A stretch of DNA of 64,000 bases from Sulfurivermis fontis (lineage in GTDB: Bacteria; Pseudomonadota; Gammaproteobacteria; Thiohalomonadales; Thiohalomonadaceae), in contig NZ_AP018724.1 in NCBI RefSeq assembly GCF_004001245.1, forward strand, positions 3,154,501-3,218,500. Reading direction: 5' to 3'. Each line of letters starts with the position of its first letter. Position 1 is the first letter of the stretch. The notes below the pieces were generated by a model. The model did not search any database and had not been told where the DNA came from. It worked only from the letters and a program-made list of their open reading frames with translations. This document shows, piece after piece, positions 1-64,000 of this stretch. The position numbers and the translations under genes were made by a program.

Positions 1-250
1 TCGGCTTCATCGGGCCGGTCAGCCATAACTTGAACATCTCCTTCTGGTCCACCTCCAGGTACTTGGAGAACTTGCGGATCGGCGGCACCGAACCGAATTC
101 CTCGTAGTACTCGCGGGCCTTCATGATCTGGTTCCACTTTTCGTCGGTCAGCTCGACGCCGTCGGCCTCGGCCATGGCACGACCGATTTCCGGGGTCCAC
201 AGGTTCATGTTGGTGAGGTAACCGTCACCGTCACGTTCCGGCAGTTGCAT
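1..250 (-). CDS. DsrC/TusE-family sulfur relay protein (partial, N-terminal part)
   Basis: The first 83 codons read in from the right; the rest lies beyond the left edge. Recognisable DsrC/TusE/DsvC-family words are EIGRAMAEADGVELTDEKW, REYYEEFG and PPIRKFSKYLE. In sulfur oxidisers DsrC carries sulfane sulfur on C-terminal cysteines to or from dissimilatory sulfite reductase; TusE does the comparable job in tRNA 2-thiouridine synthesis. The C-terminal arm holding the deciding cysteines is outside the window, so DsrC and TusE cannot be separated here. The ATG at 248-250 has a strong GGAGGG Shine-Dalgarno 7 bases upstream. A good sigma-70-like promoter lies about 80 bases further upstream. Confidence 0.85.
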   Translation of the reverse strand, partial: MQLPERDGDGYLTNMNLWTPEIGRAMAEADGVELTDEKWNQIMKAREYYEEFGSVPPIRKFSKYLEVDQKEMFKLWLTGPMKP

Positions 251-331
251 GGGATTTCCCTCCGTATAGTTGGTTTAAGCCTTTCAGGGCGCCGCGCTTG
301 GGCGCCCCATACCCGAGTGATGTTGTTGGGT

Positions 332-361
332 ATTTAAGCAAATACCTTGTAGGAAGGTCAA
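332..361 (-). promoter_or_regulatory. Putative sigma-70 promoter for the DsrC/TusE gene
   Basis: On the minus strand, TTGACC (356-361) and TTAAAT (332-337) are separated by 18 bases. This lies in the only AT-rich stretch between the hydrolase gene and the DsrC/TusE start, with about 80 bases of leader to the ATG. Confidence 0.5.
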
Positions 362-448
362 GTATTATTTTGATAAACAGCAAAACCAGGGGGCAGAACG
401 CTGGGCGGGAGCGGCCGGCCAGGCCGGGATGCCCCGGACCCGGCCGGT

Positions 449-1237
449 TCAGCGGCCGAAAGTGTCGCGTAGAAAGGTTTTCAGCTCGGCCCAGGACCGG
501 GCGTCGGCCTCGGGGTGATAGGCCAGGGGCAGACCGAAGCGCTGGCCATATCCGTCGGCATCGGGATTGGTGAAGGCGTGCCTGGCGCCGGCATAGTTGA
601 CGAAGCGATAGTCGACGCCGGCGGCGGTCATCTCCTGATGGAACACCTCGATCTGCCGCTCCGTGACCATCGGATCGGCGGCGCCGTTCAACACCAGCAC
701 CCGCGCCTTGACCGTGCCCGGCTCGGCCAGCTTCCTGCTGGCGATGGCGCCATGGAAACTGGCCACCGCCCTCAGGTCGACACCCTCACGCGCCATGTTG
801 AGCACCACGCCGCCGCCGAAACAGTAGCCGATGGCGGCGATCGCATCGGCTGCCACCGTGGGATGCCGCTCCAGCAGCGCCTTGGCGGCGAGAAAACGGG
901 CACGGCGCTGCGCCATGTCGCTGTTCACCGCCGTGGCAAACTTGCCGGCATCCTCAGGATGCTCCGCGGTCTTGCCGTCCCCGTACATGTCTACCGCCAG
1001 TGCGGTGTAGCCCAGTTCGGCCAGCATGCGCGCACGCTTGCGTGCGTACTCGTTGTGACCCCACCACTCATGAACCACCAGCACCCCGGGGCGCTTGCCC
1101 TGGATCGCGTCGTCGTAGGCCAGATAGCCCTTCATCACCGTGTCACCGGCACGGTAGCTCACTTCTGCGCCAATCACGGCCGCCCGAACACCGGCTGCGA
1201 ACAGCATGCACAGCATTGCAGCAACCATTGTTCTCAT
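449..1237 (-). CDS. Exported dienelactone hydrolase family protein
   Basis: An alpha/beta-hydrolase of the dienelactone hydrolase family, 262 aa. Residues 1-19 form a signal peptide ending in VRAA, so a periplasmic location is likely. The Cys-Asp-His triad can be placed: C139 in the nucleophile elbow GYCFGG, D188 in GAADP, and H220 in GARHAF; HEWWG near residue 56 is also typical. The length is normal for the family plus a signal peptide. The natural substrate cannot be inferred, because the neighbours do not form an aromatic degradation cluster. It is transcribed alone, 80 bases downstream of the diguanylate cyclase start region in gene order, with no clear operon partner. Confidence 0.85.
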   Translation of the reverse strand: MRTMVAAMLCMLFAAGVRAAVIGAEVSYRAGDTVMKGYLAYDDAIQGKRPGVLVVHEWWGHNEYARKRARMLAELGYTALAVDMYGDGKTAEHPEDAGKFATAVNSDMAQRRARFLAAKALLERHPTVAADAIAAIGYCFGGGVVLNMAREGVDLRAVASFHGAIASRKLAEPGTVKARVLVLNGAADPMVTERQIEVFHQEMTAAGVDYRFVNYAGARHAFTNPDADGYGQRFGLPLAYHPEADARSWAELKTFLRDTFGR

Positions 1238-1317
1238 CGCAGTTCCTCCCGTTCGTGAATGGAGTGTAGATGGCAGACGGACGCTGCTCTATGGCACATC
1301 CTGTGGGGGTATTCGCC

Positions 1318-3141
1318 TCAGGGCTCATCCTCGGCGCGGCAGCAGTTGCGCCCCGCCGCCTTGGCCCGATACATGGCGGCATCGGCCCGGGCGAACACCG
1401 TGTCGGGATCATCCTGCTCACGAAACTGCGCCAGACCGCAGGAGATGGTGATCAGCACGCGCTCGCCGCGGTAGTGGAACTCGCAGGACTCTACTGCGGC
1501 ACGGATCTTTTCCGTCACCATGCGGGCCTGGGCCAGATCCGTCTCCGGCAACAGGATGATGAACTCCTCGCCGCCGTAGCGGGCGACGAAATCCGTTTCC
1601 CGTACCTGGGTCGACAACAGTTTTGCCACCACCTTGAGCACCTTGTCGCCGGCCTGGTGGCCGTAGGTATCGTTGATGCGCTTGAAGTGATCCACGTCCC
1701 ATACGGTAAAGACCAGGGACGAGCGGTAGCGTTTCCAACGGGCGTATTCCTGGGCGATGCGCTCGTTGTAGGCGAGACGGTTGGCGATCTCGGTCAGGGG
1801 GTCGATCAATGCCTGGCTGCGCTCCTGCTGGATGCGCCCGCGCAGCGCTTCGGTTTCGCTCTCCAGGGTACGCAACCGGGCATTGAGCCGCTCCACCTCC
1901 CGCTCCGCCCGCTCGATGCGCTCGTCTTCGGTATTGCGGAACACCTCCATGTGCCGGCGGATGGTAGCGACGCGTTCCTGCACCGCCTGCTTGAGATGTT
2001 CGAGGTTTTGCGCCCAGCGTACCGAGTCTTCGATGCCCTGCATCTGCACCTGCACCTCGGCATCCAGTGCACGGCCATCTTCCACCGTTTCACGATGCGC
2101 GGCCACCGCGCCGCGCAGGCTCATGTCCAACTCCTGCAGATTGCAGGTCAGCTGCTTGAGAAAACTCTCGACCTCGGCGCGCTCGCTTTGCGCGCGGGTG
2201 CGCATGGTGGTCACCAAATCGGCGATGCGACCGAGAATGGCGCCCAGTTCCTCCTCGTCCTCGGCGATGCCCAGCGCCGTCTTGATGGCCTCCGCCTCAC
2301 CATGCAGTTCGGCGGGAACGGCCAGCCGCTCCAGCAATTGCAGCAACACCTCCTGCGACGACAACGTCGTCCCTGCCGGGGTTGCCGCCGCCGGGGTGGC
2401 CAGCAAGGTCGCCAACTCGGCCGTCACGCGCTGCAACTCCTCGCGCCGGCTGGCCGCTTCCAGCCGTGCGCGCAGCGCTGCCGGCGCCACCGCGGCCGTC
2501 AGCAACTGCGCCAGCAGGCTCTTGGCCAGCTGTGTGCCATCGTTGCCCGCACGCTCGACGGCCGGCATTGGCGTACCGGCAGCCCCCTCCTCGCGCCGGA
2601 ACAGGCGGCCGAGCAGCCCCTTGCCGCCACCGCCGGCCTCCGCCTCTTCACCCTGCTGCCCCGCCAGCCAGTCGAAGGCCTCGCCGATGAGAGCGATCAG
2701 CTCCTGCAAATACGGTTGATAATCTTCTTCGCCGCGTGCGGCCGCCAACGCCTTGCCATAGGCCCTGGCCTTGTGGCCCAGACCACGCGGGAAATTGATA
2801 CCGTCGGCCAGGCGGCGCAGCACCTCCAGCGGGGTCACAGGCTTGCCGTGACTGCGGCGCTGCTGATCCAGGCGCACCAGATGTTCCGACAACGACTGGA
2901 TCATTGCCTCCAGTTCGACACTACCGACACTCTTGCGGATCGCGCCACGCAGCTTGTCCAGCTGCTGGTTGAGCTCACGATCGCTGCTGTCCGCGGCCAG
3001 GCTCAGGCGCGAGATGCACTGACGCAAGACATTTTCCGTCTGACGCCACTCTTTCTCCTTGCGTTCGAGCTGCGTCAGACCGTCGTAATACTTGCTGCGC
3101 CACTGTTCCAGTTCCCGCGCCAGGCGCTCATCCTGCGTCAT
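1318..3141 (-). CDS. GGDEF diguanylate cyclase, DgcP-like
   Basis: 607 aa. Residues 1-430 are mostly helical and charged, with coiled-coil-like stretches, and show no transmembrane segment. The C-terminal GGDEF domain has an intact GGEEF signature at 523-527 and an RETD inhibitory I-site five residues upstream. It should therefore make c-di-GMP from two GTP and be product-inhibited. No EAL domain is present. The order dsbA - (acetolactate synthase) - EEP hydrolase - GGDEF matches the neighbourhood I recall for dgcP beside dsbA in Pseudomonas, apart from the inserted acetolactate synthase gene. DgcP orthology is therefore inferred from context and architecture rather than proven. Confidence 0.88.
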   Translation of the reverse strand: MTQDERLARELEQWRSKYYDGLTQLERKEKEWRQTENVLRQCISRLSLAADSSDRELNQQLDKLRGAIRKSVGSVELEAMIQSLSEHLVRLDQQRRSHGKPVTPLEVLRRLADGINFPRGLGHKARAYGKALAAARGEEDYQPYLQELIALIGEAFDWLAGQQGEEAEAGGGGKGLLGRLFRREEGAAGTPMPAVERAGNDGTQLAKSLLAQLLTAAVAPAALRARLEAASRREELQRVTAELATLLATPAAATPAGTTLSSQEVLLQLLERLAVPAELHGEAEAIKTALGIAEDEEELGAILGRIADLVTTMRTRAQSERAEVESFLKQLTCNLQELDMSLRGAVAAHRETVEDGRALDAEVQVQMQGIEDSVRWAQNLEHLKQAVQERVATIRRHMEVFRNTEDERIERAEREVERLNARLRTLESETEALRGRIQQERSQALIDPLTEIANRLAYNERIAQEYARWKRYRSSLVFTVWDVDHFKRINDTYGHQAGDKVLKVVAKLLSTQVRETDFVARYGGEEFIILLPETDLAQARMVTEKIRAAVESCEFHYRGERVLITISCGLAQFREQDDPDTVFARADAAMYRAKAAGRNCCRAEDEP

Positions 3142-3181
3142 GCTGCACTCCCTGAATGTCGTTGTGCGTTAACCGTCGGCC

Positions 3182-3958
3182 TCAGGCCGGCAGATGGATA
3201 TCGTCGGGAAGAATCAGTTCCATGGCCACGGGCAGATGATCAGAGCAGGCATGGTTGATCACATGGCAATGGGATACCTGCAACTCCGGCGTGACCAGGA
3301 TGTGATCGATGCAGCGGTTGGGGCGCCAGCTGGGAAAGGTGTGCTGCTCCTCCGCCGGCTCACACAGGCGCGTGCGCTGGAACAGGCGCCGCATCTCCGG
3401 GCTGCCGGGGGCGCAGTTCATATCGCCCATCAACACGGCATGGCGGTAGTCCACCAGCAGTTCGCTGACAAAGTCCAGTTGCGCCATGCGCGCCCGCTGC
3501 CCCAAGGCCAGATGGATTAGCACCACGATCAGGGCATTTTCACCGTGACCATAACGCACCAGCAGTGCGCCACGCCCCGGCACCATGCCCGGCAGACGAT
3601 GCTCGGTCACTGCCGTCGGCAGGGTGCGCGACAGCAGGCCATTGCCGTGCTGCGCCAACTGGCCCAGATCACGGTTGATCTGGTGATACCAGAAAGGGAA
3701 GCCCGCCTTTTGCGCCAGGTATTCGGTGAGATGCACATACCCGGTACGGTGCGATCCGGCATCCAGTTCCTGCAACGCAACGATATCGTAGTCGGCGATC
3801 AGCTGCGCGATGCGATCGAGGTTGCGGAACCGACAACTGGCCGGCAACACATGCTTCCACAGATTGGTGAGGTAGTGGTGCGGACGCGAACTGCCGATGC
3901 CCATCTGCACGTTGTAACTGAGCAGACGCAGCCGACGGCCCGCGGCATCTTCCTGCAC
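3182..3958 (-). CDS. Endonuclease/exonuclease/phosphatase (EEP) family protein
   Basis: About 258 aa from a GTG start at 3956-3958; an in-frame ATG at 4036 would overlap the upstream gene by 56 bases. GTG is preferred because GAGG sits 9 bases upstream and the conserved core begins soon after. EEP metal-dependent phosphodiesterase motifs appear in order: SYNVQMG, ALQELDAG with the metal-binding Glu, GDMNCAPG, DHILVT, and the terminal SDHLPV with the catalytic Asp-His pair. No signal peptide remains with the short start. The substrate could be nucleic acid or a phosphoester. It lies 22 bases downstream of the acetolactate synthase stop, so co-transcription is likely. Confidence 0.8.
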   Translation of the reverse strand: MQEDAAGRRLRLLSYNVQMGIGSSRPHHYLTNLWKHVLPASCRFRNLDRIAQLIADYDIVALQELDAGSHRTGYVHLTEYLAQKAGFPFWYHQINRDLGQLAQHGNGLLSRTLPTAVTEHRLPGMVPGRGALLVRYGHGENALIVVLIHLALGQRARMAQLDFVSELLVDYRHAVLMGDMNCAPGSPEMRRLFQRTRLCEPAEEQHTFPSWRPNRCIDHILVTPELQVSHCHVINHACSDHLPVAMELILPDDIHLPA

Positions 3959-3980
3959 GACCACGTCCCTCGTTGTCGCC

Positions 3981-5615
3981 TCAGATGGGGCAGACCATTT
4001 CGCCGAGCTTGGCGGTAAGTTTGAGGTTTTCACCATAGTCCACCGGACAGTCGATGATGCTCACGGTATCGTCGGCCAATGCCCTCTGCAGCGTCGGCAA
4101 CAAATCGGCGACGCGTTCGATGCGATAGCCCTTGGCGCCGAAGGATTCGGCGTATTTGATGAAATCGGGGTTGGTGAAGTCGACGTTGGACGGCCGGCCG
4201 AACTGGTTCAGCTGCTTCCACTTGATGAGACCGTAGCCATTGTCGTTCCAGATCAGAATCACCATCGGTAGTTTGAGGCGCATCGCCGTCTCGATCTCCT
4301 GGCTGTTCATCAGGAAGCCGGCATCGCCGGTCACCGCCACCACCTTGCGTTCGGGATAGGCCAGCTTGGCCGCGATCGCACCGGGCACGGCGATACCCAT
4401 ACTGGCAAAGCCGTTGGAGATGATGCAGGTATTGGGGTACTCGCAGCGGAACATGCGCGCCATCCACATCTTGTGGGCTCCGACATCGCAGATCACGATG
4501 TCCTCCATGTCCAGCGCGGTACGCAGATCCCAAATCACCTTCTGCGGCTTGACCGGGAAGCTGTCGTCATTCTTGTGCGATGACATTTCCTCGACCAGGG
4601 CATCGCGCAGCGGGCGCATACGGTGGCCCTGATGTGGCGTGGCGAGCTCGCCGATGCGCACCAGCGAGTGCTTGATGTCGCCCACCACGCCCACCGCCAC
4701 CGGGTAATAGGCATCCACCTCCGCCGGCGTACTGTCGACATGGACGATGATGCGATCGCGTGTCGGGTGCCACAGGTACGGGTGGTATTCCACCAGGTCG
4801 TAGCCGATACAGATGATCACGTCGGCGGTATCGAAACCGCAGTTGACGTAATCGCGCGCCTGCAAACCCACACTGCCCAGGGCCAGAGGATTCTTCGCGA
4901 ACGGCACCACGCCCTTGGCCATGAAGGTATTGGCCACCGGTATGTTGAGGCGCTCGGCAAAATCGGTGAGCTGTTGCCAGGCCTTGGCACGCACCACACC
5001 GTTGCCGGCCAGGATCAGCGGCGCGCGGGCATTGGAAATCAGCTCGGCCGCCCGATCGACACGATCCGCAGATGGTTCCGGCTGCGAGGGGTTCTTTACC
5101 GGCAGCGGGTTCTCGTCCACTTCGTACTTGGCGATGTTCTCGGGAAACTCGATGAAGGCGGCACCGGTCTTTTCGGTCTGTGCCAGCTTGAAGGCCTTGC
5201 GCACCACCTCGGGAATGACGTTCGGTGTGAGCAGGCGCGAAGAATATTTGGTGATCGGGTGGAACATCAGCTCCAGATCCAGCACCTGGTGCGACTCCTT
5301 GTGCAGGCGCGTGGTCGCGGCCTGCCCCGCCACCGCCACCAGCGGTGCATGATCCATGTTGGCGTCGGCGACACCGGTGATCAGGTTGGTGGCACCCGGA
5401 CCGAGGGTGGCCAGACACACGCCGGCACGGCCGGTGAGGCGGCCGTAGACATCGGCCATGAAGGCGGCGCCCTGTTCATGGCGCGTGGTGATGAACTTGA
5501 TGGGCGAGTCCTGCAAGGCATCCATCAGGTCGAGATTTTCCTCACCGGGAATACCGAAGATGTATTCGATACCTTCGTTCTCCAGGCACCGGACGAACAG
5601 TTGCGCCGCCTTCAT
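3981..5615 (-). CDS. Acetolactate synthase large subunit, catabolic (AlsS-like) type
   Basis: A thiamine-diphosphate enzyme of 544 aa that would condense two pyruvates to 2-acetolactate. The ATG at 5613-5615 begins the conserved N-terminus; an upstream in-frame extension to 5780 is out-of-frame dsbA sequence and is discarded. Visible marks are GIPGEENLD, the cofactor Glu in RHEQGAAF, GATNLITGVADANMDHAPL, and the ThDP/Mg motif GDAGF...N near residue 440. No ilvN small regulatory subunit follows, and no alsD decarboxylase is nearby, which fits a single-subunit enzyme more than the branched-chain amino acid complex. It starts 8 bases after the dsbA stop, suggesting one transcript. Confidence 0.87.
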   Translation of the reverse strand: MKAAQLFVRCLENEGIEYIFGIPGEENLDLMDALQDSPIKFITTRHEQGAAFMADVYGRLTGRAGVCLATLGPGATNLITGVADANMDHAPLVAVAGQAATTRLHKESHQVLDLELMFHPITKYSSRLLTPNVIPEVVRKAFKLAQTEKTGAAFIEFPENIAKYEVDENPLPVKNPSQPEPSADRVDRAAELISNARAPLILAGNGVVRAKAWQQLTDFAERLNIPVANTFMAKGVVPFAKNPLALGSVGLQARDYVNCGFDTADVIICIGYDLVEYHPYLWHPTRDRIIVHVDSTPAEVDAYYPVAVGVVGDIKHSLVRIGELATPHQGHRMRPLRDALVEEMSSHKNDDSFPVKPQKVIWDLRTALDMEDIVICDVGAHKMWMARMFRCEYPNTCIISNGFASMGIAVPGAIAAKLAYPERKVVAVTGDAGFLMNSQEIETAMRLKLPMVILIWNDNGYGLIKWKQLNQFGRPSNVDFTNPDFIKYAESFGAKGYRIERVADLLPTLQRALADDTVSIIDCPVDYGENLKLTAKLGEMVCPI

Positions 5616-5622
5616 GATATTC

Positions 5623-6294
5623 TTACTTGCCGGCCGCCGTGCTGGTCGGCTTGGCCGTGGCACGCTCCTTCGCCACCAGAAAGTCCACCACCTGCAACAG
5701 GCCCTGATAGCTTTGCGCCATCGGCCCGTCGCTACGGTACTTGCCCGCCACCACAACCGACGGTACACCATCGATCCCAAAACGCTGGGTCAGCCGCTCG
5801 GCCCTGTTCACCTTGACGTCGACGGCAAAGGATTTGAAGGTATCCATGAACTTTTTCTCCTCCACGCCAAACTCGGCAAAGAAGGCAGCCAGCTGCTGTT
5901 CTGTATTGAGGGAGCGCTTGTCTTTGTGTATCGCGTTGAACATCGGGCCATGGATCTTGTCGACGATGCCTAGTACTTCAGCGGTATAGTAGGCCCGCGC
6001 GTGCAGCCGCCAGGCACTGCTATTGAAAATGGCCGGGATGCGAATAAATTCCACATAGTCCGGCTTGCGTTGCAACCAGTCGTGCAAATGAGGCTCGAAG
6101 GCGTAGCAGTGGCCGCAGCCGTACCAGAACAACTCCACCACCTCCACCTTGCCGGCTGTGCTGGTGAGTGGCTCTACCGGCTTGTCCAGGCGGGCATACT
6201 GAAAGCCTTCATAGATCTCGTCAGTGGCGTGGACCGACAGGACCGCCAGCGACAGCAACAGCGCCAGGCCGGCCCGGGCGAGACAGTTTTTCAT
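5623..6294 (-). CDS. dsbA: Periplasmic thiol:disulfide oxidoreductase DsbA
   Basis: 223 aa from the ATG at 6292-6294, which directly precedes a classical signal peptide (KNCLARAGLALLLSLA, cleaved after VHA). The mature part is a DsbA-type thioredoxin fold with the CGHC active site in FWYGCGHCYAFEP and a cis-proline loop GVPSVVV. It would oxidise cysteine pairs of exported proteins, including apocytochromes before haem attachment, which fits the nearby cytochrome genes. DsbB is not in the window. Its position near cytochromes c4/c5, engB and polA matches the Pseudomonas arrangement. Confidence 0.93.
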   Translation of the reverse strand: MKNCLARAGLALLLSLAVLSVHATDEIYEGFQYARLDKPVEPLTSTAGKVEVVELFWYGCGHCYAFEPHLHDWLQRKPDYVEFIRIPAIFNSSAWRLHARAYYTAEVLGIVDKIHGPMFNAIHKDKRSLNTEQQLAAFFAEFGVEEKKFMDTFKSFAVDVKVNRAERLTQRFGIDGVPSVVVAGKYRSDGPMAQSYQGLLQVVDFLVAKERATAKPTSTAAGK

Positions 6295-6436
6295 CGGTGT
6301 GACTCCTGGGTTATGAGGGCGGCAGAATCCGCCGGATACGTGTGGCAACTATACCACCGCCGGGGAAAACGCTGGCGCCTTTCCCGGCCTGCTGCGGCGT
6401 TCTATGCTATGACCCATACCGAGTGGGGGAGTTGCC

Positions 6437-6925
6437 ATGGCTACGGACAATACCATAAACCTGACCGAATTCCTGAGCCAGCAGTACCTGTGCGAGTCGC
6501 TCACCCTGCGCGAGGTGCAGACCCTGCTGGAGTTCACCGAACTGGTCACGTTCAAAAGGAATGCCATCATCGCCGACATCGGCGAGGTGGGTGAGGCGCT
6601 GTATTTCATGCTCAAGGGAGAGGTGGCGCTGATCTATGAGGCCGAGGGTCAGTCGGTGGAGATCGGCGGCATCAAGGAAGGAGAGCTGGTGGGCGAGATG
6701 TCGTTCTTCGACCGCGAGCCGCGCTCGGTACGCCTGCTGGCCAAGTCGGCCGACACGCGCCTGCTGCGTCTGTCGCGCACCATGTATCAGCGACTGCGGG
6801 TGGAGCACCCGTTCATCGCCGTCAACCTGCTGGAGCACGCCATCATCAACCTGGACCACCTGTTCCGCCGGGTGAGCCAGGATGTGGCGACGTTTTCGCG
6901 CTATGTGTATGGCGGCAAAAAATGA
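6437..6925 (+). CDS. Cyclic nucleotide-binding domain protein
   Basis: 162 aa, almost entirely a CRP/FNR-type cNMP-binding beta-roll (LLEFTELVTFKRNAIIADIG, GEALYFMLKGEVAL, GEMSFFDREPRSVRLLA). No helix-turn-helix follows, so it is a stand-alone sensor domain rather than a transcription factor. GEMSFFDREPRSVR resembles the phosphate-binding cassette, but the ligand cannot be named. It is divergent from dsbA with 142 bases between starts. A palindromic repeat region follows its stop, and the convergent ccsB gene ends beyond that. Confidence 0.8.
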   Translation: MATDNTINLTEFLSQQYLCESLTLREVQTLLEFTELVTFKRNAIIADIGEVGEALYFMLKGEVALIYEAEGQSVEIGGIKEGELVGEMSFFDREPRSVRLLAKSADTRLLRLSRTMYQRLRVEHPFIAVNLLEHAIINLDHLFRRVSQDVATFSRYVYGGKK

Positions 6926-6940
6926 GGCCGGTGGCGCGAA

Positions 6941-7065
6941 AACGCAGGTACGAGATACGACGAACTAGATACGAGGGAATGGGCTCGCTACGCTCGCCGA
7001 TCTAACAGCGTGCACGCAGCGCACACACCATCCCCGTGCCTTTTGCCGCGTACCTCGTCCCTCTG
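6941..7065. repeat. Extragenic inverted repeat built from GATACGAG-type words
   Basis: The left side carries TACGAGATACGA (6949-6960) and GATACGAGGGA (6968-6978). The right side carries the complementary TACCTCGTCCCT (7051-7062). Between them is GC-rich text with smaller palindromes. The same word family recurs near 38.5 kb and, in part, at 39.97 kb. It separates two convergent genes and may also act as a transcription stop. Confidence 0.6.
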
Positions 7066-7072
7066 TTCTTCT

Positions 7073-8239
7073 TTACAGCGTGCCGTAGGAATGCAGGCCG
7101 GACAGGAACATGTTCACGCCGAGGAAGGCGAACAGGGTGATGAACAGACCGATCACCGACCACCAGGCCAGGGGCCGGCCGCGCCAACCCTTGGTCAGAC
7201 GCAGGTGCAACCAGGCGGCGTAGTTGAGCCAGACGATCAACGCCCAGGTTTCCTTCGGATCCCACGACCAGTAGCCGCCCCAGGCTTCCGCCGCCCACAT
7301 GGCGCCGAGCACGGTGGCGACGGTGAAGAAGGCGAAGCCGAGGGCGATGGCCTTGTACATCACGTCGTCCATCTGCTCCAGGCTGGGCAGGCGCGCGGCG
7401 AGCCAGCCGCCGGGGCGGCGCTCCACCAGCAGATAGGCTACCGCCACCATCGCCGCCAGGGCAAAACCGCCGTAGCCGATGAAATTGGTCGGCACATGCA
7501 GTTTCATCCAGTAGCTCTGCAGCGCCGGCACCAGGGGCTGGATCTCGTGGGCGCCACGGGCAAAGGAATACCACAGCAGGAAGGCCACCGCCGCCGAGAT
7601 CACGGTCAGCACGAAACCGCCCAGCTGGCGGTTCCTGTAGCGGCCTTCATAGTACAGATACATCAGCGCGGTGATCACCGCGAACAGAATGAATACCTCG
7701 TATAGATTGCTCACCGGGATATGGCCGACGTCGTGGCTGATCAGGTAGGACTCGCGCCAGCGCACCATCAGGCCGGTGAAACCCATGGCGGTGGCGCTCC
7801 AGGTCAGCGCACTGCCGACACGGCTGGAAAACTCCGAGCGGGCAAACATGCCGAAGAAATAGGCAAAGGTGGCCATCACGTAGAGCGCGCTCATCCACAT
7901 GATCGCCGACTGACTGCTCACCAGATATTTCAGGAAGAAACTGGTGTCGCCCCGGGCGAGATCTTCGCCGTACAGCCCGATGGCAAACAGGCTGAGCAGG
8001 CCGATGACCAGACTCAGCTGACGTATCGGCTTCCAGGACCAGCCCAGCCAGATCAGGGTGAGCGCAGTACCGTAGAGAATACCGATCTCATAGTTGTCCA
8101 TGAATGCGGCATAGTGGACATGGGCGTAAATACTGCCGGCAACGGCAACCAGGGCCCACAGCCAGTCAAACCAGCCCAGCCGCCGCCACAACGACGGCTG
8201 CTTGAATTCCTGCTCCAGGTAATCGCTCGATACGGACAT
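7073..8239 (-). CDS. ccsB: Cytochrome c biogenesis protein CcsB/CcsA-type haem handling subunit
   Basis: 388 aa, polytopic. The start chosen is the ATG at 8237-8239, which has GAGGTGGGAG just upstream; the longer frame begins at a TTG (8260) overlapping the resB stop. The haem-handling tryptophan-rich WWD segment, EAWGGYWSWDPKETWALI, lies near residue 320, and several transmembrane helices with conserved His residues flank it. With ResB it forms the System II cytochrome c synthetase, which exports haem and ligates it to CXXCH motifs outside the membrane. It follows resB directly, so the two are one operon. Confidence 0.9.
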   Translation of the reverse strand: MSVSSDYLEQEFKQPSLWRRLGWFDWLWALVAVAGSIYAHVHYAAFMDNYEIGILYGTALTLIWLGWSWKPIRQLSLVIGLLSLFAIGLYGEDLARGDTSFFLKYLVSSQSAIMWMSALYVMATFAYFFGMFARSEFSSRVGSALTWSATAMGFTGLMVRWRESYLISHDVGHIPVSNLYEVFILFAVITALMYLYYEGRYRNRQLGGFVLTVISAAVAFLLWYSFARGAHEIQPLVPALQSYWMKLHVPTNFIGYGGFALAAMVAVAYLLVERRPGGWLAARLPSLEQMDDVMYKAIALGFAFFTVATVLGAMWAAEAWGGYWSWDPKETWALIVWLNYAAWLHLRLTKGWRGRPLAWWSVIGLFITLFAFLGVNMFLSGLHSYGTL

Positions 8240-8256
8240 CACTCCCACCTCGTCAC

Positions 8257-10278
8257 TCAATGCGTCGCTGCACCCGCAGGCGGCACGGCCTTTTCCAGCT
8301 CGGCCTGCAAGGCACGGAATTCACGCTCGAAATCCATGCGGTTGCGCAGGCCGCTGCCGGCGAACAGCATGGCAGCGCCACCCTCGCGCGGCACCACATA
8401 GACCCACACACGGCGCTGGTGCATATAGAACATCATGAACACGCCGACCATCAGCATAGCGCATCCCAGATACACAATATCCTTGCCTGGAGCGCGGGCA
8501 ATCTGCAGACCGCTCGCCTCGATATGCTCGAAGGCATTCAGCTGCAGATAGAACGGCGAACCATAAGCCCCGAGCATCGACAGGGTATTGAGCGCATCGT
8601 CGAAGAACTGGCTGTCGGCGTCGCTGACGCCTTGCGCCACATCTATACCTTCGTCGCGCAGCATGTCCACATACAACGCGCCCAGTACACCTTGCAGTAC
8701 ATTGACATAGGAATTGATGGCGTCTTGCCGCTGCTCGGCCGGCACATTCGCCTCGGCATGCTTGATGATGCCATCCATGCCCTGTGCCACGAACAGGGCG
8801 ACTAATCGGCTGATCGAGTCGATCATCGTGCTGCGCACTTCCTTGCTGGCCGCATCACCATCCACCATACCCGCCAGCTGCTGCTCGATCATGCGGCGCA
8901 CGCGCGTCTCATCATGCGCGGCGGCCAACAGGTTCATGAAGCGCTGCGGCGTGCCGGCGGCATCGGCGGGAATGTACAGATAACGGTAATCCTCGTTCGG
9001 CGTGGCGCGCATACCGCTCATGAAGAACCGGCGTCCCTCCACCTCCACCGGCAGCATGTAGTTGACATACTCGATGGCTTCACCGGCGGGATTGCGCATG
9101 CGGAACACGAAACTCGGGCCGTAATTGCGGAATTTCTTGCCGCTGGTGTCGCCCTCCTCCACCGGGAAGATGTTATAGAGCTTGAAGTCGGTGAATTCCA
9201 GTGTGCGCTCGCCGCGGGTAGTGGTGAGACGCAGAAAGCGATTGACATTGCTCTTCAGCGCCACCGGCTCCTGCTGCGGCAGATCCAGCGACCAGGCGCG
9301 CAGATCGAGGCCGGAACCGCCATCACCGAAGCTGGACTGGTAGATGGCATAACCCTTGTAGATGAGCGGGTGATTGACGCGTATGGTCTGGCGCAGCGGC
9401 TCGGTCAGATCGGCGTCATGAATGATCAAATCGCTCTCGAAGGATTTCGGCATGCCGGTGGGATAGTGTTCGACGCGGAACTGCTCCAGCTCGATAGCGA
9501 AGGGCAGCTCCTGCACCAGATAGCCGTCGCGCAGTTGCAGGAATACCACGCTGGAGCTGCCGCCTTCGGGAATGCTGATGCTGCCACGGAAGGACAGATT
9601 GTCGGTTCCCAGAGTACTTTCTGCCGGAACCTCGCTGGCGGGAAGGTCGCGCGTCTCGGCACGCAGTTCGCCGCGCAGCTCCTTCCACTTGAGGGGCAAA
9701 TTGCCGTCGATCAGCCCACCCAGGCAGATCACCACGATGGAGACATGGGACAAGATGTAGCCGAGGCGGCCGGCGGCGCCCTTCATTGCCGCCACCGTGC
9801 GGCGTTCCCCCTGCGCCGCCTGTCGCACCCGGTAACCACGCGCCGCCAGCAGGGCCGCGCTGCGTGCGGCGGCATCGTTACCGTCCTGGCCGGTTTCCCA
9901 TTCCGCCTTCAGGTGGAAGCTGCGCAGGGATTTTTCCTGGACGTCGGTGCGGAAATGGCGCATGTCGCGCAGAATGTGCGGCGTATTGCGCCAGACACAC
10001 ACCGAGGTGGAGACCAGCAGGAAGCCGAGCAGGATCAGGAACCAGGTGGCACCGTAGATATCGAACAGGCCCAGCGACTTGAACACCTCGAACCAGAACG
10101 GTCCGAACTTCCGCACATAATTGGCATAGGGCTCGTTCTGCTGCAGCACCGTACCGATGACCGAGGCAATGGCGATCACCACCAGCAGGGTGATGGCCAG
10201 ATTCATCGAGCCGAGGAATTCGAGTGCAATGGCACCCGTGCTGCGCCGTGGGCGCACCGGAGGTGTCGTATCGTTCAA
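8257..10278 (-). CDS. resB: Cytochrome c biogenesis protein ResB (Ccs1)
   Basis: 673 aa. Three transmembrane helices lie in the N-terminal third (LEFLGSMNLAITLLVVIAIA, WFLILLGFLLVSTSV, LGYILSHVSIVVICLGGL). A large periplasmic domain follows (about 200-600), then a C-terminal helix (DIVYLGCAMLMVGVFMMFY). This is the ResB/Ccs1 half of the System II cytochrome c synthetase. The frame begins at a TTG with GCAGGG upstream. No nearby ATG would keep the conserved LEFLGSMNL segment, so TTG is probably the true start. The stop overlaps the region just before ccsB, and the only cytochromes in view (c4, c5) lie immediately upstream. Confidence 0.9.
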   Translation of the reverse strand: MNDTTPPVRPRRSTGAIALEFLGSMNLAITLLVVIAIASVIGTVLQQNEPYANYVRKFGPFWFEVFKSLGLFDIYGATWFLILLGFLLVSTSVCVWRNTPHILRDMRHFRTDVQEKSLRSFHLKAEWETGQDGNDAAARSAALLAARGYRVRQAAQGERRTVAAMKGAAGRLGYILSHVSIVVICLGGLIDGNLPLKWKELRGELRAETRDLPASEVPAESTLGTDNLSFRGSISIPEGGSSSVVFLQLRDGYLVQELPFAIELEQFRVEHYPTGMPKSFESDLIIHDADLTEPLRQTIRVNHPLIYKGYAIYQSSFGDGGSGLDLRAWSLDLPQQEPVALKSNVNRFLRLTTTRGERTLEFTDFKLYNIFPVEEGDTSGKKFRNYGPSFVFRMRNPAGEAIEYVNYMLPVEVEGRRFFMSGMRATPNEDYRYLYIPADAAGTPQRFMNLLAAAHDETRVRRMIEQQLAGMVDGDAASKEVRSTMIDSISRLVALFVAQGMDGIIKHAEANVPAEQRQDAINSYVNVLQGVLGALYVDMLRDEGIDVAQGVSDADSQFFDDALNTLSMLGAYGSPFYLQLNAFEHIEASGLQIARAPGKDIVYLGCAMLMVGVFMMFYMHQRRVWVYVVPREGGAAMLFAGSGLRNRMDFEREFRALQAELEKAVPPAGAATH

Positions 10279-10380
10279 CTAATGCCCTGCCCTGATGCTG
10301 TTGCGTATGGTGTTTGAGCCGCGCAACGCGCAGAAGTTGCGTGCCGCCGCCTCGAGGTGGCCGATGATAGCACGCAGAAA

Positions 10381-10410
10381 AGCAGAAGGGCGGCCCACCG
10401 GGCCGCCCTT
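10381..10410 (-). terminator. Rho-independent terminator after cytochrome c4
   Basis: An 11-bp perfect stem (10386-10396 with 10400-10410, arm AAGGGCGGCCC) around a 3-base loop, followed on the minus strand by CTGCTTTTC. It lies 28 bases past the cytochrome c4 stop. Confidence 0.7.
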
Positions 10411-10437
10411 CCGGGGAACTACAGAACTGCCCCCGAC

Positions 10438-11037
10438 TCAGTGCAGACCAGCGATGTACTCGGCCACGGCCTCGATCTGCGCATCGGTCATCTTGGCAGC
10501 CACGCCGCGCATCATGCTGGCCGGGTCGTTGCTGCGCTTGCCGTCGCGGAAGTCCTTCAGCGCCTTGATGGTATAGGTCGCATGCTGACCGGCCAGGGCC
10601 GGGAACTTGGCCGCGGGGTTGCCGGCGCCATTGGGACCGTGGCACGCCATGCAAGCAGCCAGACCCTTGCTGGCGTCACCGGCGCGGTAGAGCTTCTCGC
10701 CCGGCGCCGCCTTCTCGGCGTTGGCGGAACCGACACCACGCTTCTGACTGGAGAACCAGGCCGCCAGATCGGCTATATCCTGCTCGCTCAGGGGAGCGGC
10801 CATGCCGGTCATGGTGTCGTCCTTGCGCGCGCCGGATTTGAAGTCCATCAGCTGCTTGCTGATGTACTGCTCGGACTGACCGGCCAGGCTCGGCCAGATG
10901 GGGGTGACACTGTTACCGTCCATGCCGTGGCAGGCGGAGCACACCGCGGCCTTGCCCTGGCCCGCGCTGGCGCTGCCGGCCGCATGGGCGGACCCGAGGG
11001 CACCCAGCAGCAGGGCTGCAATCGCTAGTCTGTTCAT
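10438..11037 (-). CDS. Dihaem cytochrome c4
   Basis: About 199 aa with an N-terminal signal peptide (NRLAIAALLLGALGSAHAAG) and two haem-binding CXXCH motifs, CSACHGMDG and CMACHGPNG, one in each of two similar halves. This is the classic cytochrome c4 architecture: a periplasmic dihaem carrier delivering electrons to terminal oxidases. The ATG at 11035-11037 is chosen; the longer frame would start at TTG. It lies 24 bases downstream of the monohaem cytochrome c5 gene and probably shares its transcript. A strong hairpin terminator follows. Confidence 0.92.
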   Translation of the reverse strand: MNRLAIAALLLGALGSAHAAGSASAGQGKAAVCSACHGMDGNSVTPIWPSLAGQSEQYISKQLMDFKSGARKDDTMTGMAAPLSEQDIADLAAWFSSQKRGVGSANAEKAAPGEKLYRAGDASKGLAACMACHGPNGAGNPAAKFPALAGQHATYTIKALKDFRDGKRSNDPASMMRGVAAKMTDAQIEAVAEYIAGLH

Positions 11038-11061
11038 CAAATTACCCAACGTGCTTGATTA

Positions 11062-11370
11062 TTACTTGCTCTGGGAAACCATGTAGTCCACGGCAGCCTT
11101 CAGATCGGCCTCGGTGCAGGCAGCGCAGGTGCCCTTCGGCAGCATGGCGGTGCCCGGCTTGCCGTTCAGGGCCACGCCGTACAGCTTGTCCATGCCCTGG
11201 GCGATACGCGGCGCCCAGGCGGCCTTGTCGCCGATGCGCGGCGCACCGGCCGCGCCGGAGGCGTGGCAGGCCACGCAGGCCTTGTCGTATACAGCCTTGC
11301 CGTCAGCGGCGATGGCGGAAGCGGAGATCATCATTGCGCCGGCAGCGCAGGCAACCAGGAACTTGTTCAT
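11062..11370 (-). CDS. Cytochrome c5 family monohaem protein
   Basis: 102 aa with a signal peptide (MNKFLVACAAGAMMISASA) and one haem motif, CVACHASG. The family-typical APRIGDKAAWAPRI, the probable axial Met in GTAMLPKG and the C-terminal CAACTEADL pair of cysteines are all present. It is a periplasmic electron carrier and the first gene of the c5-c4 pair. It is divergent from engB across about 195 bases that must hold promoters for both directions. Confidence 0.9.
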   Translation of the reverse strand: MNKFLVACAAGAMMISASAIAADGKAVYDKACVACHASGAAGAPRIGDKAAWAPRIAQGMDKLYGVALNGKPGTAMLPKGTCAACTEADLKAAVDYMVSQSK

Positions 11371-11411
11371 TCAGCGGGCTCCTAACTCAAGAATTCAGTT
11401 CAATAAAGCGT

Positions 11412-11439
11412 TTGATTATGCGGGTTGGCGTACCATAAT
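11412..11439 (+). promoter_or_regulatory. Putative sigma-70 promoter for engB
   Basis: TTGATT (11412-11417) and CATAAT (11434-11439) with a 16-base spacer, in the cytochrome c5/engB divergent region, about 120 bases before the engB start. Confidence 0.4.
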
Positions 11440-11565
11440 GCCAAGTCTCGTACGCCCCCTCCGAAAAGACAGGGCTATATACCAACAATGGGATACGCCG
11501 GTCAACAAGACAGGCCGGAAAACCGCTGTTTTCCCCCGAATTCCCGCCTACCTCGTGTAATACTG

Positions 11566-12201
11566 ATGAATGCAGTCAATCATTATCGCCAGGCCCAGTT
11601 TCTGCTCGGCGCCCAGCAGCTGCGCCAGCTACCCGCCGACGCGGGTATCGAGATCGCCTTCGCCGGCCGTTCCAACGCCGGCAAGTCCAGCGCCCTCAAT
11701 ACCATCACCGCCATCAAAGGCCTGGCGCGCACCAGCAAGACACCGGGACGCACCCAGCAGATCAATCTCTTCGGCCTGGACGAAGGGCGCCGGCTGGTGG
11801 ACCTGCCCGGTTACGGCTATGCCAAGGTGCCGCCGGCGATCAAGGAACACTGGCGCAAGACCTTGGAGCAGTATTTCAATACCCGTCGCTGCCTGCGCGG
11901 TCTGATCCTGCTCATGGATGTGCGTCACCCGCTTACCGAGTTCGACCAGATCATGCTCAATTGGTGCCGCCACCGGAACATGCCGGTGCATGTCCTGCTG
12001 ACCAAGGCCGACAAGCTCAAGCGCGGCCCGGCCTCGGCGGCCTTGCAACAGGTGCGGCGCATTCTGGCCTCGTACCCGGAGGCCTCGGTGCAATTGTTCT
12101 CGGCCCACGACGGTCAGGGCGTGGAAGAGGCCCGCGCCCTGCTGGATCGCTGGTTCGGCTATGGCGCCGACGCTACGGAGGGATCGGCAACGGAAGGTTA
12201 G
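11566..12201 (+). CDS. engB: Ribosome biogenesis GTPase EngB (YihA/YsxC)
   Basis: 211 aa from the ATG at 11566 ([18 protein letters not shown]); the frame is open further upstream but is not conserved there. G1 is [10 protein letters not shown]3 is [11 protein letters not shown]4 is TKADKL and G5 is FSAHDG. It acts in assembly of the large ribosomal subunit. Convergent to polA, as in many gammaproteobacteria. Its last codons are GAA-GGT-TAG, and this TAG is part of the TTAG target duplicated by the adjacent miniature element. The insertion therefore left the protein intact. Confidence 0.93.
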
Positions 12202-12406
12202 GGAAGCTCTGAATAAGTTCAGAGCTTCCGCGGCACAGGGAGGTGCCGCCATTTTTCAACGACGATAAGTCGTTGAAAAATGAAGCCGAGCGAAAATCAC
12301 ACTTTTTGCTTGGCGTGGTTTTGTCCACGGATGGACTTATGTCGCGCAGCCCAGGGAGGGGCGGGAGCGACCTGAGAAGTCCAGGATGGACTTATTCAGA
12401 CCTTCC
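12202..12406 (+). mobile_element. IS5-type miniature element (MITE), copy 1, 205 bp
   Basis: Non-coding and bounded by direct repeats TTAG (12198-12201 and 12407-12410). The ends are imperfect inverted repeats, GGAAGCTCTGAATAAGT and, inverted at the right, GGAAGGTCTGAATAAGT. The interior is a chain of palindromes: a 28-bp end palindrome, GCGGCACA/TGTGCCGC-like, TTTTTCAACGA/TCGTTGAAAAA, and GCGAAAA/TTTTGC. Two further copies are at 52.0 and 54.0 kb. Its left duplication contains the engB stop codon. Its right end is 6 bases from the U-tract template of the convergent terminator at 12413. Confidence 0.88.
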
Positions 12407-12412
12407 TTAGAC

Positions 12413-12453
12413 AAAAAAAACCCCGGTGCCGAAGGGGGGGAAGGCAGCCGGGG
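12413..12453 (-). terminator. Strong Rho-independent terminator downstream of polA / 3' end of sRNA candidate
   Basis: On the minus strand, CCCCGG(C)TGCC pairs with GGCACCGGGG (10 bp, one bulge) around a C-rich 12-base loop, followed by eight Ts (12413-12420). It is the third hairpin of the sRNA candidate and would also stop polA readthrough. Confidence 0.85.
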
Positions 12454-12545
12454 CGTATCTAAATTGCCCGGCTTAGGGGGAGGAAGCCGGGCGGTTGTTC
12501 CCACCAGGGAGAGAAGAGTGGGAAAGCGCAGAGCGCTTGACCAAT
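12413..12545 (-). ncRNA. Candidate C-rich-loop sRNA in the polA-engB interval (sX13/ErsA/Spot 42 position)
   Basis: The minus strand holds three hairpins in a row. They are TTCCCAC/GTGGGAA (12498-12504 with 12518-12524) with loop TCTTCTCTCCCTG; GCCCGGCTT/AAGCCGGGC (12466-12474 with 12484-12492) with loop CCTCCCCCT; and the terminator stem with loop TTCCCCCCCTTC. A short AAGCGC/GCGCTT hairpin sits at the 5' side. C-rich loops are suited to pairing with Shine-Dalgarno sequences. The interval between polA and engB is where Spot 42 (enterics) and ErsA (Pseudomonas) lie, and Xanthomonas sX13, with C-rich loops, lies near polA. The 5' end is a guess; no convincing promoter was found. Confidence 0.6.
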
Positions 12546-12659
12546 GAGACTGGCCCCTCCCCGAAAAGTTCTGCGATTCGCCAATTGCATCATTAATTTT
12601 TTTAATGAAGCAGATTAATCCGGCCAATGGTTGCTCAGGACCCGGCTCTGTGCCGCCGT

Positions 12660-15383
12660 TCAGTGTGCCTCGTCCCAGTTGTCGCCCACCCCCGCTTCCA
12701 CCAGCAGCGGCACCTTGAGCTCGGCAGCACCAGCCATCAGTCGCGGAATTTCCGCCCGGGCTGTATCCACATACTCCTCCGCCACCTCGAACACCAGCTC
12801 GTCATGCACCTGCATGATCATGCGCACCTTGCCACCGCTGTCCTGCTGCCAGGGATCGACGGCGATCATGGCGCGCTTGATGATGTCGGCGGCGGTGCCC
12901 TGCATCGGCGCATTGATGGCGGTGCGCTCGGCATACTGGCGGCGCTGGGCATTGCTGGCCTTGATGTCGGGCACATAGAGACGGCGGCCGAACACGGTTT
13001 CCACATAGCCCTGCGCGCGCGCCCGCTCGCGGGTTTCGTCCATGTAGCGGCGCACGCCGGGATAGCGCTCGAAGTAGCGGTCGACGTAGGTCTGCGCCGC
13101 GGCGCGATCGATGCCGAGCTGGCGCGCCAGGCCGAAGGCGGACATGCCGTAGATCAGGCCGAAGTTGATGGCCTTGGCGCTGCGGCGCATGTCGGCGCTG
13201 ACCTCATCCGGCGCGACGCCGAACACCTCGGCGGCGGTGGCGCGGTGGATGTCCTCGCCGGCGGCGAAGGCGCGCAGCAGACCTTCGTCACCGGACAGGT
13301 GGGCCATGATGCGCAGTTCGATCTGCGAGTAGTCGGCCGCCAGTAATCTGTATCCGGGGGGGGCGATGAAGGCCTGGCGGATGCGGCGGCCCTCGGGGGT
13401 GCGCACCGGGATGTTCTGTAGGTTGGGGTCGGAGGATGACAAGCGGCCGGTGGCGGCCACCGCCTGATGATAGGAGGTGTGCACCCGGCCGCTGCGGCGG
13501 CTCACCTGCTCGGGCAGGCGGTCGGTGTAGGTGGACTTGAGCTTGGCCATGCCGCGGTGCTCCAGGATCAGGCGCGGCAGGTCGTAGCCATCCAAGGCCA
13601 GCTCCTGCAACACGTCCTCGGCGGTGGACGGCTGGCCCTTGGGAGTCTTCTTCAGCACCGGCAGTTGCAGGCGCTCGAACAGGATCTCCTGGATCTGCTT
13701 GGGTGAGCCCAGATTGAACGGCCCGCCGGCGGCGCTGTAGGCCGCCTGCTCGATCTCGTTCATGCGCAGGGCCAGTTCGCCGCTCTGCCGCCTGAGCATG
13801 GCCACGTCCACCAGCACGCCGGCCCGCTCCAGACGCGACAGGATCGGCACCAGCGGCAATTCGATCGTCTCGTAGACCCGCTTCAGCGCCGGCTCGGCGG
13901 CGACGCGCGGCCACAGGGTGCGGTGCAGTTGCAGGGTGATGTCGGCATCCTCGGCGGCGTATTCCGTCGCCTGTTCGATGGGCACCTGATTGAAGCCGAG
14001 CTGTTTGACGCCCTTGCCGGCCACCTCTGCGAAACTGATAGTCTTGCGGCCGAGGTACTTGAGGGCCAGGGAATCCATGTCGTGGCGGGTGGCGGTGGAA
14101 TCCAGCACATAGGATTGCAGCATGGTGTCGTGGGCGATGCCGCGCAGTTCTATGCCATGATTGGCCAGGACGTTCATGTCGTACTTGAGATTCTGGCCCA
14201 GCTTCGCCCTGGCCGGGTCTTCCAGCAGCGGCTTGAGCCGCGCCAGCACCGCCTCACGGCCGAGCTGATCGGGGGCACCGGGGTAATCATGGGCCAGCGG
14301 CACATAGGCGGCCCGTTCCGGTTCCACGGCGAAGGATACACCGACGATCTCGGCATCCATGTAATCGAGACTGGTGGTCTCGGTGTCGAAGGCGAACAGC
14401 TCCGCCGCCGCCAGCCGGGCCAGCCACTCCTCCAGCTGCGCCAGCGTCAACACGGTGTCGTAGCGCCGTTGCGCGGTGGCCAGCGGCGTTACTGGCTCCG
14501 CCGCCGCGGCAGCCACCTCGCCACCACCCAGCAGCTCGCCCAGCCAGGTCTTGAACTCCATGCGGCCGTACCACTCGCGCAGCGCCTCGGCATCCGGCGC
14601 CGTGCGGCGCAGCTCCAGCGGTCCCTGCGCCAGCGGCACGTCGCACTTGATGGTCACCAATTGCCGCGACAGCGGCAGGAAGCCGAGGCTTTCCCGCAGG
14701 TTGTCGCCAATCTTGCCCTTGATGGCGTCGGCATGGGCGATGATCGCATCCAGGGAGCCGTATTCCTGTAACCACTTCACCGCCGTCTTCGGCCCCACCT
14801 TGGGTACGCCGGGCACGTTGTCGCTGGTGTCGCCGATGAGGGCGAGGTAATCGACGATGCGCTCCGGCGGCACGCCGAACTTCTCCACCACCCCGGCCGG
14901 GTCCATCACCGTATCGGTCATGGTGTTGACCAGGGTGATGTGTTCATCCACCAGCTGGGCCATGTCCTTGTCCCCGGTGGAGATCAGCACCGGCAGCCCG
15001 GCAGCCTCGGCCTGCCGCGCCAGCGTGCCGATGACGTCGTCGGCCTCCACGCCTTCCACCACCAGCAGCGGCAGCCCCATGGCGCGCACGATGGCATGCA
15101 GCGGCGCGATCTGGCTGGCCAGTTCCGCCGGCATGGGAGGGCGATGCGCCTTGTACTCGGCGTAGAGGTCGTCACGGAAGGTCTTGCCCTTGGCATCGAA
15201 CACCACCGCGACATGTTCCGGGTCGTAGTCGCCCAGCAGGCGGCGCAGCATGTTGACCACGCCGTACACCGCACCGGTAGGTTCGCCACGGGAATTGGTC
15301 AGGGCCGGCAGGGCGTGGAAGGCGCGATACAGATAGGAGGAGCCATCCACCAGGACCAAAGGTTTCTGCGTCGAATCAGACAT
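12660..15383 (-). CDS. polA: DNA polymerase I
   Basis: 907 aa from the ATG at 15381-15383 ([20 protein letters not shown]); the frame extends upstream without conservation. Three domains are present. The 5'-3' exonuclease occupies about 1-290 ([23 protein letters not shown]). The 3'-5' proofreading domain has its acidic residues intact ([28 protein letters not shown]). The polymerase domain has motif [15 protein letters not shown], motif [15 protein letters not shown] and motif [10 protein letters not shown]. It fills Okazaki gaps and repair patches. Divergent from the LOG-family gene with a 73-base gap. The sRNA candidate and terminator follow it. Confidence 0.97.
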
Positions 15384-15456
15384 GGATGATTTGTTTTCTG
15401 CGTTTCCGGGAATGGGACTACAATAGCCGCTTTGCCGCCAACTACGCGACACCTCC

Positions 15457-16182
15457 ATGAGCGACGATCACAAATCACACCACCCGGGCATGACGCCTCT
15501 CGATGACACCGCCCTCAGCCGCGAATCGTGGAAGATCTTCCAGATCATGGCCGAATTCGTCGAAGGCTTCGAACGCCTGGCACGCATCAGCCCCTCGGTG
15601 TCCATCTTCGGTTCGGCCCGCTTCGCCCCCGATCACCCCTATTACAAACTGACCGAGGAGATCGCCCGCGCCCTGTCCGATGCCGGCTTCTCGGTGGTCA
15701 GTGGCGGCGGCCCCGGCATCATGGAGGCGGCCAACAAGGGCGCCTACGCCGGTAAATCACCGTCGGTCGGCCTCAACATCCAATTGCCGCACGAGCAGGT
15801 GGGCAATCCCTATCAGGACATCCGCCTCACCTTCCGCCACTTCTTTTCGCGCAAGGTGATGTTCGTGAAATATGCCGCCGCCTACGTGGTGATGCCCGGC
15901 GGCTTCGGCACCCTGGACGAACTGGCCGAGATCCTCACCCTGGTGCAGACCGGCAAGACCCGCCGCATCCCCATCATCCTGGTGCACAGCCCGTTCTGGA
16001 ACGGGCTCATCGACTGGTTCCGCGACACCCTGGTGGCGGAGAAGACCATCAGCCCGGAAGACCTGGACCTGTTCCAGGTGCTGGACCACCCCCAGGACGT
16101 GGTCAATGCTATTTTCAGTCACTACGAGCACCGTGGCTTCGAGCCCTCCGCCGAAGAGCGGGAAATTCTCCTCGACCTGTGA
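15457..16182 (+). CDS. LOG-family nucleotide phosphoribohydrolase-like protein (TIGR00730 type)
   Basis: 241 aa, Rossmann-like. Both family signatures are present: [15 protein letters not shown] (near 87) and [13 protein letters not shown] (near 146), with the Arg/Glu of these motifs as in lysine-decarboxylase-like/LOG proteins. Characterised members cleave cytokinin or purine nucleoside monophosphates to base plus ribose 5-phosphate. The physiological substrate in this organism is unknown. The following DUF2782 gene starts at or just after its stop codon, indicating co-transcription. Confidence 0.85.
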
Positions 16183-16190
16183 GCCGCCCC

Positions 16191-16520
16191 ATGCGCCCAA
16201 CCTTTCTTGCCGCCGCCCTGCTCCTCATCGGGTACGCCCATGCCGCCGGGCAGCTCGATCCCTTGCCGCCCCCGCCGCTGCCCGATGCGGAAGCCGTCGA
16301 AGAGGCGGAGGAACTGCAGCCCGAGGTCACCATCCGCAGCCGCGGCGATGCCACGGTGGAGGAATATCGCGTCAACGGCCGCCTGTACATGGTGAAGATC
16401 AGCCCCAGTCGCGGCTACCCCTATTACCTCATCGACAGCGACGGCGACGGCAGTTTCGAGACGCGCCGCAACGAGCTGGACCCGCCCAATATCAATCAGT
16501 GGATACTGTTCCGCTGGTAA
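16191..16520 (+). CDS. DUF2782 family exported protein
   Basis: About 109 aa from ATG 16191; a GTG at 16179 overlapping the previous stop would add four residues, and neither start has a clear Shine-Dalgarno. A short signal peptide (RPTFLAAALLLIGYAHAAG) is followed by a proline-rich acidic linker. The conserved DUF2782 core comes next: VTIRSRGDATVEEYRVNG, YMVKISPSRG, YYLIDSDGDG and a terminal QWILFRW. Members are often found next to polA in gammaproteobacteria; the function is not known. Probably periplasmic. Confidence 0.75.
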   Translation: MRPTFLAAALLLIGYAHAAGQLDPLPPPPLPDAEAVEEAEELQPEVTIRSRGDATVEEYRVNGRLYMVKISPSRGYPYYLIDSDGDGSFETRRNELDPPNINQWILFRW

Positions 16521-16561
16521 GTGCCTGATTCGCCGAAGGCGCACCGTTTGAGGGCATCCCC

Positions 16562-16706
16562 TTATCCACAAAACCTGTGGATAACTCTGTGGACGAAGTG
16601 GTGACATGCCCGTGCAGGGCACGCCAATACTGGCCCCGTCTTAAATCGGTCACACTTTGAGCACATCCAATTTTTCTTTTAGAAACATATAGATAAAAAT
16701 TATTTT
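16562..16706. promoter_or_regulatory. Inverted pair of perfect DnaA boxes beside an AT-rich tract
   Basis: In the 395-base gap between the DUF2782 gene and dctQ, TTATCCACA (16562-16570) and TGTGGATAA (16576-16584) face each other across 5 bases. A degenerate box, TGTGGACGA, follows at 16588-16596. From 16669 to 16706 runs a tract of almost pure A/T, unusual in this GC-rich window. This is the make-up of a DnaA-binding/unwinding locus. It could be an origin-like site, a DnaA-titration site or a DnaA-controlled promoter. No dnaA, rpmH or mnmG gene is adjacent. The remainder of the gap contains only a small GCCCCGG/CCGGGGC hairpin near 16864-16880. Confidence 0.5.
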
Positions 16707-16915
16707 GCGCCCTGCGGCGCGAGCGGCCACTTACTTTCAGCCGAAACGACAGCCGTGCGCCGCCGTGTGCATAAAAACGGCTCGCCGTATAGGAAAAATC
16801 CTACAAACACCCGCGCGGACCGGGCAGCCGGTCCCACGTAAACCGCCTGCGCGCCGCAGGTTTGCCCCGGATGCCGGGGCAAACGTACAATCCACCCCTG
16901 TTTCCCACGACCACC

Positions 16916-17467
16916 ATGCCCATGCCGCTGCTGGAACGGATAGCCGCCGTCATCGACGCCCTGAGCGAGTGGACCGGGCGCCTCATCGCCTGGCTGACCC
17001 TCGCCATGGTGCTGGTGACCTGTGCCGTGGTGGTGCTGCGCTATGCCTTCAACCTGGGCTGGATCGCCCTGCAGGAATCCATCACCTACCTGCACGCCCT
17101 GGTCTTCATGCTGGGCGCGGCCTATACCCTGCGCCACGACGGCCATGTGCGTGTCGACATTTTCTACCGCCGTCTGTCGCCCCGCGGCCAGGCCTGGGTA
17201 GACCTGCTCGGCAGCCTGCTGCTGCTCCTGCCGGTGTGCGTATTCATCCTGTGGATCAGCTGGGACTACGTGGCCGCCTCGTGGTCCCTGCTGGAAGGCT
17301 CGCGCGACGCCGGCGGCCTGCCCCTGGTCTATCTGCTGAAGAGCGTCATCCCGCTGATGGCCCTGCTGCTGCTGATCCAGGGACTCGGCCAGGCACTGCG
17401 CAGCCTGCTGGTGCTGCGCGGCCATCCCGAGGACGCCCCCGCCCACGACGCCGAGGTGGAGGTGTAG
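16916..17467 (+). CDS. dctQ: TRAP transporter small permease (DctQ)
   Basis: 183 aa from ATG 16916 (a second ATG follows at 16922). Four hydrophobic segments are present ([19 protein letters not shown], a segment near [33 protein letters not shown] and [15 protein letters not shown]). The DctQ hallmark [21 protein letters not shown]-like region with the conserved Glu and the RHDGHVRVD motif is present. It is the small membrane subunit of a tripartite ATP-independent periplasmic importer. dctM follows after 2 bases. The matching binding protein is 2.7 kb away on the other strand. Confidence 0.88.
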
Positions 17468-17469
17468 CC

Positions 17470-18852
17470 ATGGAGTGGCTGGCCCTGCTGCTGTTCCTTG
17501 CCGTCTGTCTGGTGCTGCTGGCCGGCTATCCGGTGGCCCTCAGCCTGGCCGGCACGGCGCTGCTGTTTGCCTTCGCCGGTGCCGCCTTCGGCGTCTTCGA
17601 CATCACCCTGCTGCAGGCCCTGCCCAACCGCCTGTACGGCATCATGACCAACGAGACACTCATCGCCGTGCCGCTGTTCGTGTTCATGGGTGTCATGCTG
17701 GAACGCTCCCGGGTGGCGGAGAACCTGCTCGATACCATGGCCTCGCTGTTCGGTCCGCTGCGCGGCGGCCTGGGCATCTCGGTGGTGGTGGTAGGCATGC
17801 TGCTCGCCGCCAGCACCGGCATCGTCGGCGCCACCGTGGTCACCATGGGCCTGCTGTCCCTGCCCACCATGCTCAAGCGCGGCTACAGCCCGCGGCTCGC
17901 CGCCGGCACCATCTGCGCCTCCGGCACCCTGGGCCAGATCATCCCGCCCTCCATCATCCTGATCCTGCTCGGCGACGTGCTGTCGTCCGCCTACCAGCAG
18001 GCGCAACTGGACATGGGCATCTTCTCGCCGGAGACGGTGTCGGTGGGCGATCTGTTTGCCGGCGCGCTGTTCCCCGGCCTGCTGCTGGTGGTGATGTATA
18101 TGCTCTATCTCATCGCCGTGGCGATGTTCAGCCCGCAGGCGATGCCGGCCCTGCCGCCGGAGGATCGTGCCCTGCGCGGCGCGGCGCTGGCCGAGCGCCT
18201 GTTCAAGGTGCTGCTGCCGCCGCTGCTGCTGATCCTGGCGGTGCTCGGCTCCATCATGGGCGGCATCGCCACCCCCACCGAGGCCGCCGCAGTAGGCGCC
18301 ATCGGCGCCATGCTGCTGGCCGCCAGCCAGCGCCAGTTCGATCGGCGTCGTCTCACCGAGGTGATGCGCAGCACCACCCAGATCACCGCCATGGTGTTCC
18401 TCATCTTCGTCGGCGCCTCGCTGTTCTCCCTGGTGTTCCGCGGGTACGGCGGCGACGAGCTGATCAAGGAACTGTTGTCCGACCTGCCCGGCGGTGTCAT
18501 CGGCGCGATGATCATCGTGATGCTGGTGATGTTCCTGCTCGGCTTCATCCTCGACTTCATCGAGATCACCTTGGTGGTGGTCCCCATCGTGGCACCGATC
18601 CTGCTCGCCATGGGGCTGGATCCGGTATGGCTCGGGGTAATGATCGCCATCAACCTGCAGACCTCCTTCCTCACCCCGCCATTCGGTTTCGCCCTGTTCT
18701 ATCTGCGCGGCGTGGCACCGCCGCAGCTCAACACCCTGGACATCTACCGCGGTGTAGTCCCGTTCATCGTCATCCAGCTGCTGATGCTGGGCCTGCTGGC
18801 GTTGTGGCCGGAACTGGCCACCTGGCTGCCCGGCGTGGTCTACAGCGATTAA
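17470..18852 (+). CDS. dctM: TRAP transporter large permease (DctM)
   Basis: 460 aa with about 12 hydrophobic segments. Typical DctM features are [16 protein letters not shown] at the N-terminus, [50 protein letters not shown] and the C-terminal [17 protein letters not shown]. It is the sodium-coupled translocation subunit of the TRAP importer. Starting 2 bases after dctQ, it is certainly co-transcribed with it. The substrate is most likely an organic or keto acid, judged only from the type of binding protein encoded nearby. Confidence 0.92.
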
Positions 18853-18890
18853 CCTCCCGTGCCTGCCATCCGGGGGCAATACCCGTCACC

Positions 18891-19388
18891 ATGTCACGTT
18901 ACCGACCCCCGCAGCCGCGCAGCTCCCTCTACATCACCGCCGCCGGTTATCGGCGTCTGCAAAGCGAGCTGCAGGGCCTGTGGCAACGGCGCCATGAAGT
19001 GGTGAAGGCCCTGGCGGCGGCCGCCGCCGAGGGCGATCGCTCGGAGAACGCCGAGTACATCTACCGCAAGAAGGAACTGCGCGAGATCGACCGGCGCATC
19101 CGCTACCTGCAAAAACGCCTGCCGGAACTGACCGTGGTGAGCGCCGCGCCGAGCGATCCATCGCGGATCTATTTCGGTGCCTGGGTCAGCGTCGAGGATG
19201 AAGACGGCAACGAACATACCTGGCGCATCGTCGGCCCGGATGAATTCGACCCCGAACAGGGCTGGATCAGCATGGATGCGCCGCTGGCCCGCGCACTGAT
19301 GAAGAAACAGGTGGACGACGAGGTGGAGATCGAACTGCCCAAAGGGAAGACGCGCTACTGGATCACCGCCATACACTACACGCCATGA
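18891..19388 (+). CDS. greB: Transcription elongation factor GreB
   Basis: 165 aa from ATG 18891. An N-terminal coiled coil (about 10-80) with the tip motif [17 protein letters not shown] carries the acidic residues that reach the RNA polymerase active site to provoke cleavage of backtracked transcripts. The C-terminal FKBP-like domain ends in [14 protein letters not shown]. The basic coiled-coil face ([13 protein letters not shown]) and the length fit GreB rather than GreA. Its TGA stop overlaps the ATG of the yqcC-like gene (ATGA), so the two are translationally coupled. Confidence 0.92.
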
Positions 19389-19723
19389 CCGACACCGACC
19401 GTCTGCATCGCATCGCCGATCTGCTTCTCGCCATCGAACAGGAGATGCGCCGCATCGGGCTGTGGGAAGCAACAGCACCCTCCCCGGCCAGCCTCGCCAG
19501 TACCCTGCCCTTCTGCCACGACACCCTGGAGTTTACGCAATGGCTGCAATGGATATTCCTGGCACGCATGCGTGCTCTGCTGGAAAGCGGTGCCCCCCTG
19601 CCCACCGCCTGCGACATCCATCCCCTGGCTGAGCACAGCTTTCTGGAACTGCCACAGGACACCACGCGGCTGCTGGAGCTGATTGCGCAAATCGATCGGG
19701 CCATCAGCCAGAGGTCGGATTAA
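19385..19723 (+). CDS. yqcC: YqcC family protein (DUF446)
   Basis: 112 aa, helical and soluble. The YqcC/DUF446 pattern is seen in [32 protein letters not shown] and the C-terminal [11 protein letters not shown]. The function is unknown, although the family is widespread in gammaproteobacteria. It overlaps greB by 4 bases. Its stop codon TAA (19721-19723) is contained in the TTAA target duplicated by the IS5-family element that follows. The insertion therefore ends exactly where the gene ends, and the protein is complete. Confidence 0.8.
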
Positions 19724-20881
19724 GGAACTTCTGCAAAAGTCCCCGATCTGATCTTGCAACCGCATGACCGGAGCCGAGGACGGGGAAAATGAAACAACTG
19801 AGCATGACCACGGGGTTCGAGAAATACACCAAGGCGACCAAGCGCCAGGCGTTTCTGTCCGACATGGACCGCCTGCTGCCGTGGGCGGAGCTGTGCGCGC
19901 TGATAGCGCCGCACTACCCGCAGGCCGGTAACGGCCGGCCGCCGAAGGAGCTGGAGATGATGCTGCGCATCCACTTCCTCCAGCAGTGGTTCAATCTCTC
20001 GGACCCGATGGCCGAGGAAGCCCTGTACGACTCGCTCAGCATGCGCGCCTTCGCCGGCATCGACCTGGGCGAGCATCCGGTGCCGGACGAAACCACGATC
20101 TGCCGCTTCCGCCACCTGCTGGAGCAGCATGGCCTGGGTCGCAAGCTGTTCCAGCAGATGCACCAGTACCTGCAACGCCATGGCTTCAAGCTGGGCACCG
20201 GCACCATCGTCGATGCCACCCTCATCAGCGCCCCGTCCTCGACCAAGAACAAGGACCAGCAGCGCGACCCGGACATGCACCAGACCAAGAAGGGCAACCA
20301 GTGGTATTTCGGCATGAAGGCCCATGTCGGTGTCGACCACCGCACCAAGCTCATCCACTCGGTGGTGGCCACCGCCGCCAACGTCCACGACTCCCACTGC
20401 CTGCCCGACCTGCTGCACGGCGATGAAACCCGCGTCTGGGGGGATTCGGCCTATCAGGGCCAGACCGAGGTCATCAAACAGCATGCGCCCAGGGCCCGCG
20501 ACCTCACCCACCGACGCTACCGCTACAAGGGCTGGGTCGACGAAGCCGAACGGGCGAAGAACCGCCTCAAGTCCACCATCCGGGCACGGGTCGAACACAG
20601 CATCGGTGTCATCAAACGGATATTCGGTTTTGCCAAGACCCGCTACCGGGGATTGGAGAAGAATGCCAACCGCCTGTTTGTCACCTGTGCCCTGGCCAAC
20701 ATCTACCTGGTGCGCAGGCAGCTGCTGCGTACTTTGCAGGCGTAGTGCCGATGCACTACGCCAAATGCGGCTCACGGGCCGCCGGGATGAGCAAATACCG
20801 GCGCTGCCGGTGCGATTCGGCGCGTGATGACTCGCTGATATCGACGATTTGCTCATATTGGATTACTTGTTCAGAGCATCC
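19724..20881 (+). mobile_element. IS5-family insertion sequence, 1158 bp, apparently intact
   Basis: Direct repeats TTAA flank it (19720-19723 and 20882-20885), matching the YTAR target rule of the IS5 group. The terminal inverted repeats are imperfect (12 of 17): left GGAACTTCTGCAAAAGT, right (inverted) GGATGCTCTGAACAAGT. One transposase gene fills 19789-20745; 136 non-coding bases follow. The right end differs at only two of 17 positions from the end of the miniature elements at 12.2, 52.0 and 54.0 kb, so this transposase or a close relative may mobilise them. Confidence 0.9.
19789..20745 (+). CDS. IS5-family DDE transposase
   Basis: 318 aa, full length for the IS5 group. An N-terminal DUF772-like helical region (PPKELEMMLRIHFLQQWFNLSDPMAEEALYDS) and DETTICRFRHLLE precede the catalytic core. 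The DDE residues lie in TIVDATLI, WGDSAYQG and the C-terminal RVEHSIGVIKRIFG-KTRYRG (the Y-2-R-3-E-6-K type signature). A GVDHRTKLIHSV segment precedes the second Asp. It moves the element by cut-and-paste. No frameshift is seen, so it may be active. Confidence 0.93.
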   Translation: MKQLSMTTGFEKYTKATKRQAFLSDMDRLLPWAELCALIAPHYPQAGNGRPPKELEMMLRIHFLQQWFNLSDPMAEEALYDSLSMRAFAGIDLGEHPVPDETTICRFRHLLEQHGLGRKLFQQMHQYLQRHGFKLGTGTIVDATLISAPSSTKNKDQQRDPDMHQTKKGNQWYFGMKAHVGVDHRTKLIHSVVATAANVHDSHCLPDLLHGDETRVWGDSAYQGQTEVIKQHAPRARDLTHRRYRYKGWVDEAERAKNRLKSTIRARVEHSIGVIKRIFGFAKTRYRGLEKNANRLFVTCALANIYLVRRQLLRTLQA

Positions 20882-20905
20882 TTAACGCCCTCACGTCTTC
20901 ATGCC

Positions 20906-21406
20906 TCAGCGTATATCCTCGATGGTGTGATGCCGCTCCGGCACCTGCGGCGTGATCAGCGCATAGCCCTGCATCTGCCAGTGCACCAGTTCGGTAAAGG
21001 CCGACGGCACCAGCTCGATGAAGTCATGGAAATCCTGCGGCACATAGTGATAATCCTCCGCCGCCAGGGCACACACCTTGAACTCCACGCCCAGGCTGGC
21101 GTAGTAGCGCATGCGTTCCACCTCAGCGCGGTATTTCTCGTAGTTCTTCTGCGCCACGGTGACGATCTCGGTACCGTGCAGCACCACCTTGATGGACATC
21201 ATCTCCGGCGCAAAACCATAAGGCTCACCGGACAACGGATTGACCAGGGAGCGTATCCAGTACAGGGCGGCACCCATCTTGGCGGGGTGATCGAGATAGA
21301 AGTCGTATACGACCTGCGGTGGTGCATAGGGCGGCGTCGTGACGCGCGCCTCGGCACCCGCGTGGGATGACAACAACAATAGCAGGGGAATGAGTGCAGT
21401 ACGCAT
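20906..21406 (-). CDS. Exported DsrE-family protein
   Basis: 166 aa. The start ATG at 21404-21406 has a perfect AGGAGG upstream. Residues 1-18 form a signal peptide (RTALIPLLLLLSSHAGA). The rest is a DsrE/DsrF-like fold: KMGAALYWIRSLVNP, SIKVVLHGTEI, ERMRYYASLGVEFKVCALAAEDY. One cysteine (in FKVCALA) sits where DsrE-like proteins carry the sulfur-accepting Cys. Cytoplasmic DsrE works in sulfur relay; an exported member is less usual and its role is unclear. It lies right next to the IS5 element and 98 bases downstream of dctP. Confidence 0.75.
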   Translation of the reverse strand: MRTALIPLLLLLSSHAGAEARVTTPPYAPPQVVYDFYLDHPAKMGAALYWIRSLVNPLSGEPYGFAPEMMSIKVVLHGTEIVTVAQKNYEKYRAEVERMRYYASLGVEFKVCALAAEDYHYVPQDFHDFIELVPSAFTELVHWQMQGYALITPQVPERHHTIEDIR

Positions 21407-21503
21407 GATGGCCTCCTGTGGGGTGGGCCTGGTACTGCAACTATAGTCGAGGAAAAGGCGTGCGATCGGGTGTCGCCCGATCGCACGCCGTGCATGCTAC
21501 AGG

Positions 21504-22586
21504 CTAAGCACCCGCCCGCGCGTTGAGGAAGGCGCGCTCCGATACGTCGTGCCAGGCCACTACCTGATCGCGGAAACGGGTGAAGGATTCGTATACCTTC
21601 TTCGACAGCGGATCCTTGGCCGCGATCTCCGCCACCACCGCATCCGAAGTGGTCTTCAGCTGGCGCAGCACGTCGTCGGGGAACTTCTTCAGCTGCACCT
21701 TGTGCTTGGTCACCAGGGTATGCAGTGCCTCATTGTTGCGCGCGGTGAAATCGGACAGGCCGTCCATGTTCGCCGCCTTGCAGGCGGTAAGTACGATAGT
21801 CTGCAGGGCCTTGGGCAGGGCCTTGAAGGCCTTCTCGTTGATGAAGCATTCCAGCACCGTGCCCGGCTCGTGCCAGCCCGGGTAGTAGTAGAACTTGGCC
21901 GCCTTGTGCAGGCCGAAGGCCAGGTCATTGTACGGACCGACCCACTCCACCGCATCGATGTTGCCCGATTGCAGCGCCTGATAGATCTCACCGCCGGGCA
22001 GATTCACCGGCGTACCGCCCAGACGCTGCAGCACCTCGCCGCCGAGACCGGGGATGCGCATCTTGAGACCCTTGAGATCTTCAAGGCTCCTGATCTCCTT
22101 GTTGAACCAGCCGCCCATCTGCACACCGGTGTTGATCGCCGCAGTGGGGATCAGGCCGAAGGGCTTATAGACCTCTTCCCACAGCGCCATGCCGCCGCCG
22201 TGGTACAACCAGGCATTCATCTCCTGCGCGGTCATGCCGAAGGGCACGGCGGCAAAAAACTGCGCCGCTTCGCTCTTGCCCTTCCAGTAGTAGGCCGCAC
22301 CATGCCCCATCTCGGCGGTGCCGCGCGATACCGCATCGAAGATCTCGAAGGCTGGCACCAGTTCACCGGCACCGAACACCTTCACCTCGATGCGGCCATC
22401 ACTCATCTCCTCGATGAGCTTGGCCAAGTGGTTGGCGCCGACGCCCATGCCGGGGAAATTCTTCGGCCAGGTGGTCACCATCTTCCACTTGTACTGTGCC
22501 TTGGCGTTGACCACCGGCGCCGCCAGCGCCGCACCCGCGGCCACCGCACCGGCGCCCGCGCCCTTGATGAAGTCACGACGTTTCAT
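21504..22586 (-). CDS. dctP: TRAP transporter periplasmic substrate-binding protein (DctP family, TakP-like)
   Basis: 360 aa with a Tat-type signal (KRRDFIKGAGAGAVAAG, cleavage near VNA). The mature protein has the DctP-family fold: YKWKMVTTWPKNFPG, AGELVPAFEIFDAVSRGTAEMG, the GLKMRIPGLGG segment with the carboxylate-binding Arg, and GNIDAVEWVGPYND. The Tat signal and these segments resemble the 2-oxoacid-binding TakP type, so keto acids or similar carboxylates are the best guess. dctQM lie 2.7 kb away on the opposite strand, beyond greB, yqcC and the IS element. It is the likely partner of those permeases. Confidence 0.9.
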   Translation of the reverse strand: MKRRDFIKGAGAGAVAAGAALAAPVVNAKAQYKWKMVTTWPKNFPGMGVGANHLAKLIEEMSDGRIEVKVFGAGELVPAFEIFDAVSRGTAEMGHGAAYYWKGKSEAAQFFAAVPFGMTAQEMNAWLYHGGGMALWEEVYKPFGLIPTAAINTGVQMGGWFNKEIRSLEDLKGLKMRIPGLGGEVLQRLGGTPVNLPGGEIYQALQSGNIDAVEWVGPYNDLAFGLHKAAKFYYYPGWHEPGTVLECFINEKAFKALPKALQTIVLTACKAANMDGLSDFTARNNEALHTLVTKHKVQLKKFPDDVLRQLKTTSDAVVAEIAAKDPLSKKVYESFTRFRDQVVAWHDVSERAFLNARAGA

Positions 22587-22607
22587 TGTTTGCTCCCTCG
22601 CCTTGGT

Positions 22608-24764
22608 TTACACCGCTACCAGATTGGCATAGGCCAGCACCAGCCACTTGCTGCCTACGTGATCGAAATTGACCTGCACCCGTGCCTGCGCCCCCTGGCC
22701 CTCATAGGACAGCAACACGCCCTCGCCGAACTTGGGATGCAGCACCCGCGCGCCGAGGCGCAAGCCATCGGGTTCCGCCGCCGCCGCGGCCCCATGGAAG
22801 GCAGGCTGGCTGACGCCGCCGCGCAGGCGGATCTCCTCGATGAATTCCGCCGGCACCTCGCGCACGAAGCGCGAGGGGCGGGTGTATTTTTCCTCGCCAT
22901 AGAGACGGCGCACCTCGGCATAGGTGAGAAACAGGCGCTGCATGGCGCGGGTCATGCCGACGTAGGCCAGGCGCCGCTCCTCCTCCAGCCGACCCGGTTC
23001 GTCCATGGACATCTGGTGCGGGAACAGGCCCTCCTCCATGCCACAGAGGAACACCAGCGGGAACTCGAGGCCCTTGGCCGAGTGCAGCGTCATCAGCTGT
23101 ACCGCGTCGTCCCATTCGTCGGCCTGGCCTTCGCCGGCCTCCAGCGCGGCGTGGGCGAGGAAGGCATCGAGCGGCAGCATGTCACCGTGGGTTTCCGCGT
23201 CGAATTCGAATTCGCGCGCGGCATTCACCAATTCTTCCAGGTTCTCGATGCGAGCCTGGCCCTTTTCGCCTTTTTCCTTGCGATAGTGTTCAATGAGTCC
23301 GCTCACCTGTACCACGTGCTGAGCCTGCTCGTGCAGTTCGAGGCCCGCGGTATCGGCCGCCAGGGCATCGATCAGATCGATGAATCCCTTGAGGGCGTTG
23401 GCCGCACGCGCCGCCAGCAGGTTGCGGGCGAGGATGTCGCTGGCCGCCTGCCACAGGGAAAGGCTGGAAGCACGGGCGTGGTCGCGCACCGTCTGCACCG
23501 TGCGCTCGCCGATGCCGCGCGTCGGCGTGTTCACCGCCCGCTCGAAGGAGGCGTCATCGTGGCGGTTGGCCACCAGGCGCAGGTAGGCCAAGGCATCCTT
23601 GATCTCCTGCCGCTCGAAGAAGCGCAGGCCGCCATAGATACGGTAGGGCATCTGCGCCTGCATCAGGGCCTCTTCCAGCACGCGCGACTGGGCGTTGGAA
23701 CGGTAAAGCACCGCCGCCTCGTCACGCCGGTGGCCCTCGTTCACCCACTGGCGGATCTGTTCCACCACGAAGCGCGCTTCCTCCAGTTCATTGAAGGCGC
23801 CGTACAGGCGTATCGGCTCGCCCTGCGCGCCCTCGGTCCACAACTCCTTGCCGAGGCGGTCGGCATTGTGATCGATGAGGGCGTTGGCGGCCTTGAGGAT
23901 CGTCGCGGTGGAGCGGTAATTCTGCTCCAGCCGGATCAGGCGCACATCGCGCAGGTCCTTGCGGAACTGGTGGATGTTTTCCACCTTGGCGCCGCGCCAG
24001 CCGTAAATGGATTGATCGTCATCACCCACGGCGAACACCATGCCGCTGTCACCGGCCAGCAGGCGCAGCCAGGCATATTGAATGGCGTTGGTGTCCTGGA
24101 ACTCGTCCACCAGGATATGGCGGAAGCGCTCCCGGTAATGGGCCAGCACATCGGGACGCTTGAGAAACAGCTCATGGGCGCGCAGCAGCAGCTCGGCGAA
24201 GTCCACCTGGCCACTGCGCTGGCAGGCCTCTTCATAGCTCCGGTAGAGCTGCACCATCATCTTCAGGTAGGGATCGCCGTAGTGCTCCACCGCCGGCGGG
24301 CGCACCCCCTCATCCTTGCGCGCGTTGATGAACCCCACCACCTGGCGCGGCGGCCAGCGTGCGTCATCGACACTGGCCTCGCGCATCAGGCGCTTGACCA
24401 GCCGCAGCTGGTCTTCGCTGTCCATGATCTGGAACGACTGCGGCAGGCCGGCCTCCTGCCAGTGGGCGCGCAGCAAGCGGTGGGCCAGACCGTGGAAGGT
24501 GCCCACCCACATGCCACCGATGGGCGCCTGCAACAGATGTTCGATGCGGCCGCGCATTTCGTGCGCCGCCTTGTTGGTGAAGGTGACGGCGAGGATCGAC
24601 CAGGGCGAGACATGCTCGGCACGGATCAGCCAGGCGATGCGGTGGGTGAGGACGCGGGTCTTGCCACAACCGGCACCGGCCAGGATCAGCAGGTTGCCCG
24701 GCGGCGCACATACCGCCTCGCGCTGTGCCGGGTTGAGATGTTCTAGCAGATCGGAAACGTCCAT
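22608..24764 (-). CDS. uvrD: DNA helicase II UvrD
   Basis: 718 aa from the ATG at 24762-24764 (DVSDLLEHLNPAQREAV); the frame runs 400 bases further upstream but overlaps the globin gene and is not conserved. Superfamily 1A motifs are complete: LAGAGCGKTRVLTHR (Walker A), VTFTNKAAHEMR, DEFQDTNAIQYAWL (Walker B), GDDDQSIYGWRGA, LEQNYRS, LMTLHSAKGLEFP and YVGMTRAMQRL. It unwinds DNA 3'-5' in nucleotide excision and mismatch repair. The C-terminal tail (KWLVLAYANLV) is the usual Tudor-like UvrD/PcrA ending. It is divergent from the globin gene. Confidence 0.95.
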   Translation of the reverse strand: MDVSDLLEHLNPAQREAVCAPPGNLLILAGAGCGKTRVLTHRIAWLIRAEHVSPWSILAVTFTNKAAHEMRGRIEHLLQAPIGGMWVGTFHGLAHRLLRAHWQEAGLPQSFQIMDSEDQLRLVKRLMREASVDDARWPPRQVVGFINARKDEGVRPPAVEHYGDPYLKMMVQLYRSYEEACQRSGQVDFAELLLRAHELFLKRPDVLAHYRERFRHILVDEFQDTNAIQYAWLRLLAGDSGMVFAVGDDDQSIYGWRGAKVENIHQFRKDLRDVRLIRLEQNYRSTATILKAANALIDHNADRLGKELWTEGAQGEPIRLYGAFNELEEARFVVEQIRQWVNEGHRRDEAAVLYRSNAQSRVLEEALMQAQMPYRIYGGLRFFERQEIKDALAYLRLVANRHDDASFERAVNTPTRGIGERTVQTVRDHARASSLSLWQAASDILARNLLAARAANALKGFIDLIDALAADTAGLELHEQAQHVVQVSGLIEHYRKEKGEKGQARIENLEELVNAAREFEFDAETHGDMLPLDAFLAHAALEAGEGQADEWDDAVQLMTLHSAKGLEFPLVFLCGMEEGLFPHQMSMDEPGRLEEERRLAYVGMTRAMQRLFLTYAEVRRLYGEEKYTRPSRFVREVPAEFIEEIRLRGGVSQPAFHGAAAAAEPDGLRLGARVLHPKFGEGVLLSYEGQGAQARVQVNFDHVGSKWLVLAYANLVAV

Positions 24765-24844
24765 CGGGCGATTGTAACAAATGGCCTGCGCCGGGTTGTG
24801 AAAACGCAATGCCGCGCACCGGCGCTTTGCGCTAGGATGCCGCC

Positions 24845-25228
24845 ATGGAAAATCCACACTACCAACGCCTGGGCGGCGCCGAGGGCATCCGTGCCCTGGT
24901 GGACCGCTTCTACGACCTGATGGACAGCCGGCCCGAACTGGCCGAACTGCGCGCCATGCACGCCAGGAGCCTGCGGGTTTCGCGCGAGAAGCTGTTCGAA
25001 TTCCTCTCCGGCTGGACCGGCGGCCCCGGGCTGTACGAAGAGAAGTACGGCCATCCGCGCCTGCGCATGCGCCACATGCCCTTCGCCATCGACAGTGACA
25101 TCCGCGACCAGTGGATGGGCTGCATGCGCCAGGCGCTGGCGGAAACCGTAACCGACGGGGCACTGCGCGACGAACTGGAGCGGGCGCTGGGCAAGGTGGC
25201 CGACTTCATGCGCAACCGTCCGGACTGA
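24845..25228 (+). CDS. Group II truncated haemoglobin
   Basis: 127 aa with the 2-on-2 globin pattern: YQRLGGAEGIRALVDRFYD, the phenylalanine-rich helix, LFEFLSGWTGGPGLYEEKYGHPRLRMRHMPFAI with the proximal His in RMRHMPF, and RDQWMGCMRQAL with the conserved distal-side Trp of group II. Such proteins bind O2 or NO and are often tied to NO or peroxide detoxification. It lies alone between uvrD (divergent) and hemF (convergent). Confidence 0.88.
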   Translation: MENPHYQRLGGAEGIRALVDRFYDLMDSRPELAELRAMHARSLRVSREKLFEFLSGWTGGPGLYEEKYGHPRLRMRHMPFAIDSDIRDQWMGCMRQALAETVTDGALRDELERALGKVADFMRNRPD

Positions 25229-25252
25229 CTCCAGCCGGTGAGGAGCCGGCCC

Positions 25253-26748
<1,496 letters not shown>

Positions 26749-26753
26749 GGCCG

Positions 26754-27263
26754 TCAGGCGAGGCCGAGTTCCTTCTGCACCTCGGCATTGCGCGCCAGGA
26801 TCTTCTCGGCATTGGCCTTGCGCTCGTCACGCAGCTTCTGCGCCAGGGCGGCGTCGGAGACGGCCATGATCTGGGCGGCGAGATAACCGGCGTTCTTGGC
26901 GCCGGTCTTGCCGATGGCGACGGTGGCGACGGGGATGCCGGCCGGCATCTGCACGGTAGAGAGCAGCGCATCCTGACCCTTGAGCGGGCCGCCGTCCATG
27001 GGCACACCGATCACCGGACGCACGGTGATGGCCGACACGGCACCGGCCAGGTGGGCAGCGAGGCCGGCGGCACAGATGAAGGCCTGGCAACCGCGCTGCT
27101 CGGCGTCCTTGACGTAGTTGTGGGTGGCCTCCGGCGTGCGATGGGCGGAGTGCACACGCACCTCATAGCGGATGCCGAAGGACTTCAGCACATCGAAGGT
27201 GGCCTGCATGGTGGGCAGGTCGGAATCGGAACCCATCAGGATGGCGACGAACGGCTGGGACAT
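26754..27263 (-). CDS. purE: N5-carboxyaminoimidazole ribonucleotide mutase
   Basis: 169 aa class I PurE. The nucleotide-binding MGSDSDLPTMQ, the catalytic His in HSAHRTPE, AGLAAHLAGAVSA and GVPMDGGPLKGQDALLSTVQMPAGIP are all typical. It converts N5-CAIR to CAIR in purine synthesis. The usual partner purK is not adjacent; tsaC follows instead. About 300 bases upstream are occupied by an inverted repeat rather than by a gene. Confidence 0.95.
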   Translation of the reverse strand: MSQPFVAILMGSDSDLPTMQATFDVLKSFGIRYEVRVHSAHRTPEATHNYVKDAEQRGCQAFICAAGLAAHLAGAVSAITVRPVIGVPMDGGPLKGQDALLSTVQMPAGIPVATVAIGKTGAKNAGYLAAQIMAVSDAALAQKLRDERKANAEKILARNAEVQKELGLA

Positions 27264-27372
27264 GGAACTATCCTCGGTTGAAATTTCCGCACAAATCTAC
27301 CGCAAATCAGCGCCGCACTCACGTCAGGAGTTCTTATGCTGCGCGTCGCGGCGGCTTATGCTTTTTAACGGC

Positions 27373-27551
27373 TTTAACGCAAAGACGCAAAGAGCGCAGA
27401 GGGCCGCAAAGATTTCTTCGGTAGGAGCGGCTCTGCCGCGATGACGCGCGCCAGAGCGCTCAAACGTCGCATCGGCCAAAGACGCTCCTTCAGACAAATT
27501 TCATACAAATATTCTTTGCGCCCTTGGCGTCCTTTGCGCCTTTGCGTTAAA
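27373..27551. repeat. CGCAAAG-word inverted repeat with an internal REP-like palindrome
   Basis: In the 298-base gap between purE and topA, the left arm is TTTAACGCAAAGACGCAAAG and onward (27373-27402). The right arm (27514-27551) is its degenerate complement, built of CTTTGCG words and ending TTTGCGTTAAA 10 bases after the topA stop in reading direction. Between them lies GTAGGAGCGGCTCTGCCGCG (27421-27440), a REP-like palindrome; a 19-of-22 match occurs at 48722-48743. No gene is evident in the gap. Confidence 0.65.
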
Positions 27552-27561
27552 TGCCTTTGCC

Positions 27562-29880
27562 TTATTCTTCGTCGGCCGGCGCCTCGCCCGGCGGCGCCAC
27601 CTGTTCGGCGTAGCCGCATTCCTTCTGTGGGCAGACCTTTTCGGTGCCGCGGCGCTTGGTGGTCTTGAGGGTGAGGATCGGCCAGCCGCACTGCGGGCAC
27701 GGCTCGTTGATCGGCGGATTCCATACCGCGTACTTGCACTCCGGGTAGGTGTTGCAGGAATAGAACATCTTGCCGTAGCGCGACTTGCGCTGCACCAAGG
27801 TGCCTTTCTTGCACTCCGGACAGGTGACGCCGGTGTCCGCCGGTTTTTCCAGCGGCTCGATGTACTTGCACTTGGGATAGGCGGAACAGCCGATGAACTT
27901 GCCATAACGCCCCTGGCGGATGATCAGCGGCGAGCCACACTTGGGACAGGTGCGTCCTTCCACGACCTCCGGCGGCGCCTCTTCCTTCTGTTCGGCGGTC
28001 TCGTTCAGGTTGCGCGTGTAGTCGCATTCGGGATAACCGCTGCAACCGATGAAGCGGCCGCGGCGCCCCAGGCGGATGGTGAGCGGCTTGCCGCACTTGG
28101 GGCAGGCCTCGTCCATGGCCTCCTGGGTGACGTCCTTGCGGCTGACGTCCTTCTCCTTGGTCTCCACCAGTTCCTTGAACGGCCCCCAGAACTCCTCCAT
28201 CACCGGCACCCACTCGCGCTCGCCGCGCGAGATCTCGTCCAGCTCGTCCTCCAGATGCGCAGTGAAATCGTAGTCCACGTACTTGGTGAAGTGTTCGGTG
28301 AGGAACTTGTTGACGATGCGGCCAACGTCGGTGGGGATGAAGCGTTTCTTGTCCATCTCCACGTACTCGCGCTGCTGCAGCGTCGAGATGATCGAGGCAT
28401 AGGTGGAGGGACGGCCGATGCCGTACTCTTCCAGCGCCTTCACCAGCGAGGCCTCCGAATAGCGCGGCGGCGGCTCGGTGAAATGCTGTTCGGTACGGAT
28501 CGCCATGAGGGTCACGCTGTCGCCCTCGTGCAGCGGCGGCAACAGACGGTTGTCCTCGTCCTCATCCTTCTTGGCGTCGTCCACACTCTCCTCGTACACC
28601 GCCATGAAACCGGGATGCACCACGGTCGAGCCGTTGGCGCGAAAGGTGTTGCCCGCGCCGGCAGCGATATCCACCGCCACGGTATCGATGGTGGCGTGGA
28701 TCATCTGGCAGGCCAGGGTACGTTTCCAGATCAGCTCGTACAGCTTGTACTGTTCCTTGCTCAGATGCTCCTTCAGTGAGTCAGGCTCGCGCAGCACGGA
28801 AGTGGGGCGTACCGCCTCGTGCGCCTCCTGGGCGTTCTTCGACTTGGTCTTGTAGATACGCGGCTCCTTGGGCACGTTGTCCTTGCCGAAACGCTGGGCG
28901 ATGTAGCCGCGGATCTCGTCCAGCGCCTCCTGCGCCAGATTCACCGAGTCGGTACGCATGTAGGTGATGAGACCGACGGTCTCACCGCCGATATCGATGC
29001 CTTCATACAACTGTTGCGCGGTGCGCATGGTGCGCTGTGCGGTGAAACCGAGCTTGCGGGAGGCCTCCTGTTGCAGGGTGGAGGTGGTGAACGGCGCCGC
29101 CGGATTGCGCTTGCGCTGCTTCTTTTCCACCTTGCTCACTACCAGCTTGCCGGCAGCGGCCTTGCTCAGGGTCTTTTCCGCCGCCTTGGCCTGTTTGGCG
29201 TCGGTGATGGAGAACTGGGTTATCTTCTCGCCTTCGAGTTGGGTCAGTTTGGCGGTAAAACCCTGCTTGGCGGCCAGGGCATCGGCCTCGATGGTCCAGT
29301 ATTCGCGCGCCTTGAACGCCTCGATCTCCAGCTCGCGCTCGACGATGAGGCGCAGCGCCGGGCTTTGCACGCGACCGGCGGACAGGCCGCGGCGGATCTT
29401 CTTCCACAGCAGCGGCGAGAGGTTGAAGCCCACCAGGTAATCGAGGGCGCGGCGCGCCTGCTGCGCATTGACCAGCTCCATGGCCAGTTCGCGCGGATGT
29501 TCCACCGCCTCCTGGATGGCCTTCTTGGTGATTTCGTGGAACACCACGCGTGCCACTCGCTTGTTCTTGAGCAACTTGCGTTCGTTGAGGATCTCGTACA
29601 GGTGCCAGGAAATGGCCTCTCCCTCGCGGTCCGGGTCAGTGGCCAGATACAGGCTGTCGGCCTTGGCGAGCGCCTTGGCGATGGCATCGACGTGCTTTTC
29701 GTTTTTGTCGATGACCTCATACTGCATCCTGAAACCATGCGCCGGATCGACTGCACCCTCCTTGGGGCGCAGGTCGCGCACATGGCCATAGGACGCCAAC
29801 ACCTCGAAATCCTTGCCCAGGTATTTCTTGATGGTCTTGGCCTTGGCCGGCGATTCAACGATGACGAGGTGTTTGCTCAT
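27562..29880 (-). CDS. topA: DNA topoisomerase I
   Basis: 772 aa. The Toprim domain (LVIVESPAKAKTIKKYLG; DPDREGEAISWHL) is followed by the type IA core with active-site Tyr in GLITYMRTDSVN. The C-terminus carries four Cys4 zinc-ribbon repeats starting at CPKCGKPL, CPKCGSPL, CPECKKGT and CPQCGWPI; the last is a little divergent. It relaxes negative supercoils by single-strand passage. Length and layout match proteobacterial TopA. A hairpin terminator of the upstream smg unit separates it from that gene. Confidence 0.96.
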   Translation of the reverse strand: MSKHLVIVESPAKAKTIKKYLGKDFEVLASYGHVRDLRPKEGAVDPAHGFRMQYEVIDKNEKHVDAIAKALAKADSLYLATDPDREGEAISWHLYEILNERKLLKNKRVARVVFHEITKKAIQEAVEHPRELAMELVNAQQARRALDYLVGFNLSPLLWKKIRRGLSAGRVQSPALRLIVERELEIEAFKAREYWTIEADALAAKQGFTAKLTQLEGEKITQFSITDAKQAKAAEKTLSKAAAGKLVVSKVEKKQRKRNPAAPFTTSTLQQEASRKLGFTAQRTMRTAQQLYEGIDIGGETVGLITYMRTDSVNLAQEALDEIRGYIAQRFGKDNVPKEPRIYKTKSKNAQEAHEAVRPTSVLREPDSLKEHLSKEQYKLYELIWKRTLACQMIHATIDTVAVDIAAGAGNTFRANGSTVVHPGFMAVYEESVDDAKKDEDEDNRLLPPLHEGDSVTLMAIRTEQHFTEPPPRYSEASLVKALEEYGIGRPSTYASIISTLQQREYVEMDKKRFIPTDVGRIVNKFLTEHFTKYVDYDFTAHLEDELDEISRGEREWVPVMEEFWGPFKELVETKEKDVSRKDVTQEAMDEACPKCGKPLTIRLGRRGRFIGCSGYPECDYTRNLNETAEQKEEAPPEVVEGRTCPKCGSPLIIRQGRYGKFIGCSAYPKCKYIEPLEKPADTGVTCPECKKGTLVQRKSRYGKMFYSCNTYPECKYAVWNPPINEPCPQCGWPILTLKTTKRRGTEKVCPQKECGYAEQVAPPGEAPADEE

Positions 29881-29891
29881 ACTGCTTCCTT

Positions 29892-29920
29892 AAAAAACAA
29901 ATGCCCGCGTTACGCGGGCA
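29892..29920 (-). terminator. Rho-independent terminator after smg
   Basis: An 8-bp perfect stem TGCCCGCG/CGCGGGCA (29902-29909, 29913-29920) with a 3-base loop, followed on the minus strand by TTTGTTTTTT. It lies 26 bases beyond the smg stop and 12 bases before topA. Confidence 0.8.
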
Positions 29921-29945
29921 TACCTTGTCGAACGAGAGGGTGCGC

Positions 29946-30422
29946 TCAGTGCAACACACCCGCCGTCTCGTCCAGAACCAGATCTTCCATCCACGCAAAC
30001 GCCGCCTCGCGGCCGGGCTGGTTGAACAGGACCATCAGGATCACCCACTTGAGCTGCTCCAGGTCCACCTCGTCCTCTTCCAACGCCATCACCCGATCGA
30101 TGACCATTTCGCGCGTGGCGGAATCGAGCACGCCCATCTGTTCCATGAACAGAATGAAGCCGCGGCACTCGGTATTGATCTTCTCCAGCTCCGGCTCGGA
30201 ATAGAAGCGGAGGGAGCCGGACGGCACCGCTGCGGGCAGCGCATCGTCCTGCAGATCGGCCAGACCCTCCAACCAGTCGAAGGCCTTGCCGATCTCGTTC
30301 TGGCGGAAACCGGCCTCCAGCAGTGCCTCTTGTAGCGCATCCTGATCCTCGTCGAAACCTATTTCATCTTCGATGTAGTTTTCGAACAGGTACATCAGGA
30401 CATCAAACACGTTTTGCTTCAT
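29946..30422 (-). CDS. smg: Smg family protein (DUF494)
   Basis: 158 aa, acidic and helical. The family N-terminus KQNVFDVLMYLFENYIEDE is followed by LEEAGF-like LLEAGFRQNEIGKAFDWLEGL and the C-terminal LKWVILMVLFNQPG. Smg is almost always encoded next to dprA in proteobacteria; its molecular role is unsettled. Here the dprA stop directly abuts the smg start, so the two are one unit. A terminator follows. Confidence 0.9.
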   Translation of the reverse strand: MKQNVFDVLMYLFENYIEDEIGFDEDQDALQEALLEAGFRQNEIGKAFDWLEGLADLQDDALPAAVPSGSLRFYSEPELEKINTECRGFILFMEQMGVLDSATREMVIDRVMALEEDEVDLEQLKWVILMVLFNQPGREAAFAWMEDLVLDETAGVLH

Positions 30423-31526
30423 TCAGAGGCTCTCTTTGCTGGTCCGGGCATAACCCCCGCCCGCCGCGGAGGCCACGAAGCCCTCCAGTTCCAGTAACAA
30501 CAGCATGGAGGAAACGGCATCGGCCGTCAATCCGCTGCGTTCCACCAGGATGTCCACGGCAGTAGGCGCGAAATCGATGCAATCGAGCAGACGACGATAA
30601 TCCTCATCAAGGTTAAATTCACTTACTTCGGGCGTGGCTTCTTGCGCCAGCGCCGCGCGCAGCTGCGGCGCCAGCTCCTCCAGAATGTCCTGTGCCGTCT
30701 CCACCAGTTTGGCGCCATCCCGTATCAGGCGATGGCAGCCACGCGCCAGTGGGTTGTGGATCGAACCGGGAATGGCGAACACCTCGCGGCCCTGCTCCGA
30801 CGCGCTGCGCGCGGTGAGCAGGGAACCGCTGCGCAGCGCCGCCTCCACCACCAACGTGCCCAGCGCCAGTCCGCTGATGAGGCGGTTGCGGCGCGGGAAA
30901 TGACCGGGCAACGGTGGCGTACCCGGCGGATATTCGCTCACCAGGGCGCCGCCGCCGTCGACGATGGCGTGGGCCAGATCACGATGGCGCGCCGGATAGA
31001 TGCGATCCGGTCCGGTGCCGAACACCGCAATGGTCTGCCCCTTGGCGGCCAGGGCTCCGCGATGGGACGCGCCGTCGATGCCAAGGGCCAGGCCGCTGGT
31101 GATGGTCAGTCCGGCGGCCGCCAGGACACGGGCAAACTGCGTTGCCGTCTCCTCGCCCAGCGGCGTTGGATTGCGGCTTCCCACCATTGCCAGCTGCGGC
31201 GTGAGCAGGGCCTCGGCCGCACCATGCACGAACAACAGCGGCGGCGCATCGCGCAGCTGCGCGAGCAGGGGCGGATAGCGGGGATCCTGCAAGGTGATGA
31301 TATGACGCTCCCCGCCGGCCCAGGCCAGATCCTGCTCCACGGCCTCCCATGCCGGCGCACGCAGGGCCGCGCGCAGTTCCGGCTCCAGCGCGGGATCGCG
31401 CGTGCCGTGGTCGAACAGTGCGCTGGGCGAACCATGCTGCACCAGCAATTCGCGCAGCCGCACCGGACCGATGCCGGGCAGGTGCAACAGGGCGAGCCAA
31501 TGGTGAAGTTCGTCGCGGGAGGTCAT
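30423..31526 (-). CDS. dprA: DNA-processing protein DprA (Smf)
   Basis: 367 aa. An N-terminal SAM/helix-hairpin-helix-like region (WLALLHLPGIGPVRLRELL) precedes the Rossmann-fold DprA core (AMVGSRNPTPLG, TITSGLALGIDGASHRGAL, FGTGPDRIYPARH, SEYPPGTPPLPGHFPRRNR). A C-terminal winged-helix domain of about 70 residues (LLDCIDFAPTAVDILVERSG) completes it. DprA loads RecA onto incoming single-stranded DNA during natural transformation. A complete gene suggests possible competence, but no other competence gene is in view. Confidence 0.93.
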   Translation of the reverse strand: MTSRDELHHWLALLHLPGIGPVRLRELLVQHGSPSALFDHGTRDPALEPELRAALRAPAWEAVEQDLAWAGGERHIITLQDPRYPPLLAQLRDAPPLLFVHGAAEALLTPQLAMVGSRNPTPLGEETATQFARVLAAAGLTITSGLALGIDGASHRGALAAKGQTIAVFGTGPDRIYPARHRDLAHAIVDGGGALVSEYPPGTPPLPGHFPRRNRLISGLALGTLVVEAALRSGSLLTARSASEQGREVFAIPGSIHNPLARGCHRLIRDGAKLVETAQDILEELAPQLRAALAQEATPEVSEFNLDEDYRRLLDCIDFAPTAVDILVERSGLTADAVSSMLLLLELEGFVASAAGGGYARTSKESL

Positions 31527-31586
31527 CTCTAGTCAGCCATGTCCCTATAGCCAGGCTCACAGTATAGCGACTACGGCCGCCACAAA

Positions 31587-31611
31587 GGCAAACGGCGCCC
31601 GCAGGCGCCGT
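31587..31611 (-). terminator. Probable terminator after the LysM gene
   Basis: An 8-bp perfect stem ACGGCGCC/GGCGCCGT (31592-31599, 31604-31611) with a 4-base loop. On the minus strand it is followed by TTGCCTTTG, a weak U tract. It lies 21 bases after the LysM protein stop. Confidence 0.5.
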
Positions 31612-31631
31612 CTGTGCGGGGGCATGCGCCC

Positions 31632-32753
31632 TCAGGGGTTGGTTACGAAGTCGTTCACGTGCATGGTGCGGGTGGCCTTCAGTACCAGACCGTAGCTGAC
31701 GCGGGCAAAGGTGCGGAACACCATCAGGGTACCGGCATGCTCGTCGGGCATCTTGACCAGCTCGTTGTCGCGGCGGGCATCACGCACCGTCTCGCCACGC
31801 TGGTAGACAGCCAGCACATGACCCGGCTCCATGCCGTCGTTCTGACCCAGGTTGATGGCCACCACCTGGAACTGGCCGATGAGGGCCACGCCGCCCGGCA
31901 CGGCGATGATCTGGCCGCGCACCTTGTCCTTGGGCGCGCGCGGCAGGAAGCTGGTATCCGACAGGGCGTCGTTCATCGGCAGCAGACGATCGCCGTTCAG
32001 GATTTCACGTGTCGCCTTGTTGATCTGCAGGGTGGAGACATCATCGAAGTCCTTCAGCTGGGCATCCCCCAGATGGATCGCCTCGTAACCGAGGATATCA
32101 TCGCGATCCTCGGGGTTGCGGTAGACATCGCCCGGACGCACCACCATGTATTCCGTCAGGTTCGCATCGCTGAGGCCGCGCACGTAGATGCGATGGCCGG
32201 GGCCGGCGACCAGGTGGCGATCGACGCTGGACACGATATACGGCGCCGCCTCCAGTTCCTCCTGGGTCACCACGCGCGGGCGGCTCAGGAACGGGCGGAT
32301 GGCATCCATGGGAATGGTGGGGATGGGTCGATCCAGCCCTTCCACACGCACCTTCGGCGACAGGCGCACCTCCGGCCGGCCGGGGGCGGTGGTGCTGATC
32401 TTGCCGCCGCGGTGGATCTGGATGATGGGACGCCCGTCCTTGTAGGCCAGGATCAGGATGTCGCCGGGATAGATGAGGTGCGGATTTTCGATCTGCGGAT
32501 TGCTGTCCCACAGTTCCGGCCAGCGCCATGGATCCTCGAGGAAGCGCGAGGAGATGTCCCACAGGGTATCGCCCTTCACCACCACGTATTGCTGCGGGGC
32601 ATCGGGCTTCACGACCAGCGGTGCCGGTTCTGCGACCGGTTCGGGTTGCGGCGGTTCCGGCGCCGGTTGCGGTGCACTGGCACAACCGACGACAATGGCA
32701 GCGGCTGCCAGCAGGGTGAGCAGTCGGGAGATACGGAGCGGATTCTTTTCCAT
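31632..32753 (-). CDS. LysM-domain lipoprotein
   Basis: 373 aa. The N-terminus is a lipoprotein signal (LLTLLAAAAIVVGCASA, lipobox VVGC) followed by a Pro/Glu-rich linker. A single LysM domain sits near 53-105: YVVVKGDTLWDISSRFLED, then PQIENPHLIYPGDILIL. It should anchor in the outer membrane and bind peptidoglycan. The remaining 260 residues are a conserved extension of the type found beside dprA in Pseudomonas and relatives. Divergent from def across 184 bases. Confidence 0.87.
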   Translation of the reverse strand: MEKNPLRISRLLTLLAAAAIVVGCASAPQPAPEPPQPEPVAEPAPLVVKPDAPQQYVVVKGDTLWDISSRFLEDPWRWPELWDSNPQIENPHLIYPGDILILAYKDGRPIIQIHRGGKISTTAPGRPEVRLSPKVRVEGLDRPIPTIPMDAIRPFLSRPRVVTQEELEAAPYIVSSVDRHLVAGPGHRIYVRGLSDANLTEYMVVRPGDVYRNPEDRDDILGYEAIHLGDAQLKDFDDVSTLQINKATREILNGDRLLPMNDALSDTSFLPRAPKDKVRGQIIAVPGGVALIGQFQVVAINLGQNDGMEPGHVLAVYQRGETVRDARRDNELVKMPDEHAGTLMVFRTFARVSYGLVLKATRTMHVNDFVTNP

Positions 32754-32886
32754 GGGCGTCCCGTAAGATGTTTGTATCGAATTCGGTGTCCACCCGAGAC
32801 TCAGGGTGGTTCCCCCTGTTCCAGCCCGGCCCCGCGGCCGCTGCCGGTGGGTCGTCCTGAAGGCCAGAACCTAGTATCATCATTAC

Positions 32887-32915
32887 TTTAGCAGCAAGTC
32901 TTGCGCAATTACTAT
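32887..32915 (+). promoter_or_regulatory. Putative promoter for def-fmt
   Basis: TTTAGC (32887-32892) and TACTAT (32910-32915) with a 17-base spacer, about 22 bases before the def ATG, in the divergent LysM/def region. The -35 element is weak. Confidence 0.4.
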
Positions 32916-32937
32916 AGGTTTGTCACGGAAAACCGCC

Positions 32938-33441
32938 ATGGCCATCCTCAACATCCTTCATTTCCCCGATCCGCGCCTGCGCACCCGCGCCGCGCCGGTG
33001 TCCCAGGTGGACGATGGCATCCGCCGCCTGGTGGACGACATGTTCGACACCATGTACGACGCCCCGGGCATCGGCCTGGCCGCCACCCAGGTGAATGTGC
33101 ACCAGCGTGTCATCGTCATCGACGTATCGGAAGAAAAAAACGAGCCGCGGGTATTCATCAACCCCGAGATCATCAGCCGCGACGGCGTGGAGCGGATGGA
33201 CGAGGGCTGCCTGTCGGTGCCCGGGGTGTATGAGACGGTGGAGCGGGCGGAAAAGGTCACGGTACGTGCCCTCAACCGCGACGGCCAGCCCTTCGAGCTG
33301 GAGGCCGACGGCCTGCTGGCGGTGTGCATCCAGCACGAAATGGATCACCTGGAGGGCAAGCTGTTCGTCGACTATCTCTCCAGCCTCAAGCGCGAGCGCA
33401 TACGCAAAAAACTCGAAAAGCTGCGCCGCCAGACACTGTAA
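32938..33441 (+). CDS. def: Peptide deformylase
   Basis: 167 aa from ATG 32938 ([15 protein letters not shown]); the frame's six extra upstream residues are not conserved. All three metal-site motifs are intact: [17 protein letters not shown] and HEMDHLEGK. It removes the formyl group from nascent N-formylmethionine. It lies 50 bases before fmt, the usual arrangement in which formylation and deformylation genes are transcribed together. Confidence 0.97.
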
Positions 33442-33491
33442 GCGCCCACCAACAACGGGCCCGGTCACGCCCCCATCCTTTCGGTACCCCC

Positions 33492-34433
33492 ATGAATCCG
33501 CTGAAGATCGTCTTTGCCGGCACGCCCGAGTTCGCCGCCGTGGCCCTCAAGGCCCTGCTGGCCTCACGCCACCAGGTCATCGCCGCCTATACCCAACCGG
33601 ACCGTCCCGCCGGCCGCGGCCGCAAGCTCACCCCCAGTCCGGTCAAGGCCCTGGCGCTGGAGCACGGCGTGCCGGTATATCAGCCCTTGTCGCTGAAGGA
33701 CGCGGCGGCGCAGCAGGAACTGGCCGCGCTCCGGCCGGACGTGATGGTGGTCGCCGCCTATGGCCTGCTGCTGCCCAAGGCGGTGCTGGACCTGCCGCGC
33801 CACGGCTGCCTCAACATCCACGGCTCGCTGCTGCCGCGCTGGCGCGGTGCCGCACCGATCCAGCGCGCCATCCTGGCGGGCGACGCCGAAACCGGCATCA
33901 CCATCATGCAGATGGACGTCGGCCTCGATACCGGCGCCATGCTGTATAAGGTCCGCACCCCGATCAGCGACAACGACACCGCCGCCACGCTGCACGACCG
34001 CCTCGCCGCCCTCGGCGCCGAGGCCCTGCTCACCGCGCTGGACCGGCTCCAGGCGGGCACCCTGCACGGCGAAGCGCAGGACGAGGCCCTGGCCAACTAC
34101 GCCAAGAAACTGGACAAGACCGAGGCCGCCATCGACTGGTCGCGCAGCGCCGTGGAGCTGTCGCGCCAGGTGCGCGCCTTCAATCCCTGGCCGGTGGCGC
34201 AGGCGCGGCTGGGCGACGAGGTATTGCGTGTGTGGGAGGCGGTGGTGCTGCATGAGGCCGCCGACGCCGCCCCCGGCCGCGTGGTACGCAGCGGACGCGA
34301 CGGCATCGACGTCGCCACCGGCGACGGCCTGCTGCGCCTGCGGCGCGTGCAACTACCCGGCGGCAAACCGCTGGCCGCCGGCGACTTTCTCAATGCCCAC
34401 CCGCTCGACGGCGTAACCCTCGGCAATGGCTAA
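33492..34433 (+). CDS. fmt: Methionyl-tRNA formyltransferase
   Basis: 313 aa from ATG 33492. The formyltransferase core has [15 protein letters not shown], the catalytic [18 protein letters not shown] and [10 protein letters not shown]; an OB-like C-terminal domain follows ([10 protein letters not shown]). It formylates initiator Met-tRNA using 10-formyl-tetrahydrofolate. The stop overlaps the start of rsmB by 8 bases, indicating translational coupling. Confidence 0.97.
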
Positions 34434-35736
34434 ACACCGCAAGGAGGATGCCCGCAGCGCCGCAGCCCGGGTCATCGAGCAGGTGCTGGCCGAGGGCCGC
34501 TCCCTGGCCGCCGCCCTGCCGCCGGCCCTGAACAGCGTGCCGCCGGCCGAGCGCGGCCTGACCCAGGAGCTGTGCTACGGCACCCTGCGCTGGGCGCCGC
34601 GGCTGGAGGCCCTGGCCTCGAGGCTGCTGGACAAGCCGCTGCGCGCCCGCGACAGCGACGTGCACGCCTTGCTGCTGGTCGGCCTGTACCAGCTGCTCTA
34701 TCTCAACGTGCCGCCCCACGCCGCGGTGTCGCTCACCGTCGACGCCACGGTAAAACTGAAGAAGGAATGGGCGCGCGGCCTGCTCAACGGCGTGCTGCGC
34801 CGGCTGCTGCGCGAGCAGGAGTCCCTGCTCGCCGCGGTGGACGCCAGCACATCGGCCGCCCTGGCCCATCCCGCCTGGCTGCTGGCCCGCTTCGAGCAGG
34901 ACTGGCCCGAAGACTGGCGCGCCATCGCCGCCGCCAACAACGCCCGCCCGCCCATGACCTTGCGCGTCAACCGCCGGCAGGGCAGCCGCGCTGATTATCT
35001 CGCCCGGCTGGAGGCGGCAGGCCTTGCCGCCTGTGCCGTGGCGCATGTGCCCGACGCCATCACCCTCGCCGCCCCGGCGGCGGTGGAACAGCTACCCGGC
35101 TTTGCCGAAGGCGCCGTGTCGGTACAGGATGCGGCCGCGCAGCTCGCCGCCGGCCTGCTGCAACTGGCACCGGGCCAGCGCGTGCTGGACGCCTGCGCCG
35201 CGCCCGGCGGCAAGACCGGCCACATGCTGGAAACCTGTCCCGAGATCGAGCTGCTGGCCCTGGACAGCGAGGCCGAGCGCCTGCAGCGGGTGGCGGAAAA
35301 CCTCGCGCGCCTGCGGCTCACCGCCGCACTGCGCACCGGCGACGCGGGCGAGCCGGCGACGTGGTGGGACGGCAAGCCTTACGATCGCATCCTGCTCGAC
35401 GCCCCCTGCTCCGGCAGCGGGGTGATCCGGCGCCACCCCGACATCAAGGCCCTGCGCCGTGCGGAGGACATCACCACCCTCGCCGCGCAGCAGGCACGCC
35501 TGCTGCGTGCGCTGTGGCCCTTGCTGGCGCCGGGCGGTATCCTTGTCTACGCCACCTGCTCCATACTCACGGCGGAGAACGCCGGGCAGGTGACCGCCTT
35601 TCTGCACGACGAAGCACAGGCGCAAGAACTCCCCATCACGGCCTCCTGGGGGCGGGCCGTGGCGGCGGGGCGACAGATCCTGCCCGGCGAGAATGGAATG
35701 GATGGCTTCTATTACGCGGTCCTGCGCAAGACATAA
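34426..35736 (+). CDS. rsmB: 16S rRNA (cytosine-967-C5)-methyltransferase RsmB
   Basis: 436 aa. An N-terminal NusB-like RNA-binding domain (about 10-140, with [15 protein letters not shown]) is followed by the SAM methyltransferase core: [42 protein letters not shown] with the catalytic PC motif, and YATCSI with the second Cys. It makes m5C967 in 16S rRNA. It overlaps fmt and is followed by the DUF4390 gene after 4 bases. Confidence 0.96.
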
Positions 35737-35740
35737 CGGG

Positions 35741-36301
35741 GTGCGGCTGGCTGGCTGGCGCCGGCTGCTCTCCGTGTTCGCCCTCTGCCTGTCCAGCCTC
35801 CCGGTGCATGCCGCCGGTTTCGAGATCCACGCCGCCGCCACCAGCCTGGAGGATGACACCTACCAGCTCACCGCCCGCATCGGCTACCACTTCGGCGATG
35901 AGGTGCTGGAGGCCCTGGACAACGGCGTGCCCCTCACCCTGCAGATGGAGGTGGAGGTGCAGCGGGTGCGCAAGTGGTGGACCAACGAGACCCTCGCCAG
36001 GCTGACGCAGCGCCACCAGCTCACCTACCATGCCTTTTCCGATCAATACCTGCTGCGCAACCTGGACAGCGGCGAACTCACCATCCACCCCACCCTCGGC
36101 ATGGCCCTGAGCGAGTTGGGGGCGGTGGACCATTTTCCCCTGTTGCCGGCCGAACAGATCGAGGCCGGCGAGGATTACGAGGTGCAATTGCGCGTCTCCC
36201 TGGACATCGAGGCCCTGCCGGCGCCGCTGCGCCCGGTGGCCTACGTCACCCCCGCCTGGCGCCTGTCGAGCGCGTGGTACACATGCTCCTTGACACCCTG
36301 A
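35741..36301 (+). CDS. DUF4390 family exported protein
   Basis: About 186 aa from a GTG at 35741, 4 bases after the rsmB stop. An N-terminal signal peptide (LSVFALCLSSLPVHA) precedes a beta-rich periplasmic domain typical of DUF4390: EVLEALDNGVPLTLQMEVEV, RVRKWW, LTYHAFSDQYLLRN and ending in TPAWRLSSAWYTC. The family sits upstream of the NtrY-like kinase in many beta- and gammaproteobacteria, so it may serve that sensor's periplasmic side. The 3' end overlaps ntrY by 19 bases. Confidence 0.82.
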   Translation: MRLAGWRRLLSVFALCLSSLPVHAAGFEIHAAATSLEDDTYQLTARIGYHFGDEVLEALDNGVPLTLQMEVEVQRVRKWWTNETLARLTQRHQLTYHAFSDQYLLRNLDSGELTIHPTLGMALSELGAVDHFPLLPAEQIEAGEDYEVQLRVSLDIEALPAPLRPVAYVTPAWRLSSAWYTCSLTP

Positions 36302-38511
36302 AGCGCCTCACCTCCGGGCCGCGGCCGGTAGCGCTGCTGCTGGTGCTGCTGCTGGCCTCGTTTTACCTGCTGAGCGGCGCCATCCAGAACACCGCCCTGT
36401 TCGGCCGCCTCTACTCGCTGCTGCTGGCGGTGAACATCCTGGCCCTGCTGCTGCTCATCGCCCTCATCGGCCGCAACCTGATCCACCTGCTGCAGCAGTA
36501 CCGCGACCACGCCCCCGGCTCGCGCCTCACCCTGCGCCTGGTGGTGATGTTCGTGCTGCTGGCCCTGGCGCCGGTATCGGTGGTGTATTACTTCTCGCTG
36601 CAGTTCCTCCACCGCGGCATCGACAGCTGGTTCGACCTGCGGGTGGAAAAGTCTCTCCAGGATGCCCTGGAGCTGGGCCGCGCCTCCCTCGACGGCCGCC
36701 TGCGCGAGCTGTTGCGCCAGACCCGCCTCGCCGCCGCCGAACTGGTCCCGGTACCGGACAGCGCGGCGGCCCTCAAGCTCAATGAGTTGCGCCAGCACAG
36801 CGAGGCGGCAGAGATGACCCTGCTCACCCTGCGCGGCCGTGTCATCGCCAGCGCCAGCATGGACCCCACCGCCATCATCCCGGCGATGCCCAGCGAAGCG
36901 GTATTGCAGCAACTACGTCAGGGTCTGGACTATGCCCGCCTGGAGCCGCTGGGCACGGCAGGCATGCACGTGCGCGTCGCCGTCACCCTGCCGTCCCTTG
37001 ACCCCGCTGCCGAGGCGCGTGTGCTGCACGCCCTGTTTCCGGTGGCGGAGCGCCTCAGCCTCCTCGCCGACAGCGTGCAGGAGACCTATTCCCAGTACAC
37101 CGAACTGGCCTTCCTGCGCCAGCCGCTGAAATACAGCTTCACCCTCACCCTGTCGCTGATCCTGCTGCTGTCCCTGCTCACCGCCGTCTGGGCGGCGTTC
37201 TTCTCGGCGCGCCGCCTGGTGGCGCCGATCCGCGACCTGGCCGAGGGCACCCGCGCCGTGGCCGCCGGCGACTACGACAAGCGCCTGCCCCTGCCGGGGC
37301 GCGACGAACTGGGCTTCCTGGTGCGCTCCTTCAACGAGATGACCTACAAGATCGCCCAGAGCCAGCAGGCGGCGCGCCTCAGCCAGCGCCAGGCCGAGGA
37401 ACAGCGCACCTATCTGGAGGCCGTGCTCGGACGCCTGTCTTCCGGCGTGCTGACGCTGGACAGCGACGGCGTCCTGCACACCGCCAATGCGGCCGCCGGC
37501 CAGATCCTCGGCGTCGAACTGCACGACGCCCTGGGCCGCCCCCTGCAAGACCTGCCCGGACGCCATCCGGCCCTGGACCAGTTCATCGAGGCACTGCTGC
37601 CGCACCTGGTGCCGGCTGAACCGGAGTGGCGCGCGGAACTGGTGTTATTCGGCCCCAAGGGCCGCCAGGTGCTGATGTGCCGCGGCGCCCTGTTGCCCGG
37701 CATCGACGGTGCCAATGACAGCGAACAGTCGGGCGGCGGCCACGTCATCGTGTTCGACGACATCACCGCCCTGATCCAGGCCCAGCGCGACGCCGCCTGG
37801 GGCGAGGTGGCGCGGCGCCTGGCCCACGAGATCAAGAACCCGCTCACGCCGATCCAGCTCTCCGCCGAACGCCTGCGCCACAAATACCTCGCCACCATGC
37901 CGGGGGCCGACGCCGAGGTGCTGGACCGCGCCACCCACACCATCGTGCAACAGGTGGAGGCCATGAAGGAGATGGTGAAGGCCTTTTCCGACTATGCCCG
38001 CCCACCGCAGATCCGGCTGGAGATGGTGGGCATGAACCGCATCGTCAACGAAGTGGTGGAACTGTACCGGACCGAGCAGCGGCCCATCGGCTTCGACCTG
38101 CAACTGGATCCGCGTACGCCGACCATCGAGGCCGATGCCGGCCGCCTGCGCCAGGTGTTGCACAACCTGATCAAGAACGCGCTGGAGGCCTGCGGCCCGG
38201 CCGGCGCCCATATCCGCATCACCACCCGCTGCGCCCAGGAAACCGGCTGCCGCTACGTGGAGCTGTCGGTATGCGACGACGGCCCCGGCATTCCCGAGGA
38301 GATGCTGGCCAACCTGTTCGAGCCCTACGTCACCAGCAAGCCCAAGGGCACCGGCCTGGGGCTCGCCATCGTCAAGAAGATCGTGGAAGAACACGGCGGC
38401 ATGATATGGGTGGAAAACATGCCGGAAGGCGGGGCGTGCATTATGATTCGCTTGCCGGTTAAAAAAGCGGAACAGAGGCGCGAGGCGCAAGATACGAGAT
38501 GCGAGGAATAG
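36283..38511 (+). CDS. ntrY: NtrY-like sensor histidine kinase
   Basis: 742 aa from ATG 36283. Hydrophobic helices lie near 18-37, 42-62, 84-108 and about 285-310, bracketing an extracytoplasmic sensing part. HAMP (RRLVAPIRDLAEGTRAVAAG), PAS (about 380-490) and HisKA follow, with phospho-His in RRLAHEIKNPLTPIQLS. The HATPase domain has HNLIKNALEA, DDGPGIPEE and GTGLGLAIVKKI. It should phosphorylate the adjacent NtrX. The last residues, rich in Arg, Glu and Gln, are encoded by an extragenic-type repeat (see 38478), so the tail is probably not functional. Confidence 0.9.
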   Translation: MLLDTLKRLTSGPRPVALLLVLLLASFYLLSGAIQNTALFGRLYSLLLAVNILALLLLIALIGRNLIHLLQQYRDHAPGSRLTLRLVVMFVLLALAPVSVVYYFSLQFLHRGIDSWFDLRVEKSLQDALELGRASLDGRLRELLRQTRLAAAELVPVPDSAAALKLNELRQHSEAAEMTLLTLRGRVIASASMDPTAIIPAMPSEAVLQQLRQGLDYARLEPLGTAGMHVRVAVTLPSLDPAAEARVLHALFPVAERLSLLADSVQETYSQYTELAFLRQPLKYSFTLTLSLILLLSLLTAVWAAFFSARRLVAPIRDLAEGTRAVAAGDYDKRLPLPGRDELGFLVRSFNEMTYKIAQSQQAARLSQRQAEEQRTYLEAVLGRLSSGVLTLDSDGVLHTANAAAGQILGVELHDALGRPLQDLPGRHPALDQFIEALLPHLVPAEPEWRAELVLFGPKGRQVLMCRGALLPGIDGANDSEQSGGGHVIVFDDITALIQAQRDAAWGEVARRLAHEIKNPLTPIQLSAERLRHKYLATMPGADAEVLDRATHTIVQQVEAMKEMVKAFSDYARPPQIRLEMVGMNRIVNEVVELYRTEQRPIGFDLQLDPRTPTIEADAGRLRQVLHNLIKNALEACGPAGAHIRITTRCAQETGCRYVELSVCDDGPGIPEEMLANLFEPYVTSKPKGTGLGLAIVKKIVEEHGGMIWVENMPEGGACIMIRLPVKKAEQRREAQDTRCEE

Positions 38512-38573
38512 TGTGCGCGGCGCGCACGCCAGATTTTCGTACCTCGTGTCCCGTTCCTCGTACCTCATCTCCG
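38478..38573. repeat. GATACGAG-word inverted repeat overlapping the end of ntrY
   Basis: GATACGAGATGCGAGG (38491-38506) on the left and the complementary CGTTCCTCGTACCTCATCT (about 38551-38570) on the right, around the GC palindrome GTGCGCGGCGCGCAC. The ntrY stop TAG (38509-38511) lies inside the left arm. Same word family as the repeat at 6941. Confidence 0.6.
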
Positions 38574-38601
38574 ACCGCAACGCTGACGAGGACCTTGAAC
38601 C

Positions 38602-39963
38602 ATGGCGCACGGCTACATCCTGGTGGTGGACGACGAACCGGACATCCGGTCGCTGCTGCAGGACATCCTGCGCGACGAGGGCTACGAGGTGGATACCGCG
38701 GAAAATGCCGCCGCCGCGCGCAAGGCGCGCAAGGCGCACCGTCCCGACCTGGTGCTGCTCGATATCTGGATGCCGGACACCGACGGCATCAGCCTGCTCA
38801 AGGAGTGGAGCGAGGAAGGCCCGCTCACCACGCCGGTGATCATGATGTCCGGCCATGGCACCGTGGAGACCGCCGTGGAGGCCACCCGCCTCGGCGCCTA
38901 CGACTTCATCGAAAAGCCGCTGTCCCTGGCCAAGCTGCTGGTGACGGTGGAGCGGGCGCTGGAGGCCTACAACCTGCAGCGCGAGAATGTCGGCCTCAAG
39001 CGCCTGGCCCAGCCGGTGGGCGAGCCGGTGGGGCGCAGCGCCGCCATGCAACAGTTGCGCGAGCAGGTGCGCCGTGTCGCCCAGCACGGCACCACCGTGC
39101 TGATCAGCGGTGAACCCGGCGCCGGCAAGGGCGTGATGGCGCGCTACCTCCACGCTTGCAGTGCACGCCGCGACGGTCCCTTCATCAGCGTCGGCGTCGC
39201 CTCCCTGCTGGGCGACAACGCCACCGTGGAACTGTTCGGCAGCGAGGAGGGCGACAAGGTGCACTACGGCCTGCTGGAGCAGGCCAACGGCGGCACCCTG
39301 TTCCTCGACGACATCGCCGACATGGACAGCGCCACCCAGGCGCGCCTGCTCGGCGCGCTGGAGACGCGCAGCTACCATCGCGTCGGCGGCACCGATCCGG
39401 TCAAGGTGGACATACGCGTCATCGCCGCCACCCACTACGATCTCGGCCAGCGTGTGCGTGACGGCCTGTTCCGCAACGACCTCTACTACCATCTCAACGT
39501 CGTGCCGCTCACGGTGCCGCCGCTGCGCGAGCACAGCGAGGATGTCAGCGACCTCATCGCCTTTTACGTCGATTACTTCGTCAGCCAGGAAAAGTTGCCC
39601 TACCGCAGCTTTTCCGTAGCGGCGCAGAACCGCCTGCGCAACCACCCCTGGCCCGGCAATGTGCGCGAGCTGCGCAACCTGGTGCAGCGCCTGCTCATCG
39701 TCGGCGGCAGCGGCGATGTCGATGCCGCCGAGGTGGAGGCCGCCCTGGGCACGCTCAGCGTGACCAGCGCCACGGCGGCCACCCCGGACATCGACCTGCC
39801 GCTGCGCGAGGCGCGGGAAAACTTCGAGCGCCGCTACTTCCTCGAGCTGCTCGCCCGCCACGACGGCAACATCAACCAGGTGGCCCAGCATTCCGGCATC
39901 GAGCGCACCCATCTGTATCGCAAGTTGAAGTCGCTGGGGATCGATGCGAAGAGCAGGGGCTGA
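38602..39963 (+). CDS. ntrX: NtrX-like response regulator with AAA+ domain lacking GAFTGA
   Basis: 453 aa. The receiver domain (VVDDEPDIR, phospho-Asp in VLLDIWMPDTDG, Lys in FIEKPLS) is followed by an AAA+ domain with Walker A GEPGAGKG and Walker B GGTLFLDDIAD. A C-terminal Fis-type HTH (NINQVAQHSGIERTHLYRKL) completes it. The sigma-54-contacting GAFTGA loop expected after ELFG is absent; the sequence there runs ELFGSEEGDKVHYGLLE, with about ten residues missing. It is therefore unlikely to activate sigma-54 promoters and may regulate sigma-70 promoters. Partner of the upstream NtrY. Confidence 0.9.
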   Translation: MAHGYILVVDDEPDIRSLLQDILRDEGYEVDTAENAAAARKARKAHRPDLVLLDIWMPDTDGISLLKEWSEEGPLTTPVIMMSGHGTVETAVEATRLGAYDFIEKPLSLAKLLVTVERALEAYNLQRENVGLKRLAQPVGEPVGRSAAMQQLREQVRRVAQHGTTVLISGEPGAGKGVMARYLHACSARRDGPFISVGVASLLGDNATVELFGSEEGDKVHYGLLEQANGGTLFLDDIADMDSATQARLLGALETRSYHRVGGTDPVKVDIRVIAATHYDLGQRVRDGLFRNDLYYHLNVVPLTVPPLREHSEDVSDLIAFYVDYFVSQEKLPYRSFSVAAQNRLRNHPWPGNVRELRNLVQRLLIVGGSGDVDAAEVEAALGTLSVTSATAATPDIDLPLREARENFERRYFLELLARHDGNINQVAQHSGIERTHLYRKLKSLGIDAKSRG

Positions 39964-39969
39964 AAGAGA

Positions 39970-40093
39970 GATACGAGTGCCAAGTGACAAGGTACAAGTG
40001 GAGGAATGCGCAACGCGCACAAACGTTTTGATTCAACACAGCGCGAGCGCAGCGGGCCCAATCGCTTGTATTTTGTCACTTGTAACTTGTATC
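39970..40093. repeat. AAGTGACAAG-word inverted repeat between ntrX and trkA
   Basis: The left arm has GATACGAGTGCCAAGTGACA and GGTACAAGTGG (39970-40001). The right arm has the complementary TTGTCACTTGTAACTTGTAT (within 40065-40093). GC-rich spacer text lies between. The same words recur at 60657-60736 between glmS and glmU. No gene is evident in this gap. Confidence 0.65.
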
Positions 40094-40146
40094 TGCTTTT
40101 TTTCCTCACGTACAATTCGCGCCCAACGCACAGCGGAATCGCGGCC

Positions 40147-41520
40147 ATGAAGATCATCATCCTCGGCGCCGGCCAGGTGGGTTCCTCCCTCGCCAACAAT
40201 CTCGCCAGCGAAGCCAACGACATCACCGTCGTCGATACCGAGCCGCAGCGCCTGCAGGCCTTGCAGGACCGCCTCGACCTGCGCACGGTGACCGGCCAGG
40301 CCTCGCATCCCGAAGTATTGCAGCGCGCCGGCGCGGAAGATGCCGACATGCTGATCGCCGTCACCAACTCCGACGAGACCAACATGGTGGCGTGCCAGGT
40401 GGCCTACTCACTGTTCCGCACGCCCACCAAGATCGCCCGCGTGCGCGCCCTCGAATACCTGGTGCACCCGCAGCTGTTCAATCCCGAGTCGATCCCCATC
40501 GACGTGCTGATCAGCCCGGAACAGCTGGTCACCGACTATATCCACCGCCTGATCGAATATCCCGGTGCGCTGCAGGTGCTCAACTTTGCCGAGGGCAAGG
40601 TGCAGCTGGTCGCGGTGAAGGCCTATTACGGCGGCCCGCTGGTGGGCCACGAATTGCAGACCCTGCGCCAGCACATGCCCGGCGTCGATACCCGCGTCGC
40701 CGCCATCTACCGCCGCGGTCGTCCAATCATTCCGGAAGGCACCACCGTCATCGAGGCCGACGACGAGGTGTTCTTCATCGCCGCGAAGAAGGACATCCGC
40801 GCCGTGATGAGCGAGCTGCGCCGCCTGGAAAAGCCGGCGCGTCACGTCATCATCGCCGGCGGCGGCAACATCGGCAAACGTCTGGCCGCGGCGCTGGAGA
40901 ACGACTACCAGGTCAAGCTCATCGATCACAATCCGGCGCGCGCCCGTGCCGTGTCGGAAGAGCTGTCGCGCACCATCGTGCTGCAGGGCGATGCCGCCGA
41001 TGCCGAGCTGCTGCTGGCGGAAAACATCGAGGAAACCGACGTGTTCTGCGCCCTCACCAACGACGACGAGGCCAACATCCTGTCGTCGATGCTGGCCAAG
41101 CGCCTCGGCGCGCGCAAGGTGATGACGCTGATCAACCGCGCCGCCTACGTCGACCTGGTGGAGAGCGGCGAGATCGATGTGGCCATCTCGCCGCAGCAGG
41201 CCACCATCGGCTCGCTGCTCACCCACGTGCGCCGCGGCGACGTGGCGGCGGTGCATTCACTGCGGCGCGGTGCCGCCGAGGCCATCGAGGCGGTGGCGCA
41301 TGGCGACAAGCTGTCGTCCAAGGTCGTCGGCCGTGCCATCGAGGACATCAAGCTGCCGCACGGCACCACCATCGGTGCCATCGTGCGCGGCAGCGACGTG
41401 CTCATCGCCCATCACGACACGGTGATCGAGGCGGAGGACCACGTGATCCTGTTCGTGGTGGACAAGAAACGCATCCCGGAAGTGGAACGCCTGTTCCAGG
41501 TCGGCATCACCTTCCTGTAG
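40147..41520 (+). CDS. trkA: Trk potassium uptake regulatory subunit TrkA
   Basis: 457 aa from ATG 40147. Two RCK modules are present, each with a Rossmann NAD-binding motif ([14 protein letters not shown] at 2; [14 protein letters not shown] near 236) and a following TrkA-C domain. It is the peripheral nucleotide-binding subunit that gates the TrkH channel. trkH follows after 9 bases. Position downstream of ntrYX and rsmB is the common beta/gamma arrangement. Confidence 0.96.
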
Positions 41521-41529
41521 ACCGTCGCC

Positions 41530-42975
41530 ATGCGCCTGCCGCTCATCGCCCGCCTGCTCGGCATCTTCCTGGTCATCTTCGCGGCGACACTGTTTCCCCC
41601 CGCCGCCATCGCCTGGTATACCAACGACGGCCAGCTGGACAACTTCCTGCTCAGCCAGGGCCTGCTGGTGCTGCTCGGCCTGGTATTCTGGCTGCCGGGC
41701 CGCGGCCATACCGGCAACCTGCGCACGCGCGAGGCCTTCGTGGTGGTGACGCTGTTCTGGAGCGTGATCGGCCTCACCGCCGCGCTGCCCCTGGTGCTGG
41801 GCCTCGACATCTCCATCACCGACGCCGCCTTCGAGGCGGTCTCCGGATTCACCACCACCGGCGCCACCGTGCTGTCCGGCCTGGACAGCATGCCGCCGTC
41901 GATCCTGATGTACCGCCAGCAGCTGCAATGGCTGGGCGGCGCCGGCGTGATCGTGCTGGCCATCGCCATCCTGCCCATGCTCGGCGTCGGTGGCATGCAG
42001 CTGTTCCGCGCCGAGACCGCCGGCCCGATGAAGGACGAAAAGATCACCCCGCGCATCACGCAGACGGCACGCGCGCTGTGGGGCATCTATGTCGGCTTCA
42101 CCATCGCCTGCGCCCTGGCCTACTGGGCCGCCGGCATGTCGGCCTTCGACGCCGTCGCCCACAGTTTCAGCACGGTGTCCACCGCCGGCTTCTCCACCTA
42201 CGATGCCAGTCTCGCCTACTTCGACAGCGTGGCCATCGAAACCATCGCCATCGTCTTCATGCTGCTCGGCGGCATCAGCTTCAATGTGCACTTCATCGTC
42301 CTGCGCATGCGCAGCCCCAAGGTCTACTGGCACGACACCCAGACCGCCGTGTTTCTCGCCATCGTCGCGGCGTTGATCCTGATCATCACCGCCACTCTGT
42401 ATCTCACCGGCCAATACAGCGATGTCGGCAGCGCATTGCGCCACGCCGCCTTCCAGGTCGCCTCGGTGATCACCACCTCCGGCTTCAGCACCGATGATTT
42501 TTCCATCTGGCCGCTGTTCCTGCCGGTGCTGCTGATCTTCACCAGCTTCCTTGGCGGCTGCGCCGGCTCCACCGCCGGCGGCATGAAGGTGATCCGCTTC
42601 ATCATCCTCGCCAAGGAAGGCTCGCGCGAGCTGTGGCGGCTGCTGCACCCCAGCATCATCCGCCCCATCAAGCTGGGCGGTCGCGCCCTGCCCGAGCGCG
42701 TCATCGATGCGGTGTGGGGCTTCTTCGCCCTCTATATCGCGGTGTTCGCCTTCCTCATGCTGCTGGTGATGGCCACCGGCGTGGACCAGGTCACCGCCTT
42801 CGGCGCCGTCGCCTCCGCCCTCAACAACCTCGGCCCCGGCCTGGGCGAGGTCGGCATGAGCTTTGCGCCGCTCAATGACGCCGCCACCTGGATCTGCACC
42901 TTCGCCATGCTGCTCGGCCGCCTGGAGATCTTCACCATCCTGGCGCTGCTGTCGCCCATGTTCTGGCGCAAGTAA
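41530..42975 (+). CDS. trkH: Trk potassium uptake membrane subunit TrkH
   Basis: 481 aa with about ten transmembrane segments and four pore-loop repeats. Selectivity-filter-like segments include SGFTTTGATVL, STVSTAGFSTYD, TTSGFSTDDF and ASALNNLGPGLGEVG. It forms the K+ conducting pore regulated by TrkA. It directly follows trkA. The intramembrane gating region near GCAGSTAGGMKVIR is conserved. Confidence 0.96.
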   Translation: MRLPLIARLLGIFLVIFAATLFPPAAIAWYTNDGQLDNFLLSQGLLVLLGLVFWLPGRGHTGNLRTREAFVVVTLFWSVIGLTAALPLVLGLDISITDAAFEAVSGFTTTGATVLSGLDSMPPSILMYRQQLQWLGGAGVIVLAIAILPMLGVGGMQLFRAETAGPMKDEKITPRITQTARALWGIYVGFTIACALAYWAAGMSAFDAVAHSFSTVSTAGFSTYDASLAYFDSVAIETIAIVFMLLGGISFNVHFIVLRMRSPKVYWHDTQTAVFLAIVAALILIITATLYLTGQYSDVGSALRHAAFQVASVITTSGFSTDDFSIWPLFLPVLLIFTSFLGGCAGSTAGGMKVIRFIILAKEGSRELWRLLHPSIIRPIKLGGRALPERVIDAVWGFFALYIAVFAFLMLLVMATGVDQVTAFGAVASALNNLGPGLGEVGMSFAPLNDAATWICTFAMLLGRLEIFTILALLSPMFWRK

Positions 42976-42976
42976 G

Positions 42977-43552
42977 GTGTCCGACGCCGCCAAGTGGGAC
43001 ACACGCTACCGCGACGCCAGCGTCGGCGACGGCGAGCCGGTGCAGGTACTGCGCGACTATGCCCACCTGCTGCCGGGCCACGGCCGCGCGCTGGACCTCG
43101 CCTGTGGCCTTGGCGCCAACGCCCTGCTGCTCGCCGCCCGGGGCCTCGACACCCTCGCCTGGGACCTCTCCGCCGTGGCGGTGGACAAACTCAACGCCTA
43201 CGCCCGCGCGCACGACCTGCCGCTCCATGCCGAGGTGCGCGACCTGACGCAACACGGCCTGCCGGAACACCACTTCGACGTCATCGCCGTGAGCCGCTAC
43301 CTGGAGCGCCGCCTGTGCCCGGCCATCCAGGCCGCGCTCAAACCCGGCGGTCTGCTCTACTACCAGACCTGGACCCGCACGCAGGTCGGTGAACACGGCC
43401 CGGGCAATCCCGCCTTCCGCCTGGCGCGCAACGAACTGCTGCACCTGTTCAGCGCGCTGGATGTCATCGCCTACCGCGAGGAGGACACCGTGGGCGACAC
43501 CGCGCGCGGCCTGCGCGACGAGGCCTATCTGGTGGCGCAGCGACCCGCCTGA
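42977..43552 (+). CDS. SAM-dependent methyltransferase (class I, TehB-like)
   Basis: 191 aa from a GTG at 42977, one base after the trkH stop; no ATG exists before the conserved KWDTRYRD start. SAM-binding motif I is ALDLACGLGANALLLAARG, and DLSAVAVDKLN provides the acidic residue after strand 2. FDVIAVSRYLERRLCPAI and GGLLYYQTW follow the usual fold. It resembles TehB/thiopurine-type small-molecule methyltransferases; the substrate is unknown. Tightly linked to trkH and followed by a TPR protein. Confidence 0.8.
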   Translation: MSDAAKWDTRYRDASVGDGEPVQVLRDYAHLLPGHGRALDLACGLGANALLLAARGLDTLAWDLSAVAVDKLNAYARAHDLPLHAEVRDLTQHGLPEHHFDVIAVSRYLERRLCPAIQAALKPGGLLYYQTWTRTQVGEHGPGNPAFRLARNELLHLFSALDVIAYREEDTVGDTARGLRDEAYLVAQRPA

Positions 43553-43589
43553 CCTTGCCCGGCCCGCGCCGCGGCCCCATGTCCTGTCC

Positions 43590-43910
43590 ATGGACCCCAC
43601 CGCACTGGAAAGACTGCTCGCCGCCGGCCAGGACAACCTGATGCTGCGCTTCGGTCTGGGCAGTGCCTGGCTGAAGCAGGGCGATCCCGCGCGCGCCATC
43701 GACCATCTGCGCGCCGCCCTGCGCCACGACCCGGCGCACTCCGCCAGCCACAAGCTGCTCGGCAGGGCCCTGGCCGCCGCCGGCCGCAACGCTGAGGCCG
43801 TTGCCGCCTACGAGGCGGGCATACGCATTGCGGAGGAAAAGGGGGACATCCAGGCGGCGAAGGAGATGCAGGTGTTTCTCAAACGGCTGCGGAAGACGGA
43901 TGCCGGATAG
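43590..43910 (+). CDS. Small tetratricopeptide repeat protein
   Basis: 106 aa from ATG 43590. Two or so TPR units can be seen: LRFGLGSAWLKQGDPARAIDHLRAALRHDP and SASHKLLGRALAAAGRNAEAVAAYEAGI. These are followed by a short helical tail ending KEMQVFLKRLRK. No signal peptide is present, so it is probably a cytoplasmic protein-protein adaptor; similar small TPR proteins occur beside trkH-methyltransferase genes. Its stop abuts the stop of the convergent small gene. Confidence 0.75.
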   Translation: MDPTALERLLAAGQDNLMLRFGLGSAWLKQGDPARAIDHLRAALRHDPAHSASHKLLGRALAAAGRNAEAVAAYEAGIRIAEEKGDIQAAKEMQVFLKRLRKTDAG

Positions 43911-44123
43911 TCAGGCACCGGAGTGCAGGAGCTGCAGCCCGGCCGCCGTCAGGCGATAGTGACAGCGCCAGGCCAGACCCGGCAGCGGCACCAGCACATG
44001 ACGCTCCAGCAGTCCATGCGCCACGAGCACCTCCAGCACCGCGCTGCTGCACGCCTCGCCCGCGCTGTCGGGATGCAGCGCCAGATACTCCAGGCAGGTT
44101 CGTTCACTCTCGCTCAGCCGCAT
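43911..44123 (-). CDS. Small hypothetical protein, possibly winged-helix
   Basis: 70 aa. The pattern LSESERTCLEYLALHPDS...VLEVLVAHGLLERH...WRCHYRLTAAGLQLL looks like a minimal winged helix: a helix, a recognition helix, and a beta wing ending YRLTAAG. No close family is recognised. It is convergent with the TPR gene, sharing the boundary, and has its own upstream gap of 54 bases to the metallopeptidase stop side. Coding is supported by an intact frame with typical composition only. Confidence 0.5.
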   Translation of the reverse strand: MRLSESERTCLEYLALHPDSAGEACSSAVLEVLVAHGLLERHVLVPLPGLAWRCHYRLTAAGLQLLHSGA

Positions 44124-44177
44124 CGTTGTCCACCGCGCTCCGGTCCCTCACTGTAGCGCAAAACCGGGCGCGCTGTT

Positions 44178-44858
44178 TCAGCGCCGCAGGATGGCCCACC
44201 AGCGCGCCAGGTTGAGCACGCTGAACAGCGAGGCGGCAACGTAGGTGAAGGCGCAGGCGGTGAGGATCTGCCGCGCCGGACGCAGGTCGCCGGGCGGCAG
44301 ATAGCCGCTGCCCAGCAGCGGCAGGGCGCGGCGATAACTGGCGTCCAGTTCCACCGGCAGGGTCACCAGATGCACCAGGATGGCGCCGCCGAAACTGGCG
44401 AGGCCGGCGAGGAACATCACCAGCCCGGCGGAGGGCGCCCGCGTCAGCAGGGTCAGCACCGGCAGCGCCAGCATCAAGGCCGCGCCGGCCTTCTCCGCCC
44501 CCTGGGCCACGCGCACCAGGCGCGTGCGCCAGGCCAGCGGCGCATAACCGCTGTGATCCTGCAGCGCATGGCCCACCTCATGGGCCGCCACCGTCACGGC
44601 GGTGAGCGAGCGGCCATTGAAATGTTCCGGCGCGAGGCGCACCGCCTTCGCCTGCGGGTCGTAGTGGTCGCCCTGTTCCGTCGTCTCCACCACCACCTGC
44701 TTCAGGCCGTGACGATCGAGCAGATGACGCGCCAGTTCGCCGCCGCTGCCCGGATAGTCGCGGCGCTCGCCGCTGTAGCGGCGCAGCACCGCCCTGGCCC
44801 ACAGTGCCGGAGCCAGGGTAAGAAACAGAATCAGCAAACCGATGATGGCGAACAGCAT
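44178..44858 (-). CDS. Membrane zinc metallopeptidase (YugP family)
   Basis: 226 aa. An N-terminal transmembrane helix (LFAIIGLLILFLTLAPALWA) is followed by a peptidase domain with the zinc motif HEVGH in TVAAHEVGHALQDHSGYAPL. More helices follow near GAALMLALPVLTLL and LVMFLAGLASFGGAILVHL. DUF2268/YugP-type neutral zinc peptidases are widespread; the substrate is unknown. Transcribed away from the divergent TraB-family gene. Confidence 0.85.
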   Translation of the reverse strand: MLFAIIGLLILFLTLAPALWARAVLRRYSGERRDYPGSGGELARHLLDRHGLKQVVVETTEQGDHYDPQAKAVRLAPEHFNGRSLTAVTVAAHEVGHALQDHSGYAPLAWRTRLVRVAQGAEKAGAALMLALPVLTLLTRAPSAGLVMFLAGLASFGGAILVHLVTLPVELDASYRRALPLLGSGYLPPGDLRPARQILTACAFTYVAASLFSVLNLARWWAILRR

Positions 44859-44983
44859 GACGTGGCTTCAGTGGCAGGACTCACCGCAAGGATGCGTGCG
44901 GCCCCTGTGGTTTTCAATCTCGAATTTTGAATCTTGCACCCCTTGCGGGGATAATCGCGCCTCCACCCCAAGCCATCATCTCC

Positions 44984-46198
44984 ATGCCTGAAGAAACTCC
45001 ACGCACCAGCGGCCCGCTGCGCCGCATCCGCCGCGACGGCATCAGCTACACCCTGCTCGGCACCGCCCACGTCTCGCGCGCCAGCGCCGAGGATGTGCAC
45101 ACGCTGCTCGCCAGCGGTGACTTCGATGCCGTGGCCATCGAGCTGTGCCCGGCGCGCCATCAGGCACTGGTCAATCCGGATGTGTGGGGCCAGACCGATC
45201 TGTATCAGGTGTTCCGCCAGGGCCGCGCCGCGATGATGGCCGCCAGCCTGGCCCTCGGCGCCTACCAGCAGCGCCTGGCCGAACAGTTCAACGTGCGTCC
45301 CGGCGAGGAGATGCGCACGGCCATGGAGGGCGCGCTGCAACGCGGCCTGCCGGTGCTGCTCATCGATCGCGACGTCGGCACCACCCTGCGCCGCGTCTAC
45401 CGCAACGTGCCCTGGTGGCAGCGCCTCAACATCCTCGGCGGCCTGCTCGGCAGCGTGCTGTCGCGTGAGCAGGTGAGTGAACAGGAGATCGAGCGGCTGA
45501 AGGAAGGCGACCTGCTGGAAACCACCTTCGCCGAATTCGCCGATCGCAACACCGTGCTGTATGAGCCGCTCATCGCCGAACGCGATCAGTACATGGCGGC
45601 GCGTCTGTGTCAGGAGGCACGGCGCGACGGCTACAAGAATGTACTCGCGGTGATCGGCGCCGGCCACCTCAAGGGCATCGCCAGCCACCTGGAAACAGGC
45701 AACACCTGCGCCGACGCCGATGCCACCGTGCGGCGGCTGGAGGCGCGCCCGCCGGCCTCGCGCTGGCCGAAACTGATCCCGTGGCTGATCGTCGCGGTGA
45801 TCCTCGCCGGTTTCGGCATCGGCTTCAGCCGCAGCCCGGACCTGGGCTGGGCGATGATCTGGGACTGGCTGCTGATCAACGGCGTGCTGTCGGCACTCGG
45901 CGCGCTCATCGCGGCGGGACATCCGGCCACCGTGCTCACCGCCTTCCTCGCCGCGCCGTGGACCTCGCTCAATCCGATGATCGGCGCCGGCATGGTGGCC
46001 GGGGCGGTGGAGCTGTATTTCCGCAAGCCGCGCGTCGCCGACTTCAACAACCTGCGCCACGATGTCACCCACTGGCGCGGCTGGTGGCGCAACCGCGTCG
46101 CGCGCACCCTGCTGGTGTTCTTCCTCGCCAGCCTGGGTTCCGCCGTCGGCACCTACGTCGCCGGCTTCCTCATCTACGATCGCCTCATCGGCGGCTGA
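44984..46198 (+). CDS. TraB/PrgY family membrane protein
   Basis: 404 aa from ATG 44984; 19 upstream in-frame residues are not conserved. The N-terminal TraB domain shows GTAHVSRASAEDV, AIELCPARHQAL, DRDVGTTLRRVY, ERDQYMAARL and VIGAGHLKGIASHLE, the conserved GxxH and E/H residues of the TIKI/TraB fold. The C-terminal 130 residues hold several transmembrane helices (WLIVAVILAGFGIGF, LISALGAL-like stretches, VFFLASLGSAVGTYV). Related to pheromone-shutdown proteins; the bacterial role outside conjugation is unknown. Convergent with the exonuclease gene. Confidence 0.85.
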   Translation: MPEETPRTSGPLRRIRRDGISYTLLGTAHVSRASAEDVHTLLASGDFDAVAIELCPARHQALVNPDVWGQTDLYQVFRQGRAAMMAASLALGAYQQRLAEQFNVRPGEEMRTAMEGALQRGLPVLLIDRDVGTTLRRVYRNVPWWQRLNILGGLLGSVLSREQVSEQEIERLKEGDLLETTFAEFADRNTVLYEPLIAERDQYMAARLCQEARRDGYKNVLAVIGAGHLKGIASHLETGNTCADADATVRRLEARPPASRWPKLIPWLIVAVILAGFGIGFSRSPDLGWAMIWDWLLINGVLSALGALIAAGHPATVLTAFLAAPWTSLNPMIGAGMVAGAVELYFRKPRVADFNNLRHDVTHWRGWWRNRVARTLLVFFLASLGSAVGTYVAGFLIYDRLIGG

Positions 46199-46202
46199 CG
46201 CA

Positions 46203-46709
46203 TCAGGGGTTGAAACACCAACCCGCCTGTTCCGCCGCAATCACGATCCGCGCGCAGGCGGCGGCATCGGAGTCGGCCCGATGGTGGACCAGTTCGATGC
46301 CGAGGTGGCGGCACACATCGGGCAGTTTGGTGGGGCGGATGTTCCACTGCGCACGCGCCAGCTGCACGGTGCAGACGAAGGGCTGCGGCGGCACGGCGAG
46401 TCCGTAACGGTTGCAACAGGCGTTGAGCACGCCCTTGTCGAAGGGCGCATTGTGGGCGGCGAGGAATTCCACCTCGCGCAGCGCCGGTGCGAATGTTGCC
46501 CAGACGGCGGCGAAGTCCGGCGCGTCCTGCACGTCGCTCCAGCGCAGGCCGTGGATGTGGGTGAAGGAAAACGTGCGCGTCGGCGGCCGGATCAGTTCAT
46601 ACAGCTGCTGCACGATGCGACCGTCCTCGACGATCACCGCCGCCAGGGCGCAGGCGCTGTCAGCGCCGTAGGTGGCGGTCTCGAAGTCGATGGCGGCGAA
46701 ACGGCTCAT
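46203..46709 (-). CDS. DnaQ-like 3'-5' exonuclease (DEDDh)
   Basis: 168 aa from the ATG at 46707-46709. DEDDh motifs are complete: AAIDFETATYG (Exo I), FLAAHNAPFDKGVL (Exo II) and HHRADSDAAACARI (Exo III with His). No polymerase or BRCT fusion is present. It resembles stand-alone DnaQ/RNase T-type exonucleases, so DNA or RNA end trimming is plausible. The start overlaps the yaeQ stop by 4 bases, so the two are coupled. Confidence 0.85.
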   Translation of the reverse strand: MSRFAAIDFETATYGADSACALAAVIVEDGRIVQQLYELIRPPTRTFSFTHIHGLRWSDVQDAPDFAAVWATFAPALREVEFLAAHNAPFDKGVLNACCNRYGLAVPPQPFVCTVQLARAQWNIRPTKLPDVCRHLGIELVHHRADSDAAACARIVIAAEQAGWCFNP

Positions 46710-47248
46710 GCCCCCTGCCAGACCTGCGGCTCGACGAGCACCGTGTCGGTGCCATTGCCCAGCCACACCTGCCCTTCCTGAATGGTGCATTGCAGGCGCA
46801 TGGTGCGGCTGACCAGCCCGGCCAGCGCCGCCGTCGCCTCCGGCGGCAGATTGCACACCTGCAGGTTGTCATGGCGCCGCAGCTCCGGCGCGCTGCGCTG
46901 CCACCACTGCTCCGCGGTGCGGCCGCCGTAGGCATACAGCACCACCTGGCGCGCGCGGTTGCAGGCCTTGCGCAGGCGCCGCTCGTCGGGCAGGCCGACA
47001 TCGATCCACAGCAGGATGTCGTCGGTAAGGCTGCGCTGCCACAGCTCCGGCTCATCGTCGGCGCACAAGCCCTTGGTGAACTGCAGCCCCTCACCGGCGT
47101 GTAGCGCAAAGGCGAGCAGGCGCACCATCATGCGCTCGTCGGTTTCCGACGGATGGCGAGCCAGGGTCAGGCTGTGGTCGGCGTAGTAGCCGCGGTCCAT
47201 ATCCGCGATCTGTAACTCGGCCTTGAAGACGGTAGCGGTGAGTGCCAT
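46706..47248 (-). CDS. yaeQ: YaeQ family protein
   Basis: 180 aa from the ATG at 47246-47248. Conserved YaeQ segments are KAELQIADMDRGYYADHSLTLARHPSETDERMMVRLLAFA, CADDEPELWQRSLTDDI, WIDVGLPDERRLRKA and the C-terminal QCTIQEGQVWL. The family has a PD-(D/E)XK-like nuclease fold, and the D/E residues in DDEPELW and WIDVG fit that site. Its biological role is poorly defined. Translationally coupled with the DEDDh exonuclease downstream, giving two nuclease-like genes in one unit. Confidence 0.9.
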   Translation of the reverse strand: MALTATVFKAELQIADMDRGYYADHSLTLARHPSETDERMMVRLLAFALHAGEGLQFTKGLCADDEPELWQRSLTDDILLWIDVGLPDERRLRKACNRARQVVLYAYGGRTAEQWWQRSAPELRRHDNLQVCNLPPEATAALAGLVSRTMRLQCTIQEGQVWLGNGTDTVLVEPQVWQGA

Positions 47249-47392
47249 GGGGACAGCCTGCCTGGGAAAGGCGCACAGTGTAGCGCGCCCGCTACAAAAA
47301 TATGTCACGCCGCGCGCCCCGGTACGTTGCCAGTACGGCGGTTTTCATCCACAGTTTTGTAGGCGGCCTCCCCCGCGACCACTCCGACCCGC

Positions 47393-48700
47393 ATGGCCCT
47401 CCTCGACAAAGAATCCGACCTTACCCGCCACTCCTACTACGAGGCGACGGTGGCGCGCCCCCCCGTGGCGGCGCCGCTGAGGGGATCTCACACAGCGGAC
47501 GTCTGCGTGGTGGGCGGCGGCTATGCCGGGCTGGCGGCGGCGCTGGAGCTGGCGCAACGCGGCTATCGCGTCACCCTGCTGGAGGCGCGCCGCCTGGGCT
47601 GGGGCGCCTCGGGCCGCAACGGCGGACAGGTGCTGGCGGGCTACGGCTTCGCCGGCCTGGAGGCCATCGAGGTGCAACTGCCGCGGGAAGAGGCGCGCCG
47701 CGCCTGGGACATCTCCATCGCGGGGCTGCACTGGCTGCGGGAAACCATCGCGCAGCAGGGCATCGACTGCGAATACACCGCCGGCCATCTCAGCCTCGCC
47801 ATCGGCCGGCGCAAGGCCCATGCCCTGGAACACTGGGTGCAGCACCTGGCGCAGCGCTACGACTACCAGCTGCAAGCCATTGCGCACGCCGAGCTGGGCG
47901 ACTGGATCGCCAGCGACCATTTCCATGCCGGCGCCTTCGACCCGCTGTCCGGCCATCTGCACCCGCTCAAGTACTGCCTCGGCCTCGCCGCCGCCGCGCA
48001 ACGCGCCGGCGTACAGCTGTGCGAAAACTCTGCCGCCATCGCCGTCGAGCGCGGTACACCGGCGACCGTGAAGACCGCGCAGGGTGAGGTGCGCTGCGAC
48101 TTTGTGGTGCTGGCCGGCAACGTCTACCTGCCCGAGTTCGGCGCGCAGATCGCGCCGGAACTGGCCGCACGCATCATGCCGGTGGGCACCTACATCATCA
48201 CCACCGAGCCGTTGCCGGCGGAACTGGCGGACAGCCTGATCCGCCACCGCTCCGCCGCCTTCGACACCAACCTGGTGCTGGATTATTTCCGCGTCACCGC
48301 CGACAACCGCCTGCTGTTCGGTGGCGGCGAAAGCTACAGCACGGCGACGCCGCTCAACCTGAAGGAAAGGATGCGCCGGCGCATGGTGCAGGTGTTCCCG
48401 CAGCTGGCCGACGTCGACGTGCCCTATGTGTGGGGCGGCTTCTGCGACATCACCATGAATCAGGCGCCGGACTTCGGCCGCCTCGCCCCCAACATCTATT
48501 ACCTGCAGGGTTTCTCCGGCCACGGCCTGGCCCTCGCCGGCATGGCCGGCCGGCTCGCCGCCGAGGCCATCGCCGGCCAGGCGGAACGCTTCGACCTGCT
48601 CGCCCGCCTGCGCCACCGCCGCTTCCCCGGCGGCGAATGGCTGCGCACCCCGGCACTGGTGCTCGGCATGCTGTACTACCGTCTGCGCGACATGCTGTAG
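47393..48700 (+). CDS. FAD-dependent oxidoreductase, PuuB/OrdL-like
   Basis: 435 aa. The FAD-binding GxGxxG motif, VCVVGGGYAGLAAALELA, is near residue 38. It is followed by WGASGRNGGQVLAGYG and the C-terminal YYLQGFSGHGLALAGMAG, as in DAO-family amine oxidases such as gamma-glutamylputrescine oxidase. The N-terminal HSYYEATV is also typical. A role in putrescine or amino-acid oxidation is plausible, but no other puu gene lies nearby, so the substrate is open. A REP-like palindrome follows the gene. Confidence 0.85.
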   Translation: MALLDKESDLTRHSYYEATVARPPVAAPLRGSHTADVCVVGGGYAGLAAALELAQRGYRVTLLEARRLGWGASGRNGGQVLAGYGFAGLEAIEVQLPREEARRAWDISIAGLHWLRETIAQQGIDCEYTAGHLSLAIGRRKAHALEHWVQHLAQRYDYQLQAIAHAELGDWIASDHFHAGAFDPLSGHLHPLKYCLGLAAAAQRAGVQLCENSAAIAVERGTPATVKTAQGEVRCDFVVLAGNVYLPEFGAQIAPELAARIMPVGTYIITTEPLPAELADSLIRHRSAAFDTNLVLDYFRVTADNRLLFGGGESYSTATPLNLKERMRRRMVQVFPQLADVDVPYVWGGFCDITMNQAPDFGRLAPNIYYLQGFSGHGLALAGMAGRLAAEAIAGQAERFDLLARLRHRRFPGGEWLRTPALVLGMLYYRLRDML

Positions 48701-48721
48701 CGCGAGACACGCAGCCGGCTC

Positions 48722-48743
48722 GCAGGAACGGCTCCGCCGCGAT
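48722..48743. repeat. REP-like palindrome
   Basis: GCAGGAACGGCTCCGCCGCG lies 21 bases after the oxidoreductase stop. It matches 19 of 22 positions with GTAGGAGCGGCTCTGCCGCG in the purE-topA gap (27421). It resembles the GTAGGAGCG-type repetitive palindromes of Pseudomonas and relatives. Confidence 0.6.
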
Positions 48744-48792
48744 ACGGCGCCCGTTTCGCATGGGAAACACATAACGCGGCACAATACGCCCC

Positions 48793-49761
48793 ATGCCGGT
48801 ACCCAACGAAATCGTCATCTGCGGCCTCGACGGCGTGCTCGCGCTGATCGCGCACCGCCTGCACCACCTCTACAACGACGAAGGCGTGAAGCACTGGGAT
48901 CGCTTTCTGGAGGCCTGCGGCGACGACATGCCCAACCTGCCGCTCATCGACCGCCTCAACCAGGCGCGCGCCGAGGGCGTGCCGGTGATCCTGCTCACCG
49001 GCCGCAGCGCCAGCGTGCGCGAGCAGACCCTGGCCTGGCTGCGCCGCTGGCAGATCGGCTACGACGGGCTGTGGATGCGTCCGGCCAACGACTACAAACC
49101 GGCGGTGGACTTCAAGAGCGCGGTGATCGCGCAGCATTATCCCGACGCGACGATCCGCCGCGTCTACGAATCCGACACCCACCTCGATTTCGCCCACTGG
49201 TGCACCGAGCAGAACATCCCCTGCACCCTCATCGGCCACAACCAGGGCAACGGCGAGACGCGCGACGTGTTCGAGCTGAAGGTGGTACACCACGCCTGCG
49301 GGCACACCGTGCTGTATCCCTTCTACGGCGACGACGATTTCACCTGGCCGGATCGCCTCCAGCAGCTCGGCGAGAGCCCGTGCCGCCTGTGTCAGGTGGA
49401 GGAACAGCGCAAGGAACAACGACAGAAGAGCGAGCAGGCGCGCCACCAGGCGCAGCAACGCGGCCTGCCGCCGCTGGAGGGTTCCGACAAACAGGTGGCC
49501 TGGGCCGAGACCGTGCGCCTCAACGCCTTCGGTGCCATCGACAAGGTGCTGAAGTGGATGGAGCAGGTCAGCGCCCAGGCGGAAGAGGAGGACCCCGATC
49601 ACTGGCACATGATGCAGCAGGGGATCCACAAGGCCATCGCCTATCTGGAAAACCAGGTCGACGCCAAGTGGTGGATCGACCACCGTCACGGCATCCACAA
49701 CAGCCTCGACGGCGGCCGCGCCCTGCTGTCATCCATTGCGCAGGAGCTGGGGTTTTATTGA
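48793..49761 (+). CDS. HAD-like protein with a cysteine cluster and helical C-terminal domain
   Basis: 322 aa. The N-terminal third looks like a HAD/polynucleotide-phosphatase fold: IVICGLDGVLAL, VILLTGRSASVREQTLAWL, a Lys in NDYKPAVDFK, and YESDTHLDFAHW. In the first motif the usual nucleophilic Asp of DxDG is replaced by Gly (CGLDG), so phosphatase activity is doubtful. A cysteine/histidine cluster follows (HHACGH and CRLCQ), then a charged helical linker. The final module holds GSDKQVAWAETVR and KWWIDHRHG. I do not recognise the whole architecture; a nucleic-acid-related role is only a guess. Confidence 0.65.
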   Translation: MPVPNEIVICGLDGVLALIAHRLHHLYNDEGVKHWDRFLEACGDDMPNLPLIDRLNQARAEGVPVILLTGRSASVREQTLAWLRRWQIGYDGLWMRPANDYKPAVDFKSAVIAQHYPDATIRRVYESDTHLDFAHWCTEQNIPCTLIGHNQGNGETRDVFELKVVHHACGHTVLYPFYGDDDFTWPDRLQQLGESPCRLCQVEEQRKEQRQKSEQARHQAQQRGLPPLEGSDKQVAWAETVRLNAFGAIDKVLKWMEQVSAQAEEEDPDHWHMMQQGIHKAIAYLENQVDAKWWIDHRHGIHNSLDGGRALLSSIAQELGFY

Positions 49762-49772
49762 GTCCGGCATCA

Positions 49773-49824
49773 CGAATACGATTCGCTCCTGCCAGGCAGG
49801 TCATGCAGGAGCGAATCGTATTCG
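49773..49824. repeat. Perfect 20-bp inverted repeat between convergent genes
   Basis: Arms at 49773-49792 and 49805-49824, reading CGAATACGATTCGCTCCTGC and its exact complement, with a 12-base loop. The inner part, GCAGGAGCG, links it to the REP-like family. Placed between the stops of the HAD-like gene and the permease, it may terminate both transcripts, though no U tract follows. Confidence 0.8.
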
Positions 49825-49843
49825 CGACCGCGCCAATCGGGCG

Positions 49844-51181
49844 CTACAGGAAGTGCCGCAGGTAGAGGTACACATTGGCCAGTGCCACGCTGGCGATCAT
49901 CAGCGGCATGCCGATGAGCAGAAAGCGCAGGAAGCTGATCGGCGTGCCGGCGCGCTCCGCCAGGCCCGCGACCATCACGTTGGCCGCCGCACCCACCAGC
50001 GTGCCGTTGCCGCCGAGACAGGCGCCCAGCGCCAGCGACCACCACACCGGTTCCGCCGCCGCCATGCCGCCGAGTCCCGCCTCCATGCTGTGCACCAGCG
50101 GGATCATGGTGGCGACGAAGGGAATGTTGTCGATCACCGCCGATACCGCCGCCGACAACCACAGCGTGGTAAAGGCGGTGATCATCGGATCGCCGCCGGT
50201 GACATCCAGCAGCCCCGCCGCGAGGTGTTCCAGCAGGCCGGTGCTCTGCACGCCATGCACGATGACGAACAGGCCGATGAAGAAGAACAGCGCGCTCCAC
50301 TCCACCTCCTCCAGCGCCATGCGCACCTGCTCGGCCTGGCCGCGGCGATCCTCGCCGATGCCGGTGAGCAGCAGCAGCAGGGCGGCACCGGACATCGCCG
50401 TGGTGCCGGGGGCAATGGCGAAATGTTCGCCGATGATGAAACCGAGGATCACCAGCCCGAGCACCAGCAGCGACTGGCGCAGCAGCCGCATGTCGCGCAG
50501 GCTGCCCCGTGCGTCGAAGCGCATCACGCGCTCCTTCAGCTCCGGCGTGGTATGCAGCGAGCGGCCCCAGATGCCGTAGAGCACCAGCAGCACCAGAGCG
50601 AGCAGGAACAGGGCGATGGGGCCCAGCTGCAACAGGAAGTCATTGAAACTGAGATGGGTCGCCGAGCCGATGAGGATGTTCGGCGGATCGCCGATCAGCG
50701 TCGCCGTGCCGCCGATATTGGCGGCGAGGATCTGGCTGAACAGGAACGGATAGGGCGATACCTTCAGCTTGTCGACGATGAGCAGGGCCACCGGCACCAC
50801 CAGCAGTACCGTGGTGAGATTGTCGAGAAAGGCGGAGAACAGCGCCGTCACCAGGGCCAGCAGGATCAGGATGCCGATGGGTTCGGCGCGCGCCCTTTTC
50901 GCCGCCCAGATGGCGATGAATTCGAACACGCCGGTGCGCCGCGTGATGGCGATGATCACCATCATGCCGGCGAGCAGCGCGATGGTGTTGAAGTCGATGC
51001 CGGCGATGGCCTGGTCCTGGGTCAGCACACCGCTGAGCAGCATCGCCGCTGCCCCGAGCAGCGCCACCACCGTGCGATGGATGCGCTCGGAGAGCAGAAA
51101 GCCGTAGGCCATGACGAAGATGCCCGCCGATACGCCCAGCGGATCGAGACCGAACACTACCGTCGCTTCCGTTGCCTGCAT
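49844..51181 (-). CDS. SLC13/ArsB-NhaD superfamily permease
   Basis: 445 aa from the ATG at 51179-51181. About 11-12 transmembrane helices are present (GIFVMAYGFLLSE, TVVALLGAAAMLLSGVL, IALLAGMMVIIAITRRTG, and the re-entrant LDNLTTVLLVVPVALL and IDNIPFVATMIPL). The two repeated helical-hairpin motifs with Asp-Asn (FLDNLTT, VIDNIPF) are characteristic of the ArsB/NhaD/citrate superfamily. The transported ion could be Na+/H+, arsenite or a carboxylate; no ars genes are nearby. Its ATG overlaps the stop of the CBS-domain gene (TGATG), so the two are translationally coupled. Confidence 0.88.
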   Translation of the reverse strand: MQATEATVVFGLDPLGVSAGIFVMAYGFLLSERIHRTVVALLGAAAMLLSGVLTQDQAIAGIDFNTIALLAGMMVIIAITRRTGVFEFIAIWAAKRARAEPIGILILLALVTALFSAFLDNLTTVLLVVPVALLIVDKLKVSPYPFLFSQILAANIGGTATLIGDPPNILIGSATHLSFNDFLLQLGPIALFLLALVLLVLYGIWGRSLHTTPELKERVMRFDARGSLRDMRLLRQSLLVLGLVILGFIIGEHFAIAPGTTAMSGAALLLLLTGIGEDRRGQAEQVRMALEEVEWSALFFFIGLFVIVHGVQSTGLLEHLAAGLLDVTGGDPMITAFTTLWLSAAVSAVIDNIPFVATMIPLVHSMEAGLGGMAAAEPVWWSLALGACLGGNGTLVGAAANVMVAGLAERAGTPISFLRFLLIGMPLMIASVALANVYLYLRHFL

Positions 51182-51681
51182 CAGTATATCTTCCCGCCCG
51201 CCTGCTCCAGACGGTCGCTCCAGCACGGCTCACCGCGCAGCAGGGCGAGGATGGTAAAGAAGGAGATGGCGCCGAGCAGGCGGCCGCTGTCCGGGTCCAC
51301 CACCGGCACCACGAACTGCGTGTCGGCCAGGATGGTGTGCGCCTCGATGAGCGGCGTGTCCGGATGCACCACCTCGGCGCGCGAATCCATCACCGTACTG
51401 ATCGGCTGCTGCACCAGTTCGTCGAGCCGCTCGCGCAGCTCCTCGCGCGATTCGCGCAGGTAGCCCATGCGATCCAGGCCACGCACCATGGTCAGGTGCC
51501 TGGGCAGCAGCGCGCGCATCAGGCGCTCGCCGGAAAGAAAGCCGACGAAACGCTCCTGCCGGTCCACCACCGGCACCAGACCCATGTGCCGTTCCATGAT
51601 GAAATCGATGGCCTTGCCCAACGGTTCGTCCGCATACAGCGGTGTCGTCGTCGGATGCATCACTTCACGGCAAGTCAGCAT
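51181..51681 (-). CDS. Two-CBS-domain protein coupled to the permease
   Basis: 166 aa, a tandem CBS pair. CBS1 spans about 1-65 (VMHPTTTPLYADEPLGKAIDFIMERHMGLVPVVD, VGFLSGERLM) and CBS2 about 95-155 (VMDSRAEVVHPDTPLIEAHTILADTQFVVPVVD, LLGAISFFTIL). No catalytic domain is present. CBS pairs bind adenine nucleotides and often gate transporters. The one-base overlap with the following permease gene suggests that it senses energy or ion state for that carrier (inference). Confidence 0.88.
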   Translation of the reverse strand: MLTCREVMHPTTTPLYADEPLGKAIDFIMERHMGLVPVVDRQERFVGFLSGERLMRALLPRHLTMVRGLDRMGYLRESREELRERLDELVQQPISTVMDSRAEVVHPDTPLIEAHTILADTQFVVPVVDPDSGRLLGAISFFTILALLRGEPCWSDRLEQAGGKIY

Positions 51682-51721
51682 GGCTCTCCCCCGTCCTTTT
51701 GTCGTTTTGCACGATCGGGCT

Positions 51722-51979
51722 TTACCCGCCGGAGAATCCCGCCGCCGCCAGAAAATCGCGCAAGTGGCGGATTTCGCTCTTTTCGCAGGTGCCGCTGTGA
51801 TGCGGCTTGTGCACGAAACCCTCGACGCCGTTCAGCACCACGCGCATGCGCGCGCCATGCGCCGGTTCGATGCTGGCGCCGAGATGATGCAGCATGGACT
51901 CCACCTCGCGCCAGTGGATGTTGCCGCTCGCCGGGCCGTGCATGATGGTTTGCAGCAACTGCTCGTGCTTGTGGCTCAT
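51722..51979 (-). CDS. Solitary HicA-like protein
   Basis: 85 aa from the ATG at 51977-51979, with GGGAGG 4 bases upstream; a longer frame reaches back into the adjacent miniature element and is rejected. The pattern SHKHEQLLQTIMHG...NIHWREVESMLHHLGASIEPAHGARMRVVL...FVHKPHHS is a HicA-type double-stranded-RNA-binding-like fold. The catalytic His region of HicA toxins may correspond to FVHKPH. No hicB antitoxin gene is adjacent. Members of this subfamily commonly stand alone and may not be toxins. Confidence 0.7.
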   Translation of the reverse strand: MSHKHEQLLQTIMHGPASGNIHWREVESMLHHLGASIEPAHGARMRVVLNGVEGFVHKPHHSGTCEKSEIRHLRDFLAAAGFSGG

Positions 51980-52026
51980 GATGACCTCCCGTAGCAGTGT
52001 GACTGACCTTTGTGTCTGAAGGTTAG

Positions 52027-52179
52027 GGAAGCTCTGAATAAGTTCAGAGCTTCCGCGGCACAGGGATGTGCCGCCATTTTTCAACGACGATAAGTCGTTG
52101 AAAAATGAAGCCGAGCGAAAATCACACTTTTCGCTTGGCGTGGTCTGAGAAGTCCAGGATGGACTTATTCAGACCTTCC
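52027..52179 (+). mobile_element. IS5-type miniature element, copy 2, 153 bp (internally deleted)
   Basis: Flanked by TTAG duplications (52023-52026, 52180-52183), with ends as in copy 1. Compared with copy 1 it lacks 52 internal bases, corresponding roughly to 12323-12374, and is otherwise nearly identical. Same orientation as copy 1. It lies in the space between the HicA-like gene and the EamA transporter. The five bases preceding the duplication (GAAGG) are also the same as at copy 1. Confidence 0.88.
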
Positions 52180-52222
52180 TTAGTTGACGGCCCGGAGCGC
52201 GACCACGCACCGCTCTGCCCGG

Positions 52223-53098
52223 CTACTGGCCCGCCGCCACCGATCTGGCAAACAGGGTCAGCCCGATACCGCCGAGGATCAGCACCGCCGCCAGCACCAG
52301 GCGCAGGGTCAGCGCCTCGTCCAGCAGGACCACGCCCGCCAGCGCGGCGATGACCGGCACGGACAATTGCACCGTGGCGGCGCGGGTCGCGCTCAGCTGC
52401 GGCAGCACGCTGTACCACAGCGCATAGCCGACACCCGAGGCCAGCGCGCCCGAGATAACGGCCCACCGCAATCCCGCTGCCGACCACGTCAGGTCCCCCA
52501 GCCAGAACAGGCTCAGGACAATGGTGAGCGGGATGCTGCGCACGAAGTTGCCGGCGGTATCCGCCAGCGGGTCGGCCGAGCCGCGGCCATGCAGCGAATA
52601 GACGCCCCAGGCCACCCCCGCCGCAGCCATCAGTCCGGCCGCCAGCGGCGGCGGCGCCGTCAGGCCCGGCGACATCAGATACACCAGGCCGCCGCAGGCC
52701 GCCACCAGCCCGAGCCAGGCCAGGCCGTGGGGCCGCTCGCCGCGCCACAGGGCCACCAGCCACATGGTCGCCTGCACGCAGCCGAACAGGATCAGCGCCC
52801 CGGTCCCGGCACCCAGATCGATATAGGCAAAGGAAAATGCCGCCGCATAGGCAAACAGCATCGCCGCCGAGGCCCAACTGCCGCGCACCTCGCGCGCGCT
52901 GGCATGCCCGCTCAGCACGGCGATCAGCCACAGCATCGCGGCGCCGGACAGCAGCCGCACCGTGGTGAAGCTGGCCGGGTCGATGGCGTCGGCGCCGATG
53001 GCCGCACGCGCCAACAGCGAATTGGCGGCCAGCGGCAGCATGGTGAAGATCGTGACGGCGATGATGAAGGCCGGAGAACGCAGGGGGATGCCGGTCAT
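52223..53098 (-). CDS. EamA-family (DMT) transporter
   Basis: 291 aa with ten hydrophobic segments in two homologous EamA halves. Visible pieces are PLAANSLLARAAI near the N-terminus, LLSGAAMLWLIAVL, GAGTGALILFGCVQATMW, and in the second half AISGALASGVGYALWYSVLPQLSATRAATVQLSVPVIAALAGV. The VLLDEALTLRLVLAAVLILGGIGL ending is typical of the drug/metabolite exporter superfamily. The substrate is unknown, often an amino acid or similar metabolite. With the following LysE-type gene it makes a pair of exporter genes lying between two miniature elements. Confidence 0.88.
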   Translation of the reverse strand: MTGIPLRSPAFIIAVTIFTMLPLAANSLLARAAIGADAIDPASFTTVRLLSGAAMLWLIAVLSGHASAREVRGSWASAAMLFAYAAAFSFAYIDLGAGTGALILFGCVQATMWLVALWRGERPHGLAWLGLVAACGGLVYLMSPGLTAPPPLAAGLMAAAGVAWGVYSLHGRGSADPLADTAGNFVRSIPLTIVLSLFWLGDLTWSAAGLRWAVISGALASGVGYALWYSVLPQLSATRAATVQLSVPVIAALAGVVLLDEALTLRLVLAAVLILGGIGLTLFARSVAAGQ

Positions 53099-53135
53099 GG
53101 GCGGCTCGCGTTATCGATGGGCGGCGGCCGTGCCG

Positions 53136-53756
53136 TCACGACACCGCGACCAGCCGCGCGCCCGCCAGCACGAACGCCGCCCCGGCAACGCGGCGGATCG
53201 ACACCAGCACCCCCGGCGCCGAGAAGCGCGCCACGCCGAAGCCGATGGCGCCGTAGAAGCCATAGGCGCACACATCCAGCACCACGGTGATGAGACAGAA
53301 GCCGAGGAACTGCATGGCCAGCGGCGCCTGTGGCGTGATGAACTGCGGCAACAGGGCGGCGAAGTAGAGCAGCGCCTTGGGGTTGGACAATTCGAGCACC
53401 AGCGCGCGCCCGAACACACGCCGCGCCGACAGGGCCGCCGCCCCGCCGCCCAGCGTGGCGAAGCCGGCGCCGCCGTGCGCCAGCAACAGGCGCACGCCGA
53501 GGTAGATGAGATAGGCCGCGCCGGCCCAGCGGATCGCCGCATATACCTGCGGCGAGGCCAGCAACAGGCCGGCCAGGCCCAGCGCCGACAGGCCGAAGTA
53601 AAACGCATTGGCCAGGGCAATGCCGCCGATGGCGTGCGCCACCAGGCGCGTATCGCGCGTCGTGCCCACCGAGGCGACAAACATCGCCGCCGGCCCCGGC
53701 GTGAAACAGGCCATGGCGGTGGTGACGGTAAACAGGAGCAGGATTTCCAAGGACAT
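53136..53756 (-). CDS. LysE/RhtB-family amino acid exporter
   Basis: 206 aa from the ATG at 53754-53756. Six hydrophobic segments are present, and the family motif near the N-terminus reads TMACFTPGPAAMFVASVG. GWAGAAYLIYLGVRLLL-like sequence and LELSNPKALLYFAALLPQFI are the other LysE/RhtB signatures. It should export an amino acid such as lysine, threonine or homoserine lactone-like compounds. It precedes the EamA gene by 37 bases on the same strand. Its 212-base upstream gap holds no gene before the third miniature element. Confidence 0.9.
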   Translation of the reverse strand: MSLEILLLFTVTTAMACFTPGPAAMFVASVGTTRDTRLVAHAIGGIALANAFYFGLSALGLAGLLLASPQVYAAIRWAGAAYLIYLGVRLLLAHGGAGFATLGGGAAALSARRVFGRALVLELSNPKALLYFAALLPQFITPQAPLAMQFLGFCLITVVLDVCAYGFYGAIGFGVARFSAPGVLVSIRRVAGAAFVLAGARLVAVS

Positions 53757-53968
53757 GGGAGTCGCCGAAATTGCGTGCCGGAAAATCGCTGGAGTCTGAC
53801 GCGATTCCGGAAAAATGGGAACTGCGATCGCGTGGCGGCTGCCGTCGGCGGCTGTTCCAGCGGGGCCAGCAATCCCCATCCCGGCCTCCCCGCTTTTTCC
53901 CACACCCTCCATTACCCCCGCAGGATGGGCACGCTGTCGCTTTGCCCATCCTACATCTCTACATCTAG

Positions 53969-54172
53969 GGAAGGTCTGAATAAGTCCATCCTGGACTTCT
54001 CAGGTCGCTCCCGCCCCTCCCTGGGCTGCGCGACATAAGTCCATCCGTGGACAAAACCACGCCAAGCGAAAAGTGTGATTTTCGCTTGGCTTCATTTTCA
54101 ACGACTTATCGTCGTTGAAAAATGGCGGCACATCCCTGTGCCGCGGAAGCTCTGAACTTATTCAGAGCTTCC
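53969..54172 (-). mobile_element. IS5-type miniature element, copy 3, 204 bp, inverted
   Basis: Flanked by CTAG duplications (53965-53968, 54173-54176). The full-length form is near-identical to copy 1 but in reverse orientation. Its 54173-54176 duplication carries the TAG stop codon of rlmC, so insertion occurred exactly at the end of that gene. All inner palindromes (TCAACGA...TCGTTGA, GCCAAGCGAAAA...TTTTCGCTTGGC) are preserved. Confidence 0.9.
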
Positions 54173-55387
54173 CTAGGAGCGCGCCTCACGCTCCAGCAGC
54201 GTGATCACTTCGTAATGGGCGGTATGCGGAAACATGTCCAGCAACCGTGCCCGGCGCAGGCGCAGGCCCGGCATCTGCGCCAGGTCGCGCGCCAGGGTCT
54301 CGGCATTGCAGCTGGAATAGATCACCCAGCGCGCCGCCGACTGGTCGAGAAAACGGCACAGCGCCGCGCCGATGCCGCGCCGCGGCGGATTGACGATCAC
54401 CAGCTCGGGCACCTGGGCCTTGCCCGCGGTAAAATCCGCGGCATCCAGGGCACGAAAGCTCACCCGCTCCAGCCCCAGTTCGGCACGGCTCTGCTCCGCA
54501 CTGGCGACGGCCTCGGCGCTGATCTCGATGCCGGTCACCGCACGCCGGCCGTCGGCCACATGCAGCGCAAAACCGCCGACGCCGCAGAACAGGTCCCACA
54601 CCCCGGCCGGGTCGCACTCCGCCACCCACTCGCGCCCCTGCCGGTACAAGGCCTCGGCCACCGCCGTGTTGGTCTGGAAAAAACTCTTCGGCCGCAGGTG
54701 CAGCGGGATGCCGTTGAGGCGCATGGTCAGGCTGTCTTGTTCGGTGAGCAGGATCTCCCGCTCCCCCTCCAGCACCGCCTTGTGCTCCGGCTGCAAATTC
54801 ACCGACACCACACGCAGCCCAGGCAGTGCCGCCTGCAACTCCGGCAGATACTTGCGGATGCGCCCCAGCGCCTCCTGCGAGCGCAGCACGAAGCGCGCCA
54901 TCAGCTCGCCGGAATGCTCCGCCAGGGTCACCAGCACATACTTCAACTCGCCGCGCCGCGCCGCAATGTCGTAGGGCTCGATGCGCGCCCGCCGGATGAA
55001 TGCCGCCAGCGGCGCGAAGCTCGCCTGCAACGCAGGCGGATACAGCGGACAGTCCGCCAGCGACACGCCCTGCCCCTGCTCATCGACAATCCCCAGCACC
55101 GGCGCCTCAAACGTGCCGCTCACCACCATCTTCGCCTTGTTGCGAAATCCCGCTTCGCTACTCGCCACCGGCGCCAGCCACTCGACGTCCGCCCAGTCCG
55201 CCAGCAACGCGCGGCAACGCGCCTCCTTCGCCGCCAATTGCCCGGCATAGGGCTGCTCCAGCAGCGAACAGGAGCGGCAGCGGTTGGCGGAATAGTGGGG
55301 ACAGTGCACAGAGATATTGCGAATGACGACGCGGGGCGTGCTTGCCGGTTCGATGAAATTATCGGGGCCGCCTGAATGGCACCACAT
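54173..55387 (-). CDS. rlmC: 23S rRNA (uracil-747-C5)-methyltransferase RlmC
   Basis: 404 aa. An N-terminal Fe-S cysteine cluster (CPHYSANRCRSC, with a later CPLY) is followed by FRNKAKMVVSG, RGELKYVLVT, FFQTN, the SAM motif WDLFCGVGGFALH, the NPPRRGIG block and the catalytic Cys in YSSCNAETLARDL. Close resemblance over the whole length to E. coli RlmC supports U747 as the target. The ATG overlaps the upstream gene by 29 bases; a GTG 27 codons in is the alternative start. Its TAG stop lies in a miniature-element target duplication. Confidence 0.93.
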   Translation of the reverse strand: MWCHSGGPDNFIEPASTPRVVIRNISVHCPHYSANRCRSCSLLEQPYAGQLAAKEARCRALLADWADVEWLAPVASSEAGFRNKAKMVVSGTFEAPVLGIVDEQGQGVSLADCPLYPPALQASFAPLAAFIRRARIEPYDIAARRGELKYVLVTLAEHSGELMARFVLRSQEALGRIRKYLPELQAALPGLRVVSVNLQPEHKAVLEGEREILLTEQDSLTMRLNGIPLHLRPKSFFQTNTAVAEALYRQGREWVAECDPAGVWDLFCGVGGFALHVADGRRAVTGIEISAEAVASAEQSRAELGLERVSFRALDAADFTAGKAQVPELVIVNPPRRGIGAALCRFLDQSAARWVIYSSCNAETLARDLAQMPGLRLRRARLLDMFPHTAHYEVITLLEREARS

Positions 55388-55940
55388 TATCCGTCCGCGG
55401 CCTGGCGTGCTCCAACATCCCGCGCCAGAATTCGCTCATCACCTTCAGTGGCCAGAAGTATTCCTTCTGCCCCTTGCGCGAGCGCGGGGTCTGGTTCACG
55501 CGCAGACCGAAAGCAAAGGCATCGCCACCGTCCAGCGGCAGGGAACCAAAATCCGCCGCCATCCACTCCAGATGCCAGGCCACTTCGTTCATATGCGCCT
55601 GCACGCTGCGATCCGAACCCGCCACGATCTGCACCGGCTGACTCACCACATCCACCAGCGCCGCCAGACGCTGCGACTCCGCATCGTCCAGCGCACAGAT
55701 GGACACCATCTCGCGCCACAGGCGGTCGCGCACCAGTTCGGGAAAGCGCAGGAAATCCGGCTTGGTCAGGCCGGCGAACACCATCGCATAACGGCTTTGC
55801 AACTCCATCAGGATGACGCACTTGCGCCGCAGCACCTGCACGCGGTGGCCGTACCACTGCATCTGCCGCAGATCGGTGGGCGCCTCGACCAGCAGAGGCT
55901 TGAGGTCTGTGGCCAAGGCCTTGGAGACATGTATCTGCAT
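55359..55940 (-). CDS. Hypothetical protein, possibly DUF6933-like
   Basis: 193 aa. The N-terminus QIHVSKALATDL...RKCVILMELQSRYAMVFAGLTKPDF resembles DUF6933-type proteins, in which a short strand order precedes a nucleic-acid-binding-like domain. Identification is weak. The middle part (RDRLWREMVSICALDDAESQRLAALVD) is helical, and the tail RSRKGQKEYFWPLKVMSEFW is basic. No signal or membrane segment is present. It starts 13 bases after the nucleotidyltransferase gene and overlaps rlmC by 29 bases, so it belongs to the same run of genes. Confidence 0.6.
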   Translation of the reverse strand: MQIHVSKALATDLKPLLVEAPTDLRQMQWYGHRVQVLRRKCVILMELQSRYAMVFAGLTKPDFLRFPELVRDRLWREMVSICALDDAESQRLAALVDVVSQPVQIVAGSDRSVQAHMNEVAWHLEWMAADFGSLPLDGGDAFAFGLRVNQTPRSRKGQKEYFWPLKVMSEFWRGMLEHARPRTDNVVPFRRPR

Positions 55941-55953
55941 AGGATGCTATCCG

Positions 55954-56664
55954 CTACTCCATTTTTTCTTTCGCCAGCGCCTCCATCTTGCGGATGACCA
56001 GCGCAACGCGTGCCTGACTTGCAGCATCGGTCGGCAGATGTCCGGACACGGCATCGATAAATCGCGGGTTGCGCAGCAGCGCCCGAAAACGCGCCTGCAG
56101 TGCCTCAACCGGCGCCCTATCCGCCTGGGCTACCTCCTCAACGATGCCTGGACGCCCATCCAACACGGCAATGACGTCTTCCAGATCATGGCTCATTTGA
56201 TAATCACCGCGACCACGACCATCAAAGGCCTCCAGTTTGGTCAGCAGGAAATACGGCGCCGACACCAAGCGTATGTCCCTGCCCGAAGGCAACCGCGCCA
56301 TGGTTGCGTGCTCCATCGCCGGCATATACCAGCGGTTGCCAAACCCCAGAATCGTTTGGTCGGTAGGCATGACATCAAGAATGACGCTGTCCACGATCCA
56401 GCGACAAATCGGTGCGTCTTCGCTGATATCCTCCCGGAAGCCGCACTGCCGTAGCCGTTCGGACAAAAGTTGATATTCAACGAGGGAGCCCACCTGCACG
56501 ATGGCATCCACATCCCGGGTCTCGCGTATCGGCGGCGCCGCGGGATCGGTAATCAACAACCCAGTCGCGCAGCCTCCCAGAAACACCATCTCATCCGCCA
56601 AAGCGCCCAGACGCTCGACGGCCAATACCAGAACCTCAAGATTCGGATTCTGCATCCTTGCCAT
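55954..56664 (-). CDS. Nucleotidyltransferase-like protein (AbiEii/MenT-type fold)
   Basis: 236 aa. The polymerase-beta-type nucleotidyltransferase core is visible: FLGGCATGLLITD supplies the glycine-rich start, TRDVDAIV the metal-binding Asp pair, and SVILDVMPTD a third Asp. PYFLLTKLEAFDGRGRGDYQMSHDLEDVIAVLDGR resembles the Lys/Asp region of AbiEii-family toxins. It may transfer nucleotides to tRNA or protein. Its start overlaps the HTH gene upstream by 29 bases. Together they look like a type IV toxin-antitoxin-like pair, but this has not been shown. Confidence 0.7.
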   Translation of the reverse strand: MARMQNPNLEVLVLAVERLGALADEMVFLGGCATGLLITDPAAPPIRETRDVDAIVQVGSLVEYQLLSERLRQCGFREDISEDAPICRWIVDSVILDVMPTDQTILGFGNRWYMPAMEHATMARLPSGRDIRLVSAPYFLLTKLEAFDGRGRGDYQMSHDLEDVIAVLDGRPGIVEEVAQADRAPVEALQARFRALLRNPRFIDAVSGHLPTDAASQARVALVIRKMEALAKEKME

Positions 56665-57178
56665 AATCTTCCAGCCTCTTCCTTAGCTCTTTTCGGGCGA
56701 GTTCCCGCTCGCGCGCCTGTCCGCCACGCAGGCCATCCACCAGAACCAACAGTTCGTACAGCGCCGGGTCGTTCCGTGCCGCCCTGGGCGCCGACTTGTA
56801 GAGCGGCGAGAAAGCCATCCCTCGCATTTCACCCTCCGGATCCGGCCACACCGGGGGCGGCTCATGGTCGGGAACCACGGCACCGTCCAGTGGCGGGGCG
56901 GCATGCGCCGTGGGGATACCGCGGGTCAGTCCGCCGCGGTCGGGAACAAACACATATTGCATTCCATGCAGCAAAAATTCTTCCAGGTTACTGATATTCG
57001 GCCGGATTACGTCACCGATACGCAGGGCCAGACGGGCCGCCAACACCCGCTTGGCCGCGCCGTGCACCTCCGACGGACTCATCGCCAGTTCCAGCGCCAG
57101 GCGGTTGTATGACCAGGGCCTATTGCCCAGGGCGACGAGCTTGAGCAGCAGCAAAAGGTCTTGGGGTTTTAATATCAT
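56636..57178 (-). CDS. Winged-helix DNA-binding protein, candidate antitoxin/regulator
   Basis: 180 aa. The N-terminal half is a clear helix-turn-helix/winged-helix domain: KPQDLLLLLKLVALGNRPWSYNRLALELAMSPSEVHGAAKRVLAA, with SPSEVHGAAKRV as recognition helix. The C-terminal half is proline-rich then charged (GLRGGQARERELARKELRKRLEDYG). It is not an AbiEi-type antitoxin by pattern. It precedes and overlaps the nucleotidyltransferase gene, so it probably represses and partners it (inference). Its ATG overlaps the stop of the RhuM remnant (ATGA). Confidence 0.7.
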   Translation of the reverse strand: MILKPQDLLLLLKLVALGNRPWSYNRLALELAMSPSEVHGAAKRVLAARLALRIGDVIRPNISNLEEFLLHGMQYVFVPDRGGLTRGIPTAHAAPPLDGAVVPDHEPPPVWPDPEGEMRGMAFSPLYKSAPRAARNDPALYELLVLVDGLRGGQARERELARKELRKRLEDYGKDAESES

Positions 57179-57411
57179 TTGGGCATTCGCGGTTCGCGAT
57201 TCACGAATACGGAATGCACAGATAATAAGCCATTCAAGGCACGCCCGCCACTTCGCCCCCTCGGGTTACGGACGTGACGACGGATGTTCTGCTTGGTAGT
57301 GGCGAACAACTCGGCTATCTCTCCCTGGGTCAGCCAGACGCTGCCGCCCTCGGCGCGCAGGCTTACCTCGGCGTGGCCGTCGTCACTGCGATGGAGGATC
57401 CGCTCGCTCAC
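57175..57411 (-). pseudogene. Truncated RhuM-family remnant
   Basis: 78 codons from a GTG. Residues 1-42 (SERILHRSDDGHAEVSLRAE, GSVWLTQGEIAELFATTKQN) match the N-terminus of RhuM/virulence-associated DNA-binding proteins, which are normally about 330 aa. After KQN the sequence diverges (NPRGRSGGRALNG...) and stops, so most of the gene is lost. It may come from an old mobile or defence locus. The 213 bases upstream (57412-57624) show no gene. Confidence 0.6.
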
Positions 57412-57624
57412 GCGGTGGTTCGGTCCTGGTTGATCATCCGGGTGCAGCCCATGGGCCGTGTCGGCATCCTTGTTCCTTTATCAGCGCTGGGCAGTTTGTT
57501 CTCATTGTTCCGGACAGTCCGGGCAGCCGTCGAAGCGTACCAAATTCTACCCCGCCGGCCATGGCAGCTTGCCCTCTACCGCGAATGTCTCGATGGGGAA
57601 GCGGTGCAGGGTGCGACTTTGCGG

Positions 57625-58104
57625 CTAGGCAAAGGTGGCGACTTCGGCGCTGGTTTCGCACAGCCAGGACTGCATTTCCAGGGGGCGCGGTTCGGCGAAG
57701 GCGGCGGGGGTGAACAGGGTGTGTTCGCTGCGGATGGGCATCGGCGGCGGGGTTTGCATGCCGTGCCAGAAAACGAAGCGGTAGTAGGCGGCCTCGGCCA
57801 GGACGGTGGCCGGGGTCAGGGTGCCGTAGAACAGGGAGGGTTCGTGGCGGCGGCCGTAGCGCGAGCCGTAGGGCAGCGGCGGGTGGCGGAACGGTGTGTA
57901 GAGCAGGTAGTGCAAGTGGGCGCTGCCGGGCGGGGGTGGCGGCTTGACCGTATCGAGCATTTCCTCCAGCAGGCTTTGTGCCTCCAGGCTGTCGACCAGT
58001 TGCATGGTGGCGACCTGTTCCTGGCTTTCCACCAGACGGTAGAGTTCGCCGCCGATGGGGCGGATGGCGGCGGCGAGTCGGCAGGTTTCCCAGAGTGCTG
58101 GCAT
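57625..58104 (-). pseudogene. RES-domain toxin with probable internal deletion
   Basis: 159 aa. The N-terminal half is a good RES domain (Xre/RES, ParT/MbcT type): GELYRLVESQEQVATMQLVD, LLYTPFRHPPLPYGSRYGRRHEPSLFYGTLTPATVLAEAAYYRF. The C-terminus LFTPAAFAEPRPLEMQSWLCET looks like the normal last segment of full-length members. The region that should lie between them, about 55-60 residues containing the conserved Ser area, is missing between EHT and LFTP without loss of frame. Full-length toxins degrade NAD+; this one is probably inactive. The antitoxin gene is 102 bases upstream. Confidence 0.7.
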
Positions 58105-58206
58105 GGTTCAACGGTGGTTGTGCCGGGCCTGTCCCGGAGAGCAGCGGCACCGGGTGGCGGGCATCGCCCGGCGGAGCCGGGCTCCCGCGAATTCTGCTTC
58201 CTTGTA

Positions 58207-58566
58207 TCAGACCTTGCCGCGGATCGCGTCCAGATACTCCATTACCCGCACCAGTCCCTGCACGTTCCTTACCTGTTCGGCGGGGATGCCGCCGGTATGG
58301 CTGTTGGGGGTGTGCATCCAGTGGCGCATCTGGTCGCGGTCGCCGCCGACCAGGGCGTAGAGGCTGCGGTAGCAGCGGATCAGCAGCAGGGCCAGTTCGC
58401 CGGCCTTGGTATCCGGGACAATCTTGCCGCGGTTGAAGACGGTGCGTTCCTTGCCGATGACCGCGCCCAGGGCGTCGCGGGTCAGGCCGAGGAAGTCACC
58501 GGCGGTGAGCAGGGCCTGGGTGAGGGCAGTATCGGGTTCGGGCTTTTGAGCGGTGGCGGGGGGCAT
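58207..58566 (-). CDS. Xre/MbcA/ParS-type antitoxin of a RES toxin
   Basis: 119 aa from the ATG at 58564-58566, preferred over a GTG 9 bases earlier because GGGG sits 8 bases upstream of the ATG. The N-terminal HTH-like helix region is FLGLTRDALGAVIGKERTVF. The C-terminal MbcA/ParS/Xre domain shows LIRCYRSLYALVGGDRDQMRHWMHTPN and ends RNVQGLVRVMEYLDAIRGKV, as is typical. It would neutralise the RES toxin and repress the operon. The gene looks intact although its toxin does not. Confidence 0.88.
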   Translation of the reverse strand: MPPATAQKPEPDTALTQALLTAGDFLGLTRDALGAVIGKERTVFNRGKIVPDTKAGELALLLIRCYRSLYALVGGDRDQMRHWMHTPNSHTGGIPAEQVRNVQGLVRVMEYLDAIRGKV

Positions 58567-58598
58567 GACTTGCACCCCTTCTGTGATGCGTTAGCCAG

Positions 58599-58627
58599 CA
58601 TATAGTACTTGTTCGTTGCAAATGCAA
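58599..58627 (-). promoter_or_regulatory. Putative promoter and operator of the Xre/RES locus
   Basis: On the minus strand, TTGCAT (58622-58627) and TATATG (58599-58604) with a 17-base spacer. A dyad TTGCA-N2-TGCAA (58616-58627) overlaps the -35 element and could be the antitoxin's operator. Confidence 0.45.
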
Positions 58628-58694
58628 AATGACTACACAAAAGGTGCGCCCCGTTATCAATGCCCGCCCGTCGACGACAAAGGTTCGGCAATAT

Positions 58695-58748
58695 CTGTAG
58701 GAGCCGGGTCTCTCGGCGAATATTCGCCAGGGGACTGGGCTCCTACAG
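58695..58748. repeat. Paired REP-like palindrome
   Basis: CTGTAGGAGCC (58695-58705) and its exact complement GGCTCCTACAG (58738-58748) bracket a second perfect palindrome GGCGAATATTCGCC (58715-58728). It lies in the 235-base gap between the antitoxin start and the glmS stop, which otherwise contains nothing recognisable. Same GTAGGAGC family as at 27421 and 48722. Confidence 0.75.
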
Positions 58749-58810
58749 AGCCTGGGCGCCTTCCGGCTCTTCCCAGCTCGCGGGGAGGAACCTCAGTGCG
58801 GCGCTGCGCC

Positions 58811-60643
58811 CTACTCGACCGTCACGCTCTTCGCCAGGTTGCGCGGCTGGTCGACGTCGGTGCCCTTGAGCACGGCAACGTGGTAGGCGAGGAGTTGCAG
58901 GGGGATGGTGAAGATGATTGGCGCGACGTGCCCGCCGGCGGGGGGGACGACGGTGACGTGGACACGTTCGGACTGGGCCATGCCGGAGGCGTGGTCGGCG
59001 AAGACGTAGAGTTCGCCGCCACGGGCGCGCACTTCTTCCAGGTTGGACTTGAGCTTTTCCAGCAGGGCGTCATTGGGGGCGACGGCGATCACCGGCATGT
59101 CTTCGTCCACCAGGGCGAGGGGGCCGTGCTTGAGTTCGCCGGCGGGATAGGCCTCGGCGTGGATGTAGGAGATCTCCTTCAGCTTGAGCGCGCCTTCCAT
59201 CGCCACCGGGTATTGCACGCCGCGGCCTAGAAACAAGGCGTGGTGCTTGTCGGTGAAGCGTTCGGCAAGGCGGTGGATTTCGTCGTTGAGGGCGAGCACG
59301 TCCTCGACGTGGCGCGGCAGCGCCTCCAGTTGTTCGACGATGGCGCGCTCGCGTTCTGCGCTCAGCTTGTGGCGGCGGCCGAGGGCGATCACCACCAGCA
59401 GCAGAGCGACCAGCTGGGTGGTGAAGGCCTTGGTGGAGGCGACGCCGATCTCGGGGCCGGCGCGGGTCATCAGCACCAGATCGGCCTCGCGCACCAGCGA
59501 GCTTTCCGGCACGTTGCAGATGGCGAGCGACGGACCATAGCCCCACTCCTTGGTGGCGCGCAACGCGGCCAGGGTGTCGGCCGTTTCGCCGGACTGGGAG
59601 ATGGTGATCACCAGGGCGTCCGGATCGGGCACCGGATGGCGGTAACGGAATTCGCTCGCCACCTCCACCTGGCACGGCACGCCGGCCACGCCCTCGAACC
59701 AGTTGCGCGCGACGAGGCCGGCATGGAAGCTGGTGCCGCAGGCGATGATCTTCACCGCCTTCACCTTGTCGAACACGGCGCCGGCGTTGGGACCGAAGGC
59801 GGCCTCCAGCACGCGGCCACCGGCGATGCGTCCTTCCAGGGTTTCGCTGATCGCCTGCGGCTGTTCGTGGATCTCCTTCAGCATGTAGTGGCGGAACTCG
59901 CCGCGCTCGACGGCGTCGAGGGACAGTTCACTTTCCTTGATCGGCCGCTCCACCACCTCGCCCTGGGCGTTGTGGATGGTGAGGCTGTCGCGGCGGATGT
60001 CGGCGACGTCACCCTCTTCCAGGAAGATGAAGCGACGCGTCACCGGCAGCAGCGGCGCCACGTCGGAGGCGATGAAGTGCTCGCCGATGCCGAGACCGAT
60101 CACCAGCGGGCTGCCGCGGCGCGCGGCGATGAGGCGGCCGGGCTCTTTGGTGCTGATCACGCCGAGGGCATAGGCGCCGTGCAGTTCGCCGACGGTGGCC
60201 TGCACCGCGGCGAGCAGGTCGAGGCCGCGCGCCGTGTGGCTGTGCACCTGATGGACGATGACCTCGGTATCGGTCTGCGAGGTGAATTCGTAGCCGGCGG
60301 CCTTTTGCGCGGCGCGCAGGGCCTCGTGGTTTTCGATGATGCCGTTGTGCACCACCGCGATCTCCTTGCGGCAGATGTGCGGGTGGGCGTTCTTCTCGCT
60401 CGGCACGCCGTGGGTGGCCCAGCGGGTGTGGGCGATGCCGGTGCTGCCGCGGAACGGATGCCGCGCCAGTTCGTCGGCCAGCGCCTGCACCTTGCCCGGC
60501 ATGCGCGCGCGCGCGATCTGGCCGCCTTCGTCCAGCACCGCCACACCGGCCGAATCGTAACCGCGATACTCCAGACGGCGCAGACCCTCGATGAGGATCG
60601 CCACCACGTCACGTTCCGCTACACCACCGACGATGCCGCACAT
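58811..60643 (-). CDS. glmS: Glutamine-fructose-6-phosphate aminotransferase (isomerising)
   Basis: 610 aa. Cys2 (after CGIVGG processing of Met) starts the class II glutaminase domain with [19 protein letters not shown] and GIIENHE. Two SIS isomerase domains follow ([37 protein letters not shown]). It ends [11 protein letters not shown]. It makes glucosamine 6-phosphate for peptidoglycan and LPS. glmU lies 81 bases upstream on the same strand; no glmS ribozyme or GlmZ target could be recognised. Confidence 0.97.
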
Positions 60644-60656
60644 TTGTTTTACCCCA

Positions 60657-60736
60657 GTTGCAAGTTACAAGTTACAAGTGACAAGTAAAACGACGGGCGT
60701 CCTTTTCTTGGGACTTGCCACTTGTCACTTGTCACT
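60657..60736. repeat. AAGTGACAAG-word inverted repeat between glmU and glmS
   Basis: GTTGCAAGTTACAAGTTACA and GTGACAAG on the left (60657-60687) and GACTTGCCACTTGTCACTTG on the right (60711-60736). The last codons of glmU (Ser-Asp-Lys-stop) are AGTGACAAGTGA, read from the right arm. Same word family as the ntrX-trkA repeat. Confidence 0.65.
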
Positions 60737-62101
60737 GCTCTTCTTCCCCGGCCGCTTCCAGCCGTTGATGGTCACCTGCTTGCTGCGGCTCAGGGTGAGC
60801 TCGCCGGCCGGCGCGTCCTTGGTGATGGTGGAGCCGGCACCGATGGTGGCATTGTCGTACACCGTCACCGGGGCGACCAGCTGGGTGTCGGAGCCGACGA
60901 ACACGCCGTCGCCGATCACCGTGCGGTGTTTGTTGGCGCCATCGTAGTTGCAGGTGATGGTACCGGCACCGATATTAACCTTCGCACCCATGGTGGTGTC
61001 GCCGATATAGCTCAGATGATTGACCTTGGAGCCGGCGCCGATGTCGCTTTTCTTCACCTCGACGAAGTTCCCGATATGGGCGCCGTCAGCGATGCGTGTC
61101 TCCGGGCGGATGCGCGCGAACGGACCGATGTGCGCGCCGGCACCGATGACGGCGCTTTCGATGATGCTCATTGGTTTGATTTCCGTGCCGGCACCGATCT
61201 CCACGTCCTTCAGCATGCAGTTGGCGCCGATGGTCACGTTGTCGCCCAACACCACGCGACCTTCGATCACCACATTGACGTCGATGATCACATCGCGCCC
61301 CACGCTCAGTTCGCCGCGCAGATCGAAACGCGCCGGGTCGAGCAGGGTCACGCCGGCCAGCATCAACTGCCGGGCCTGGCGTTGTTGCAGCGCGCGCTCC
61401 AGGGTGGCGAGCTGTTGGCGATCGTTGATACCGGAGACCTGTTCGATATCGGGTGCGCTTACGGTGTTGATCACCACGCCATCCTCCACTGCCATGGCGA
61501 TGATGTCGGTAAGGTAGTACTCACCCTGGGCGTTGTGGTTGTCGAGCCGCTCCAGCCAGCCGCGCAGGCGTGCGGCATCGACGGCGAGCAGGCCGGTGTT
61601 GATCTCGCGGATGGCGCGTTCTTCCGCGCTGGCATCCTTTTGTTCGACGATGCGCTGCACGCGGCCGTCACGGTCGCGCACGACGCGGCCGTAGCCGGTG
61701 GGGTTGTCCAGCTCGATGGTGAGCACGGCCAGGGCATCGGCCGCGGCATCGACCAGCCTGTCCAGTGTCTGCGCCTCGATGAGCGGCACGTCGCCGTAGA
61801 GGATCAGTACGCGGCTGTCGTCACCGACCTTGGGCATCGCCTGCGCCACGGCATGGCCGGTGCCGAGCTGGCGGTCCTGCAAGGTCCACACGGCGTCGAG
61901 ATGGCCGAGCCGCTCGCGCACCAGATCGGCGCCATGGCCGTAGACGATGTGGATGTGTTTGGGTTCGAGCAGTCGGGCGGTGCGGTAGACGCGCGCGAGC
62001 ATCGCTTCGCCGCCGATGGCGTGCAGCACCTTGGGCAGTGCCGATTTCATTCGTGTGCCCTGGCCGGCGGCCAGGATGATCACTTCCAGTGCCTGGTTCA
62101 T
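60725..62101 (-). CDS. glmU: Bifunctional GlcN-1-P acetyltransferase / GlcNAc-1-P uridylyltransferase
   Basis: 458 aa. The N-terminal pyrophosphorylase domain ([30 protein letters not shown]) is followed by a left-handed beta-helix of hexapeptide repeats ([11 protein letters not shown]..., [22 protein letters not shown]) that acetylates GlcN-1-P. It makes UDP-GlcNAc. The C-terminal KKSSDK tail is partly encoded by an extragenic-type repeat. Placed between the atp operon and glmS, the usual gammaproteobacterial order. Confidence 0.96.
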
Positions 62102-62153
62102 CTATGTGCCTGTCTGCAAAGTGTGCGGCGGGTTGCAACCCGCCCTGCATGCT

Positions 62154-62642
62154 TCAATGCAGGCCCTGCGCCTGCGCCACTTCACCGGTCATCAGTTCCT
62201 GCGGCGTGGCATCGCGGATAGCGGCGACGCGCACGGCGAAAATCAGGTTCTTGCCGGCCAGGGGGTGGTTTCCGTCCAAGGTTATGGTACCGGCGTCGAT
62301 ATGGGTCACCGTCATGGTCACGGTCTCGCCGGCCTCGTTGGTGAACTCGGCCTGGGCGCCCAGGCGGCGGAATTCGGGAGGCACGTTTTCCAGCACGTCG
62401 GTGAAGGTCAGACCGGGGTCACGCGGGCCGAAGGCATCGTCCGGGGTGAGCAGGACTTCGACACTCTCGCCTACCGCCTTACCCTCCAGCGCATCCTCGA
62501 TCTGCCGGTACAGGCCGACACGGCCGCCGTGCAGGTAATCGACGGGGATCTCCACCGCCTCCAGCAGGTTGTCGTCGGCCTGGTCGCGAATGGTGTAGGT
62601 TATGGAAATCACCTTGCCGCGGCTGACTTTCGCTTCCGCCAT
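62154..62642 (-). CDS. SlyD-like FKBP peptidyl-prolyl isomerase
   Basis: 162 aa from the ATG at 62640-62642; 11 upstream in-frame residues are not conserved. The FKBP/SlyD fold has KVISITYTIRDQADDNLLEA, PVDYLHGG, IEDALEGKAVGESVEVLLTPDDAFG, an IF (insert-in-flap) chaperone domain of about 60 residues, and the closing NHPLAGKNLIFAVRVAAIRDA. The metal-binding His-rich tail of E. coli SlyD is missing. It assists folding in the cytoplasm. Between glmU and the atp terminator. Confidence 0.88.
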   Translation of the reverse strand: MAEAKVSRGKVISITYTIRDQADDNLLEAVEIPVDYLHGGRVGLYRQIEDALEGKAVGESVEVLLTPDDAFGPRDPGLTFTDVLENVPPEFRRLGAQAEFTNEAGETVTMTVTHIDAGTITLDGNHPLAGKNLIFAVRVAAIRDATPQELMTGEVAQAQGLH

Positions 62643-62720
62643 CGTTCTATTCCCCTTGTAGCGGTTGTTACCCACGGTTCGGGCTGCCGCCCGGCCCAGG
62701 CCCGGAATTTTCCGGTTACG

Positions 62721-62753
62721 AAAAAAAAGGGCAGTTTATCACTGCCCTTTTTT
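62721..62753. terminator. Bidirectional terminator after the atp operon
   Basis: GGGCAGT/ACTGCCC (62729-62735, 62741-62747) with a 5-base loop, flanked by A8 on the left and T6 on the right. On the minus strand it reads as a stem followed by eight Us, 23 bases past the atpC stop. Confidence 0.88.
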
Positions 62754-62775
62754 GTTCTCATCTGCTGCAGCCGTA

Positions 62776-63201
62776 TTAGCGCTTGGTCTTTTCCCGCATG
62801 CGCTGAATCATCTGCAACTGGGCGATGGCCTGGGCCAGTTCGGCCTGGGCCTCGGCCCACTCCATCGCGCCAGTGCGGTCACGCATGGCCTGCTCGGCGC
62901 GCTCCTTGGCCTGGAGCGCGGCGGCCTCGTCCATGTCGCGGGCACGCAAGGCGGTGTCGGCCAGCACGGTGACGGTGTGCGGCTGCACTTCGAGCATGCC
63001 GCCGGAGACATAGAAGAAGTCTTCCTCGCCACCCTGCTTGACGACGCGCACCTGACCCGGCTTGAGCTGGGCAAGGAAGGGGCTGTGGCGCGGCATGATA
63101 CCGACCTCGCCTTCCTGCGCCGGGGCGAACACAGCCTCAACGGTACCGCTGAAGATGGACGCCTCGGCGCTCACTACGTCTACATGCATGGTCATTGCCA
63201 T
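62776..63201 (-). CDS. atpC: ATP synthase F1 epsilon subunit
   Basis: 141 aa. The N-terminal beta-sandwich ([58 protein letters not shown]) and a C-terminal helical hairpin with a coiled tail are standard. It couples the F1 rotor to the c-ring and can inhibit ATP hydrolysis. The first ATG is preferred because GGGGG lies 9 bases upstream. It is the last gene of the atp operon, 25 bases after atpD, and is followed by a terminator. Confidence 0.97.
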
Positions 63202-63226
63202 AGCATAAACCCCCTGTCAGGCCGCG

Positions 63227-64000
<774 letters not shown>

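Follow-up and report, generated by a model that had tools for sequence, protein, structure and literature searches.

What kind of RNA, if any, is encoded between polA and engB in Sulfurivermis fontis? The genome of this gammaproteobacterium is complete (3.25 Mb), and in the window analyzed here, a stretch of 64,000 nucleotides, polA (DNA polymerase I; minus strand, 12660 to 15458) and engB/yihA (a ribosome-biogenesis GTPase; plus strand, 11566 to 12201) converge, both genes being assigned from their open reading frames and by tblastn. In the interval, on the strand of its upstream neighbor polA, we delimited an sRNA gene of ∼128 nt (minus strand, 12413 to 12540) from the predicted fold, covariation, and conservation, with an approximate 5′ end (12538 to 12542). 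A preliminary description of this DNA had placed such a gene at 12413 to 12560. The gene is present, but its far end had been drawn too long because 12571 to 12545 correspond to a predicted promoter; a start of the RNA close to 12540 is most likely.

Folding of a 136-nt stretch gave −54.1 kcal/mol, against a mean of −39.2 for shuffled sequences (z = −4.07), and 0/200 shuffles equaled this value. The three C-rich hairpins of the minus strand and the terminator with eight Ts that had been noticed previously are all there, with the loops as claimed. Hairpin 1 (12498 to 12524), recognized from covariation and its conserved loop, contains CUCUCCCUG in that loop, and its C-rich segment, TCTTCTCTCCCTG, falls within about 12516 to 12504. 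Hairpin 2 (12466 to 12492), defined by covariation and fold, pairs the arms GCCCGGCUU and AAGCCGGGC around the loop CCUCCCCCU, whose C-rich part is CCTCCCCCT (12483 to 12475); folded alone, it reached a z of −4.43. Hairpin 3 (12413 to 12454), supported by the fold and by covariation helix 5, is an intrinsic terminator with the loop UUCCCCCCCUUC, including the C-rich TTCCCCCCCTTC at 12442 to 12431, followed by U8 (eight Ts at 12420 to 12413). In addition to these three, a small 5′ hairpin, AAGCGC-TCT-GCGCTT (minus strand, 12524 to 12538), is predicted by the fold and corresponds to covariation helix 1. The terminator directly abuts a repeat of ∼213 bp with inverted ends (GGGAAGCTCTGAATAAGT...ACTTATTCAGACCTTCCTTAG) at 12199 to 12411; other copies lie in the window at 53964 to 54175 and about 52020 to 52183, and the right end of the repeat has about 40 matches in the genome, as in a MITE/REP-like element.

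We then compared the RNA with its relatives. A plain MAFFT alignment of seven sequences, namely the window RNA and those from four genomes of the same genus, and two of another genus found by DNA search, contained five pairs with two-sided changes, and its covariation was above that of 500/500 shuffles (0.154 versus 0.094 in the alignment not fitted to structure). With 63 distinct homologues, two-sided changes were found in 29/31 base pairs, and we counted 402 two-sided cells versus 92 in shuffles (0/500 as high) and no more than 79 when the controls were slid, the size of this effect being flattered because the 63-sequence alignment was fitted to the model. Every pair of helix 1 (5/5) and of hairpin 2 (9/9) showed two-sided changes in this set (n = 63), and 92.9% and 96.1% of cells were paired in helix 1 and in helix 5, the terminator, respectively. 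The loops were assessed by folding single sequences, which is independent of the model fit: at least three C-rich loops formed in 51/63 homologues versus 0 to 2/63 shuffles, so the C-rich loops are no chance effect. The loop of hairpin 1 is the most conserved of them (CUCCCU in 51/63 homologues), and these loops are 57% C and 4% G. Compensatory changes in the stems and C-rich loops among relatives, both proposed in the preliminary description as checks, are thus borne out in the seven-relative and 63-sequence alignments and in the single-sequence folds, respectively, and we consider the predicted RNA structure strongly supported by comparison.

Directly 5′ of the RNA, we identified a putative promoter of the sigma-E (RpoE/AlgU) type (minus strand, 12545 to 12571), with a −35 element GAACTT at 12571 to 12566 and, after the spacer, a −10 element GTCTCA at 12550 to 12545. 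Promoters read by sigma-E/AlgU have the form GAACTT, about 16 bases, and TCTGA/GTCTAA. The motif AAC[TC]-N15/16-GTC occupies the same position in 53/63 distinct homologue upstream regions (one with a spacer of 18), and several of those without the full motif still carry GAACTT. Its GAAC form was found in 47/63 upstream regions; 300 shuffles averaged 0.44 and never exceeded 3, and 0.9% of 70-mers from the same loci carried it. The motif also precedes the RNA in 7/7 further loci of the family (L237 to L243, L237 repeating the already counted L017). These sequences are kin and therefore not independent, yet they come from so many families that the motif is unlikely to have been inherited without selection. 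In the S. fontis genome, the exact string GAACTT-N15/16-GTC occurs only 38 times on both strands. The genome encodes RpoE (316 bits); the region upstream of rpoE carries GAACT-CTTGGCAACATTAGGCA-GTCTA, which is to be expected if the gene is autoregulated, and an RseA-like open reading frame lies downstream of the gene. A sigma-70 promoter for the sRNA was also considered and rejected, since no sigma-70-like site was found in 12200 to 12700. Assignment of the predicted sRNA promoter to the sigma-E type is strongly supported by these comparisons, and the conserved sigma-E-type motif before this RNA is new in this analysis. Just 5′ of it, an AT-rich palindrome (CATTAA-AAAAA-TTAATG, minus strand, ∼12590 to 12610) is kept across the genus, which raises the question of whether it is an UP element or a regulator site.

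The distribution of the RNA was evaluated with covariance models. The first one, R1, built from the seven relatives, matched 106 of the 369 gammaproteobacterial genomes sampled, about 29%, and polA or engB is the neighbor in most cases. Matches were obtained at 33/80 named engB loci (E ≤ 0.001) and span Chromatiales, Ectothiorhodospiraceae, Thiohalophilus, Thiodiazotropha, and Sedimenticola; tblastn placed engB or polA at most 1.5 kb away in 23/28 class loci examined. A second model, R2, was built from 65 matches, none of which is called ErsA or sX13 by Rfam in the loci tested, and was run on 398 genomes of the phylum. Within the family of S. fontis, it matched 15/20 genomes examined (E ≤ 0.001), at least 12 of them at the engB-linked locus, 15/20 being an upper count because the match in genome G005 (L244) resembles a second, RF02278-like RNA. 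False R2 matches near 30 bits occur (a tRNA plus a terminator in L246/L249), and because chance matches reach this level, position is needed to count members and single weak matches prove little. The R2 matches outside the class (L196 and L197) have no polA or engB nearby and were not retained as members. Other RNAs with C-rich loops occur at L190 (1501 to 1587), whose genome belongs to the family that has sX13, and at L196 (1501 to 1598); neither engB nor polA lies within 1.5 kb of them. Some genomes have tandem copies of the sRNA, two to four in number, and four are present at L102 (G189). The copies at L102, L022, L044, L048, L072, L025, L113, and L119 (two to four per neighborhood) have diverged and are perhaps sibling sRNAs with divided targets. 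At L049, the orientation of the sRNA relative to engB is reversed.

Is the RNA independent of polA? It might be only the 3′ end of the polA transcript, with hairpins that stop readthrough or an RNA cut from the polA mRNA. In favor of this, the gene has the same strand as polA and begins 120 bases beyond its stop codon, and transcripts of polA may well end at the strong terminator as well. A terminator, however, needs neither three hairpins with conserved C-rich loops nor a sigma-E motif at fixed spacing, and neither the tandem copies nor the reversed orientation at L049 fits such an origin. Moreover, ErsA occupies the corresponding place and is an RNA in its own right, dependent on sigma22 (PMC7565897). 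Of the alternatives weighed in this study, a polA 3′ end is the one to which we give the smallest chance. An independently transcribed, trans-acting sRNA of the sigma-E regulon, with targets that have G-rich start sites, is the reading that we hold to be likely.

We then looked into the relation of the RNA to known families. The covariance search suggested in the preliminary description did not by itself assign it: the RNA scored 21.6 bits with ErsA (Pseudomon-1, RF01719; cut-off, 50), and neither sX13 (RF02232) nor Spot 42 (RF00021) gave a match at E ≤ 1. It passed no Rfam gathering score. The best family was anti-hemB (RF02837; 30.9 bits, cut-off 49.5), and matches below the cut-off were also obtained with ar14 (alpha-r14, RF02344; 30.9 bits, cut-off 58.8) and ar7 (alpha-r7, RF02342; 23.2 bits, cut-off 60), which likewise have three stem-loops with C-rich loops; ar7 adjoins polA in alphaproteobacteria (PMC3771888). 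Such scores could mean that similar RNAs arose separately in each lineage and that ErsA, sX13, anti-hemB, and the RNA described here are analogues, all the more as an unrelated C-rich family, Scr3202 of Streptomyces, also scores (24 bits). Against convergence, the interval, the strand order, and the promoter motif are all shared, and recognition works both ways. R2 recovered loci called ErsA by Rfam (L178, L179, L184, and L186, with L126 separately, in Pseudomonadaceae; 33 to 44 bits), loci called sX13 (L174, L180, and L183, in Xanthomonadaceae; 42.7 to 48.8 bits), and loci called anti-hemB (L169, L172, L173, L175 to L177, L192, and L195, in the Burkholderia family), mostly beside polA or engB and with genome-wide E values of about 1e-5 to 1e-9 for ErsA and sX13. 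Conversely, a search of 274 genomes with the ErsA model yielded ten matches, of which one is a true ErsA and nine are below threshold; 9/9 of the latter are next to engB, and eight coincide with the coordinates of R1 matches. Two homologues, L072 and L098, both in the R2 training set, pass the anti-hemB cut-off (52.8 and 51.7 bits). We therefore regard convergence as unlikely and think it probable, as part of the best explanation, that the window RNA, ErsA, sX13, and anti-hemB form one homologous RNA family of the polA-engB interval.

The proposed members resemble each other to different degrees. ErsA shares with the window RNA the polA-engB interval, the C-rich loops of hairpin 2 and the terminator, and a promoter of the sigma-E class, predicted in the case of the window RNA, but has a largely single-stranded, U-rich 5′ part instead of hairpin 1. 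sX13 is located beside polA and has three stems with C-rich apical loops; its Xanthomonadaceae-type loci L180, L183, and L187, however, have no clear sigma-E motif. Anti-hemB, which is Burkholderia RNA 7 and ncS04 of Burkholderia cenocepacia, has a hairpin 1 (CCCGCU..CUCCCUGAGCGGG) nearly identical to that of many homologues and adjoins engB at several loci, but its hairpin 2 is often not C-rich and only some loci have the sigma-E motif. The window RNA combines the model match, the polA/engB position, three C-rich loops, and the sigma-E motif of the superfamily of C-rich sRNAs that we propose. Neither ErsA, sX13, nor anti-hemB belongs to a clan in the Rfam release used, and we found no paper naming both sX13 and ErsA in the literature searched (subscription papers lay outside it), and uniting the three separately named families is apparently unpublished. 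It would give them a common, testable cue, RpoE, and knowledge of ErsA and sX13 could guide experiments in many bacteria that lack any.

Spot 42 is regulated by cAMP-CRP, not by sigma-E. It occupies the polA-yihA interval, and the best place for R2 on a 4-kb stretch of Escherichia coli was spf itself, at 17.2 bits versus a background maximum of 10.1 bits in 45 kb of E. coli; this score is, however, far under a reliable level, and homology with Spot 42 is weakly suggested. The positional family put forward in the preliminary description thus holds for ErsA and sX13, both found by a model trained without them, extends to anti-hemB, and is weak in the case of Spot 42. With somewhat less confidence than for the homology itself, we favor the view that ErsA, sX13, anti-hemB, and a large unnamed gammaproteobacterial set, perhaps with Spot 42, descend from one ancient polA-engB sRNA that formed an arm of the sigma-E response. 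The promoter would have been kept in ErsA and the window RNA and rewired in sX13 and perhaps, to cAMP-CRP, in Spot 42, a case of an sRNA that changes promoter and targets while its position stays. The enteric sigma-E sRNAs MicA, RybB, and MicL are driven by RpoE and repress outer-membrane proteins; we know of no sequence, structural, or positional similarity between them and the window RNA.

Published work bears on how such an RNA could act. ErsA is strictly sigma22 dependent and represses the porin OprD (PMC7565897), and sX13 represses mRNAs through its C-rich loops and G-rich motifs at their start sites (PMC3771888). The window RNA is therefore expected to be stress induced and to block G-rich starts. 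We propose that outer-membrane stress would release RpoE, which would read the promoter at 12571 to 12545, yielding an RNA of ∼128 nt with a terminator of its own as the 3′ end. In this RNA, the stems may serve as scaffolds presenting three C-rich single-stranded loops, which would pair with G-rich, Shine-Dalgarno-like sites (GGGAGA, GGGG, or GGAGG) at mRNA starts and block ribosomes, lowering the synthesis of a set of proteins, porins probably among them. Hfq, encoded in the genome (102 bits), probably takes part, and the RNA has a U8 tail. Expression of the RNA, its dependence on RpoE and Hfq, and the repression and identity of its targets are what we infer from sequence and from these relatives. 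Loop use and the need for Hfq may differ among members because sX13 does not require Hfq (PMC3771888) and the predicted contact of ErsA with anr involves the U-rich domain II of ErsA and not a C-rich loop (PMC8575079).

The predicted pairing of loop 1 reached an energy of −12 or better for 4/5 porin-like genes versus 12/55 start regions of the window, in a post hoc comparison with heuristic starts. This modest excess over background is consistent with porin targets, if weakly, strong Shine-Dalgarno sites being able to pair with any such loop. Likewise, the complement of loop 1 before an ATG (CAGGGAG-N3-10-ATG) has 87 matches in the genome versus 23 for the reversed control, a count that is uninformative because the motif overlaps the ordinary Shine-Dalgarno sequence. 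The dsrC/TusE gene, singled out earlier as a possible target, ranked 19 of 55 window start regions and was rejected as a special target, its pairing being what any GGAGG gene gives, and the link to sulfur metabolism is consequently not supported. CsrA binds GGA. Repeated similar loops and tandem copies do resemble RNAs that titrate proteins, and a genuine sigma-E sRNA whose C-rich loops mainly bind protein, as a CsrA-like or Hfq-type sponge, has to be weighed; the loops are, however, 57% C and 4% G, not the GGA that CsrA binds, and loop mutants of sX13 lose target repression (PMC3771888). We consider a sponge very unlikely and retain pairing with mRNA starts as the proposed mode of action.

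Finally, R2 had a second match in the S. fontis genome, outside the window (C1:421201-421312, L252), which we rejected as a paralogue of the polA-linked RNA: it is a different, RF02278-like RNA. This C-rich conserved RNA lies 5′ of an rplM-like gene, has a TTGAC-N-TATATT promoter, and has relatives at L245, L248, L250, L251, and L254. RNAs of this type resemble RF02278, "Betaproteobacteria toxic small RNA," scoring just under its cut-off (43 to 46 versus 50 bits).
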